A DNA stretch of 43,457 nucleotides, from positions 1 through 43,457 of the IMG/VR virus record IMGVR_UViG_3300009537_000041. One strand, written 5' to 3'. Each line of letters starts with the position of its first letter. Position 1 is the stretch's first letter. Under the pieces are notes generated by a model. The model did not search any database. It was not told where the DNA came from and saw nothing but the letters and a program-made list of their open reading frames with translations. Below are positions 1 to 43,457 of the stretch, in pieces. Position numbers and translations under genes: made by a program. The stretch comes from a virus.

Positions 1-7
1 ACATGAA
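1..7. repeat. 7-base terminal repeat; contig is probably circular
   Basis: The first seven bases, ACATGAA, are identical to bases 43451-43457. The last gene stops with the TGA at 43454-43456. Merging the repeat would make that TGA overlap the ATG of the first gene as ATGA, the arrangement seen at many other gene junctions here. Even without merging, the late genes stay collinear across the join. Seven bases is short for a trimmed assembly overlap, so chance cannot be excluded. It is too short to be a physical terminal repeat. Confidence 0.5.
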
Positions 8-779
8 ACGGTTAATTGTTATTATTTTATTTTTATTTATAGGCCCAATAAATTTATGGGCTTTAACTGGTTCATTTAGTTTTGATGAAGTAAATGATAG
101 TGTAGATACAGGCCCTGATTATACTGATTTTGATTCTGATACTATGTATTTTAGTTTTTGGATGAACTCAAGTGGGGGGCCTGTTAATTCTATAGGGGTT
201 TTAGTTTATACTAGTACAGGAGGGGCTACGTTTCAATCTGGATTTGATAGAATCATATTACAAAAAGTTAATGCAACTAATCATTTACTCTTTAATTCTA
301 AAACTTCAGGAGCAGCAGGAACATGGGTAACTCCAACTAATTCACTTCCAAATGATACTGATTTACATATTTTAGCAACTTATGATCGTTCTAATAATGT
401 AAATGATCCTACAATTTGGATTAACTGTATTGAACAGACATTAGTTGAGCAACAAACACCTACTGGAAATCCTTTAAACGATACAACTCGTATTCGAGCA
501 GGATCAGGGGCAGGTACAGCAGGTGCTACAGTATCAGAATATAAAGGCTTATTATCATATGTAGAATATGGAACACGTTTAGTAACAGAAAATGAATGTG
601 TTGATTTTATGTTTTATCCAGGCTCATTTCCTGATAGTGAAAGACAACTGTTGTGGCCTTTTACTAAAGATAAGATAGGAGATGAACTAGACTTATCAGG
701 TAAAGGAAATAAAGGAAATATTTATGGGGTATACAAATCTGAAAATGGGCCACCAATAGTATTTAGGAGAGTAGACTAA
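3..779 (+). CDS. secreted LamG/concanavalin-like protein
   Basis: This 258-residue protein starts MKRL, followed by a hydrophobic stretch ending near LWA (residues 1-20), a clear Sec signal peptide. The rest is Asn/Ser/Thr-rich and beta-strand-like. It has a pattern typical of LamG or concanavalin-like jelly rolls: a DSVDTG start, a FSFWMNSS strand and an ILATYDRSNN strand. It resembles the LamG repeats of the 10935-13016 protein. The stop overlaps the next ATG as TAATG. It probably continues the late operon that begins at 42424. The likely role is glycan binding in an adhesin or tail appendage, which is inferred from fold resemblance only. A signal peptide on such a protein is unusual for a phage. 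Confidence 0.7.
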   Translation: MKRLIVIILFLFIGPINLWALTGSFSFDEVNDSVDTGPDYTDFDSDTMYFSFWMNSSGGPVNSIGVLVYTSTGGATFQSGFDRIILQKVNATNHLLFNSKTSGAAGTWVTPTNSLPNDTDLHILATYDRSNNVNDPTIWINCIEQTLVEQQTPTGNPLNDTTRIRAGSGAGTAGATVSEYKGLLSYVEYGTRLVTENECVDFMFYPGSFPDSERQLLWPFTKDKIGDELDLSGKGNKGNIYGVYKSENGPPIVFRRVD

Positions 780-1216
780 TGAAAAGGTTACTATTTATAA
801 TTTTGATGTTTACAGTAAGTTTACCATTATACGCAGGTAATATTGTAGACTATGATACAAGAACAGGAAATGTGAAAAAGATTTATAGAAGTGTGGATAC
901 ACCTAAGTTTCCTGCACAGCCTGGAAGATTAATAAATCCTGATCTTACACCAGCAAGGGGCGTTGAACTTAAACATTTAAAGGTTGTAAAGGGAGCAATT
1001 GTAGAATTCACTAGAGAAGAAAAGGCTGCATTAAAAGCTATAGAAGATGCAGCAGAAGCTGAACGATTACTTAATGAAAGAATAGAAAAAGTAAATAGGT
1101 ATAGTGGGGCCACTAATGAAGAAGCACTTGAAATCTTAGGAGAGATTCTTGGAGTACCAACACTTAAAGATCAGTATCTAAGAAAACTAAAAGAACGTAA
1201 TGGCTTCCAAACTTGA
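779..1216 (+). CDS. secreted coiled-coil protein, unknown function
   Basis: This 145-residue protein has an N-terminal signal peptide (MKRLLFIILMF to LYA, residues 1-19). An Ala/Glu/Arg-rich amphipathic helical segment at about residues 75-110 is compatible with a coiled coil. The start overlaps the stop of the preceding secreted protein, so the two are probably translationally coupled. An exported helical protein could be a spanin-like or virion-associated factor, but I recognise no family. Only the export signal and helical character are supported. Confidence 0.6.
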   Translation: MKRLLFIILMFTVSLPLYAGNIVDYDTRTGNVKKIYRSVDTPKFPAQPGRLINPDLTPARGVELKHLKVVKGAIVEFTREEKAALKAIEDAAEAERLLNERIEKVNRYSGATNEEALEILGEILGVPTLKDQYLRKLKERNGFQT

Positions 1217-1233
1217 AAGGATAAGAAAGGCGT

Positions 1234-1497
1234 ATGTGGCGCATTAAACTGACAGTATGGCTTATTTCAACCGTTAAACGACTTTATACGTGGATTAAGG
1301 GTAAGTTTGTAAAGAAAAAGAAAATCAAGATTCTTTACATTCGTGTTAAAAACGAACAGAAAGCTATTGAACAAGAAAAACAACAGATTCGTAAACCGTA
1401 CATTATTGAGAAAAAACCTGAAACCCCTGAAGAACTTAAACAAAAAAATATGACCAGGGGTAAATTTAAATTCAAATCAGATGAGGGATTAAAATAA
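1234..1497 (+). CDS. basic small protein with amphipathic N-terminus
   Basis: This protein is 87 residues long. The N-terminus (MWRIKLTVWLISTVKRLYTW) is amphipathic or weakly hydrophobic and is followed by a very Lys-rich body. GAAAGG-type ribosome-site sequence lies just upstream of the ATG. The stop codon overlaps the ATG of the next gene (TAATG). It sits between the secreted proteins and the terminase genes. A peripheral membrane or DNA-binding role is possible. I do not recognise the family. Confidence 0.6.
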   Translation: MWRIKLTVWLISTVKRLYTWIKGKFVKKKKIKILYIRVKNEQKAIEQEKQQIRKPYIIEKKPETPEELKQKNMTRGKFKFKSDEGLK

Positions 1498-1688
1498 TGC
1501 CTAAGAAAAAACGAAAACCACCGTATAGTGATGAAAACCAACCAACTGCAGAAGATGTTGGTAAACGTATGAGTGACGCAACAAGTGCAAGAAATGATGC
1601 ATTTAACTTTGCTGCAGACATGGTTAAAAGACACGAAACCGTTAGAGCATTTTTTGAACCACCTAAAAAGAAGAAAAAGAAACAGTAA
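1497..1688 (+). CDS. small Lys-rich hypothetical protein
   Basis: This is a 63-residue protein. It begins MPKKKRK and ends in a run of Lys (PPKKKKKKQ), with a central acidic and helical stretch. The start overlaps the preceding stop, and the small terminase gene follows after 8 bases containing AAGGAGA. The charge suggests nucleic acid contact near the packaging genes. That is inference, and no known family was recognised. Confidence 0.6.
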   Translation: MPKKKRKPPYSDENQPTAEDVGKRMSDATSARNDAFNFAADMVKRHETVRAFFEPPKKKKKKQ

Positions 1689-1696
1689 GGAGACTT

Positions 1697-2155
1697 ATGC
1701 CAAAGAAACCAAAAGGATACAAAGGGCCAGGACAACCAACGCCCAAAGACGTTAAGCTACTAAAGCAAGTTAAAGCTGTTTTAGAATCAAACAGTTTGAC
1801 AGATGCTTATCTTAAGACGCACCCAAACTCAAGCAGGGAGTCTGCTAAAGCTAACGCCTATCGTATCATTACTCCTGAACTTATGGAGGAACTTAGGAGA
1901 GTCTTGGCTTTAGATAAAGTTGCTCATACTACCAGAGAAACTATTGAAAAGATTCTATATTTAGTTATTGCTAAGTGGACTAAAGGTGATGAAAGAACAG
2001 GAGACATGATTCGTGCGTTAGAGTTATTGTCTAAACTTGTTCCTGATTTTAAGGATAGACACCAGATGGAGGACATTTCACAACTGTCTGAAAAAGATAT
2101 TGATATTAAACTTAAACAGTTGGGAGTTAATCCTGATCGTGTTAACCTCAATTAA
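1697..2155 (+). CDS. terS: terminase small subunit
   Basis: This 152-residue protein lies directly upstream of the large terminase and is the probable DNA-recognition subunit of the packaging motor. Residues about 20-60 contain the helix-turn-helix-like pattern common in small terminases: SLTDAYLKTHPNSS, then SAKANAYRI. A helical oligomerisation region and an acidic C-terminus follow. AAGGAGA precedes the ATG at a good distance. The call rests on this motif, size and gene order. The family is divergent, so the exact subfamily is not assigned. Confidence 0.8.
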   Translation: MPKKPKGYKGPGQPTPKDVKLLKQVKAVLESNSLTDAYLKTHPNSSRESAKANAYRIITPELMEELRRVLALDKVAHTTRETIEKILYLVIAKWTKGDERTGDMIRALELLSKLVPDFKDRHQMEDISQLSEKDIDIKLKQLGVNPDRVNLN

Positions 2156-2321
2156 ACAACTATACTGCGAACTAATTGATAAACATCCAGTAATGAAATT
2201 AGATGCGTTGGATAAAGAACATCAGAATTTTAGCGTTCTTTGTATGAATTGTGGAAAACAGTTTTTAACAGACGGTGAAGGGATAAAGAAGATACTTACA
2301 AAATATGCCATTAAACGATAA
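2139..2321 (+). CDS. small CxxC protein between terminase subunits
   Basis: A 60-residue protein is read from a GTG at 2139, with GGGAG upstream at 2122-2126. It carries one VLCMNCGK motif, a possible metal-binding knuckle. Its 3' end overlaps the start of the large terminase by 17 bases, and its 5' end overlaps the small terminase. An in-frame ATG at 2193 lacks a ribosome site, and an open frame extends further upstream inside terS, so the start is uncertain. The function is unknown. Confidence 0.5.
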   Translation: MLTSIKQLYCELIDKHPVMKLDALDKEHQNFSVLCMNCGKQFLTDGEGIKKILTKYAIKR

Positions 2322-3930
2322 ACAAGAACTCTTAAAACTGATCCAAGAGAAACAAAATAGGCAGAATGAAAAGATCAGGACTTGGGTTCCATCTATTATT
2401 CAAGAAGCATGTATGGCTTCAGATGCACAGATACGAGTTGTTGTTGGTGGTAACAGAGCAGGGAAGTCCGAAGTAGGCAGTATGGCAGTTTCTATCGGTG
2501 CAACACAATTAGTGCCTGATTCAGTTAAGAAAGATTTTCCTAAGTCACGATTAGCAGGTGGAGCCTACTGGTGTAGTGCTTTAGACTTTGGTGGTGCAAG
2601 AGACATTATTAAGCAGAAGTTAGATGAAACCATTCCTGCTCGACTACTCGCAGGATTCAGTAAAGCAGATAAGATCTATTACTTAACTAACAAAGCAGAG
2701 ATTGGTTTAAAGTCTGAAGAATCAAAAGAGGATAAGTACGCAGGTGTTAGTAGACATGGCGTATGGATGGATGAAGAACATTCAAAAGCGGTGTATGATG
2801 AAATCTTTGAACGTGTTCAAGATTGTAACGGATTTATAATTTTTACTTTTACTGCACTTAAGGGATTAACCTGGAGTCATAACGAACTTTATAAGAAAGC
2901 AGCGAAGATTTACTTTACTAAGAATGTTCATAACATACCAGAGGAAACTGGATTAGTTCATACTGTTGAAGAAATTGATAAGATGAAAGAACGAAAGTTG
3001 TTTATGAAGGAAGGGATCGGAGAGCAAGTTGATCCTAATATTGAAATCTTTATTATAACTAAGTACGATAATTCGTATCTTTCAAGTGAATCAATTCAAA
3101 AGAGTGAACGGAAATACAAAGACGATATTCCGAACTACAATGCACGTATTTTAGGTGAGTATACGCGCGTTGACGATAGTTGCGTTTTCTCAATTAAACG
3201 ACTTATTAAGATGGCGAAGGAAGCACCTTCGACTTACACAATAGGGGATGTATCAAAAGCAGGTCAGTTTAAGCAACACCCTAGAGGTAGCCTAGTTATA
3301 TTTGATGATTTAAAAGTAATAAGAGCAAGAACCTACGTAATCGGTGCAGATGTAGCTGAAGGTACAGAACATGGAGATTTTAACTGTGCCCAAGTACTCA
3401 ATGCACGAACTGGAAATCAGGCTGCAATATGGCATGGAAAGTGTTCTCCAGAAGATTTTGCGTGGGTATTAGTACAATTAGGAAGGTTATTCAATAATGC
3501 TTGGATTGCCCCTGAAAGAAACTTTCATGGATTTGGTGTTGTCAACCGCATAAAAGATCACTTTAAATATAAACGCTTATACAGCGAATATGACATACCA
3601 AAACATGCTATTCTTAAAGGTGCAAAGCCTACTCAAAAGAAGTATGGGTGGGATACAAATGTTAAAACTAAAGCAATTATGATTCAGGATCTTTCTGCCT
3701 TTATTAGCGAAGGACATATTAAACTCTATGATCCTAATACAATAGACGAACTACTTACTTTTATATACCATAAGAACGGAAAGACAGGAGCCAGGGGCGG
3801 TTGTTTTGATGATCGCGTAATGGCTCTTGCTATTGCTGTACAGGTATTTAAACACAGAGGATCAAGACGAATTATACGATCAAAAGACAATTCTATAAAA
3901 CCTACAGTTTCAGATGTGACAGGGTATTGA
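2305..3930 (+). CDS. terL: terminase large subunit (packaging ATPase-nuclease)
   Basis: This 541-residue protein is the DNA packaging motor. The ATPase domain shows a Walker A motif GGNRAGKS (residues 48-55) and a Walker B VWMDEE (153-158). These are followed by a motif III-like FIIFTFTALKG stretch (177-187). The RNase H-fold nuclease domain shows GADVAEGTEHGD (347-358), IAPERN (401-406) and a final FDDRVMALA (501-509) carrying acidic residues. Length and domain order fit TerL. It follows the small terminase and precedes the portal, the classic order. Confidence 0.97.
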   Translation: MPLNDKQELLKLIQEKQNRQNEKIRTWVPSIIQEACMASDAQIRVVVGGNRAGKSEVGSMAVSIGATQLVPDSVKKDFPKSRLAGGAYWCSALDFGGARDIIKQKLDETIPARLLAGFSKADKIYYLTNKAEIGLKSEESKEDKYAGVSRHGVWMDEEHSKAVYDEIFERVQDCNGFIIFTFTALKGLTWSHNELYKKAAKIYFTKNVHNIPEETGLVHTVEEIDKMKERKLFMKEGIGEQVDPNIEIFIITKYDNSYLSSESIQKSERKYKDDIPNYNARILGEYTRVDDSCVFSIKRLIKMAKEAPSTYTIGDVSKAGQFKQHPRGSLVIFDDLKVIRARTYVIGADVAEGTEHGDFNCAQVLNARTGNQAAIWHGKCSPEDFAWVLVQLGRLFNNAWIAPERNFHGFGVVNRIKDHFKYKRLYSEYDIPKHAILKGAKPTQKKYGWDTNVKTKAIMIQDLSAFISEGHIKLYDPNTIDELLTFIYHKNGKTGARGGCFDDRVMALAIAVQVFKHRGSRRIIRSKDNSIKPTVSDVTGY

Positions 3931-3939
3931 GGAGAAATT

Positions 3940-4212
3940 ATGGCATCAGGTAGTGGAACTATATCAGCTACACAAACAGAACAAAAGATAGATATAGATG
4001 CAAGGCATTTATTGTTAATTAACGATGGAGCAAATACTGTATACATCTCAATAACTCAAACTGGTGAAACTGCAAAAACAGCAACAACTTCAGATTTCCC
4101 TTTAAAAAAGGGCGAAGCATGGTTACTGGATAGTGATCGTACGATTGATCAAATAAGTCTAATATGCGCTGCTGCTGAAACCGCTTCAGTTCGCTACGCA
4201 GGATGGGTATAA
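3940..4212 (+). CDS. small beta-rich structural-type protein
   Basis: This 90-residue protein has a strongly beta-strand-like composition: GTISATQTEQKIDI, LLLINDGANTVYISI, and a conserved-looking GEAWLLD turn. It has a GGAG ribosome site and sits between terL and the portal. Small beta-sandwich proteins in this position are often head decoration or fibre-base proteins. That role is inferred from position and composition only. Confidence 0.7.
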   Translation: MASGSGTISATQTEQKIDIDARHLLLINDGANTVYISITQTGETAKTATTSDFPLKKGEAWLLDSDRTIDQISLICAAAETASVRYAGWV

Positions 4213-4213
4213 T

Positions 4214-6196
4214 ATGGCAGATGATAATACAAGAATAACACAAGACGTTGTAGATGAAGCTGCATTTAGTTTTGTTATGGCAGCGAAGAAGCACTTCGAA
4301 GATCAACGTAGTAAAGCAGGATATGAGACTGAATGGAAAGCTGATGAAAATTCTTACCACAATGGAACGGCTGATTTTTATAATGGGTTAGCAAGAGTTA
4401 GAGTTCCTGCCCTCCACCAAGCTGTAGAACGAATAGTTCCCAAAATGGACAAATCAGTATTCCCTAGAGATGGAAGATGGTTTGATGCAGAACCCGATGA
4501 TATGAATAACAGCCTTCAACTTGAAGAAGCAATTCTATCCGTTAAACTCCTAAGAGATCAATTTCGTGACATTGATGCAAGATCTAAATTTATTGGTATT
4601 TATCGTTCTATGTGTATATACGGAACTGTATTTCTTAAAACTAAATGGGAGCATAAATTAAAGGAACGATACAAGCGGACACGTACTGGTAAACGTAAGA
4701 AGGTATGGGATGTAACATTTGATAATCCAGATTTCTACAGTCCTAGTATTTGGGATATATATGCTGATATTAAAGACGAAGATTTACAAGGATTAAAGAT
4801 TGAACGGATTGTTAAAGATTATCAAGATTTGTGGGATAATAGAGTTGAAGGTGAGGACGGGATATACCGAAATGTTAAAGGACTTAAACAAACAATTAGC
4901 CCTAAAACTGCCGATAAATCTAGTAGCCAACAAAAGTCAGAAGCAATACGCGGTCTAGCACAACATGAGTTTGGTGTACATGAACACAAGATTGAAATCT
5001 TTGAAGCATGGGGGCCGATTCCAAAATGGTTCCTAACACGTTCTGTTAAAGATAAGAATGAAAAATTAATGATTGATGGCTTTATAGTTGTAGCACCACA
5101 AGGTAACAATCCTGATGGTAAACTAACTGGTAAAGTTCTTTTAGTAGACGATAACCCTTTTGATCACCAAGATAGCCCTTATCTACGATCCAGATATATT
5201 AAAGTTGATGGACAACTATACGGTCTAGGTGTAATGAGTGTGAACATTCCTTTGGAAGCAGAACTAAATACGCTTCGTAATCAAATGATGGACACACGTT
5301 CTTTTAATTTAAGGCCCAAATGGTTGTTAGATTCAAATGCAGAGATTGACCAAAATGCATTGAAAGATGTTAAAAATCAAATCATTGAAACCAATGATAT
5401 CACAGGTTTAGTCGCGCTTAGACCAAATGATTTTAGTAATAGTGCAATCGCTAGTGATGCGATAATCAAACAGGATATTGAGGATTCTACAGGTGCATCC
5501 AAACTTCTTAGTGGTACTCCTAGCGGTTCGTCTTTGGATAGAACGGCAGCAGGAGTCGCAACAGTCGTACAAGGAGGATTAGACAGATTAGAGTTAGTTG
5601 TACAGAACTTTGAGGATGAACTTCTTAAACCTCTAGTTGAAAAGTTTTGGCAATTGAATCAACAGTTCTTACCAAAAGGTAGGGAAGTCCAAGTTGTAGG
5701 ACAAGAGATTCTTAGAGTTTTACCAAGTCAGATATCATTACCACGTATTAATTTTACAGGTGTTCGTGAATTAGCTGAAAAGGAGTTTAAGATTAATGCT
5801 CTTAATATTCTACTTCAGAATCTCTCAACCTTCGTTCCGTTAGGCATTGATCCAATCCCTGTGCTATTTGCACAGCTAAGACTAATGGGTATGGGTGATT
5901 TAATTAGAGAAATTGATAAACGTCCTGATAGTGAAGAAGTTCTAGAAGATACACCAGAAGGTGAAATCCAACTTCTAAGATTAGGTCGCATGGTTAAGAT
6001 CAACTTTAATGACGATCATGCGCCGTTTATTCAAGCGTATAGACAACTCCTTTCTGAAGGCGGTATTTCGGATAGAGTTCGATTCAATACTCAAGAAGCG
6101 TTGGGTCAACGTGAATTAGCTATGACAATAAAAAATAATCCAGAGGCACTAAAGAATGTCACAGCAAGCAGGAGAAACCTTGAACGTACAAGCTAA
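4214..6196 (+). CDS. portal protein
   Basis: This 660-residue protein is the probable dodecameric portal at the head vertex, through which DNA is packaged and ejected. Support comes from its size, its position after terL and before the scaffold and capsid genes, and a portal-like central region. That region includes LRNQMMDTRSFNLRPKW and SGTPSGSSLDRTAAGVATV, then a long helical stretch (LDRLELVVQNFEDELLKPLV). This organisation is typical of large podovirus portals. The 3' end overlaps the next gene by 41 bases. Confidence 0.88.
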   Translation: MADDNTRITQDVVDEAAFSFVMAAKKHFEDQRSKAGYETEWKADENSYHNGTADFYNGLARVRVPALHQAVERIVPKMDKSVFPRDGRWFDAEPDDMNNSLQLEEAILSVKLLRDQFRDIDARSKFIGIYRSMCIYGTVFLKTKWEHKLKERYKRTRTGKRKKVWDVTFDNPDFYSPSIWDIYADIKDEDLQGLKIERIVKDYQDLWDNRVEGEDGIYRNVKGLKQTISPKTADKSSSQQKSEAIRGLAQHEFGVHEHKIEIFEAWGPIPKWFLTRSVKDKNEKLMIDGFIVVAPQGNNPDGKLTGKVLLVDDNPFDHQDSPYLRSRYIKVDGQLYGLGVMSVNIPLEAELNTLRNQMMDTRSFNLRPKWLLDSNAEIDQNALKDVKNQIIETNDITGLVALRPNDFSNSAIASDAIIKQDIEDSTGASKLLSGTPSGSSLDRTAAGVATVVQGGLDRLELVVQNFEDELLKPLVEKFWQLNQQFLPKGREVQVVGQEILRVLPSQISLPRINFTGVRELAEKEFKINALNILLQNLSTFVPLGIDPIPVLFAQLRLMGMGDLIREIDKRPDSEEVLEDTPEGEIQLLRLGRMVKINFNDDHAPFIQAYRQLLSEGGISDRVRFNTQEALGQRELAMTIKNNPEALKNVTASRRNLERTS

Positions 6197-6458
6197 TAGT
6201 AAAGAGGATCTTAAACAATGGATGGATCTCTTTCGTAACGAGAACTTTGAAAAGTTAAAAACACATATTAAGAAACGTATTGTAAAACTAGAGAATGATA
6301 AAAGAGGCTATAAGAAGCACTATTCTCTGGATTCGTTAATTCGTATGGGTGGTACAGACAATAGAATTGATGAACTAACTGATCTTTTACAATTTTTTGA
6401 TATCAAGGTAAATAAATATCTTGATAGTAGTAAGCCAAAGGAGGATACAAATGGCTAA
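6156..6458 (+). CDS. small helical protein between portal and scaffold
   Basis: This 100-residue, charged, mostly helical protein starts inside the portal gene and ends inside the scaffold start (TAA overlaps ATGGCTAA). The overlap on both sides suggests translational coupling within the head-assembly genes. I recognise no family. A head-assembly accessory role is inferred from position only. Confidence 0.65.
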   Translation: MSQQAGETLNVQANSKEDLKQWMDLFRNENFEKLKTHIKKRIVKLENDKRGYKKHYSLDSLIRMGGTDNRIDELTDLLQFFDIKVNKYLDSSKPKEDTNG

Positions 6459-7446
6459 TGATGAACAACCACAGAGTCAGTCAAAAGAGGAAGTAACTGT
6501 AGATTCTTTTGATAAGATGCCTGAAGTCGATGAGTTTAAAAAACTTGACGATGTTATGCAGCGCGATCTTATTAATAAATTTGCATCTATGGAATCTAAT
6601 GACCAAGAGGAAGTGGATTCTCAAACATCGGACGAGAAATCCAAAGAAGTAGTGGATCAAGCTCATAACGATGATACATCAGAGGAATCGAAAGAGGAAG
6701 CTGATGATCATTCTGAATCCGAGTCTGAACAAGGCAAGGATAAACAGAAGCAAGAAAAAACAAAAGAGCATCAAGAACTTGAATCTGAATTTACAAGACG
6801 CTCCCAAAGACTGAAGAAACTTGAAACAGAACGTGATGAACTACTGCAACGAGTTTCAAAGTTAGAGGGCAGAGTCGAAGGTACGTCAGACAAGATCGAA
6901 CATGCTAAATCAAAGCTCGCTCAACTTAAGGAAAAGAACCCTAAAGCTGCGGAGTTCATTGACGCTTTGGATGAAGCAATTAAGGAAAAAGCTAAAGAAC
7001 TAGTTCAGCCTGTTGAGGAACGAGTGACGAAAAGAGATGCACAAGAGAACCTAGATAAATTCTCTAGTCAAGTTGATTCATTTCTTAAATCAGAATTCAA
7101 AGAAATGGAAAAAGAACTTGATGCCGTAATCTCTAGTCGTTATAAATCTGACAAAGAACTTATTGAGGCAGCGCAAATCAATCCTAACCTTTTTGATGAA
7201 CTCAAGAAGGAAACGATATTTGCAAACCAAGATAAATTTGTTGAGATTAAAAATAAAGCAAAAGATAATGAAGCTACTGATCCTGTTGAACGTCACAAAG
7301 AAATTCGGAAAACAGGAGTTTCAGGTAAAGCAAAAACTGGAACTGCTGCTGCTGAAGATTTGATGGATATCAACAAGTTTAGGAAGCTAAGTCCTGATAA
7401 ACAAGAGGCTCTTTTACGAGAGCAGGGCTTGTTTCTTCAAGACTAA
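6451..7446 (+). CDS. scaffolding-type protein
   Basis: This 331-residue protein is extremely rich in Glu, Lys, Asp and Gln. Its acidic N-terminal half (about residues 1-110) is followed by long coiled-coil helices such as LKKLETERDELLQRVSKLEG. There are no Cys residues. This composition, and its location immediately before the major capsid gene, are the hallmarks of a phage scaffold. The start is set at 6451 because AAAGGAGG lies 7 bases upstream. An upstream TTG at 6421 has no such signal. Confidence 0.85.
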   Translation: MANDEQPQSQSKEEVTVDSFDKMPEVDEFKKLDDVMQRDLINKFASMESNDQEEVDSQTSDEKSKEVVDQAHNDDTSEESKEEADDHSESESEQGKDKQKQEKTKEHQELESEFTRRSQRLKKLETERDELLQRVSKLEGRVEGTSDKIEHAKSKLAQLKEKNPKAAEFIDALDEAIKEKAKELVQPVEERVTKRDAQENLDKFSSQVDSFLKSEFKEMEKELDAVISSRYKSDKELIEAAQINPNLFDELKKETIFANQDKFVEIKNKAKDNEATDPVERHKEIRKTGVSGKAKTGTAAAEDLMDINKFRKLSPDKQEALLREQGLFLQD

Positions 7447-7484
7447 TCTGTTTATCTAAATCTAAATAGGAGGAAATTGATTAC

Positions 7485-8420
7485 ATGCCAAATTTTAATT
7501 TGCATGCAAGAGCCACTTTTTCGGATCATATTGATTCGTATTTGGAAAAGAAGTTCTTGGATCGCTTAGTTAAAGAATTGGTTTTGGCGAAGTTCGGTAT
7601 GGAAAAGACTTTACCTTCCCATCTCGGAACTACCGTCAAATGGAATCGGTGGGATAACCCTTCTGGAAGCACAACTGCTTTGACAGATGGTGTATCGCCT
7701 GATGGTATTACGTTGACCTCATCGAATGTTACTGCAACTCTCGCTAACTACGGACAGTTCGCATCAACGACTGATGAACTACAACTTACCGCTATCAACG
7801 ATACGATGCAGGACATGGTTGAATTACTTGGCTATGCTGCTTCGGTATCTCTTGATTCACTAATTCGTAATGAGTTGGATACTAATGGTACGCAAAACTA
7901 TGCTGACGATGCTAATAACTCTAGTATTGCTAACGTAGAAACTGGTACGGACAAAATCCGTTCCACAGAATTGCGAATCATGCTAAAACAAATGAGGACA
8001 AACGATGTTCGTCCTTTTGAAGATGGGTTGTACAGAGGAGTAATTCACCCTCTCATGGAGTTTGATTTGATTTCAGAAACTGGAGCGACTGACTTTGTGT
8101 TACTCGCTGCTAACACCTCAAACAAGGTGCAGGAAACTGGCGAAATCGGACAGGCTTTCGGGATCAAACTTTTCAGATCTTCTAACATTCGTGCAGATGC
8201 GACTTCTACTAACACTTATGGAAACATTTTTGTTGGTAAGAATTCCTTCGGTACTGTTAATTTGGAAAGTGCGAAAACAAAGATTATTGTTAAGCCACTA
8301 GGTAGTGCAGGAACGGAAGATCCTCTCGACCAACGTGCAACTGTAGGTTATAAGTTCTGGTATGCTGCGAAAGTGTTGGAAACCATTCGGGTTCACGCGC
8401 TTTGGGCATACAGCACTTAA
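7485..8420 (+). CDS. major capsid protein, N4 gp56 family
   Basis: This 311-residue protein matches the pattern of the N4-gp56 family of major capsid proteins. It has an AKFGMEKTLPSHLGTTVKWNRW segment (about residues 36-57), then TTALTDGVSPDGITLTSSNV, YGQFASTTDELQLTAIND, and a C-terminal RATVGYKFWYAAKVL strand. It is preceded by AGGAGG and follows the scaffold. Codon use is less AT-biased than in the neighbours, consistent with high expression. It should form the capsid shell. Confidence 0.92.
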   Translation: MPNFNLHARATFSDHIDSYLEKKFLDRLVKELVLAKFGMEKTLPSHLGTTVKWNRWDNPSGSTTALTDGVSPDGITLTSSNVTATLANYGQFASTTDELQLTAINDTMQDMVELLGYAASVSLDSLIRNELDTNGTQNYADDANNSSIANVETGTDKIRSTELRIMLKQMRTNDVRPFEDGLYRGVIHPLMEFDLISETGATDFVLLAANTSNKVQETGEIGQAFGIKLFRSSNIRADATSTNTYGNIFVGKNSFGTVNLESAKTKIIVKPLGSAGTEDPLDQRATVGYKFWYAAKVLETIRVHALWAYST

Positions 8421-8434
8421 GGATAAAGGAGACT

Positions 8435-9106
8435 ATGAAAATGAAAAAACTACTTATGTTAGTTTTAGCGTTATCATTGGCCTTTGTTCCTGTATCATTT
8501 GCGTATTACACGCCTGATGGTTTTGATATTGCAGGTGATGGCGCAAGTGTTGTAATTGAAGGATCAACTGTGGATGCTAATGAAATGACATTATCATTTG
8601 CAGATCCTGCTTCTGATGTGACGGTAACGGTTCCTGCAACGACAGGTACTCTGACTATTTCGGGTGCTGCGGATGTTGCGGATGCTGTTACTCTTGGAGC
8701 AAGTACTGTTGTATTTGAAGGTGCTACTGCTGATGCCTTTGAAACTACGGTTACTGTTACTGATCCTACGGCTGATGTTACGTATACGTTACCTGATGGA
8801 ACTGGTACGGCACATGTAGCTATTGATACAGGTGGAGCAACGTCTGGTAATGTTTTACTTGAAACTGAAATTGATGCGTCAAGTGAACTTGCTGCGTTGA
8901 TTGATGATGAAACAGGAACTGGTTTAGTCGTGCTCGGCACTAACCCTGTAATTTCGGGTTGGGCTGCTGAAAGCGGAGCTAATACTGCTTGCACATCAAC
9001 TTGTACTACTGGAACTGCGATTCTAGGTTTTGATTCTGGATCGAATGTTTTTGTGGACGAGTCTGATGCAACGGCTGATACTTGTATCTGTTCAATTGAT
9101 AACTAA
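8435..9106 (+). CDS. secreted beta-repeat protein, possible virion or appendage protein
   Basis: This protein is 223 residues long from an ATG at 8435, chosen because AAAGGAGA lies just upstream. It has a textbook signal peptide (MKMKKLLMLVLALSLAF to SFA). Imperfect beta repeats follow, of the type SDVTVTVPATTGTLTISG and ADVTYTLPDGTGTAHVA, as seen in fibre and head-spike proteins. The C-terminus contains four closely spaced cysteines, fitting an oxidising compartment outside the cytoplasm. It sits directly after the capsid gene and before a strong hairpin, so it is probably highly expressed. Confidence 0.7.
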   Translation: MKMKKLLMLVLALSLAFVPVSFAYYTPDGFDIAGDGASVVIEGSTVDANEMTLSFADPASDVTVTVPATTGTLTISGAADVADAVTLGASTVVFEGATADAFETTVTVTDPTADVTYTLPDGTGTAHVAIDTGGATSGNVLLETEIDASSELAALIDDETGTGLVVLGTNPVISGWAAESGANTACTSTCTTGTAILGFDSGSNVFVDESDATADTCICSIDN

Positions 9107-9114
9107 GATTTAAC

Positions 9115-9156
9115 AATACTTGGGGGGTGGCCTTTATGGTCGGCCCCCCTTGTATT
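9115..9156 (+). terminator. hairpin terminator after the capsid cassette
   Basis: A G6 run (9122-9127) pairs with a C6 run (9144-9149) and is flanked by AATAC/GTATT arms. The stem sits 8 bases after the stop of the capsid-linked secreted protein. No long T-run follows, so termination or RNA 3'-end stabilisation may be partial. Its position favours higher capsid-region mRNA than downstream mRNA. Confidence 0.7.
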
Positions 9157-9165
9157 ACCCAAACT

Positions 9166-9621
9166 ATGAAAATAAAAGTTATAGGTAAAAAATATAAATC
9201 AAGTAAGTACTACCAGAGGCAGGCTGCTAGTTTAGATCATGCCTACGAGACAGGTCTGTTTGAAGGTTCTATGACTCGTTATGAGTTAATGGATAGAGTA
9301 ACAAAGTATAATCCTCAATTACGATGGCATGCAAATGCAACACATAGAGGATTGTTTGATTCAAATAAACAAGAAGGTATAGGCTTTATATGTGGTATTG
9401 GACATAATATGACAATACCAAAGTATACAATTTCCGTATATGATCATAAGAAAGATGAAGCATTAGCTTTATCAACACCTGATGGTGATATTGTAGAGAA
9501 ACAAATTTATAATAGAGATCGAGATAAAGGTAAAATTTTAATGAGAGGATGGCCTGTAATCCTTAATATGGTTAAGGCAGCAGGATATCGAATTGATGAT
9601 GAAGATCTTATTCCATATTAA
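9166..9621 (+). CDS. hypothetical protein upstream of tail fibre
   Basis: This protein is 151 residues long if read from the ATG at 9166. A longer frame starts with a GTG inside the terminator hairpin and is rejected. It is basic in its N-terminal part ([16 protein letters not shown]), with [10 protein letters not shown] and [16 protein letters not shown] segments. No family is recognised. The 3' end overlaps the start of the next secreted fibre protein by 26 bases. It could be a fibre chaperone or connector, but nothing in the sequence shows this. Confidence 0.6.
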
Positions 9622-10933
9622 ACTAAGTGTACTATTATGTACACTTTTCTGTATGTTTTCCTACACCCCTGCATACGCGATCATCCCTAAAACTGTTAAA
9701 GTTTCTAGTGATGATACAACAGCAGGTTATCTTAATGGTAAATTAACAGCAGGTACAGGAATTACATTTACAGAAAATAGTAACGGAGCAGATGAAACAC
9801 TAGACATATCGTTGGGTGCTGCTGCGGTTTTAACAACAGAGATTGATACCGAAGCAGAATTAGAAGGTGTATTAACTGATGTAAGTAACATGATTGTGTC
9901 AACTGAAATAGATACCTACTCTGAATTAGACACAATAGTTGCAGACCAAACACTTACACATAACGGACTTATTGATACATTTGCTGAAATAGACGCTATC
10001 GTTGCAGACGAAACATTAGTTAATATAAATGATACACAAACACTTACGAATAAAACAATTAGTGGGGCAAGTAATACATTATCAAATGTAAACCTTGCTT
10101 CTCAAGTTACAGGAAATTTACCAACAGCTAATCTTAATTCAGGAACTAGTGCAACTTCAGCAACCTTTTGGCGTGGTGATGGAACATGGGCCACTCCTGC
10201 AGGATTAGCAGGACTAGGATATACAACAGTTCAGGATGAAGGTAGTTCTTTAACACAACGGAATGTAGTTAATTTTATAGGTGCAGGAATTAACTGTGTA
10301 GACGATGCAAGTGATTCAACGGATTGTACGATTTCAACATCAGGATTAGCAAGTACAGATATTGATACCTTTTCAGAGTTAGACACTATAGTTGCAGATA
10401 AAGCCTTAGTTAATAAAGCTGATGGTGCAGTATGGTTAGCAACACACGATTTTGGTGGTGCTGATGATTTAGAAATTCCTAATGGTACTGGCCCTACAGT
10501 TGATACGGCAGGTCAAGTTGCAGTTGATACTACAAGTGATCAATTAGTTTATTATGGTGCAGCAAAGAGAGTTTTAAAGTATACAGATCAGATTGATTTT
10601 ACACTGGAAAGTCCTGCGGATGCAGATAACTTTTTAATTTGGAAACCTGAAGTAAATGTAACAGTAACAGATATTGAATGTATTGTTGATCCTGCTGATA
10701 CAGGTGAGTCAGTTGTAATTACTATGCAAGAAAACGATAGTGACGGAGATACTCCTGCAGGGCTAGATGGTGCTACTACGATTACTTGCGGTAATACTAC
10801 TACTTCTGATGATGGTACACTATCAAATGGGCCTGTAGACGCAAATGATTACGTAACGGTTGATATTGGTACGGTAACTGGAACTGTAACACAGTTAAGT
10901 GTGAGATTAAAATATACGATAGATTCGGATTAA
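9596..10933 (+). CDS. tail-fibre-like protein with signal peptide
   Basis: This 445-residue protein begins with a hydrophobic signal peptide ending near AYA. The body has fibre-type repeats: three copies of an EIDTxxELDxIVADxxL motif, plus the widespread fibre motif [15 protein letters not shown] with [17 protein letters not shown]-terminal beta domain with two Cys pairs follows (about residues 335-445). Such repeats are found in trimeric tail fibres that bind host receptors. The start is one of two adjacent ATGs (9596 or 9599), downstream of a weak AGGA. Confidence 0.8.
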
Positions 10934-10934
10934 T

Positions 10935-13016
10935 ATGGATATAGAGAGACTAAAGAGACTACTAATTGGCTTCTCAATAGGGCTAGTTATCGGAGCCTGT
11001 CTCGCAGCCTCTTTAGCTTCTGCTAATGATCTAACTGATCCATATCGTCCTGATGATGTAAGCGATAATTTAGTAGGTTATTGGAAATTTGATAACGATT
11101 ATACAGATTCTAGTACAAATAGTAATACATTAACACCAAGTGGTTCACCTGTTTTTTCAACAACTGAATATTGGGATTTAAGTGAACAATCACTTGATAT
11201 TGAATCAGGTGATACACAGCATGCACTAGTGTCTGATCCTGCAGGTGGCGAGTTAGATTTTACTGGTGACTTTACTATTGTGGCTTGGGTTAAAGTTGAA
11301 AGTGCAACTGCAGGCGGTCAAATTGTTAGTAAATGGTCTAGCAATACAGGCTACGAATTTAGGACTAATGGAACCATAAGATTTTTTATTGGGGCAGCAA
11401 GTGAAGTTGCATCAACTGCTTCTCTTAATCCTGGTCAATGGTATCATGTGGCTGTTATAAATGATGATACAAATAGTTTAGTTACATTTTATATTAATGG
11501 AAATGTAGACTCTGTACATGCGTTTACTACATCAAGTACCGACACAGCGCACACTTTTTATTTAGGTACAAGAGGAGGTGGCGGTGACGGATTTGATGGG
11601 CTACTTAAAGACGTAGGTATTTTTTCTGATGTTCTTACGTCACTAGAAATTAAATCTCTTGCTCATGGAGTTGATTTAGCAACATACGAATTTAGACCAG
11701 ACGATAGTTCTTTGACAGCACCAACTGCCTATTGGAAAATGAATGAACTTAATGATGGTAGTGGTGGAGTTAATCGTGCAGATTCCGCAGGCAGCCATAC
11801 GTTAACAGATGCAAGTATTACTACATCAGCAGCAGGTTATCCAGAAGCTGTAAGTGCAAATTTTGATGGAAGTAACGACTATTTTACAGCAGCAAATAAT
11901 GCAGATTTTGATTTTGGAACTGGAGATTTTACTGTTGGTGGATGGGTAAAATTCACATCAACAACAGGTGCGCAAACATTTTATTCCTATAATGTTGACG
12001 ATGATATTTCAATTAAAAAAGAAGCAGCAGGAACTTTTGCATGTTACTTAGGTGGAGTAGATGAAACAGGGTATGCATGGAATCCAGTTGCCGATGTCTG
12101 GTATCATGTTGCATGTAAACGATCTGGTACTACAGTTACTGGCTATATAAATGGACAAAGTATAGGAACTGGAACATCAAGTGTTGATGTAACTGATACA
12201 GGTTCTTTGTACGTTGGAGCAAGAAGTAATGTTGCTCAATGGGTTAATGGGCAAATGGCAGATTGGGCAGTATGGAAAGGCACAGCGTTAAGTGATGCAA
12301 ATATTGCTTCATTAGCAGCAACAATGTCTATTCAACAATCAGGTATTGTAAGTTATTGGAATTTGGATGAAGCATCAGGAACAAGGGCAGATGCTCTTAC
12401 AGGTAATACTCTTGCAGATAATGCAACCGTTACACAAGGAACAGGACAAGTTGGTAACGCTGCAGATTTTGAATTGGATAATAGTGAATTTTTAAGTATT
12501 ACTGATGGTACTCAAACTGGACTTGATTTAGATGCAGATTTTACTTTATTATACTGGATGAATCAAGAATCACAGCCTGGATTTGGGCATATACTTGATA
12601 AAGGAAATACAGGAACAGGATATGGTATTTTAGATGTAGGAAACGACACAAGATTTATTATTCAAAATAGCATTAAATCAACATCAGGAACTACTTTTTC
12701 AACGGCAACGTGGTATAACGTAGGGTTTGTTTACGATCAAGCAAATGTATTTGTATACGTAGATGGAAGTGAAACAGCAACAGCAGCTAACACAACTGAT
12801 CCGTCAGGAACAGGTTCGGATTTTACACTTGGTGCTGATTCGGCAGGAACATTCGGATTATACGATGGCTTATTAGATGAAGTATTAGTTGCGAATAGAG
12901 CGTTTAGACCAGATGAAGTAACAGCAGTTTATTTAAAAGGATATAATGCTAAAGAACTTACAAGTTCTGAAAACGTAGCAGCATCAGGACGTAATAGACT
13001 AATTATAATCAGCTAA
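10935..13016 (+). CDS. three-LamG-domain secreted protein
   Basis: This 693-residue protein has an N-terminal membrane or signal segment (LLIGFSIGLVIGACLAASLASA). An IGAC sequence within it could act as a lipobox. Three LamG/concanavalin-like domains follow, at about residues 45-225, 250-445 and 465-670. Each starts with YWKFD, YWKMN or YWNLD and contains a FTxxxWxK or FTLLYWMN strand, a WYHVA or WYNVG strand and a GxLDE-type ending. These folds bind carbohydrates, so a receptor-binding role on host glycans is likely. It ends just before the connector-like gene. Confidence 0.8.
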   Translation: MDIERLKRLLIGFSIGLVIGACLAASLASANDLTDPYRPDDVSDNLVGYWKFDNDYTDSSTNSNTLTPSGSPVFSTTEYWDLSEQSLDIESGDTQHALVSDPAGGELDFTGDFTIVAWVKVESATAGGQIVSKWSSNTGYEFRTNGTIRFFIGAASEVASTASLNPGQWYHVAVINDDTNSLVTFYINGNVDSVHAFTTSSTDTAHTFYLGTRGGGGDGFDGLLKDVGIFSDVLTSLEIKSLAHGVDLATYEFRPDDSSLTAPTAYWKMNELNDGSGGVNRADSAGSHTLTDASITTSAAGYPEAVSANFDGSNDYFTAANNADFDFGTGDFTVGGWVKFTSTTGAQTFYSYNVDDDISIKKEAAGTFACYLGGVDETGYAWNPVADVWYHVACKRSGTTVTGYINGQSIGTGTSSVDVTDTGSLYVGARSNVAQWVNGQMADWAVWKGTALSDANIASLAATMSIQQSGIVSYWNLDEASGTRADALTGNTLADNATVTQGTGQVGNAADFELDNSEFLSITDGTQTGLDLDADFTLLYWMNQESQPGFGHILDKGNTGTGYGILDVGNDTRFIIQNSIKSTSGTTFSTATWYNVGFVYDQANVFVYVDGSETATAANTTDPSGTGSDFTLGADSAGTFGLYDGLLDEVLVANRAFRPDEVTAVYLKGYNAKELTSSENVAASGRNRLIIIS

Positions 13017-13025
13017 GGAGAAAAT

Positions 13026-14144
13026 ATGATTGTAACATTTAACGAAATAATTAACGAAGTTCTAACATTCTTAAAACTGGATACAGCAACAGTTGATGCT
13101 AATGTTTTAACTTCAATCAAACTACGTATAAACCAGATCCAAGATATGATTGTATATGACCGTAATTGGGAATGGCGTAAACAGACGTTTTATATTACTA
13201 CACGTAAACCATACAATACTGGTACAGTTACAGTAACTGAAGCCTCTCGTTCTGTATCGTCTAGTGGTGCTACGTTTACTGTTGATATGAAAGATGGATA
13301 CTTACTGGTTAATTCTAAAGCCTACAAGATTCTTAGCGTAGACGAAGGAACGGATACTCTTACCTTAGAAGATGTATATCCTGATTCAACAGAGTCTGCT
13401 ATCTCATATAGCATTATATTTCCTGACTACGTATTACCACACAATGTTACTGGTATTATCTCTGTTAAGTTAGAAGGCAGAGATTTAGATGTAGTACAGC
13501 AAGATCAGCTATTTCATTCAGTTGCAACTACAGGTACACCTGATAGAGCAGCATTTGGCAAACGTACTCAAGAAGATTTCTTTAACGACGGTACGGTAGC
13601 TGTTACTAATGATAGTACAACAGTTGAACTAACAGGCGGTACGTTACCAACAAATATTGAAGGAATGAATTTTCGAACTGTAGATAACTCTAAAGTATTC
13701 CGTATTAATACAAGAACTGATGCTGATACCTTTGAACTTAGAGAGAAGTTTGATGGTACTACTGCATCAGGTAAAAGCTATGCAATTAATCCTAAAGGTA
13801 GTCAAGTAATTAGATTCTCTGAAACTCCAGACGATTATTACTTTATGGAGATTAACGCTTTAGTTGCTCCTGAAAAGCTAGTAGGTGGAAACGACTACTC
13901 AATCGTACCGAACCACGCGCCTTTGCTTCATGGTGCTATTTGGCTTGCTGCAGTTGATCTTAAGAACGAGAATCCAGTACGGATTCAGCAAGCTAGAGCA
14001 GATTTTGATAGAACTCTTAAACAATTACAAAAGACGTATAAATCAGTTGCCAATCTTCAATGGACTAGTAACCAAGAATACAGGGCAAAGAAACGTGGAA
14101 TTACTGATTTTAATCCGCTTGATGATAGGGAACCTTTAATTTAA
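13026..14144 (+). CDS. head-tail adaptor or tubular tail A-like protein
   Basis: This 372-residue protein has a helical N-terminus resembling podovirus adaptor proteins (FNEIINEVLTFLKL, IKLRINQIQDMIVYDRNWEWRKQ). A beta-rich insertion follows (about 65-240), then a C-terminal helical bundle (IWLAAVDLKNENPVRIQQAR). N-terminal helices with an aromatic WEW motif followed by beta strands occur in gp4/gp11-type connectors. It precedes a large tail-type protein. The assignment is from pattern and position, not a firm family hit. Confidence 0.65.
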   Translation: MIVTFNEIINEVLTFLKLDTATVDANVLTSIKLRINQIQDMIVYDRNWEWRKQTFYITTRKPYNTGTVTVTEASRSVSSSGATFTVDMKDGYLLVNSKAYKILSVDEGTDTLTLEDVYPDSTESAISYSIIFPDYVLPHNVTGIISVKLEGRDLDVVQQDQLFHSVATTGTPDRAAFGKRTQEDFFNDGTVAVTNDSTTVELTGGTLPTNIEGMNFRTVDNSKVFRINTRTDADTFELREKFDGTTASGKSYAINPKGSQVIRFSETPDDYYFMEINALVAPEKLVGGNDYSIVPNHAPLLHGAIWLAAVDLKNENPVRIQQARADFDRTLKQLQKTYKSVANLQWTSNQEYRAKKRGITDFNPLDDREPLI

Positions 14145-14145
14145 T

Positions 14146-16482
14146 ATGAAACGACTTATAGCACTTTTAACAATTAGTCTACTCGTAAGTAGCCAAATTG
14201 TATGGGCAGATGAGATTACCGTTATTGATGAGTTTAAGGGATTACAACGTAACCCTTCTGCTGATAAGATTGATGTTGGTGGTCATGTTAAGTTTGAAAA
14301 CTTATACATTAAAGACGGTAATATACAATCAGTAAAGGGCAGAGATAGACTTACTACAAGTGCTGCTGCGGATACTACGGTTAACATGTTGTGCTATTAT
14401 GAAAATGCAGCAGGTACTACAAAGAAAATTATTGTTCGTGAATCAGATGAAATTGTAACGTACGGTACTGATGGTACATCGCGTACCTCTATTCTTGGTT
14501 CTTTGGCAAATGAAGCAGGGGATTGTGTACAGATTGGCGATAAGATGTACTTTAACTCATCAACTGACGGCTTGCATGTGTGGACAGGTTCAGGTAGTGC
14601 AACTGCTATAGCTGCTGTTGCTGCTCCGTCAAGCGTTGACTTTAGCGCGTCTAGTGACGCAGGAGGTCTATCTTCTGGATTAGATTGCGTAGCACTTATT
14701 AAAGGAGATTCTGAAGGACAAAAAACTGCGTCAGGTTCTTGTACTTCGTTTCCATGTACTGCATCTATATGTTTGGAAGGAACAGCAGCCACAACTACCG
14801 ATTATCAGTATAAAATTACACACTATAATAATTTACTGGGAATTGAATCTGAAGCTAGTTCTGCTGATACAGCAACTTTAACAGGTGGAAATAGTATTGA
14901 TGCTCGTACAGGTTGTTCAGATATTGATAATGATGGAGATTGTTTAAGTAACGGTGAATGGGATTCATTTGATATTGTAATAACAGGTGCTGAAACAGCG
15001 ACTACAGGAACTTTAGCATCCGCGCCTAGTGATCCCTGGAATACATTTAGAATTTATAGAACAGTTGCCGAAGGAGAAGAATTTTTCTTAGTAGGTGAAA
15101 AATCAACAGGAACGTTTACTGATGGTAAACCCGATGTTGCACTAGATAAAGCACTAGATACAACGATTGATACAATTACTGCTCCGTCATTTAGATATAT
15201 TGAAGAATATAAAGGTACGCTTTTTACTGCTGAAGACGATACAATCGCATTTACAAGAGTTGCAGTTCAAGCAGGAACTAATGCTGATCAGTACTGGCTA
15301 GAGTCGGATAAACTGCGTACTGGTACAGTTAAACCTGTTACTGGCATGACTAAAGCAGGTAATAGTTTACTTATATTTACTTCAAATGAAGTTATTGAAA
15401 TTACAGGTTTTGGTGCAGACTCATTTAGGCAACGTCCTATTATCAGAGGTATTGGGGCTGTAACTGACGAAACGATTGAAGTAGATAATAATGGAGATGC
15501 TATATTTTTTGCAGGTGTTCAAGGAGTATATAAATTACGCGTGTTATCGCAGTTACAAGATGATCTTACAGGTTCAACTGTTGATCAACCACGTACTAAA
15601 TTAGTGCGTCTTTCTTCTCCAAGTATGGACGAAATATTTAGAGGAACTGATACATTAATTGATCTTGATCCTGCAGATTATTCATCTGCCCACGCGTATT
15701 ATGATACAGATAATGATCTGTACTTTTTATACATTAATGATCATTCATTTGTTTTTGATAATCAAAACGCAACATGGTCTAATATTCCTGCAACAAATAT
15801 GAGTGCGTCCGTATTTCGTGCGTCACCTAGTTCAGCAGGTTCTGGTGTATTAACTGATAATTTAGGTTTCTTATATGACAATTGGACAGGATACGAGAAT
15901 GGGATTGAATCTGGAACAGTTACTGGAAATCCGACGAGTAGTACTTCTACTACTTTGGTTGATACTGGTGCTAGTTTTAATACAACAGGGGACGGACTAA
16001 AAGGACTTTGGGTATTCCTTGATAATGAAAATGGAGAATACAGGCAGATATCGAGTAATAACGGAACATCAATAACTGTATCAACAGCGTGGACTACGGA
16101 TCCAGTAACAGCAGATACATATTATATTGCGTATATTAAACCAGAATTTTTAACTAAAGTATACAGTTTAGAGAAACCTCCTACGGTTACTCAATCTGCT
16201 GAATTTTGGCTTACTTACGAACTGTCCACAGCTAGTCAATCAGTTGATGTGTATTCATTTAGAAACAAAGAATCCGATGCAACTAATGCAAAAACAGTTG
16301 CGTTGGATACACAGGCTGCTGACTTTAGTTTAAATGGTATTATAAAATTAAATCTACCTATGCGTAATGAATGGATACAATGGGGCATACGATCATTTGT
16401 TTATAATACAAGCAATACGATCAAGGCTCCTGTTAATGTCATATCATACGCCTTTAAGGGGAATACGGAGAAACTAACATAA
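14146..16482 (+). CDS. large tail-tube or stabilisation-type protein with signal peptide
   Basis: This is a 778-residue protein. The segment after residue 25 (DEFKGLQRNPSADKIDVGGH, then FENLYIKDGNIQSVKGRDRL) matches the opening of podovirus tail tubular B or P22 gp10-like stabilisation proteins. There, a metallo or beta-propeller body describes an N-G-R ledger-like start. Many short beta strands follow. It begins with a signal peptide (MKRLIALLTISLL to VWA), which canonical gp10-type proteins lack. It lies after the adaptor-like gene and before the internal protein genes, the order expected for a tail component. Confidence 0.7.
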   Translation: MKRLIALLTISLLVSSQIVWADEITVIDEFKGLQRNPSADKIDVGGHVKFENLYIKDGNIQSVKGRDRLTTSAAADTTVNMLCYYENAAGTTKKIIVRESDEIVTYGTDGTSRTSILGSLANEAGDCVQIGDKMYFNSSTDGLHVWTGSGSATAIAAVAAPSSVDFSASSDAGGLSSGLDCVALIKGDSEGQKTASGSCTSFPCTASICLEGTAATTTDYQYKITHYNNLLGIESEASSADTATLTGGNSIDARTGCSDIDNDGDCLSNGEWDSFDIVITGAETATTGTLASAPSDPWNTFRIYRTVAEGEEFFLVGEKSTGTFTDGKPDVALDKALDTTIDTITAPSFRYIEEYKGTLFTAEDDTIAFTRVAVQAGTNADQYWLESDKLRTGTVKPVTGMTKAGNSLLIFTSNEVIEITGFGADSFRQRPIIRGIGAVTDETIEVDNNGDAIFFAGVQGVYKLRVLSQLQDDLTGSTVDQPRTKLVRLSSPSMDEIFRGTDTLIDLDPADYSSAHAYYDTDNDLYFLYINDHSFVFDNQNATWSNIPATNMSASVFRASPSSAGSGVLTDNLGFLYDNWTGYENGIESGTVTGNPTSSTSTTLVDTGASFNTTGDGLKGLWVFLDNENGEYRQISSNNGTSITVSTAWTTDPVTADTYYIAYIKPEFLTKVYSLEKPPTVTQSAEFWLTYELSTASQSVDVYSFRNKESDATNAKTVALDTQAADFSLNGIIKLNLPMRNEWIQWGIRSFVYNTSNTIKAPVNVISYAFKGNTEKLT

Positions 16483-17306
16483 TGGCAAGAGAAGATGAAA
16501 GAATATTAGAACAATTTACATCAAGAGGATTGGGCGCAAGTCCGTTTGCTCAACGAGAAGTTGGTGTGTCTAATCTAGCAAATCTTGGACAAGCAGTAAG
16601 TACTTCACAAGCAACTCGTAGAGCGTTAGATGAGCGCAGAAAAGCTGATATACAAGCACGTACTCTAAGATCTTTAAAACCGCGCCGTAGAGGTAGAGGC
16701 GGTGCTGCTCTTACGCAAGATCTTCTTCTTAATATTGGACAAGATATTCAACCAACTATCGGTACTACTGCTACAGGCGCAAGCCCACGTGCAGTAGCTA
16801 ATTTCGCAGGATTTAATCCTTTTGGTGGTGTCTCTGGTTTTCGTAACATTCGTAAATTAGCCCAAGATATTAGAGATAATATAGATCCGACTCAAGTAGG
16901 TAGAAATATCGGTATTTTTGCAGGTACACCTGCTGCACGTACTGCATTTAACGAATTACGACAAGAACTTGCAGGTAGTGGATTTAATGTTAGAGATTTG
17001 AATCTTCAAGATTTTACTGATCAGCAAAGACTCCTAACTAATAGACGTAAAGCAGCAGGACAATTTACAGGTACTAGAGCGTTTAGTACTGCGCCTTTTA
17101 GGGCTGCTGCCAAGACAGCAAGAGGTATTGCTAAAGGCCGTAGACCACAAGCAGTAGGCGAGTCAGGCCCAACTTTTAGAGATTTTCAAAATGAATTTGA
17201 AAGACGTATTCTTAAATTTGATCAAAAAACTGATTTTGGACGAGCAGGTATTCGTGCACTTCAGAGAGATCTTCAAAAAACACAGAGGGCGTTTAGAGGG
17301 AGATAA
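16482..17306 (+). CDS. Arg-rich virion-associated hypothetical protein
   Basis: This 274-residue protein is very rich in Arg, Ala, Gly and Gln, with an LKPRRRGRGGAAL segment near residue 70 and no Cys. The start and stop overlap both neighbours as TAATG. It lies directly before two large putative ejection proteins. The composition is typical of small internal virion proteins that leave with DNA. The role is inferred from position and composition. Confidence 0.6.
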   Translation: MAREDERILEQFTSRGLGASPFAQREVGVSNLANLGQAVSTSQATRRALDERRKADIQARTLRSLKPRRRGRGGAALTQDLLLNIGQDIQPTIGTTATGASPRAVANFAGFNPFGGVSGFRNIRKLAQDIRDNIDPTQVGRNIGIFAGTPAARTAFNELRQELAGSGFNVRDLNLQDFTDQQRLLTNRRKAAGQFTGTRAFSTAPFRAAAKTARGIAKGRRPQAVGESGPTFRDFQNEFERRILKFDQKTDFGRAGIRALQRDLQKTQRAFRGR

Positions 17307-19405
17307 TGGCAGACGGTCGAAAACTAACAGATCTTCAAAGACGGTTACGAAACATAGATTTCGAAACTGACGCGTTTCGAGAATTAGCAGGGCAGAAACC
17401 TAAGAAAGATAATAGGACTTTGCCTGAACGTCTTAGAGAAGCAACAAGTGAAGAAGAAAGACGAACAATACTTAATGAAGGTATTCAAAAGAAACTTCAA
17501 ACAATTGAAAAAACTAAATTAGATGATCGTATAAAATCGTTAATAGAACAGGGTGCTACTGGAGATGAAGAAAGTCTTAATACAGTATTAGATGCAGAGT
17601 CACAACCTAAAGCACCTTCGCAGTTTGGTCGAACTTTAGGCCAAGCAGCAGCAGCCCAACTACCCTTCGGTATTGGACAAAGAGCATTAGAAGCATTTGG
17701 ATTAACTGGATCGCCTGATACACCTGAAGTTACACCAACAGGCGGTGATACACTTGAATCATTACTTGAACAAGGCTTTTCACCAGAAGATGCACAAACA
17801 CTTATTCAAGAACAGCAACCTAAACAACCTGTTGTAGATGAGACTACAAGAGCAGAAGCAATTGATCTTTTAAAACAACAAGGTATTGCAAGAAAGAATG
17901 ATGAAAATGCGTTCTTAGATGAGCGTAGAATTAGGTTAGCTATGGAACAATTAGCTGCTCCAGACGAAGAAGGAGATACAACACTAGCAGGTGCATTTTC
18001 ACCGCCTCCTGCGGTTGCTCCTACAGCTTTCGGTGATCTTGGACTAGGACTAGAGGATGAAGGATTTGTTTCTACAGATCCGCAAAATGTTCCAAGTATC
18101 ACGCCTATTGACGATACTACGCCTGAACCATTAGTTACCCCTATATCGGATACAACACCGCAAACAGGCGAATTTCCTATAACGGAAGATACACAAGAAC
18201 CTTTAATTAACGTACCTGCGGAACCTACTGCTACGGTAGATAAGAGTTTTATTCCATCTGAATCAGGACAAGAAGAAGGGGCTTTTAGTTCAGTCTTTGA
18301 TAAGAAGCCAAGAGTTGAGATTAGTGATCGTGACTCTAAAATACGTTTACAACTTAGTAAATTTCCGAGCCAGTTTAGCCCTAAAAGTGAGGGCGACCAG
18401 TTTTTAGCACACATTCTTAAGGGTGGTGATGACTTGCCATTACCTATTGAGAATGTGTTAAAACACGATGAATTATTCTCTAAGTTTCCTGATCTTAAAA
18501 ACGTAAGTGTTAGACCAGTTGATTTTCTGAATGATGAACGTGCCATAGCTGGATATTCTGCTAAAGAGGATACAATCTTTTTAAACATGAAGTTTCACGA
18601 TAAGTTTAAAGAACCTGACGTTATGAGAAGGGTTATTTTACATGAATTGCAACATGCTATTCAACATAAATCAGGACTATCTGAAGAAGGTATTGTTAAT
18701 TATGAGGATAGTTTAAAAGAAATTGAAGCGTTCTCTACTGAAAGACGGCGCAACCTAAGTAATGAGGAAAGACAACAGCAAGATCCGTTTCAAACTGGAG
18801 TTAAAAGATTACAAGCATTAAAAAATCAAGGCGCATTAGAGGGCGCAAAAAGTGGTGGAGAGGGTACTGCAGTTGCGTTTAAATTAACAAGCGAAGGTTC
18901 AGAGGACGGTATAACGGTTGGTGGTAAATTTACTCCACAAAGTGAACTTGATAAAGTAAAATTAAAAAAGACTAATTTTCCTGGCGAATTTACTGCAATT
19001 GTTGGTGGAGAAGAATTTGTTATTAAACGAATTGAGAAAGATAATCCGAGTGAACCTAAAGAATGGGGAATTTTTAAACTTGAAAACGATACCGAAGAAT
19101 GGATAGAAACCACTAATACAAAAGATGCAGCTAAAGCTATTCTTCTTGAAGTTCAAAAGGATAAAATTCCTGATCTTAATTTTATTGCCTCTGCATTTCC
19201 TGAATCTAAAATTAAAACAAAACAAGATGTTGAAGAAACTTTAGATGATTTAGAAGGTAAAGCACAGCGTAATGAATTAGGCAGTAAAATGACTAATGAA
19301 CTTAAAAAACTGACAAATAACTTTAAATTGAGTTCTCTTATTAGAGCAATAAATAAAAGACGAGAACCTGGAACTGAAATTAGTATGACAGGAAACCTTA
19401 GCTAA
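17306..19405 (+). CDS. internal virion or polyvalent protein with HExxH metallopeptidase-like domain
   Basis: This 699-residue protein has a mostly disordered, Pro/Thr/Glu-rich N-terminal half. A folded segment follows (about residues 340-480) containing RRVILHELQHAIQH near residue 446. This is a zinc-metallopeptidase HExxH motif of the form found in phage polyvalent-protein domains. The preceding DTIFLNMKF and following LKEIEAFSTERR support a real domain. The last 200 residues are lysine-rich and beta-containing. Position suggests a DNA-ejection protein that might cleave a host or virion target. Catalysis is not demonstrated by the motif alone. Confidence 0.7.
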   Translation: MADGRKLTDLQRRLRNIDFETDAFRELAGQKPKKDNRTLPERLREATSEEERRTILNEGIQKKLQTIEKTKLDDRIKSLIEQGATGDEESLNTVLDAESQPKAPSQFGRTLGQAAAAQLPFGIGQRALEAFGLTGSPDTPEVTPTGGDTLESLLEQGFSPEDAQTLIQEQQPKQPVVDETTRAEAIDLLKQQGIARKNDENAFLDERRIRLAMEQLAAPDEEGDTTLAGAFSPPPAVAPTAFGDLGLGLEDEGFVSTDPQNVPSITPIDDTTPEPLVTPISDTTPQTGEFPITEDTQEPLINVPAEPTATVDKSFIPSESGQEEGAFSSVFDKKPRVEISDRDSKIRLQLSKFPSQFSPKSEGDQFLAHILKGGDDLPLPIENVLKHDELFSKFPDLKNVSVRPVDFLNDERAIAGYSAKEDTIFLNMKFHDKFKEPDVMRRVILHELQHAIQHKSGLSEEGIVNYEDSLKEIEAFSTERRRNLSNEERQQQDPFQTGVKRLQALKNQGALEGAKSGGEGTAVAFKLTSEGSEDGITVGGKFTPQSELDKVKLKKTNFPGEFTAIVGGEEFVIKRIEKDNPSEPKEWGIFKLENDTEEWIETTNTKDAAKAILLEVQKDKIPDLNFIASAFPESKIKTKQDVEETLDDLEGKAQRNELGSKMTNELKKLTNNFKLSSLIRAINKRREPGTEISMTGNLS

Positions 19406-21798
19406 TGGGCAAATTTAATTTCGATGAAATTGAAAAACAGATAGGGCGAGAAGAAATTGAAGATAGCGTTGTTGATATTGGAGAGAAGGCTGATATCAGG
19501 GATGAAGATGATAAACAAGATTTTCTTCAATCTCTAATTAGTGCTGCTTCTAAAACTCCACCTGGACAGCTGTTTAAGGCTGCAAAGTTCTTTACTGAAG
19601 AAATTCAACCACGAAGTGAGGCTGTAAGAGTAGAGACTTTAAAGAATATTGCTAAACCAGAATCTCTATTAGCAGGGCCAATAGGTGCTGCTAGTTTACC
19701 TAATGTTAGTGAACAGCTAATTAAGCCAACGTCTAAATTTGGAAAAGATATATTTGCACCTGCGTTAGAATCACTTGGAATTACGGATGCTGTTCCAACA
19801 GACGATCCGTTACGAATAAAAGGGGCAAACTTTATTACTCCTGCTAATTTAGGTGGTGCGGCAGGCAAAGAAATTGCAGAACGTCCGTCAGCATCATTAG
19901 GATTGATAGCAGAGGTATTAACAGATCCTTTAAATGTACTATTTAGCGGTGCAGGAAAAGCTGCTGAAGTTATTGGAAAAGAAGCAGGAGAAGTTGCAGC
20001 TAAAACGGCTACTAAAATACCTGTGCCTAAACCAGTAAATGTTAAGCCCTTTGGTGAACGTCTTAAAAATTTAGCAGTTAAAATTGTTGGAGATTTTAAA
20101 CCTAAAGATTCAATACTTAAAACTCAAGAACGATCCCAAACAATTGTTAAAAAAGTTACTGATGCATTAAAGAAAGCTAAACCAATTAGAGGAAGCCAGG
20201 AAGCTGCTGTAACTGCAGAACGTGGCAGACGCTTGGCTAGAGCAAGAGAAATAGGCACACGCACAGGCGGTGAAGCAGGTTTTGCTCAAGAGAAAGCTGC
20301 GCTTGCAGGTGAACTTCCTAAGAAAAGATTTGAAGCAATTAGAGAAGCATTTAGTGAAGAAAACATTACTGAATTATATGATATTATTAAGGGTACAAAA
20401 CACGTAGACTATGCAGAAACTATTACTGCACGTGAAGCATTAGCTAAAGCCTTACAAGGCCAAGTGCCAACTAGAGGCGAAATGGATATTCTTGGACGTA
20501 TCTTTGGTGATGATATGGTATCAGCACTTAGATCTCAACGAAGTAATTTAGAAAATGCTATAGATGTTATACCTGAATTACTTGGTATACCACGTGCTAT
20601 GATGAGTAGCTTTGATTTCTCTATGCCTCTTAGACAGGGCATATTCTTTGCTACTAGGCCCAAAGAATTCTTTGGTGCATTTCCTACAATGTTTAGATCA
20701 TTCTTTAGTCAACAACGATTTATTGATGCAACTGCTGATATTATTCAACGTCCTTCATTTGATCTTATGAAGAAAGCAAAACTAAGTATTACTTCTCCTA
20801 GTGGTTCTTTAACTAGGCAAGAAGAATTTTTTATAGGTGCAAGATTAGCAGAAAAACTTCCAGTAGGTATTGGTAAAGTTATTAAAGCATCTAATAGAGG
20901 AGCAGTTGCTTTCTTAAACAAATTACGTGCCGATGTATTTGATACTGTTCTTAAGCAATCTGAAAAAGCAGGAGTAGCAATTGATCAGCATTTTTTAGAA
21001 AGTCTTGGTGGATTTATTAATGCAGCAACAGGCAGAGGTTCTATTATTAGAGCATCAAAAAATCTAGGAAGTCTTGCAGCATCTGCTGAACATGCTATGG
21101 TTCCGCTTGCTCAAGTTCTGTTTTCTCCACGATTTGTTGCGTCAAGAATACAGCTAGTTAATCCTGTCTTTTATGCTAGACTTCATCCTGCAGTTCGTAA
21201 GGAAGCGTTAAAATCTCTTATTGGTACAGCAGGATTATTTGGAACAGTACTTGGTTTAGCTACTACGGCAGGTATGGAAGTTGAAACTGATATGCGAAGT
21301 AGTGACTTTGGAAAGATTAGAGTTGGTAAAAATACCCGTTTAGATATCATGGGCGGTTTCTCACAGATTATGGTATTTCTTGCACGTATGGTAACTAATG
21401 AAACTAAAGGTATTAAAAGCGGTGAAGTGAGAGGTCTTAGTGAAGGCTTTAAATCAGGCGGAAGATTAGATACAGTTGGTAGATTTTTAGAGAGTAAAGC
21501 AGCCCCTACTGTAAGTATGGGCATTAGACTACTTAGAGGTACAAATTTTGTTGGTGATGAGACTACGCTAACGGATGAATTAATGAATAATTTCGTTCCC
21601 TTTGTTTTACAGGACTTATACGATATGATTGAAGATGATGAATTATCTCCTGAAGAAATTGCAGGGCTTACTGGGCTTGCGACATTTGGAGCAGGTACAC
21701 AAACTTTCGATGTTAATAGACCACGAAAGAAAAAAGATAAATCTAAAGGGAAGAAATCCGATAATGATATTCTAAAGGATTTAGGTTTCAACCAATGA
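19405..21798 (+). CDS. large polyvalent internal or ejection protein
   Basis: This 797-residue helical protein contains a region (about residues 390-560) of the kind found in large phage polyvalent proteins. It reads SFDFSMPLRQGIFFATRPKE, FFSQQRFIDATADIIQRP, then RAVAFLNKLRADVFD-like helices. Such proteins are usually injected with the genome. A glycine- and alanine-rich segment (about 595-625) is fairly hydrophobic and could insert into membrane. The C-terminus is Lys-rich. It follows two other putative internal proteins. The exact activity is not visible. Confidence 0.65.
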   Translation: MGKFNFDEIEKQIGREEIEDSVVDIGEKADIRDEDDKQDFLQSLISAASKTPPGQLFKAAKFFTEEIQPRSEAVRVETLKNIAKPESLLAGPIGAASLPNVSEQLIKPTSKFGKDIFAPALESLGITDAVPTDDPLRIKGANFITPANLGGAAGKEIAERPSASLGLIAEVLTDPLNVLFSGAGKAAEVIGKEAGEVAAKTATKIPVPKPVNVKPFGERLKNLAVKIVGDFKPKDSILKTQERSQTIVKKVTDALKKAKPIRGSQEAAVTAERGRRLARAREIGTRTGGEAGFAQEKAALAGELPKKRFEAIREAFSEENITELYDIIKGTKHVDYAETITAREALAKALQGQVPTRGEMDILGRIFGDDMVSALRSQRSNLENAIDVIPELLGIPRAMMSSFDFSMPLRQGIFFATRPKEFFGAFPTMFRSFFSQQRFIDATADIIQRPSFDLMKKAKLSITSPSGSLTRQEEFFIGARLAEKLPVGIGKVIKASNRGAVAFLNKLRADVFDTVLKQSEKAGVAIDQHFLESLGGFINAATGRGSIIRASKNLGSLAASAEHAMVPLAQVLFSPRFVASRIQLVNPVFYARLHPAVRKEALKSLIGTAGLFGTVLGLATTAGMEVETDMRSSDFGKIRVGKNTRLDIMGGFSQIMVFLARMVTNETKGIKSGEVRGLSEGFKSGGRLDTVGRFLESKAAPTVSMGIRLLRGTNFVGDETTLTDELMNNFVPFVLQDLYDMIEDDELSPEEIAGLTGLATFGAGTQTFDVNRPRKKKDKSKGKKSDNDILKDLGFNQ

Positions 21799-22034
21799 AT
21801 ACGCATTTTGAATTAAACGGTACTAAAGGTTGGGTATTTAGTTTCGCACTTGTAGTTATTCTACAGTCCGTAGCTTTCGGTATGTGGATGGGTAGAGTTG
21901 AAACTAAACTTGATTCAGTAAATGATAAAACAAGTCTGATTACCCAAGCAATTAAAGAAGAAGTTAAAACTAATAAACAAGATATTAGGGATCTTGCAAA
22001 TAAACTGTATATCCGAAAGGAACAACATGGTTAA
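21795..22034 (+). CDS. single-TM protein, holin-like candidate
   Basis: This 79-residue protein has one transmembrane helix (about residues 13-33, WVFSFALVVILQSVAFGMWM). A predicted coiled coil with regularly spaced charged residues follows. It overlaps the ejection gene and the alpha/beta hydrolase gene (7 bases). Small membrane proteins next to a lytic enzyme are often holins or spanins, so a lysis role is plausible. A virion membrane-anchor role is an alternative. Confidence 0.6.
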   Translation: MNTHFELNGTKGWVFSFALVVILQSVAFGMWMGRVETKLDSVNDKTSLITQAIKEEVKTNKQDIRDLANKLYIRKEQHG

Positions 22035-22719
22035 ACATATAATTGTTACAATACATGGAATTCAAACTAGTGTCAATAAGTCTAAATGGCAGGATGAAAT
22101 GCAGGCTTACTTACTTCAACGATCTGATTTTGTTCGTGTATTAAACTACAAGTATCCTTTCGTATCTAATTTTTTAGGTATACTTCCCTGGGTATCTACA
22201 CTTCCTAGTCAATCAATTATATCTAAGAATCTTAGAAACTACTATGCAGGTAGACTTAAAGCCTTTATTAGAAAAGCTCGTAAGAATAATCCTGAAGCTA
22301 AGATTCATATCGTAGCACATTCTTTTGGTACTTGGATTGCACATGAAGTTATGAAGGATTTACCACTTAAGGTTAGTACTGTACATATTGTGGCAGGCGT
22401 TATCTCTGCTTTTTTGCAGTACAATCAACTTGATGAAGAATTAAACAAGGGTGAAATTTCTAAGATCTATGTGTATTCGTCTAAGAATGATGAGATTACT
22501 AAGTTTGCACCGCCTCCGTTTGGGCCTCCAGGCTTTGCTAACTGTGGATTTTGGGGCATGATTAATAATACAGTTGAAGAAATGATTCGTCCAGTACGTA
22601 AACCATTTCCTAAACTAGACATCTACAACGAGATTACTACTAACGAACACTTCAGTAGCTACTACTTTAACGAAGCTATGTACAATAAAATCCTTGCTTA
22701 CGTATTAGCAGAGAAATAA
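22027..22719 (+). CDS. alpha/beta hydrolase (esterase-like)
   Basis: This 230-residue protein starts at 22027, where AAAGGA lies upstream. The N-terminal strand IIVTIHG carries the oxyanion HG (residues 10-11). A nucleophile elbow IHIVAHSFGTW places the catalytic Ser at 99. Candidate acid D155 (SSKNDEITK) and base H208 (NEHFSS) occur in the right order. It would hydrolyse an ester or lipid bond. Its location after a holin-like gene at the end of the late operon suggests an envelope-lysis esterase. No peptidoglycan hydrolase is recognisable elsewhere. It could instead act on a capsule or surface ester. Confidence 0.8.
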   Translation: MVKHIIVTIHGIQTSVNKSKWQDEMQAYLLQRSDFVRVLNYKYPFVSNFLGILPWVSTLPSQSIISKNLRNYYAGRLKAFIRKARKNNPEAKIHIVAHSFGTWIAHEVMKDLPLKVSTVHIVAGVISAFLQYNQLDEELNKGEISKIYVYSSKNDEITKFAPPPFGPPGFANCGFWGMINNTVEEMIRPVRKPFPKLDIYNEITTNEHFSSYYFNEAMYNKILAYVLAEK

Positions 22720-22848
22720 TTACTCTCCTCGCTCATCTTGCTCCACCAACACATAAGTCAAACAAACCCCCCAGGCCACTAGAAACACAGGCCAAAGTAG
22801 TAACGCTAGAATTACTCTAAATATTTTCCTGAATAGTTTCTTATTCAT
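22720..22848 (-). CDS. 42-residue single-TM protein
   Basis: This tiny frame reads MNKKLFRKIF, then a Leu/Val-rich transmembrane helix (about residues 12-35), then the tail EQDERGE. It starts 15 bases after the YopX-family stop. It is the last gene of the minus block, and its stop touches the stop of the plus-strand hydrolase. The ribosome site is weak (GAGTGAG is distant). Membrane topology and operon position support it. The function is unknown. Confidence 0.5.
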   Translation of the reverse strand: MNKKLFRKIFRVILALLLWPVFLVAWGVCLTYVLVEQDERGE

Positions 22849-22883
22849 CTATCGGAGATATGCTCACTCTCGCTCATCTTGCT
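22728..22883. repeat. 15-bp direct repeat at adjacent gene ends
   Basis: CTCGCTCATCTTGCT occurs at 22728-22742 and again at 22869-22883. In each copy it encodes the C-terminal QDER residues of a minus-strand gene (the 42-residue protein and the YopX-family protein). The identical ends suggest the short gene was created or inserted by a local duplication or recombination event. Confidence 0.7.
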
Positions 22884-23343
22884 TCCTTCTATACTTCCCG
22901 CACCCGCACTGCTCCATGCCCGTATCCTGACCGAACATCAGGTTGGGGCCCCATTTGTGGGTGTGGTCATCTTCCTTGCGGTCAATTTCCCGCCTAGATT
23001 CACCGCTTAGTAACTCTGGATTGGAGTAGATGTTGCCGATGATTTCAATGTCGTGAGGCCAACATGGTGTATGTCCACCAAGGACAGCACCACGAGTGCT
23101 CTCGATTCTGACATCACCAACAGTAATTTTATCTCCAAATTTTTGACGACAGATGTCCCCCTCATAAATCTCTTTACCATTCTTGTCTTTGAGACCGGTG
23201 TATTGCATAACTTTAACAACTTTATCAACTAATAGAGACGCTATGTTACGCATAACTATGTCGCCGTACATCATCTTTGGGGTATCACATGGATGATCCC
23301 AGTTTCCATCCTTATCCCACGCCCTAAACTTAATCTCTCTCAT
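22864..23343 (-). CDS. YopX-family protein with C-terminal extension
   Basis: This 159-residue protein begins MREIKFRAWD and contains MQYTGLKDKNGKEIYEGDI (about residues 45-63) and EIIGNIYSNPELL (about 99-111), the signature of the YopX phage family. A roughly 45-residue extension carries HTHKWGPN and a CGCGK cluster. YopX proteins have no settled biochemical role. The DNA is clearly richer in GC than the flanking genes: I counted 34 G/C in 22861-22920 against 21 in 22261-22320. This points to recent acquisition. Confidence 0.88.
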   Translation of the reverse strand: MREIKFRAWDKDGNWDHPCDTPKMMYGDIVMRNIASLLVDKVVKVMQYTGLKDKNGKEIYEGDICRQKFGDKITVGDVRIESTRGAVLGGHTPCWPHDIEIIGNIYSNPELLSGESRREIDRKEDDHTHKWGPNLMFGQDTGMEQCGCGKYRRKQDERE

Positions 23344-23753
23344 GATTCCCCCTTACCGCTTGAGCGGATAGCTTCGGCTATTGTTCGCCAATCACCATGA
23401 CGCTTAACGCTTCGTAAATGATTAACATCGCACCCACTAATATCACCAGGACACTCATCGGGGATTGACATTTCAAACTTCTGTTCTGCAATCCTCGCAC
23501 ACCTTTCCCTCTCCTCCTTCATCCCATCCTCCCTGCCCTTCTGGTACGCGGCCTCTCTTGGGGTGTTGCGTTTCTCTACCTCACAGGCAAAGCAGTTGAT
23601 ACCGTCAGCCATCATACCGACCAAATGCCCGCAGGGGAGCTTCTTTTTCATTACCTCAACGTGTTGGTTGTAGCCTTCAGATCGAGCTTGAGCGAGGGCT
23701 TTGGTAAGCTCCTCATTCGCTCTATCAATCGCCTTATCCTTCATCTTACCCAT
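23340..23753 (-). CDS. hypothetical protein with Cys/His cluster, GC-rich island
   Basis: This 137-residue protein is read from the ATG at 23753, chosen for a strong AAGGAGG upstream. An N-terminal helix is followed by LPCGHLVGMM and GINCFACEVE (Cys-His-Cys-Cys, a probable zinc knuckle). A long charged helix (GREDGMKEERERCARIAEQ) and DECPGDISGCDVNH come next. Phage genes of this type are common hypothetical cargo. It overlaps the YopX-family gene by 4 bases and shares its raised GC content. Confidence 0.7.
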   Translation of the reverse strand: MGKMKDKAIDRANEELTKALAQARSEGYNQHVEVMKKKLPCGHLVGMMADGINCFACEVEKRNTPREAAYQKGREDGMKEERERCARIAEQKFEMSIPDECPGDISGCDVNHLRSVKRHGDWRTIAEAIRSSGKGES

Positions 23754-23851
23754 GGCTCCCTCCTTCTGGTTGTCTATCATTATGAATCAAACTTGAGTTA
23801 CGGCTCAATTACTCTCCATAATGCAATGTGCATATTTTGCACCGATCCTTT

Positions 23852-23907
23852 AGTCTACTTACGAGTAGACTCCTCATTACTTCCCGTTTACCCTACTTTC
23901 TAGGGTA
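23852..23907. promoter_or_regulatory. two perfect hairpins in the 23781-23969 spacer
   Basis: AGTCTACT (23852-23859) pairs with AGTAGACT (23864-23871) around the loop TACG. TACCCTA (23889-23895) pairs with TAGGGTA (23901-23907). No T-run follows on either strand, so these may be weak terminators, RNA-processing sites or protein sites. They separate the GC-rich cassette from the rest of the minus operon. Confidence 0.55.
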
Positions 23908-23969
23908 CCCTAACATTATGGTGGTGGGTGTTAATCTTACAACCGAGAGTGCAACTTATCAGAGGATTC

Positions 23970-24080
23970 TCATTCCTCATCAACGATTACATAGTCATCA
24001 CTCATAAACAGCAAGTATTCCTCTAGTTCACTTAACTCGCATGTTGTACCATCACACCACTTAACTATCTTTTCCATCAT
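23970..24080 (-). CDS. 36-residue acidic protein
   Basis: The frame starts with two consecutive ATGs; the first overlaps the upstream stop as ATGA. GGGGAAG lies just upstream. The product is acidic (MMEKIVKWCDGTTCELSELE, then EEYLLFMSDDYVIVDEE) with two Cys four residues apart. Coupling and composition support a real small gene. The function is unknown. Confidence 0.5.
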   Translation of the reverse strand: MMEKIVKWCDGTTCELSELEEYLLFMSDDYVIVDEE

Positions 24081-24403
24081 ATCTTCCCCAATCTATCCAA
24101 GATTTTAAATCTAACATCATAGAACTTGTCTTTCCAACGCTTCTTAAGTAAACCTAATTTAATTGTTCCTCTAGTCTTAGAATCAATATACACAGACTTA
24201 GGTTTGGCAGTAATGCGTAAAGGATTATTACGTGTATACTCAACTTCGTACACAATCCCCTCTACTACGAATTCTGTACCTACCTTTGGCAAGATATTCT
24301 TTGCCCTACTCTTAGGCAATCCTAGCCTTTTAGCTATGCTTTCCACTAATTCTTCCATTGATTGATTTCTTCGATCAATATCTTTATTCTTCATATAACT
24401 CAT
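24077..24403 (-). CDS. hypothetical basic protein
   Basis: This 108-residue protein is read from the ATG at 24403, which overlaps the upstream stop as ATGA. An N-terminal helix (MEELVESIAKRLGLP) is followed by VGTEFVVEGIVYEVEYTR, probably a small beta barrel, and a Lys/Arg-rich C-terminus. It may bind nucleic acid. No family is recognised. Confidence 0.65.
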   Translation of the reverse strand: MSYMKNKDIDRRNQSMEELVESIAKRLGLPKSRAKNILPKVGTEFVVEGIVYEVEYTRNNPLRITAKPKSVYIDSKTRGTIKLGLLKKRWKDKFYDVRFKILDRLGKI

Positions 24404-24588
24404 CTTGCACCTATTGTTCCAGTTATTTCTAACACAAACCATAAAACAAGCAAGGCAAGAATTCCTGCGTCTAAAACTACAGAGCAAACACTTAGCATAT
24501 CACTTGTAATTTTAATTACAGGTTTTTGTTTCCTGCGCTTCTTGTACGGTCGCTTAGACTCTTTTCGTATAACGGATAACGATCCCAT
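24400..24588 (-). CDS. 62-residue single-TM protein
   Basis: A very basic N-terminus (RKESKRPYKKRRKQKP) is followed by one long hydrophobic helix (MLSVCSVVLDAGILALLVLW). Positive-inside topology predicts a cytoplasmic N-terminus. AAGGCGG precedes the start, and the stop overlaps the next start as ATGA. It is probably an inner-membrane protein of the early operon, of unknown role. Confidence 0.65.
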   Translation of the reverse strand: MGSLSVIRKESKRPYKKRRKQKPVIKITSDMLSVCSVVLDAGILALLVLWFVLEITGTIGAR

Positions 24589-24709
24589 CTTTCACCGCCT
24601 TTACTTCGATATGTTCCACGACATGTTGCAAAATATCTGCGAATGTCTGTGGGTTGAGATACTTATGCAGACTCTCCTGAACTTTCTTTCTGATTAGATT
24701 TTTTATCAT
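24554..24709 (-). CDS. 51-residue hypothetical protein, overlaps both neighbours
   Basis: The start follows AAAAGGAG at good spacing. It lies inside the 3' end of the LuxR-type gene (47 bases) and ends inside the start of the TM gene (35 bases). The product begins MIKNLIRKKVQESLHKYLN, then has a helical FADILQHVVEHIEVKAVK, so it resembles a real small folded protein. Both overlaps are long for a phage, so confidence is moderate. Confidence 0.55.
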   Translation of the reverse strand: MIKNLIRKKVQESLHKYLNPQTFADILQHVVEHIEVKAVKDGIVIRYTKRV

Positions 24710-25028
24710 TTTGTTTTTCTCCTTTTGAATTTAATCCTAATCGTTTTAAATTCTCTCTAACAACTGGCCAGTCACTCACACGATTCTCCATCCCATTACG
24801 GTATTTGTATTGAATATCATACGTAACACGTTTCACAGTTGTCTCTTTAATTCCTAACTGCTTTGATATCTCTGCATTATTAAGCCCTTGAATCTTTAGT
24901 TCTGTAACACTACGCTCTCTTGGCGATAGTACATTTTGAAAGAGCCAAATGAAATCCTGGCCTATCAGATCTGCAGTCCATATTCCATGATGAAGATCAA
25001 CAAGAGCTTTAAAAACATCAGGAGTCAT
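24663..25028 (-). CDS. LuxR-type helix-turn-helix regulator
   Basis: This 121-residue protein contains a LuxR/GerE DNA-binding segment at about residues 34-76 (LSPRERSVTELKIQGLNN, AEISKQLGIKETTVKRV). An N-terminal helix and a hydrophilic tail flank it. It has no response-regulator receiver domain and is smaller than full LuxR proteins, so it is probably a standalone early regulator. A target could be the palindromes at 39813, 41266 or 41958, but that is speculative. Confidence 0.85.
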   Translation of the reverse strand: MTPDVFKALVDLHHGIWTADLIGQDFIWLFQNVLSPRERSVTELKIQGLNNAEISKQLGIKETTVKRVTYDIQYKYRNGMENRVSDWPVVRENLKRLGLNSKGEKQNDKKSNQKESSGESA

Positions 25029-25170
25029 TTAAACTACACCATACTGCTAATAGTATCCAGAAAATAGCGTGCGTTAAAATACCAACTAAAACACACAACA
25101 GACTTAGAAGCTGTAGCAGTAGTGGTATGCATTTAACCTCTTGGATTCTTAATATTTTTGGCTTTACCAT
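25018..25170 (-). CDS. 50-residue two-TM membrane protein
   Basis: The frame starts with MVKPKILRIQEVK, followed by two hydrophobic stretches (CIPLLLQLLSLLCVLVGIL and AIFWILLAVWC), a probable helical hairpin. AAAGGG lies 8 bases upstream. It overlaps the exonuclease 3' end by 38 bases and the regulator start by 11. An out-of-frame 32-residue ORF in the same gap is less convincing. Confidence 0.55.
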   Translation of the reverse strand: MVKPKILRIQEVKCIPLLLQLLSLLCVLVGILTHAIFWILLAVWCSLNDS

Positions 25171-25921
25171 TTAATAGCCCTTTCTTTTCTCTTACATTTT
25201 TTCCACAATTGTTACACACCCAACGCTGATACTTGTTATTCTGCGTGTAAGCGTACCCTTTTTTACGAAAGCTAGTACCTTGACAAGTAGGACAGGTAGT
25301 ATCCTCTGACTCTGTATACAGGGCCAAATTTGGGTGGTTCTTCATAAACGGTTTAATAAGGTCGTATAGTTCCTCAAGTAACACTACGTCCTTAGCGTTG
25401 TAATGAATCATTCGTTTCCATGCTTTCACGTCACCATCCATACACTTCTTCCAGAGTTCAAAGCCTTCATGCTTCAGCTTATGACCAATGCTTAAGCGTT
25501 GACATAGGAAGTTAAGCCTATGAGATAGCTGATAGAAGTTACCTCTTGACTCCTTAAGTGTATCTACGCTCTTGTATGAACTTGGTGGCTGTAGTCCGTT
25601 ACGTAAGAATACAGTATTCAACCACTTGATATCAAAATTATCTCCGTTATGACCAACAACAATGTCTGCTTCGTCCATTAACTTCCAGATACTCTTAGCA
25701 AGACAATGCTCATCAGTTGGATCTTTCTTGTAAACTGATTTATAATTAATAAGCCCATCAGACATTACTTTTGTTTCTCCTTGCCACTTAGCAGACCAGG
25801 ACAGCATGTAACTATCCTGTATAATCTGCTCTAATCCAATGTTCTGATCCCAAAGACCCCATGCGTATGCTTTACATGGGCTTGTCTCAACGTCAAGAAA
25901 TAAGATCTTTGCTTTACTCAT
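25133..25921 (-). CDS. DEDDy 3'-5' exonuclease with C-terminal zinc ribbon
   Basis: This 262-residue RNase H-fold exonuclease has Exo I LFLDVETS (D10, E12), Exo II VVGHNGDNFD (D97) and Exo III YNAKDVV (Y174, D178). A zinc ribbon follows: C210, C213, C236 and C239 (CPTCQG, CNNCG). It should degrade DNA or RNA 3' to 5'. It lies directly after the primase-helicase, so replication or recombination processing is likely. The polymerase here also carries its own exonuclease. Confidence 0.88.
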   Translation of the reverse strand: MSKAKILFLDVETSPCKAYAWGLWDQNIGLEQIIQDSYMLSWSAKWQGETKVMSDGLINYKSVYKKDPTDEHCLAKSIWKLMDEADIVVGHNGDNFDIKWLNTVFLRNGLQPPSSYKSVDTLKESRGNFYQLSHRLNFLCQRLSIGHKLKHEGFELWKKCMDGDVKAWKRMIHYNAKDVVLLEELYDLIKPFMKNHPNLALYTESEDTTCPTCQGTSFRKKGYAYTQNNKYQRWVCNNCGKNVREKKGLLNGKAKNIKNPRG

Positions 25922-25933
25922 TGTGTTCCTTTC

Positions 25934-27613
25934 TTATTCCGAATAGTTAGCCCTGCTGTTAAGATTAAATTCGAGTACAGCAGTACCAGTAGTTCCAAAT
26001 TCTCGATTCTTAACTACGTCTACGTGTACAAGATTCTCTTTCTTCTTATCCTGTTCACGATGGATCAGTAAAATATTATGTGCGTCTTGAGAGATAGTAC
26101 TTGATCCTTTAAGATCATGCATCGTTACTTTCTTTTGCTGTGCAGGTAAGTTCTTCGGCTGTACGATCAACCAGATATGTACGCCATGTGCAATAGCCGT
26201 ACGTACACAGCGTTGCATGAACTCATCAATTGCAAATCGTTCTTGATCCTGTTGACCAACTGACAAGAACAAACGCAAGTGATCTAAAAGAATAAACTTA
26301 ATTCCATTATTCCTAATAGCGTATTCAATTACATCAAAGACTCTATCGAGTAAAGATCCTTTGGTCTTGTTTGTCCACATATCAAACACTCTAGCAATAT
26401 GTACCTTGTCTGATGCATGGGCGATAAACTCATCGAGTTCCTTATGGTTCTTAACTCTACGTTGGTGAAAGTTGTTGGCGAGTTCCAGAAGCAAGTAGTA
26501 CTCTCTCATTTCTGGTGATACAATTAAACACTTTATATCTTGCTCCATTAAGTTGCCTATAAGTGACACAGCGAATGTAGTCTTACCATGCCCTGTTAAT
26601 CCTGATGAAATTGTAACTTCACCAGGACGTATTCCACCAAGTAAGAAATCCACATTTGTCCATCCTGTTGAGATTCCTTTTGCTTTTTCTGGATCATCAA
26701 TAATCTGTCTTGCTCCATCCACGTACTGTACGAGTTGGGTGACAGGCGCAGTAAACATTGATTCAGCATGCTCGAATATAAAGTCAATATCTTTTTTACC
26801 TAGTCCAAGTTGAAGATAGTCGTTAGCATCTTTGAGTCTTGGGTAAACTCTTTTACATTTAGACAATCCAAGTCTTTCTCCAAGTTTTTCAGCACCTTCA
26901 TTACCTGCAGGGTCATTGTCAAAGCAGATGAGTATTTCTTTTGCAGGATTAATTTCTTCAATCCATCCGTTAAGTCCATTAGCACCGTTTGGTATACTTC
27001 CCACGTTTTCATATCCGAACTGCCATAATGAGATTGCATCATATTCTCCTTCTGTTACGATTAGCGGTTGATTAAAATCAATCCGATGAAGATTAAAGAA
27101 CTGTGTCTTGCTTCCTGCTTCCTTTCTATACTTAGACGTTACACCTTCAGGTCTAGTGTAGAAATGATACTTAAGTCCTACGCATGTACCAGTTGCGTCA
27201 AAGTCTGGTATTACAATAGCAGGGTGTCCATCTACTTCCTTGAAGCCTAATTTGAACTGATGAAGGGTAGAGTCCTTGAGTCCTCTAGTCTCTCTTAAGT
27301 AAGTTAATGCATGTTTATTACTTTTAAGCTGTGCTTGATATTTCTGTAAGTCCTTATCTGGTATATAGATATGCTTACTTTTGACAGGCTCTTGCAGAGT
27401 AATAAGCCCTAACTTAAACGCTAGTGATCTTAGGTTGTTACCTTTTTGATCGCACCTGTGACAAATCCACTTGCCTGTTTCTATGTTAATGTAAAACTGT
27501 GGTTCGCCCTGATTCGGACATTCATCAAAAGGACAACCGACTTCAATTTCTTTTCCAGTAATTTTATATTTCCACTTTTGTTCTTTAACAAATTGTAATG
27601 GAGATTCATTCAT
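25934..27613 (-). CDS. primase-helicase (T7 gp4-like architecture)
   Basis: This 559-residue replicative protein has an N-terminal zinc motif (C27, C32, C51, C54). It has a TOPRIM domain with TEGEYDA (187-193) and FDNDPAG (231-237). The RecA-fold helicase has Walker A GLTGHGKT (338-345) and Walker B LLDHL (442-446). It should synthesise primers and unwind DNA ahead of the family A polymerase. The start overlaps the stop of the upstream 52-residue gene. Confidence 0.95.
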   Translation of the reverse strand: MNESPLQFVKEQKWKYKITGKEIEVGCPFDECPNQGEPQFYINIETGKWICHRCDQKGNNLRSLAFKLGLITLQEPVKSKHIYIPDKDLQKYQAQLKSNKHALTYLRETRGLKDSTLHQFKLGFKEVDGHPAIVIPDFDATGTCVGLKYHFYTRPEGVTSKYRKEAGSKTQFFNLHRIDFNQPLIVTEGEYDAISLWQFGYENVGSIPNGANGLNGWIEEINPAKEILICFDNDPAGNEGAEKLGERLGLSKCKRVYPRLKDANDYLQLGLGKKDIDFIFEHAESMFTAPVTQLVQYVDGARQIIDDPEKAKGISTGWTNVDFLLGGIRPGEVTISSGLTGHGKTTFAVSLIGNLMEQDIKCLIVSPEMREYYLLLELANNFHQRRVKNHKELDEFIAHASDKVHIARVFDMWTNKTKGSLLDRVFDVIEYAIRNNGIKFILLDHLRLFLSVGQQDQERFAIDEFMQRCVRTAIAHGVHIWLIVQPKNLPAQQKKVTMHDLKGSSTISQDAHNILLIHREQDKKKENLVHVDVVKNREFGTTGTAVLEFNLNSRANYSE

Positions 27614-27764
27614 CTTTTTTCTTCTCCTTTTCTTCTAACTTTACTTTATTTAACCATGACCAAGATTTCTTTTTAAATATTCTTTCATAGCTTTTATCAA
27701 ATTCTTTTTTGTTTACTTTTCTTGGTGTATCACCTTTTCCACTTCCTTCGCCTGGTATTGTCAT
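27606..27764 (-). CDS. 52-residue charged protein
   Basis: The start overlaps the preceding stop as ATGA, and the stop lies within the primase-helicase start, so it is coupled on both sides. The product starts MTIPGEGSGKGDTPRK, then a Lys/Glu-rich body with FKKKSWSWLNKVKL. It may bind DNA or protein. The family is unknown. Confidence 0.6.
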   Translation of the reverse strand: MTIPGEGSGKGDTPRKVNKKEFDKSYERIFKKKSWSWLNKVKLEEKEKKKDE

Positions 27765-27982
27765 TTATTTCCCCAGTTCCAATGCTTTTTACACGTTGAA
27801 ATAAAACATAAACCATACGGATAAGTGTAACCACATTTACAAAACCAATATCTAAAATCAATTGCTGTTAGTATCCAACAATAGAACTTAGTATACTGTG
27901 GAATTCGTTTTCCAGGATACCCTTCATCTGGTGGTATTACCGTATCAGGTTCTCTTATTAATCTCTTTAATATCCAGTTCAA
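27761..27982 (-). CDS. small Cys/Trp-rich protein
   Basis: This 73-residue protein is read from TTG, with GAGGAAA upstream at 9 bases. It is rich in aromatic and Cys residues, including FCKCGYTYPYGLC and a final HWNWGNK. It may bind zinc. The stop overlaps the next start as ATGA. The family is unknown. Confidence 0.6.
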   Translation of the reverse strand: MNWILKRLIREPDTVIPPDEGYPGKRIPQYTKFYCWILTAIDFRYWFCKCGYTYPYGLCFISTCKKHWNWGNK

Positions 27983-28006
27983 GAATTATTTCCTCATCTT
28001 TCTTAG

Positions 28007-28207
28007 TTATTTTTTAGTGTTCTTATATTTACTTAACTCAATAATATTTTTTAAATCAGTTGCACCACGCCTTAAATATTCGTTCCCACCGTCAACAAAA
28101 ATTTCTCCGCATTTACATTCAACAAAATTATGCACAGATTTTGATATAATAATATCGTTACAAAGCTTGCATTGGGCTTTATTTTCTAGAATAATTTTTT
28201 CTTTCAT
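28007..28207 (-). CDS. small zinc-ribbon protein (DUF7695-like)
   Basis: This 66-residue protein has CKLCNDII followed by a second knuckle CKCGEIFVDGG and EYLRRGA. This pattern matches a widespread small phage and bacterial zinc protein, which I recall as DUF7695. It probably binds one zinc. Its start lies within the 3' end of the SNase-like gene. Confidence 0.75.
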   Translation of the reverse strand: MKEKIILENKAQCKLCNDIIISKSVHNFVECKCGEIFVDGGNEYLRRGATDLKNIIELSKYKNTKK

Positions 28208-28517
28208 AATTTTTTGCGTAACCTTTCTTAATTAAATCAGTATTTAAATTATTTGAATTGATAAACAAATCAATTAAATAATTATTTGTTCTACCTGCTT
28301 TGTAAACTACAACTTTCATTTCTTTTGCAAACTTAATTTTATGCATTAAATAATCAATTGCTTCTCGATTCTTAATTGGATCTCGCGGTGCTAGTACACG
28401 TGCTAGTCGTACTTGAACAGTAGTACTAATGTTAAAGCCAAGATCAAAACTAACCTTAAGCATATCAACAGTCGGCCCAACGTCCGTTATAGTCGCGTGA
28501 TCCTTATTAAATATCAT
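28179..28517 (-). CDS. staphylococcal-nuclease-like OB-fold protein, catalytic residues altered
   Basis: This 112-residue protein matches the SNase (TNase) fold. It has VSFDLGFNIST, RLARVLAP (37-44), YKAGRTNNYL (R76, the R87 equivalent) and NTDLIKKGYAKNY. In active enzymes the first loop is GDTV and the next is APE. Here they read GPTV (14-17) and APRD (43-46), so the metal-binding Asp and the general base Glu appear lost. It may bind nucleic acid without cutting. Confidence 0.75.
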   Translation of the reverse strand: MIFNKDHATITDVGPTVDMLKVSFDLGFNISTTVQVRLARVLAPRDPIKNREAIDYLMHKIKFAKEMKVVVYKAGRTNNYLIDLFINSNNLNTDLIKKGYAKNYERKNYSRK

Positions 28518-29019
28518 TGTGCTTTGCTTTCAAGATCCGCTCTTTAGCTTCAGGCGTTTGCTTGCTTTCTAGTTCTGCAGATTTCTGTGCGATCTCTTTC
28601 ATACGTTTTGGATCAACCTTTGGAGTAACAGACATTGTACCAGTACCTTGACAGTTCATACAACGCAGTTCTGCTGTCTCATTTTTACCTAGTTCTGGTG
28701 CTAATCCTCGCCCTAGTACGCCTGATCCCTTACAATAAGGACACTTAACTCTGCTTATAGTTCTTGGTTTAGCGTCAGTCGTTGTTACAGTTTCTTTAAC
28801 GTCTTGTTTAATAACTTTTTCTTCAACAATTTCTTTAGTTAAATTCTGCGATACTGCACCACACTTAGGACAATAATTACCAATACCTTCTAACAAATCA
28901 TACGCAGGTGCTAGTGTGTAGTTTGGAATTGATTCAGATAAATTGTCGAGTTTTTCTAGTTCTAATTTCTTAACTGCCAATGACATTTGTTTCCAAACTA
29001 AACAACATGAATTATTCAT
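28507..29019 (-). CDS. zinc protein with DnaJ-type CxxCxGxG repeats
   Basis: This 170-residue protein starts at 29019 with AAAGGAGA upstream. Residues about 50-54 are CPKCG. A DnaJ-type pair follows: CPYCKGSG (about 93-100) and CMNCQGTG (about 119-126). No J domain is present. It could hold a nucleoprotein or act as a zinc chaperone-like module. It lies between the SNase-like and SSB-like genes. Confidence 0.75.
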   Translation of the reverse strand: MNNSCCLVWKQMSLAVKKLELEKLDNLSESIPNYTLAPAYDLLEGIGNYCPKCGAVSQNLTKEIVEEKVIKQDVKETVTTTDAKPRTISRVKCPYCKGSGVLGRGLAPELGKNETAELRCMNCQGTGTMSVTPKVDPKRMKEIAQKSAELESKQTPEAKERILKAKHNDI

Positions 29020-29041
29020 TTGTCTCTCCTTTAGGATTACA

Positions 29042-29070
29042 GGTACGTAGGGCGTTGCACCCTACGTACC
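29042..29070. terminator. perfect 11-bp hairpin after SSB-like gene
   Basis: GGTACGTAGGG (29042-29052) pairs with CCCTACGTACC (29060-29070) around a 7-base loop. It lies 7 bases beyond the SSB-like stop on the minus strand. No T-run follows, so it may be a partial terminator or an RNA stability element. A similar hairpin family is at 38060-38089 and 39832-39868. Confidence 0.7.
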
Positions 29071-29077
29071 AGAGTAT

Positions 29078-29608
29078 CTATCCTCTACGCTTGTCTAACA
29101 GAATGGCTGTTTGTGTACGACCAACCATGTCTGCAACTAAGACTAAAGCCTGTGCATCTTCTTTAATCTTTAATGACTTAAGAATCGCATGTGCTGACTT
29201 AAGGTTGCGTGTGACAGCTTCCTCTGCATCAGAACGATACGCTTCTCTATCACTTGCATCAGCTATACCCTGCGTTGCAGGAGCCTTAGCTTTTGCAGGT
29301 CTACCTCTGCGCTTAGGAGTAGCAGGTGTTTCAGAAACTTCTTCTGCTTCCTCACTATGCCCATTACCACTAGCCGAAATGTCACCGTCCACCGCATAGT
29401 TGTTAAACTTCTCATTATACTCTGCGTTGAATTGTACATGTTGCCCGATGAAATCTTGGTTAAATCTACCAAACGTATTGCAAGACAGCACTTCACCTTC
29501 TGTATCCTTAACGGTAAAGTCAGTACGAAACCACTTACTGCCTTTCTTCGTTAAGCCTGTCTTAACACCGCGTTTTTCTACTAGTAAACCTTCTATTAAT
29601 TGACTCAT
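29078..29608 (-). CDS. single-stranded DNA-binding-like protein with AT-hook
   Basis: This 176-residue protein has a beta-rich N-terminus (KWFRTDFTVKDTEGEVLSC, then FIGQHVQFNAEYNEKFNNY), consistent with an OB fold. An acidic linker and an RRGRPAK AT-hook near residue 100 follow. The C-terminus is helical. It overlaps the RecB-like nuclease gene. Position among replication genes supports an ssDNA- or DNA-binding role. The family assignment is by pattern, not certain. Confidence 0.7.
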   Translation of the reverse strand: MSQLIEGLLVEKRGVKTGLTKKGSKWFRTDFTVKDTEGEVLSCNTFGRFNQDFIGQHVQFNAEYNEKFNNYAVDGDISASGNGHSEEAEEVSETPATPKRRGRPAKAKAPATQGIADASDREAYRSDAEEAVTRNLKSAHAILKSLKIKEDAQALVLVADMVGRTQTAILLDKRRG

Positions 29609-30291
29609 CTATTTTTCTTAGCCTCCTTTGTCCAGTAAAAATAGTCTCTTAAGCCTAAAAATGCCTTGAACCGCATTACGTTTGGTTCAAGTTTTGTTAC
29701 ATCGGTCTTGGGATTAAAATGATCATCTTTAGGCAACCGAACTACCCAAAGTTCAATATTCCCTATTACTGTGGGAAACTCAATAAGTCCACGCTTAAGA
29801 CTGTAAAGTAACGCACGATAGTATGCTTCAACTTGCAGGTAGTAATCACTATATACACTACCACTTGACTTCCAATCTGCAAGTATTAGTACTTCTTTGA
29901 TACCGTCTTTAACTGTACCAACGAAGTCTAGTGTACCTGCATAACCATCAGGCACATTATATACAGTCAGTTCTGTTGCTATTGCTTTAGGTTTAAACTG
30001 CTTAATAAACTTATCAGCGTTACTAAACATCAACTCAACCTTTGATTGATCAGATTCAATAGGCATCAACGTATCAGCAGGTCTTGTTACTTTGTAATTC
30101 ATATACGTATGTAAATCATTACCAATAGTTGATGCTTCTTTAGCAATACGTCCTGCTTCTTTGTTACCATGCTTACCGTAGAATCCAAGCAGACCGTACT
30201 TCATGGCACAGCTAGTGATAGATGTAACACTAACTAACTTCTTTTCTTCTTTATCTCCTGGTGCTGTGTAAAATCTAGGTGCGTTTGACAT
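29605..30291 (-). CDS. RecB/Cas4-like PD-(D/E)XK exonuclease
   Basis: This 228-residue protein has an N-terminal GNDLH (H61), E107 (ATELTVY), GTLDF (D122), ADWKS (D139, K141) and QVEAYY (Q153 to Y157), the ordered PD-(D/E)XK core with the QxxxY tail. It should be an exo- or endonuclease acting in recombination or DNA maturation. A consensus promoter lies 27 bases upstream of its start. Confidence 0.88.
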   Translation of the reverse strand: MSNAPRFYTAPGDKEEKKLVSVTSITSCAMKYGLLGFYGKHGNKEAGRIAKEASTIGNDLHTYMNYKVTRPADTLMPIESDQSKVELMFSNADKFIKQFKPKAIATELTVYNVPDGYAGTLDFVGTVKDGIKEVLILADWKSSGSVYSDYYLQVEAYYRALLYSLKRGLIEFPTVIGNIELWVVRLPKDDHFNPKTDVTKLEPNVMRFKAFLGLRDYFYWTKEAKKNR

Positions 30292-30317
30292 TGGATTCCT
30301 TTCTTGCTCCTATTACA

Positions 30318-30346
30318 AGTATACCATACTTAAGTACATTTGTCAA
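30318..30346 (-). promoter_or_regulatory. sigma70 promoter upstream of RecB-like nuclease
   Basis: On the minus strand TTGACA (30341-30346) is separated by 17 bp from TATACT (30318-30323). This is a near-perfect consensus for the host housekeeping sigma factor. It would drive the nuclease, SSB-like and replication genes. The upstream signal-peptide gene ends just before it. Confidence 0.88.
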
Positions 30347-30365
30347 GTTTACTCCTTATATCAAA

Positions 30366-30827
30366 CTATTTACTTGTACTCGTTGACTTACTTGTTGTTG
30401 TATTTTTATTTGTACTAGTGTTTCTATTTGTAAGGCGGTTTGTAAGGTTCTGATCTCCTGATTGTAAGGTTCCACCGCTTGCGTGTGTGTTGATGTACGT
30501 GTCTCCACCTTCAGTTGCGAATTCTTCTTGCAATAATCTAAGAACTTCAATCTTTCTTTCTTCTACTTCGATCTCATGCTTACGTAAGATGCGTCCTAAC
30601 TCTTGCCGACTGTACGCCTGCTTAGCCTGAAACCAGGGATCAAGGTTTGGTTTTCGTCCAATAACTTTAAACCAACTACCACAGTCTGTTACCTCATCCC
30701 CATTCTCCATAGTGTAATAGATACAGTCTGCGTCACTTGTCACGTTGTAAGCTGTGTCTCCAAATGCTACAGCACTAAATAATAATATAGCAAATAAGCT
30801 ATAAGTTATTACCTTAAAAATCTTCAT
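30366..30827 (-). CDS. secreted early protein with low-complexity tail
   Basis: This 153-residue protein has a Sec signal peptide (MKIFKVITYSLFAILL to AFG). A folded part with three Cys (DADCIYYTM, TDCGSWF) and a long helix follow. The last 30 residues are a Ser/Thr/Asn-rich low-complexity run. An exported early protein could act in superinfection exclusion or envelope modification, which is inference. The tail ends next to a promoter. Confidence 0.6.
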   Translation of the reverse strand: MKIFKVITYSLFAILLFSAVAFGDTAYNVTSDADCIYYTMENGDEVTDCGSWFKVIGRKPNLDPWFQAKQAYSRQELGRILRKHEIEVEERKIEVLRLLQEEFATEGGDTYINTHASGGTLQSGDQNLTNRLTNRNTSTNKNTTTSKSTSTSK

Positions 30828-31131
30828 TGTAATTCACCGCCTCTATTCTTATTTGATCTGCATATTTTTGCAGGTTCTTTTCACTAACTGCTAAAGGTAT
30901 ATGTAACTTTACGTCTTGCCCATCAACATCTGTTGCATCAATCGGCATAAATCCATAGACAATAAAGTTGTCTGTTTCTTTAGTTAATACATCTTGTCCT
31001 TTAAAAATATGTCCTGATTTTTCTAGTAACTCTAAGCGTTGTTCAATTAAAAAATTACTAGACAGATCAGTAATCATCATACCAATCCAGAATATAAAAA
31101 ATATTAAAGTCGCTATCACAAGGTTTCTCAT
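30814..31131 (-). CDS. membrane-anchored 105-residue protein
   Basis: Read from the ATG at 31131, which overlaps the upstream stop (ATGA), with GGAGG 11 bases away. It has one TM helix (LVIATLIFFIFWIGMMI), then a helical and beta C-terminal domain (FIVYGFMPIDATDVDG, VKLHIPLAV). Its C-terminus probably faces the periplasm, which is inferred from the lack of positive charge after the TM. The function is unknown. Confidence 0.6.
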   Translation of the reverse strand: MRNLVIATLIFFIFWIGMMITDLSSNFLIEQRLELLEKSGHIFKGQDVLTKETDNFIVYGFMPIDATDVDGQDVKLHIPLAVSEKNLQKYADQIRIEAVNYNEDF

Positions 31132-31292
31132 AGCTGTTGTATCCTCCAGATAAAACATATTGTAAATAAAATCCAATTAATTATCATTACTACATCTGTC
31201 CATTTAATTTCACGTTTATAAAACGTGTTACTGAATAAGACTATAAGAATTATTAAAACAAATATGTTTAGTGTGTAAATTATTTTGTCCAT
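31128..31292 (-). CDS. 54-residue two-TM membrane protein
   Basis: The product begins MDKIIYTLN and has two hydrophobic segments, IFVLIILIVLF and VVMIINWILFTICFIW, with a KREIKWTD loop between. The start lies in the last 13 bases of the polymerase gene, and the stop overlaps the next start as ATGA. It is a small inner-membrane protein of unknown role. Confidence 0.6.
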   Translation of the reverse strand: MDKIIYTLNIFVLIILIVLFSNTFYKREIKWTDVVMIINWILFTICFIWRIQQL

Positions 31293-33001
31293 CTATCTGC
31301 AATCTTCCAATCAACTTTAATTGGTACAACTAGCTTCCATGCGTTCTCCATAAGAGTTACATGATTTTTCCAATTACTATTACCTGCAATTTCGTAAACT
31401 AGTTCATCGTGTACCATTAAAACAGGTACTTCTTTTGATCTATTATGAATAGCAACAATAGCTTTCTTTAATATATCTTGGCTACTGGATTGAATAGGAT
31501 AATTGACAGCACAACGCATGGCGTGTGCGCGTTCCCATTCATCAGGTGAATCCCATCCTTCAACATACAACGGTAAACCTGCAAGGTTCTTAGTCCACCC
31601 ATGATTACGAAGTATCTGTACCTCTTGCTCGTCCATCCAATCCTTTGCTATCGTTAGTTTAGAAAAGAATTTATCAATCATGCTTTGTGCTTCTTGAGTT
31701 GAACAATTAAAATCGTGTGCCAAGCCCCATGCTGTCTTGCCGTAGATCAAAGAGAAGTTAAATATCTTTGCCTTATCTCTAGTAATCTTAAGCAAGTTAG
31801 CGGTCTGTTGGTGAATGTCTGCATCATCATTATTAAATGCATTAAGCAGATACGGATCTTTAGTAAAGTGTGCAAACAATCGTAGTTCAATCTGTGAATA
31901 GTCAGCAATTAAAAACTTGTGCCCATCAGCAGGGATAAAAGCATTACGGATTAGCTTACCTAACTCGCTACGTATGGGTATCTGCTGTAGGTTTGGATTA
32001 GCACAGCTAAACCTGCGTGTATCCGTTAATGCTTGGTTGTATGTAGGGTGTATCCTACTACTCTTATCCGCTTTCTCAATCAACGGATCAATAAAAGTGT
32101 TTAAGTTCTTAGCCAAATCCCTCATTTGTAATAGTAGTTTTGGAAATGCATGAGATTCAGCTAACTTAGTAAGCACTTGTTTGTCTGTTGAGAAACCAGT
32201 TTTAGTTTTTTTAGTTGTCTTAAGTTTAAAATCCTTAAACAAAATCTCTCGTAGCTGTTGAGGACTGTTAAAGTTTACACCTTCTCTGCCTACTAGCTGT
32301 GATAGATCAGCCTCAACTTCTAGCTTTTCTTTCTCAAACTTTTCTTTAAGTGTTTTAAGATACTCAATATCAATCCGCACACCTTGTAGTTCAGCTTGTA
32401 CCAGAATGTTAAGCATCGGAATTTCAACAGTCTTAAACCAGTTATATAGCTCTGGTTCTTTTTCAAACCTTTTCTTCTGAAAAGTATATAGGTCGTATGT
32501 TGCTTTCGCATCTGCTTGTGCGTACTCTGCGAGTACTTCCTCCTTTATTCCGTAGTGCCTTAATACTTTCTTACCTGTCTTTGGTGTTACTCGGTACGTA
32601 TCTTCCCACCAACCGTCAGGTAATTTCTTCCTGCCCTTTAATTGTGGGTTTGCTTCAAGAAACAAGTCCATTAAATCTTTCTTCTTGTTACCAGTATATC
32701 TTTCGTATACTATCTCTAACTTCTTACGCTCATTGATGTTAAGGAGATATTCGGCTATCATAGTATCCCAATCTATTGTAATTTTAGTGCCTAAATTATT
32801 ACGTATTACAATAGCGTCATACTTTCCATTATGTGCAATAAAAAACTCGGTTCCATCGGTACTAAACGCACTTGGTTTAGGACTGTATGCTGAAATCCCT
32901 GCCCTATAAATGGAGATACCTAGTAACTTCGCTGTATGCGGATTAAGTCCAGAAGTCTCGGTATCAATTACTAGGGGTACTTGTTTTTGCTTGGCCAACA
33001 T
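31280..33001 (-). CDS. polA: family A DNA polymerase with 3'-5' exonuclease
   Basis: This protein is 573 residues long from the ATG at 33001. Exo motifs are DTE (13-15), HNGKYD (57-62) and YAQADAKATYD (160-170). Polymerase motif A is ADYSQIEL (366-373), motif B is RDKAKIFNFSLIYG (408-421) and motif C is MVHDE (529-533). The residue aligned to E. coli F762 is Phe. There is no 5' nuclease domain. It should copy the phage genome with the primase-helicase. A start 24 bases upstream uses TTG and is less likely. Confidence 0.95.
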   Translation of the reverse strand: MLAKQKQVPLVIDTETSGLNPHTAKLLGISIYRAGISAYSPKPSAFSTDGTEFFIAHNGKYDAIVIRNNLGTKITIDWDTMIAEYLLNINERKKLEIVYERYTGNKKKDLMDLFLEANPQLKGRKKLPDGWWEDTYRVTPKTGKKVLRHYGIKEEVLAEYAQADAKATYDLYTFQKKRFEKEPELYNWFKTVEIPMLNILVQAELQGVRIDIEYLKTLKEKFEKEKLEVEADLSQLVGREGVNFNSPQQLREILFKDFKLKTTKKTKTGFSTDKQVLTKLAESHAFPKLLLQMRDLAKNLNTFIDPLIEKADKSSRIHPTYNQALTDTRRFSCANPNLQQIPIRSELGKLIRNAFIPADGHKFLIADYSQIELRLFAHFTKDPYLLNAFNNDDADIHQQTANLLKITRDKAKIFNFSLIYGKTAWGLAHDFNCSTQEAQSMIDKFFSKLTIAKDWMDEQEVQILRNHGWTKNLAGLPLYVEGWDSPDEWERAHAMRCAVNYPIQSSSQDILKKAIVAIHNRSKEVPVLMVHDELVYEIAGNSNWKNHVTLMENAWKLVVPIKVDWKIADRWTK

Positions 33002-33425
33002 TAGCCACCAACCTTTTGTATGCAAATTTTAAGAAGCTATCAACACAATCAAACACTTCGTTGGAATACTGTCTTAACCAGGGATGCCTACGTAACTTTT
33101 CACTAAGACATATTGTATACACAGGCTTACCTAGTACATCATGTGCATAAAAGATTTCCATAGCAGATCCAAAACTTGCTTTGTCTGTTATGTACGCTAT
33201 AATTCCTGCCGACTCTCGTATCATTTTCTTATCGTTCTCTACAATTTCAGCAGGAGATACGTCTGTAGGCAATCCTTTATCAAGTTGTTGAATCTCTTTA
33301 GTGGGTGTACCTGCATGATTATAGAAAGGATTCGCGAGAACTAGTCCAGTTGCTTTCTCAATAAGCAACTGTACTTCCCTTGCTCTTACCCTTTCTGCTG
33401 TACCATTAGTGAAATAGTATTTCAT
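32964..33425 (-). CDS. nucleoside 2-deoxyribosyltransferase-like protein
   Basis: This 153-residue protein contains IVENDKKMIRESAGIIAYIT, then SFGSAMEIFYAHDVLGKPVY (about residues 85-104). This pattern of NDT-like folds has the catalytic Glu in the MEIFYA stretch. Such enzymes exchange or remove nucleobases from deoxynucleosides. It lies between the polymerase and a dATP/dGTP diphosphohydrolase-like gene, suggesting nucleotide-pool adjustment. The activity is not proven by sequence alone. Confidence 0.75.
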   Translation of the reverse strand: MKYYFTNGTAERVRAREVQLLIEKATGLVLANPFYNHAGTPTKEIQQLDKGLPTDVSPAEIVENDKKMIRESAGIIAYITDKASFGSAMEIFYAHDVLGKPVYTICLSEKLRRHPWLRQYSNEVFDCVDSFLKFAYKRLVANVGQAKTSTPSN

Positions 33426-33781
33426 TTTTCAATCCCCTTTTCCATTAAAGTTTCTACTGCATTTACATTAAACATAATTGCTGCTGCATGATCCTCACCA
33501 TCGTCTACTTCAAAAAACCATTGAAAGAAATGTCGGATTGCACTATTTTTAAACCTATCAAATTCTTCTTTACTATTAGCTTTTTCCCAATTTCTTTCCC
33601 CATACTTAGCTCTACCACGTTCCATTAACATGGCCCACCTATACAACATTGATTGAGGCAAGTCAATACCTTTTGCTGTAAGTAAATCAAATCTAGGTTT
33701 CCCTTCAGCAATATCACGCCTCATGCCTGAATCGTAATCAACACGTTTACCTGAATCTTTTGTTTCATAGTCTTTTGTCAT
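33422..33781 (-). CDS. dATP/dGTP diphosphohydrolase-like (MazZ-type) protein
   Basis: This 119-residue protein carries DSGMRRDIAEGKPRFDLL near residues 17-34, YGERNWEKA (about 60-68), FKNSAIRHFFQWF and EDHAAAIMFN (about 94-104). These are the hallmarks of the MazG-like dATP/dGTP diphosphohydrolase N-terminal family. It would hydrolyse purine dNTPs to monophosphates. No PurZ-like gene is visible, so base substitution in the genome cannot be concluded. Confidence 0.8.
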   Translation of the reverse strand: MTKDYETKDSGKRVDYDSGMRRDIAEGKPRFDLLTAKGIDLPQSMLYRWAMLMERGRAKYGERNWEKANSKEEFDRFKNSAIRHFFQWFFEVDDGEDHAAAIMFNVNAVETLMEKGIEK

Positions 33782-34052
33782 TATTGGTATTCTCCTGTTT
33801 GTTTTTTAATTTTTCTAACTCGGCAGTATTGTGTATCATTCTTTCTGCCATCATAATAAGGACACGTGCTGTTGCTTTAACAATACTAGTACTTGGTTGT
33901 ACTTTATTCAGTATCCAAATCTTTTTAACTAGTAATGCTACGTTACTTGCAAGCGTTAGTTCCCATAATGTTTTGAAGTTCTTAAGATACCACAAATCCA
34001 TTGATTCTTTATGTTTCTTTTCAAACTCTGGTGTTATATCTGGATAACTCAC
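33765..34052 (-). CDS. 95-residue helical hypothetical protein
   Basis: An all-helical, charged product begins MSYPDITPEFEKKH. It has a central FKTLWELTLASNVALLVKKI stretch and a C-terminal ELEKLKNKQEN helix. The stop overlaps the MazZ-type start by 17 bases. The family is unknown, and no motif suggests catalysis. Confidence 0.6.
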   Translation of the reverse strand: MSYPDITPEFEKKHKESMDLWYLKNFKTLWELTLASNVALLVKKIWILNKVQPSTSIVKATARVLIMMAERMIHNTAELEKLKNKQENTNNDKRL

Positions 34053-34053
34053 T

Positions 34054-34824
34054 CTATTTTATGCTCCTTTGTTTTTGTGCGTCCTCTTTTGCACAGATTT
34101 TACAAACCCTACTCCATTTTCCTGTTATTTTATCCTTTCTAAAACGTGTTGTTTCTTCGGTATAAAAATGATCGCGCTTACACGTAAGTTTTAATTCCTT
34201 TCCAAAGGTCTGTTCGTGTTCTTTTTCGTTTAAATATAAAAATCTTTCTTGCCTTCTTTGTCCTAAATACGGTCTTAACAAATTAAAAACCTTTTCAGCT
34301 TCGCCAACTTTAGACGTAAACCATGAATAACATCCTTTATCGTTTCCACTATCAATCTTTCCGCATTTAACTACATTCATAAATTCTTCAAGCAGCCCTT
34401 TGTCTTTTTGTACTAAAGTTGCATGTGTTCTAAAATTTTTAGTTCCGTTTTCTTTTTGTTTATAGTAACTTGCATAAAAGCATCCTTCACCTTCAAAAAA
34501 ACCACCTGCCCAAGCTAAATTAGTAGCTGAAGATGGTTCAGTAAATACATCTGTGTTTTGTCTAGCTTTTTTATCTTCATAACTTTCGGCTACGTTTCTA
34601 TAAATCTCTAATTTTGCACATTCAATTGCCCCAAGTAACCCATTTATTTTTGCATATTTTAAACCTGCTTCACCTAATCTTGCTGTTACAAGTCGGCAGA
34701 TAATGTAATTTAATGCACCAACAGCATCTTCGTCTTTATGAATATAGCTGAAGTAATTGCAGAGACTATCTAAGTCTCCGTTTAAATCTATTTCCTTACG
34801 AAATTCTTTAACTAAATATGGCAT
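34054..34824 (-). CDS. DUF6899-like protein fused to LAGLIDADG endonuclease
   Basis: This protein is 256 residues long. Residues 1-94 look like a common phage family I recall as DUF6899: LNYIICRLVTARL, INGLLGAIECAKLEIYRN, YEDKKARQNTDV. From about residue 101 a LAGLIDADG homing nuclease begins, with WAGGFFEGEGCF (105-116). A zinc domain lies near the C-terminus (TCKRDHFYTEETTR, then CKICAKE). The usual C-terminal tail of the first family is missing. The frame is continuous. It is probably a product of homing insertion into the host gene. Confidence 0.8.
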   Translation of the reverse strand: MPYLVKEFRKEIDLNGDLDSLCNYFSYIHKDEDAVGALNYIICRLVTARLGEAGLKYAKINGLLGAIECAKLEIYRNVAESYEDKKARQNTDVFTEPSSATNLAWAGGFFEGEGCFYASYYKQKENGTKNFRTHATLVQKDKGLLEEFMNVVKCGKIDSGNDKGCYSWFTSKVGEAEKVFNLLRPYLGQRRQERFLYLNEKEHEQTFGKELKLTCKRDHFYTEETTRFRKDKITGKWSRVCKICAKEDAQKQRSIK

Positions 34825-35018
34825 GTTTTGCCTCCTATCATAAAAATTTTTGAATTAACCATTGTATACTTTGCGCCACACATAGGACAACGCACAGGAT
34901 AGCCCCAAGACATGTGTATAATATTAGTAAAAACAAAGTCACCGTAATCACATATCCAACACCCATCATTCGGATAATCTTTGTTCTCATGCTTACCTAT
35001 TCTCATTATCATTGTCAT
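34812..35018 (-). CDS. small zinc-binding protein
   Basis: This 68-residue protein has two knuckles, CWICDYG and CPMCGAKY, with a GYPVR stretch between. The start is set at 35018, where GAGGA lies 5 bases upstream. A later ATG at 35006 is also possible. It overlaps the fused endonuclease gene start by 13 bases. It is a probable treble-clef zinc protein of unknown role. Confidence 0.6.
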   Translation of the reverse strand: MTMIMRIGKHENKDYPNDGCWICDYGDFVFTNIIHMSWGYPVRCPMCGAKYTMVNSKIFMIGGKTCHI

Positions 35019-35172
35019 TAATGTCCTCATTGATAATATCTAATTCTCCCTTAAAATTGTATCCAACACCGCGTAATGCTTGTTCAAGTAAAGGAAGCGC
35101 GTCAACCCACGTTATAATATCTGAATTTTCAACAGTACAAACTGTTGATTCATGCTCTATTGTTATTTTCAT
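34993..35172 (-). CDS. 59-residue hypothetical protein
   Basis: GAGGATAAAGATA precedes the start. The product begins MKITIEHESTVCTVENS and continues ITWVDALPLLEQALRG, a helix followed by an acidic Asn/Asp tail. It overlaps the next zinc-protein gene. The internal composition looks like a real folded protein. The function is unknown. Confidence 0.6.
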   Translation of the reverse strand: MKITIEHESTVCTVENSDIITWVDALPLLEQALRGVGYNFKGELDIINEDINDNDNENR

Positions 35173-35196
35173 TATCTTTATCCTCGTAATAATGCA

Positions 35197-35373
35197 TTAA
35201 TTGTTTACCTCATCTTCTAATCTTTCTATTCTCTTATCATGCTCAATGATTTGCTTACAAAGATCGCCTACCATTGAGAGTATCTTATCATCAAAGTTTT
35301 GAACGTGCTGAATCTTACGCTCAAGGTGTTGCTCAATCTTATCTAGTTTAGACTTGCGTTTTTGTTTACTCAC
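35197..35373 (-). CDS. 58-residue coiled-coil protein
   Basis: It starts with GTG overlapping the resolvase-like stop, and AGGTGG lies upstream. The product begins MSKQKRKSKLDKIEQHLE. It continues as a helix with heptad-like IQHVQNFDDKILSMV and ends in IERLEDEVNN. It may form a dimer or trimer. Confidence 0.55.
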   Translation of the reverse strand: MSKQKRKSKLDKIEQHLERKIQHVQNFDDKILSMVGDLCKQIIEHDKRIERLEDEVNN

Positions 35374-35665
35374 TTTTAAGAAACCACCTGTCTACTTCCA
35401 CAAGATACGGAAGTTTAACTTTGCGAAATGCTTTTTCTTCTTTAGTTGTATTGCCTTTACCACGTTTACATTGAACCAGTATTAGTTTACCAAACTGTTT
35501 GTCTTTTGTTTTGTTCTTAGGAAACAGGAGCCATACATCAGATTTCATTTTTCCCCACGCCTTACTTCCACCACCACGTATCGCGCATACAGCACCATCT
35601 TTAAGTGCTTGTTTAATTACTTGTCTTTCCATATTTGCGCCTTTTTGGTAGTTGTTATTAGGCAT
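35366..35665 (-). CDS. Holliday-junction-resolvase-like nuclease (Hjc type)
   Basis: This 99-residue protein has KGANMERQVIKQALK (the E of the ER pair), RGGGSKAWGKMKSDVWLL (catalytic Asp) and ILVQCKRGKG (the QCK equivalent of the ExK motif). This is the ordered PD-(D/E)XK core of archaeal-type Hjc resolvases. It should cut branched recombination intermediates or concatemers. An HNH endonuclease gene lies directly upstream. Confidence 0.82.
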   Translation of the reverse strand: MPNNNYQKGANMERQVIKQALKDGAVCAIRGGGSKAWGKMKSDVWLLFPKNKTKDKQFGKLILVQCKRGKGNTTKEEKAFRKVKLPYLVEVDRWFLKSE

Positions 35666-36164
35666 AAGATTTATTTCTCCTTTGTTTTTTACAATTATCT
35701 TTAAACTCTAAATACTGACAATTATTAAATGTATAATTATCGTTTGAATCTATACGATCAATACTTGGTTTCTTCATTAAATAAGCGTTGTCTCGATACC
35801 ACAACTTTTTAAGTTCTTTAGCATTAATTAAACACTTGATACCTCTACCACCGTAAGAATTATAATTGTCTTTATTATGATTATTACATCTTGCCTTAAT
35901 ATATTTTAATGTGTTTAGCCAAGGTTTTAAACGTGTTCTTTTTTCTCTAACCTTTTTTTGAATTGCACTAACTTTTTTTGGGTTGTTCTTTATCCACCTA
36001 GTAGCTAGTTTAATCTCGTATAGTTTGTTTTTTCTGTAATGATTTTTTCGTCTAATACTTGCACAGTCTTTACAGTCTGCTTGTAAACCATCAGGGCTAG
36101 TTCTGTTGTTAGAAAACCTATTTAATGGCAAAGTTTCTTTACAAGCGTAACAGTATTTAGACAT
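35658..36164 (-). CDS. HNH homing-type endonuclease
   Basis: This 168-residue protein has an N-terminal zinc module (CYACKETL, then CKDCAS). The C-terminal HNH region has RCNNHNKDNYNSYGGRGIKC and PSIDRIDSNDNYTFNNCQYL. The second motif is typical of phage HNH enzymes. It overlaps both neighbours, so it may be a mobile intron-less nuclease gene embedded in the operon. Confidence 0.82.
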   Translation of the reverse strand: MSKYCYACKETLPLNRFSNNRTSPDGLQADCKDCASIRRKNHYRKNKLYEIKLATRWIKNNPKKVSAIQKKVREKRTRLKPWLNTLKYIKARCNNHNKDNYNSYGGRGIKCLINAKELKKLWYRDNAYLMKKPSIDRIDSNDNYTFNNCQYLEFKDNCKKQRRNKSYA

Positions 36165-36339
36165 TAGCTTTAGTCACTCCGCACCCTGCTTTGCAACATA
36201 GCTTGCCATTATCTTTGCCGTAGCTTTGTTCAAGTAACCACCAACCTTTATCATGTTTACAGCAAGCATCACAAACAGCTATATGGTTGTGGTCATATTG
36301 AAATACTTTTGTATCATTACATTTTGTACACTTTGCCAT
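36157..36339 (-). CDS. 60-residue zinc-binding protein
   Basis: It carries CTKCND, CDACCKHD and a third cluster CCKAGCG, with several His (DHNH). It is probably a treble-clef or zinc-ribbon protein. The start overlaps the preceding 24-residue membrane-peptide gene as TAATG. The function is unknown. Confidence 0.65.
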   Translation of the reverse strand: MAKCTKCNDTKVFQYDHNHIAVCDACCKHDKGWWLLEQSYGKDNGKLCCKAGCGVTKANV

Positions 36340-36413
36340 TACTTTCTATCCTTCCAAGTTAATACGATTGCTACTGTGATAAATAAAACTGCAATAATAA
36401 TAAAATTAAGCAT
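36339..36413 (-). CDS. 24-residue membrane peptide
   Basis: The product begins MLNFIIIAVLFITVAIVLTW and ends in KDRK: one TM helix with a short basic tail. GAGGAAAAG precedes the start, and TAATG couples it to the next gene. A single-helix peptide of this size could modify membrane permeability or host envelope function. It may be a real toxin-like micro-gene or chance. Confidence 0.5.
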   Translation of the reverse strand: MLNFIIIAVLFITVAIVLTWKDRK

Positions 36414-36612
36414 CTTTCTTTTCCTCTGCAGTAGGTAGATTCCCATTTAACAAACCTACAGTTTCTGTGAATTTATAATCGGACACTAACGCTACAGCCC
36501 CACCAACCATAACAACTACGGTCTGAAGTTTCTTTGGGTCAAATATTACAGCGATCGCATGCCTCGGATTGACTGATGCTGTCTTGCTAATATTTACTAG
36601 TGATTCATTCAT
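36406..36612 (-). CDS. 68-residue hypothetical protein
   Basis: The product begins MNESLVNISKTASVN, then a beta-rich centre RHAIAVIFDPKKLQTVVVMV and a GGAVALVSDYKF stretch. The stop and start overlap the neighbours. A small beta fold is likely. The family is unknown. Confidence 0.6.
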   Translation of the reverse strand: MNESLVNISKTASVNPRHAIAVIFDPKKLQTVVVMVGGAVALVSDYKFTETVGLLNGNLPTAEEKKDA

Positions 36613-36760
36613 AGGTTACTTTTTCCTTTCGATTTAGATTTGCTACCGTCAGTACTGGTAGGGTTTCTGCATACTTTTTTGTTTCATGTTCAACACAATA
36701 AAATGAGTCCGAGTTTTTTGATAGGTATTGCCTACAACCAACCTTAACACATTTCTTCAT
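36605..36760 (-). CDS. 51-residue zinc-binding protein, first gene of its operon
   Basis: Read from the ATG at 36760, with AAAGGAG upstream. It contains CVKVGCRQYL and FYCVEHE, a likely Cys/His zinc site. A promoter at 36782-36811 begins this transcription unit. The function is unknown. Confidence 0.65.
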   Translation of the reverse strand: MKKCVKVGCRQYLSKNSDSFYCVEHETKKYAETLPVLTVANLNRKEKVTYE

Positions 36761-36781
36761 CAGATACTCCTTTCTAATATA

Positions 36782-36811
36782 ATTGTACCACATACTGCTG
36801 ATGTTTGTCAA
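36782..36811 (-). promoter_or_regulatory. sigma70 promoter for the 36760-down operon
   Basis: Minus-strand TTGACA (36806-36811) is separated by 18 bp from TACAAT (36782-36787). The spacer ends in TATGTGG. It matches the other minus promoters of this phage (17-18 bp spacers) and would drive the HNH, resolvase and polymerase genes. Confidence 0.85.
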
Positions 36812-36864
36812 GCCCTATACCTAATATTAAGGGGGGTATTATACTCTTTAGGAGGACTTATACT

Positions 36865-37053
36865 ATGCCTATATCTGATACTAAAAAAATTCTTACTGCT
36901 ATTGAAAAGCTATATACCGAGATGTATCATGTCTCCGACAAGGTAGCTGAATTAGAATACGCTATCAAAGATCTACAGAAAGTACAGGTAGACATGCTTA
37001 AGTACTACCAAGAGATTATTAACTGGGAGAAGAAAATACTTTCTAAAAAGTAG
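36865..37053 (+). CDS. 62-residue coiled-coil protein on the plus strand
   Basis: It starts at 36865 with AGGAGG upstream. The product begins MPISDTKKILTAIEKL and continues as one long amphipathic helix (TEMYHVSDKVAELEYAIKDL). It is isolated on the plus strand within the minus block. A longer upstream-extended frame lacks this ribosome site. A plus promoter is not obvious. It could be an early regulator or coat-type coiled coil. The function is unknown. Confidence 0.65.
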   Translation: MPISDTKKILTAIEKLYTEMYHVSDKVAELEYAIKDLQKVQVDMLKYYQEIINWEKKILSKK

Positions 37054-37064
37054 CAAGGCATAAC

Positions 37065-37214
37065 AACCCCCTTTTTGTAGTAAGATATTACTACAAGAAT
37101 AAAGGTTTTAAATTATACGACTTTGTATTACGTATCTTACCGACATGAAGAAGGGGGTTAAAAACTTATGTCGCGAATAAAATAAATCTCTTTGAGAAGG
37201 TGTGATTTATTTTA
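37065..37214 (-). ncRNA. structured non-coding RNA candidate
   Basis: On the minus strand, a promoter at 37228-37257 would start a transcript near 37220. It would include a hairpin TAAAATAAAT/ATTTATTTTA (37178-37187 with 37205-37214). A long-range stem AACCCCCTT/AAGGGGGTT (37065-37073 with 37151-37159) and a hairpin TTGTAGTAA/TTACTACAA (37075-37096) follow. An 8-bp alternative pairing between 37080-37087 and 37133-37140 is mutually exclusive with the last hairpin. No ORF of note is on this strand. The RNA end is not clear, because no T-run follows the stem. Confidence 0.5.
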
Positions 37215-37227
37215 CCCTTACACTCCA

Positions 37228-37257
37228 AGTATACCACATACCAAGTACGCTTGTCAA
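37228..37257 (-). promoter_or_regulatory. sigma70 promoter facing the structured region
   Basis: Minus-strand TTGACA (37252-37257), an 18-bp spacer, TATACT (37228-37233). It faces a region without a minus-strand protein-coding gene, which is the main support for an RNA gene here. Confidence 0.82.
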
Positions 37258-37301
37258 GTCACCCTTCAAAATAGCTGATCTAGTCATTTTTACCCCTATT
37301 T

Positions 37302-37410
37302 CTAAGTCCTTACTACATATAGACTTAGGTAATAGTGTCCATTTTACCTAACTCTATACACTAAAAGGACTTACAGAAAGTAGGATTATTTCAAGCTACA
37401 TGGGTAGCTT
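37302..37410. promoter_or_regulatory. cluster of perfect short hairpins
   Basis: CTAAGTC (37302-37308) pairs with GACTTAG (37322-37328). AGGTAA (37327-37332) pairs with TTACCT (37344-37349). AAGCTAC (37393-37399) pairs with GTAGCTT (37404-37410) around ATGG. They lie between the minus promoter and the upstream operon terminator. They are possibly operators or RNA structures; nothing more specific is visible. Confidence 0.5.
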
Positions 37411-37413
37411 CAC

Positions 37414-37446
37414 GATAAAAAGTGGCTTAAATCGCAAATTAAGCCC
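37414..37446 (-). terminator. intrinsic terminator of the 38004-37447 unit
   Basis: On the minus strand the stem GGCTTAA/TTAAGCC (37424-37430 with 37439-37445) begins right after the stop of the 40-residue gene. It is followed two bases later by a TTTTT run (37417-37421). It is the clearest Rho-independent terminator within the early block. Confidence 0.8.
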
Positions 37447-37569
37447 CTATTTTGTGATCCAATCTCCGTATCTCTTTACCCAACCACACTTTAAGCATGA
37501 TATTGCACATGTTTTGACCCGTATTACTGCTCCATTAATCTTACCGCACTTACATTTTGGTTTAACCAT
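37447..37569 (-). CDS. 40-residue zinc-ribbon protein
   Basis: The ATG overlaps the upstream stop. The product begins MVKPKCKCGKINGAV and has a second pair CAISCLKCGW: a compact zinc ribbon. It ends just before a clean intrinsic terminator. It is a probable nucleic-acid- or protein-binding early protein. Confidence 0.65.
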   Translation of the reverse strand: MVKPKCKCGKINGAVIRVKTCAISCLKCGWVKRYGDWITK

Positions 37570-37810
37570 TAATTCCACCTTCCTTTTCTAAGATAAAACA
37601 TGTGTTACATATCCCATTTTCTAGGGCTTGTTTGTGTATTTCTTCACATATTGCGCACTTACGTAGTTCTAGTTCTAATTGAATCTCTTGAATTAGTATT
37701 AGATCACTTGTACCAAAACATTCCCCATGATCTATGTTCCAGTTCAAGGCATTTAGTTCATCTTGTAGTTCACTCGTAGTCCTAGCTTTTACATAGTCTT
37801 TAATTTTCAT
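37562..37810 (-). CDS. 82-residue protein with C-terminal CxxC motifs
   Basis: It starts with AAGGAGG upstream. An N-terminal helical domain (VKARTTSELQDELNALNW) is followed by KCAICEEIHK and GICNTCFIL, a probable zinc site. It overlaps the next 40-residue gene. The function is unknown. Confidence 0.65.
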   Translation of the reverse strand: MKIKDYVKARTTSELQDELNALNWNIDHGECFGTSDLILIQEIQLELELRKCAICEEIHKQALENGICNTCFILEKEGGING

Positions 37811-38004
37811 TACTCGCCTCCTTCTGTGTTCTTTAGATAGTCCAGATATAGACCGTCATACTTCGGGTCTAAGCCCCTATAGCTATTACACTTACCTTGT
37901 GTACGCTTAATGAGATATCCACCATTAATTGACACAAGTGACTCATGTACTGCCTCTTGGTTCTCTACTTTAGTTATTGTTAAAAGCACTTTTTCTGTAT
38001 CCAT
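37810..38004 (-). CDS. 64-residue hypothetical protein
   Basis: Read from the ATG at 38004, placed 8 bases after AAGGAGG. An in-frame GTG 9 bases upstream is too close to the ribosome site. The product begins MDTEKVLLTITKVENQ, has SINGGYLIKRTQGKC, and ends acidic. The stop overlaps the next ATG (TAATG). The function is unknown. Confidence 0.6.
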   Translation of the reverse strand: MDTEKVLLTITKVENQEAVHESLVSINGGYLIKRTQGKCNSYRGLDPKYDGLYLDYLKNTEGGE

Positions 38005-38059
38005 TTGACACACCTCCTTTTATTTTAGTTTGTGTGGGTATAAGTATTATAGATACATA

Positions 38060-38089
38060 GCCCCTAGCCACAACAAAGTGGCTAGGGGC
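38060..38089. terminator. perfect 12-bp GC-rich hairpin
   Basis: GCCCCTAGCCAC (38060-38071) pairs with GTGGCTAGGGGC (38078-38089) around AACAAA. It lies 24 bases beyond the 38113 stop. There is no T-run. It is the strongest hairpin in the window by stem length, probably a terminator or RNA 3' stabiliser. Confidence 0.75.
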
Positions 38090-38112
38090 GATTCATATAG
38101 TATCTAACGGCT

Positions 38113-38382
38113 TTAAATTAAGCGTATATCTAACGTCTGTGTAGTAAGCAGTACGTTTTCTTGATTATTCAGTATCTTAATAAAGTGTGCTAGTCTATCT
38201 ACTTTATTTTCTCCTTCTCTTGATTCATCTGTAATAATCTCGATAACCAACGCACTCTCTTTAATTCCTTTCCAGTATCCTGCTCCTTCCAGTACTGTAA
38301 AGCCCTCAAATTCTTTACTTACTTCTTTAGTAATCAACGCTTTATTTTTGTTTTCTGTGTATAACCTGTACAGTTTATTCAT
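38113..38382 (-). CDS. 89-residue hypothetical protein
   Basis: The product begins MNKLYRLYTENKNKAL and continues with alternating helix and strand (GYWKGIKESALVIEIITDES, VDRLAHFIKILNNQENVLL). It resembles a small alpha/beta protein, but no family is recognised. The start overlaps the upstream stop (TAATG). The hairpin at 38060 follows. Confidence 0.65.
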   Translation of the reverse strand: MNKLYRLYTENKNKALITKEVSKEFEGFTVLEGAGYWKGIKESALVIEIITDESREGENKVDRLAHFIKILNNQENVLLTTQTLDIRLI

Positions 38383-38495
38383 TACTTCACCACCACTTCT
38401 GCGTTATGTAACGCTACACCGTTACGGATTAGCAGGTGTATGATGTGTTGCCACTTCGGATTACTATTTTTCTTGGAGTCAATGATTATTCGCAT
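38382..38495 (-). CDS. 37-residue hypothetical protein
   Basis: AAGGAGAG precedes the start. The product begins MRIIIDSKKNSNPKWQHII and continues HLLIRNGVALHNAEVVVK. It overlaps the previous gene and the next start. It could be a small DNA-binding-type helix. A promoter (38520-38548) lies just upstream. Confidence 0.6.
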   Translation of the reverse strand: MRIIIDSKKNSNPKWQHIIHLLIRNGVALHNAEVVVK

Positions 38496-38722
38496 TTGTC
38501 ACTCTCCTTGTTTAACTTAAGTGTAACATACTTTCCTTTGCTTGTCAAGTTTACAGCTTTTAATGACTGTTCAAGGTGTTTCTGTACTACCTTTAAGTTT
38601 TCCGTATGTACGTCTATACGTCCACGCAGATACGCGAGTTCTTTATCATGGTCGCGTTCCGTATGCACGTGTTTTATTATTCTTACGCACTTATCACAAC
38701 TTCTATAACCTAAATGTGCCAT
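38486..38722 (-). CDS. 78-residue protein with Cys pair and coiled coil
   Basis: The start abuts the GAT-II stop (TAA then ATG), and AAAGGA lies upstream. The product begins MAHLGYRSCDKCVRII and continues as a charged coiled-coil helix (HTENLKVVQKHLEQSLKAV). The second half overlaps a promoter for downstream genes. It may associate with the GAT-II protein, which it follows. Confidence 0.65.
   Translation of the reverse strand: MAHLGYRSCDKCVRIIKHVHTERDHDKELAYLRGRIDVHTENLKVVQKHLEQSLKAVNLTSKGKYVTLKLNKESDKCE
38520..38548 (-). promoter_or_regulatory. sigma70 promoter inside the 38486-38722 gene
   Basis: Minus-strand TTGACA (38543-38548), a 17-bp spacer, TACACT (38520-38525). It would initiate transcription of the 38495-38113 pair and the genes below. 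Overlap with a coding end fits compact early gene packing. Confidence 0.75.
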
Positions 38723-39715
38723 TTAGCACCATCCTTTTCTCATGTAGTCCATAAACTCTTTATCAGGGTCTATGATTCTACCATATTGTTTATTTTCACT
38801 ATTGTCTAAACCCCACCTACGTATACGTTTACGGCACTTCTTACACGCCCACCCTTGAAGCTGATCATTCCACTTTAACGGTTTGCGTTTGTCACACCTG
38901 TCGCATGTATCCACTACAGGTAGGTTTGAACTATCAGCCGTATCCGTACCTTCGTAATACGTGGTGGATTCGATCTTATAATACGGTACGCTGTCAATAT
39001 GCTGTTCGTTAACCACGCCTTTATCCGTAACCTGAAACAAGCTATTCGTAGGTAGTTTTAACTCTCTTAATTGCAAGTTAAATACAGCGTTTACCTTTTG
39101 AATTACGCTTCCTTCACTCGACCAGATAATGTACGACTTATTCTTATCCGTCCAGATGCTTAACGTGTTCGTGTCACGTGTGAAATTAATCACACTAGGG
39201 GCAATCAGGTCTATAAATGCTACAGACCAGTAACCGCCTAAACTTTCAAGTGACTTACTTCGTGTTTCGCGTGTGTCACTATTAGCCACTAGCTGAAAAA
39301 TTACTTCACTATCACAAGTAGTTTTCAGTTTAAAATTCTCTGCCTTTGCGATATCTTCATGGTTATAGATCACGCCATTATGCGTGCCTATAATATGGTC
39401 TACTTTAAAGGGTTGAGCATTTTTAAGGTTCACATCACCTGTAGTAGCATACCGCGTATGCCCTAAGATCGTCTGCACATCTGTACAGATAAACTTATCA
39501 ATCTTTTTCCTATTCTGCTTATTGTTCAGGAATTTTTTTGCTTTGCATACCTGCTTAAACGTAAATGCCTTACCGTTCCTGATAACGCTAATACCTGTAC
39601 TATCCTTGCCACGCGCTTGATTCTCGATAGCAAGTAAGTTAATAATACCCCTTAACTTATCATCTGTTAAAGGTGTATTCTCCTTAATTCTGTGGTATCC
39701 GTAAATTCCGCACAT
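38723..39715 (-). CDS. class II glutamine amidotransferase with zinc ribbon
   Basis: This protein is 330 residues long when started at 39715, so that Cys2 of MCGIYG is the N-terminal nucleophile. GAT-II motifs are GKDSTG (36-41), GHTRYATTGD (85-94), HNGVIYN (112-118) and CDSE (134-137). The C-terminal tail has a zinc ribbon (C271, C274, C291, C294). It should release ammonia from glutamine. The gene lies next to an amidoligase, so it may supply ammonia or act on a shared substrate. AAAGGAAG lies upstream. An alternative GTG start would hide the Cys. Confidence 0.9.
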   Translation of the reverse strand: MCGIYGYHRIKENTPLTDDKLRGIINLLAIENQARGKDSTGISVIRNGKAFTFKQVCKAKKFLNNKQNRKKIDKFICTDVQTILGHTRYATTGDVNLKNAQPFKVDHIIGTHNGVIYNHEDIAKAENFKLKTTCDSEVIFQLVANSDTRETRSKSLESLGGYWSVAFIDLIAPSVINFTRDTNTLSIWTDKNKSYIIWSSEGSVIQKVNAVFNLQLRELKLPTNSLFQVTDKGVVNEQHIDSVPYYKIESTTYYEGTDTADSSNLPVVDTCDRCDKRKPLKWNDQLQGWACKKCRKRIRRWGLDNSENKQYGRIIDPDKEFMDYMRKGWC

Positions 39716-39750
39716 TCTGTTTATCACTTCCTTTCGTGTTGCCTATTTAA

Positions 39751-39779
39751 AGTGTAGCATACTTCATTCGATTTGTCAA
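39751..39779 (-). promoter_or_regulatory. sigma70 promoter of the GAT-II gene
   Basis: Minus-strand TTGACA (39774-39779), a 17-bp spacer, TACACT (39751-39756). The palindromic motif at 39804-39822 lies about 36 bp upstream of the -35 box (centre to box), so an activator-type position is possible. Confidence 0.85.
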
Positions 39780-39803
39780 GTTATAAAGGGTTAATTTCGG
39801 TTT

Positions 39804-39822
39804 GTGTGCCAATTTGACACAC
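39804..39822. promoter_or_regulatory. operator-like palindrome, copy 1
   Basis: GTGTGCCAATTTGACACAC is a near-perfect dyad GTGTGnCA-N3-TGnCACAC. The same 19-bp pattern occurs at 41257-41275 and 41949-41967. It lies between the GAT-II promoter and the amidoligase terminator hairpin. Confidence 0.7.
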
Positions 39823-39831
39823 CTTGCGTAT

Positions 39832-39868
39832 CAGGCTTCAGGGGCGCATGTTCGCGCCCCCTAGCCTG
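39832..39868. terminator. long hairpin after the amidoligase gene
   Basis: Outer arms CAGGCT (39832-39837) and AGCCTG (39863-39868) enclose inner arms GGGGCGC (39841-39847) and GCGCCCC (39854-39860) with loop ATGTTC. It starts 7 bases past the amidoligase stop. There is no T-run, as with the hairpins at 29042 and 38060. Confidence 0.75.
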
Positions 39869-39874
39869 TACTCC

Positions 39875-40993
39875 TTAAATTTTACTGTATCCATGTACCG
39901 CTTTTTGCCACTTGCGCTTACGTGTTTCGAGATATTTGATTAATCCTTTGTCAGTTTGATCAAGTGCAAGTGTAGTATAAAACTTGTACCAATCGTCAAC
40001 TGATAATGGATTAGCCGTTTTATCTGTATCCCAAAAAATATCCTTTTGGTATTCTACAATCCTTAAAAGAAGTTTAATCCAATTAATCATCTTTTCAGGA
40101 TTAAGAGTACCTGCGTGATACCTAAATTCAAGTGTACCATGCTTTCTTATACTCGCCAAATTGATACCGTAATATCTGCACTTCGTAGCAATATGGCGTT
40201 TATAAGCAGGGATATCCTTTTTAAACGTGTTAAGGTGATTCAAGCTGTATTCTAGCCTTTGCGACCACGTACCCGATTGACGCGAATTAGGTAACATGGA
40301 GTAAATTAAAGGCTCGAATACCCTTAAAAACGATACCACGTTTATAATCTGATTATCGGTCAAATCGCCCACGCCTATATGCACGTGGAATCCGCAATCC
40401 CGCGTTACCCGATAACCTAAATTTTTTAACGCGGTAAACTGTTCCGATATCATTTCAAGCCCTTTATTCCCTTGCAAAATACCAGACACGTATTCCTGCC
40501 CGTATTCGCTTGTATTTAAAGAGCCGTCCTCAACGATTTTAAAGCCATTATTGCACCTAAAATCGCCATCGACACCGTAACACTCAACCTCAACACCAAA
40601 CGTTCTCTTAATATGTGCCGTTTTGTCACATTTACCGTCTGTATATATCCCTATGCCTATTTTATTGGGATAATCTCTCGGCAAACAGTCTATGCAATAA
40701 TCCTGGTTACGTGATTCTACATATTGCAAGTCTTCACGTAATACAGTTGTACCGCAATCATCACAGTGGCCGTAATTCTCGCTATAGCAATCTAGGCAAT
40801 ACGTGCCGCAACCTACACGATACGCGTCTAGCTTATGTATTACTTCAGAGCAAACGTCACATTCTCTGTAGTGTTGCTCGAAGCAATTGACACACGCCTC
40901 TTTATTATCAGGCGTGGCTATTAGAGAATTAACAGGCACTAATGTAGTACAAAACGCACACACCTTATGCGAAAACCGTTTAGTTGTGTCCAT
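39875..40993 (-). CDS. GS-fold amidoligase with N-terminal zinc domains
   Basis: This protein is 372 residues long. The N-terminal 105 residues hold three or more Cys-rich LIM- or treble-clef-like pairs: C12/C15, C34/C37, C45/C48, C66/C69, C77/C80, C100/C103. The catalytic part matches the glutamine-synthetase-fold amidoligase family (Amidoligase_2): GVEVE (133-137), EDGS (155-158), EYVSG (167-171), GFHVHIG (201-207) and LEFRYH (288-293). It should join a carboxylate to an amine using ATP. The substrate is unknown; a host or phage protein is likely given the zinc modules. TAAGGAGA precedes the start, and the promoter is at 41133-41162. Confidence 0.9.
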   Translation of the reverse strand: MDTTKRFSHKVCAFCTTLVPVNSLIATPDNKEACVNCFEQHYRECDVCSEVIHKLDAYRVGCGTYCLDCYSENYGHCDDCGTTVLREDLQYVESRNQDYCIDCLPRDYPNKIGIGIYTDGKCDKTAHIKRTFGVEVECYGVDGDFRCNNGFKIVEDGSLNTSEYGQEYVSGILQGNKGLEMISEQFTALKNLGYRVTRDCGFHVHIGVGDLTDNQIINVVSFLRVFEPLIYSMLPNSRQSGTWSQRLEYSLNHLNTFKKDIPAYKRHIATKCRYYGINLASIRKHGTLEFRYHAGTLNPEKMINWIKLLLRIVEYQKDIFWDTDKTANPLSVDDWYKFYTTLALDQTDKGLIKYLETRKRKWQKAVHGYSKI

Positions 40994-41132
40994 TTTTAGG
41001 TTCTCCTTATATTAACGTGTTACAAGTGCTTTGCAGTTTAAAGCCATTTTCAGGGTATGCTAGGCTATTTTACCCTCTCGCACTCCTAATTTTCTCAAGG
41101 AACGATACTCGGCGATTTTCTGCCTTGCCCAA

Positions 41133-41162
41133 ATGATAACACAAGGGGATTCAGCTTGTCAA
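41133..41162 (-). promoter_or_regulatory. sigma70 promoter of the amidoligase
   Basis: Minus-strand TTGACA (41157-41162), an 18-bp spacer, TATCAT (41133-41138). Upstream of the -35 box lies an AT-rich block with GATATAAGGTGG, which recurs near the next promoter. The 5' leader is about 130 bases. Confidence 0.78.
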
Positions 41163-41256
41163 ATTTTTTTTTGATATAAGGTGGAAAATAAATTTTTATA
41201 AGCTGTTGTGCCTTATGCACGTGTCACGTGTAGCACACACACGACACGCACACATA

Positions 41257-41275
41257 GTGTGCCATAATGACACAC
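41257..41275. promoter_or_regulatory. operator-like palindrome, copy 2
   Basis: GTGTGCCATAATGACACAC is flanked by A and T, extending the dyad. It lies 105 bp upstream of the amidoligase -35 box and just downstream of the terminator of the 57-residue gene. Confidence 0.7.
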
Positions 41276-41283
41276 TCATTGAC

Positions 41284-41316
41284 AAAAAAATACGCACGTG
41301 CGTTGCACACGTGCGC
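41284..41316 (-). terminator. intrinsic terminator of the leader operon
   Basis: On the minus strand CGCACGTG/CACGTGCG arms (41293-41300 with 41308-41315) are followed by a run of seven T (41284-41290). It lies right after the 57-residue gene stop. It is a clear Rho-independent terminator. Confidence 0.85.
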
Positions 41317-41324
41317 ATTTAATT

Positions 41325-41498
41325 TTAAACTGTTATCTGTTCGTGTTTTATCTGATAACCTAATTGTTTAATTTTAGCGAGTGTTTTATCTGTTAAGGTT
41401 ATCGTTCCTGCTATTTCCGCGAATACGTACGCCTTATTGCATACTGGATACACTTTATCCGTACCATAAACCGACCGAATTTTAACTGTAATTTCCAT
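41325..41498 (-). CDS. 57-residue leader protein
   Basis: AAGGAGG precedes the start. The product begins MEITVKIRSVYGTDKVYPVC, then NKAYVFAEIAGT, ITLTDKTLAKIKQLGYQIKH. It resembles small phage proteins with a VYGxxxxYPVC start that I have seen but cannot name. It is probably an early host-takeover or regulatory protein. It is followed by a terminator. Confidence 0.7.
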   Translation of the reverse strand: MEITVKIRSVYGTDKVYPVCNKAYVFAEIAGTITLTDKTLAKIKQLGYQIKHEQITV

Positions 41499-41572
41499 GG
41501 TATTACCTCCTTATTTTTGGGTTCACGTACGCACACGCCTTACACGTGTACGCACGTGTGTTTATTTACTGC

Positions 41573-41731
41573 TTATATTCCTGCCACGTGTTTCAAGTTT
41601 AACACCTTATTCCCTCTCTGTCTCTGCCCTACGCACGCACGTAACGCACGTGTGTACGTGTTATACTCATTGCTTAAAATTACCTGTTGGTCAAGTTTGC
41701 TTTGAGTTGTTACCTGATAAACTGTTTTCAT
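41573..41731 (-). CDS. 52-residue leader protein
   Basis: AAGGAGA precedes the ATG at 41731. The product begins MKTVYQVTTQSKLDQQVIL and ends in RQRGNKVLNLKHVAGI, helical and basic. It is the first gene of the leader operon from the 41775-41803 promoter. A longer frame upstream lacks this ribosome site. The function is unknown. Confidence 0.6.
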   Translation of the reverse strand: MKTVYQVTTQSKLDQQVILSNEYNTYTRALRACVGQRQRGNKVLNLKHVAGI

Positions 41732-41774
41732 GTCGTTCTCCTTATCGAGCCGTTGTTTTCTCGCTCTTGCCCAA

Positions 41775-41803
41775 AGTATCGCCCAAGTTACCCAGAAAGT
41801 CAA
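41775..41803 (-). promoter_or_regulatory. sigma70 promoter of the leader operon
   Basis: Minus-strand TTGACT (41798-41803), a 17-bp spacer, GATACT (41775-41780). It is a weaker match than the others but placed correctly before the leader genes. An upstream AT block with GATAAGGTGA matches the block near 41180. Confidence 0.6.
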
Positions 41804-41948
41804 GCAATTTTTTTCAGATAAGGTGAAAAATAATTTTTTTTAAGGTGGTCTCGATTTCTGGGTCGCGTGCGCCTTACGTGTGCGCTACGCCTTCGCGCAT
41901 TATGCGCGTGTGTAGCACGTGTGTCACGCCTCTTTATTAACAGCTTAT

Positions 41949-41967
41949 ATGTGCCATCTTGACACAC
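41949..41967. promoter_or_regulatory. operator-like palindrome, copy 3
   Basis: ATGTGCCATCTTGACACAC is the same dyad with one mismatch in the outer arm. It lies 146 bp upstream of the leader promoter -35 box. Confidence 0.6.
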
Positions 41968-42423
41968 TCGCTTTGCCCTCACGCGCTCGTGTCGTGCGCA
42001 CGCGTGTGCGCGCGTTGTGGGTATAATACATATAGGCGCGAGAATGAAGATATCTGATAATATAAGGTTGTGTGCGCGTGTGCGTTCTCATGGGAAAATT
42101 AGGTGTTTGCTTAATTACTCCTTATCTCCAGACTATATTCCAGAATAATCTGTTAAATAAATAATTGCACTAATCACGTGTGGTATTGAATTAATATTAA
42201 TTAACTACTTGCCCGATATATATCGCACGTTCTTATCGCGCGTAACCTTATATTTTTTTTTACAGCTTATTATAAAGTGACGGGGTAGATGGGATCGCGC
42301 GAATTGTTATTGTTGGTAGAGGGAAATCAAGACCTAATCTCTCTCCAGAAGTAGCCCCATAGGGTAAAAGGTAAGGGGGTAGTAACAAACCCAAGCCTAT
42401 AAACATATATGAGTATTGTACTT
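41968..42423. promoter_or_regulatory. divergent control region, candidate origin
   Basis: This spacer separates the minus early block from the plus late block and contains no gene I can support. It is rich in alternating purine-pyrimidine tracts (GCGCACGCGTGTGCGCGCG at about 41996-42014, GTGTGCGCGTGTGCG near 42070). A TATAAT at 42022-42027 on the plus strand lacks a good -35. Palindromes CGATATATATCG and TTAATATTAATTAA lie in an AT-rich part (42185-42225). Such a mix can hold the origin and late promoter, but neither is proven. Confidence 0.5.
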
Positions 42424-42537
42424 ATGAGAAAAAGAAAACGGCGTACATCTAGACATAAAGCACAATTAGCCAGGGTAAATGCCATGCATGAATGGTATCA
42501 GTACTTCCTACATCTACTCTACAAAAAGGAGATTTAA
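42424..42537 (+). CDS. 37-residue basic protein at start of late operon
   Basis: The product begins MRKRKRRTSRHKAQLARVN and continues AMHEWYQYFLHLLYKKEI. It is very basic. An in-frame ATG at 42409 would add 5 residues. No ribosome site is clear for either. It abuts the next gene. It could be a small DNA-binding protein. Confidence 0.45.
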   Translation: MRKRKRRTSRHKAQLARVNAMHEWYQYFLHLLYKKEI

Positions 42538-42759
42538 ATGACAGAGAACTATCCAGAGAATATACCATCACAGATCAAAACCGCGCAAAGCCTCATTCAA
42601 GAGGCTTCAAGTCACTACTTAATGGCTGTCATTACTCCAGACGGCTTATATTGGGTTGCATCAGATACAACCGCAGGGCATGGCCTCGCATGCCGAGTCA
42701 TATCCAAGATCGAAGATCATTGGCATGAGGAGGATTGTACAATCCATGACGATGAGTAA
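42538..42759 (+). CDS. 73-residue hypothetical protein
   Basis: AAAAAGGAG precedes the ATG. The product begins MTENYPENIPSQIKTAQSL, has IVTPDGLYW-like strand segments, and ends acidic. It overlaps the next gene start. The family is unknown. Confidence 0.6.
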   Translation: MTENYPENIPSQIKTAQSLIQEASSHYLMAVITPDGLYWVASDTTAGHGLACRVISKIEDHWHEEDCTIHDDE

Positions 42760-43456
42760 ATTTCTATATTATATAAGATCCATGTTTTTCGCCTTTTTAT
42801 TCATGGCTACCGCATATCATCAGATATGCTACGCATCTGACTTTAAAGATTCAAACGTGGGGGGCGAATACGTAAACATCACTTCTATCACTACAGATGA
42901 TATATTACAGTACGATGGTACAGATTGGGTCAATGTACAAACGAGTACAATAGTGCCTGATAAGGCACATTGTTGGACAGCAGGAGCAACACAGCCCTTA
43001 AGACAGAATGATGCTATTGCGCCTTTATTAAAGAATGAAGGAAGTAATATTGATATTATTAGTGCAGCTTTTGATGATAGTACTGATGAATGTAGATTTA
43101 TAAATTTTATAATAGCTGATGACATATTAACTACAGGAACTATAGATTTTACTTTACTTTGGTACGCAAGTACGGCTGCAGAAAACGATGTAGTATGGGA
43201 TGTAAGATGGCACGAAGTTGGGGATGGAGAAAATTGGGATGGACTAATTACAACTACCGCATTAAATACTTGTACGTCTAGTGATACCCAAGATATAATA
43301 GATAAATGTACTGGAAGTGTGAATTTATCTACTTTAGGGTGGGTTGGTGGAGATTGGGTTGAAATGAATGTTTGTCGTGATGCTAATCATGCAAACGATG
43401 ATTTAGTAGGTGATGCCCAAATGATTTTATTTTGTATAGATTACTTACAAACATGA
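42752..43456 (+). CDS. secreted fibre-like protein, last gene of contig
   Basis: This protein is 234 residues long from the ATG at 42752; an ATG 6 bases earlier is also possible. The signal peptide ends near CYA. The body starts with DDILQYDGTDWVNVQ, a motif common in phage tail fibre and collar proteins, and continues with a beta-rich domain of several strands and two Cys pairs. The TGA stop is 1 base before the contig end and joins the first gene. It is a probable virion appendage. Confidence 0.7.
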   Translation: MSKFLYYIRSMFFAFLFMATAYHQICYASDFKDSNVGGEYVNITSITTDDILQYDGTDWVNVQTSTIVPDKAHCWTAGATQPLRQNDAIAPLLKNEGSNIDIISAAFDDSTDECRFINFIIADDILTTGTIDFTLLWYASTAAENDVVWDVRWHEVGDGENWDGLITTTALNTCTSSDTQDIIDKCTGSVNLSTLGWVGGDWVEMNVCRDANHANDDLVGDAQMILFCIDYLQT

Positions 43457-43457
43457 A

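Follow-up and report, generated by a model that had tools for sequence, protein, structure and literature searches.

The window analysed here, the complete 43,457-nucleotide viral record IMGVR_UViG_3300009537_000041, carries adjacent genes for an Amidoligase_2 protein and a class II glutamine amidotransferase (GAT-II). Judged from their sequences, the two genes form a module that is real, conserved and plausible in function; its kind is known, but the variant, with a zinc array on the amidoligase, is less ordinary. With middling confidence, we read the pair as a two-enzyme module that would use glutamine to amidate a carboxylate on a peptide or protein, the zinc modules serving recognition. 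The sequence-only reading, made before this analysis, had called the coupling of these enzyme classes known only in principle; reports on several phages already describe it as a phage cassette (PMC3890496, PMC5498523, PMC10580990).

The genes and their parts are the following.

39875-40993, minus strand: Amidoligase_2 protein of 372 amino acids, a predicted GS/GCS-fold carboxylate-amine ligase with an N-terminal zinc array (PF12224, phrog_2443, structural model)
40685-40960, minus strand: zinc array of the amidoligase, three tandem C-x2-C-x(17-19)-C-x2-C units, residues 12-103 (cysteine pattern, L090 relative)
40040-40606, minus strand: catalytic core of the amidoligase, residues 130-318, with GVEVE, GFHVHIG and LEFRYH (motifs and alignment)
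38723-39715, minus strand: predicted class II glutamine amidotransferase (NTN-hydrolase glutaminase) of 330 amino acids with Cys2 (PF13522, similarity to PurF and GlmS)
38834-38905, minus strand: C-terminal zinc ribbon of GAT-II, CDRCDKRKPLKWNDQLQGWACKKC (cysteine pattern)
38486-38722, minus strand: 78-amino-acid CxxC open reading frame beginning at the GAT-II stop, with no family and no relative; a role in the system is not supported

The proposal of a GS-fold amidoligase is borne out by profile searches. The protein matches PF12224 (Pfam profile search, E=1.3e-20, 74.8 bits against a cut-off of 22) and phrog_2443 (PHROG search, E 2.2e-31), and all core motifs are present, GVEVE at residue 133, GFHVHIG at 201 and LEFRYH at 288. 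The acidic, histidine and arginine motif residues of a GS/GCS-like active site are all kept, and E135, E137, D156, E167, H203, H205, N278, E289 and R291 are unchanged across an alignment of eight divergent members. Eight divergent amidoligases, once aligned, varied too much for the alignment to be used in scanning, and no viral contig was recovered when the window amidoligase by itself was the query of a direct similarity search. As modelled (mean pLDDT 82), the protein has the GS/GCS fold: the best Foldseek match is YbdK (E 4e-6, probability 1.00), and further matches are gamma-glutamylmethylamide synthetase (GmaS) and glutamine synthetases (probability about 1). Because the model is closest to these enzymes, it fits ATP activation of a carboxylate followed by ligation to an amine, although the low TM-scores (at most 0.38 for the query) count against this mechanistic reading.

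GAT-II matches PF13522 (GATase_6; Pfam profile search, E=3.3e-17, 63.2 bits against a cut-off of 27) and is similar in sequence to the glutaminase domain in PurF and GlmS proteins of solved structure. The catalytic cysteine of class II glutaminases comes directly after the methionine, so the start must be the ATG at 39715, which gives the N-terminus MCGIYGYH, and not the listed GTG at 39727. Apart from this shift, both open reading frames of the pair lie where the sequence-only reading had placed them. Cys2, Arg88, Thr91, Asn113-Gly114 and Asp135 are invariant in an alignment with distant relatives; the loss of catalytic residues, which had been named beforehand as a point that would tell against the proposal, is thus seen in neither enzyme's alignment. 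The ribbon follows the pattern C271-x2-C274-x16-C291-x2-C294, with a unit spacing that nearly matches that of the amidoligase array units. The PF13522 match, the active-site residues and the four ribbon cysteines agree with the proposed class II amidotransferase with Cys2 and a zinc ribbon. Identification as PurF, GlmS or AsnB was considered and rejected: the 330 residues comprise a glutaminase domain and a zinc ribbon only, with no synthase domain.

The array of the amidoligase had been put at no fewer than six cysteine pairs. We count six CxxC pairs, starting at residues 12, 34, 45, 66, 77 and 100, a number reached in none of 20,000 composition shuffles of the protein (mean 0.82). A relative from another viral cassette (L090), 32% identical to the window amidoligase, keeps all twelve array cysteines, and this part of the structural model mostly has a pLDDT of at least 90. 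LIM structures are present among the weak fold matches of the model. A LIM domain has only two residues between its zinc half-sites (C-x2-C-x2-C-x2-C); seven residues separate successive units of the array, and we rejected this identification on spacing. The array, rather than the GAT-II ribbon, is the unusual feature of the pair. The ribbon is not special because most phage GAT-II relatives carry one, whereas the zinc-array amidoligase variant was not seen in the published phage amidoligase/GAT-II cassettes examined.

A survey of phage neighbourhoods, suggested in the sequence-only reading, revealed conserved co-occurrence. An amidoligase lies within about 6 kb of 145 of the 152 viral GAT-II loci (74/80 and 71/72), the PF12224 cut-off is passed in 41 of 50 whole viral records holding GAT-II, and in the reverse direction GAT-II is present in 9 of 16 amidoligase-first phage loci; these figures count records and not independent events, as some loci overlap or are near-copies. 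The seven amidoligase-first loci without GAT-II, of which three are short fragments, come from Bacillus, Geobacillus, Porphyromonas and unannotated records. The pairing is not chance. The link is looser from the amidoligase side, which makes GAT-II the more dependent partner of the two; and since amidoligases are also found without GAT-II, the family does not require a dedicated GAT-II as its source of ammonia. The cassette is found in phages with quite different neighbouring genes and very different hosts. Cellular homologues were limited to two loci, one of which may be a prophage, as an adjoining open reading frame resembles by eye a phage late-control/tail protein. The kept residues and the conserved adjacency argue well for the proposed coupling of a GS-fold ligase with a glutaminase.

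We sorted the survey loci with locally built profiles into two types, with only two mixed loci between them. Type 1 (66 loci) combines a zinc-free amidoligase with a PF14395-type ligase and an ATP-grasp. Type 2 (78 loci, including the window itself and its own database copy) combines one or more zinc-array amidoligases with GAT-II, without the PF14395-type ligase or ATP-grasp, and carries zinc modules on both enzymes. Type 2 loci usually hold two amidoligases (about 600 and 390 amino acids) and a small protein of ~100 amino acids, but this is not universal: some are without the second amidoligase, the small protein or both.

By its gene content, the window is a reduced type 2 cassette, with a zinc-array amidoligase and a zinc GAT-II but neither PF14395 nor ATP-grasp. 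Pfam's own model of the PF14395 COOH-NH2 ligase has no match in the window record, no window open reading frame matches the locally built ATP-grasp and gamma-glutamyl cyclotransferase profiles, and profile scans of the window found no second amidoligase and no ~100-amino-acid small protein. Type 2 cassettes from IMG/VR (L090, L109, L133) share with the window the zinc GAT-II and the absence of PF14395 and ATP-grasp, and their zinc-array amidoligase is about 29-35% identical to that of the window; they differ in usually having two amidoligases and the small protein, whereas the window carries a single amidoligase and lacks the small protein. In a tree of the amidoligase core, type 1 falls on one side, with the exception of three rows, and the window core stands with L042 beside the main zinc clade, not clearly inside it (support 94, open fork). 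A second, sandwich-like arrangement occurs in two loci (L084 and L089), where two zinc-free amidoligases flank one GAT-II with an ~18-base overlap.

The LUZ24-type cassette (Bruynoghevirus LUZ24 gp16-gp22; UFV-P2, tf, RIO-1, PSA-HP1, phiEco32) resembles the window in having Amidoligase_2 directly before GAT-II in the early block and a GAT-II with a C-terminal zinc ribbon. In LUZ24, gp18 is the amidoligase and gp19 the GAT-II, with a PF14395-type ligase, a RimK-like ATP-grasp and a gamma-glutamyl cyclotransferase on their flanks; this set has also been described for UFV-P2 (PMC3890496). Cassettes of this type have the PF14395 ligase, the ATP-grasp, often the cyclotransferase, and a zinc-free amidoligase, whereas the window lacks the first three and has the zinc array. 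The cassette in RIO-1-like phages has been called a peptidoglycan modification cassette (PMC5498523), and the OM43 phages MEP401 and MEP402 are reported to carry PF12224 and PF13522 together (PMC10580990). The Arthrobacter phages Wheelbite (genes 93-94) and Ottawa (65-66) have, like the window, an amidoligase followed by GAT-II with no PF14395 or ATP-grasp. Unlike in the window, a cyclotransferase-like gene precedes their pair, and Wheelbite has neither the zinc array nor the GAT-II ribbon. In two Arthrobacter phage loci, the gene that comes just ahead of the pair (L004:7117-7569 and L176:5201-5668) is annotated as hypothetical and matches the cyclotransferase (GGCT) profile. Podoviridae sp. 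ctgrD200 from Manatee Spring (MW202733) also has a zinc-array amidoligase with a class II glutaminase-like gene after it, but its GAT-II is of a distant type (MCLLIKQ start) and its amidoligase falls in another branch. As far as the published accounts go, the functions given for such cassettes are predictions, mostly tracing to Iyer et al. 2009, and our literature search found no biochemistry for the pair and no reported substrate.

The DNA around the pair contains several candidate signals.

39751-39779, minus strand: promoter-like site TTGACA-17-TACACT with TG, directly upstream of GAT-II (pattern scan)
41133-41162, minus strand: promoter-like site TTGACA-18-TATCAT, upstream of the amidoligase (pattern scan)
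39804-39822, minus strand: palindrome GTGTGTCAaatTGGCACAC, operator candidate upstream of the GAT-II promoter-like site (palindrome search)
41257-41275, minus strand: the same 19-bp palindrome, upstream of the amidoligase promoter-like site (palindrome search)
41949-41967, minus strand: the palindrome again, at a third position farther upstream within the early block, with one outer-arm mismatch (palindrome search)
39833-39867, minus strand: strong hairpin just downstream of the amidoligase gene, with no T-run (intergenic fold, z = -4.5)

Because the intergenic gap holds its own promoter-like site and two hairpins, the pair is not one tight transcription unit. The hairpin at 39833-39867 has no Rfam match. 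The three early-block palindromes give the consensus GTGTGYCAnnnTGRCACAC, and the presence of the palindrome before both promoter-like sites suggests co-regulation of the amidoligase and GAT-II. The palindrome core has 3 matches against 0.22 expected (0 of 100 shuffles) and the pattern from the GAT-II promoter-like site has 4 matches with up to two mismatches against 0.51 expected, counts that are biased to the extent that both patterns were built from the window's own sites. A general promoter scan gave no more sites than in shuffles. The GAT-II promoter-like site has an exact second copy at 38520-38548, and the motif TTGACAA-N8-AAGTATGnTACACT/TATACT is repeated on the early strand at 39751-39779, 38520-38548 and 30318-30346; it is possibly a phage-specific promoter consensus.

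Elsewhere in the window, no integrase or repressor was found among the open reading frames scanned, a result compatible with, but no proof of, the lytic habit assumed in the sequence-only reading. The terminase and DNA polymerase matches are all <60% identical and mixed, so a host assignment is not supported. Beside the DNA polymerase, a dATP/dGTP diphosphohydrolase-like protein adjoins a weak nucleoside 2-deoxyribosyltransferase-like protein (33422-33781 and 32964-33425), with nucleotide-pool editing as a possible role. Two likely homing endonucleases, LAGLIDADG-like and HNH-like, were read from the translations at 34054-34824 and 35658-36164 in the early block.

In the proposed amidation module, GAT-II, judging by its residues and family, would hydrolyse glutamine to glutamate and ammonia. 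With no synthase domain of its own, GAT-II must pass this ammonia to a partner, and the amidoligase is the neighbour that is conserved. In the manner of glutamine synthetase and gamma-glutamyl ligases, the amidoligase would use ATP to activate a carboxylate and would then form an amide bond with the ammonia from GAT-II; the modelled fold and the motifs support a ligase, and the conserved adjacency points to the coupling. The three ribbons of the amidoligase and that of GAT-II may hold a macromolecular substrate or the partner enzyme, and what the module makes in the infected cell would most likely be a peptide or protein amidated at a side chain or terminus. As a class, zinc ribbons are frequent nucleic-acid binders; those of the pair could equally act in this way, which counts against this docking role. 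The DNA signals suggest that each gene would have its own promoter, active early, with one palindromic operator common to both. The simplest joint outcome of the two enzymes would be that a carboxylate of a peptide or protein is amidated.

In a narrower version of this reading, which we consider doubtful, the pair would amidate or crosslink murein stem-peptide carboxyls, a peptidoglycan modification for superinfection exclusion. We know of no zinc arrays that are parts of cell-wall ligases, which counts against it, as does the fact that the proposal rests on the PF14395 ligase, ATP-grasp and gamma-glutamyl cyclotransferase, all three of which the window lacks. The proposal is a published one (PMC5498523; cited from Iyer et al. 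2009 in PMC10580990 and PMC11318856) and MurT/GatD provides a mechanistic precedent in the glutamine-dependent amidation of cell-wall peptides (PMC3267633), but no experimental trial of the cassette was found in the literature.

Conjugation in the style of the Pup ligase, in which an amine-bearing molecule (an amino acid, a polyamine, a lysine of a protein or a small carrier protein) is joined to the carboxylate, is unlikely. GAT-II would then only supply glutamate or ammonia, or edit the product. The GS/GCS fold does include ligases for amines other than ammonia (YbdK, GmaS), and type 2 relatives offer a conserved candidate partner in the ~100-amino-acid protein, which in most of these cassettes sits between GAT-II and the shorter amidoligase. 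An independent scan with its alignment gave 79 loci, with GAT-II just upstream in 77, an amidoligase just downstream in 76, and a PF14395-type ligase or ATP-grasp in none. The protein has no Pfam family over the cut-off and no convincing PHROG, and a fold search returned only unnamed viral proteins and no solved structure. Its tails are conserved (TTNIGV or ANYGIA-like); the last eleven residues have low model confidence yet are conserved, and the tail is probably flexible. We regard the protein as a candidate substrate, carrier or adaptor from a previously undescribed family, noted in the loci L090-L173 and L186-L263 (for instance L133:6986-7309 and L121:7211-7507). Nevertheless, the constraint on the tail is only slightly stronger than on the rest (47% versus 57% of differing codons are non-synonymous), and a search of the window found no relative of the protein. 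The neighbouring 89-amino-acid gene (38113-38382), with a weak DUF3574 match below the cut-off, is unrelated to it. The 78-amino-acid CxxC protein, which had been suggested as a third component of the system, does not resemble it either, has no Pfam or PHROG family, and has no relatives in 50,697 phage records and none in the cassette loci; we dropped that suggestion.

An auxiliary role in nitrogen or amino-acid metabolism is improbable. Ammonia would be shuffled into glutamine, glutamate or glutathione-like metabolites, and a nitrogen role has been proposed for phage ZRK32, with genes for an amidoligase, a glutamine amidotransferase, a glutathione synthase and a gamma-glutamylcyclotransferase, on evidence reported as growth effects and not enzyme activity (PMC10945688). 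The window lacks the last two of these genes. To feed a glutamine-synthetase-like enzyme from a glutaminase would amount to a futile cycle, and work on small molecules would not call for a three-unit zinc array. Most improbable is amidation of a carboxylated base or nucleotide by the ligase with the zinc modules bound to DNA or RNA: the nucleic-acid binding common among zinc ribbons and the dGTP/dATP pyrophosphohydrolase-like and weak nucleoside deoxyribosyltransferase-like proteins of the early block favour it, but the open reading frames scanned include no base-carboxylating, hydroxymethylating or deazaguanine enzyme, and in other phages the cassette occurs beside quite different genes.

Glutamine-dependent amidation thus remains our preferred reading of the pair. 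It is quite unlikely, but conceivable, that zinc-array amidoligases and a zinc glutaminase make up a viral system for protein conjugation not described before, that they would alter a small dedicated carrier protein or attach it, and that the window holds a pared-down version; in function such a system would be comparable to pupylation or to amino-group carriers. The carrier would be the ~100-amino-acid protein with its conserved flexible C-terminus, and the window phage would use another partner. Setting apart a zinc-array type without PF14395 or ATP-grasp partners reduces the minimal working unit to two genes, and because its type 2 relatives offer a candidate substrate or carrier protein, the question of the substrate becomes directly testable.
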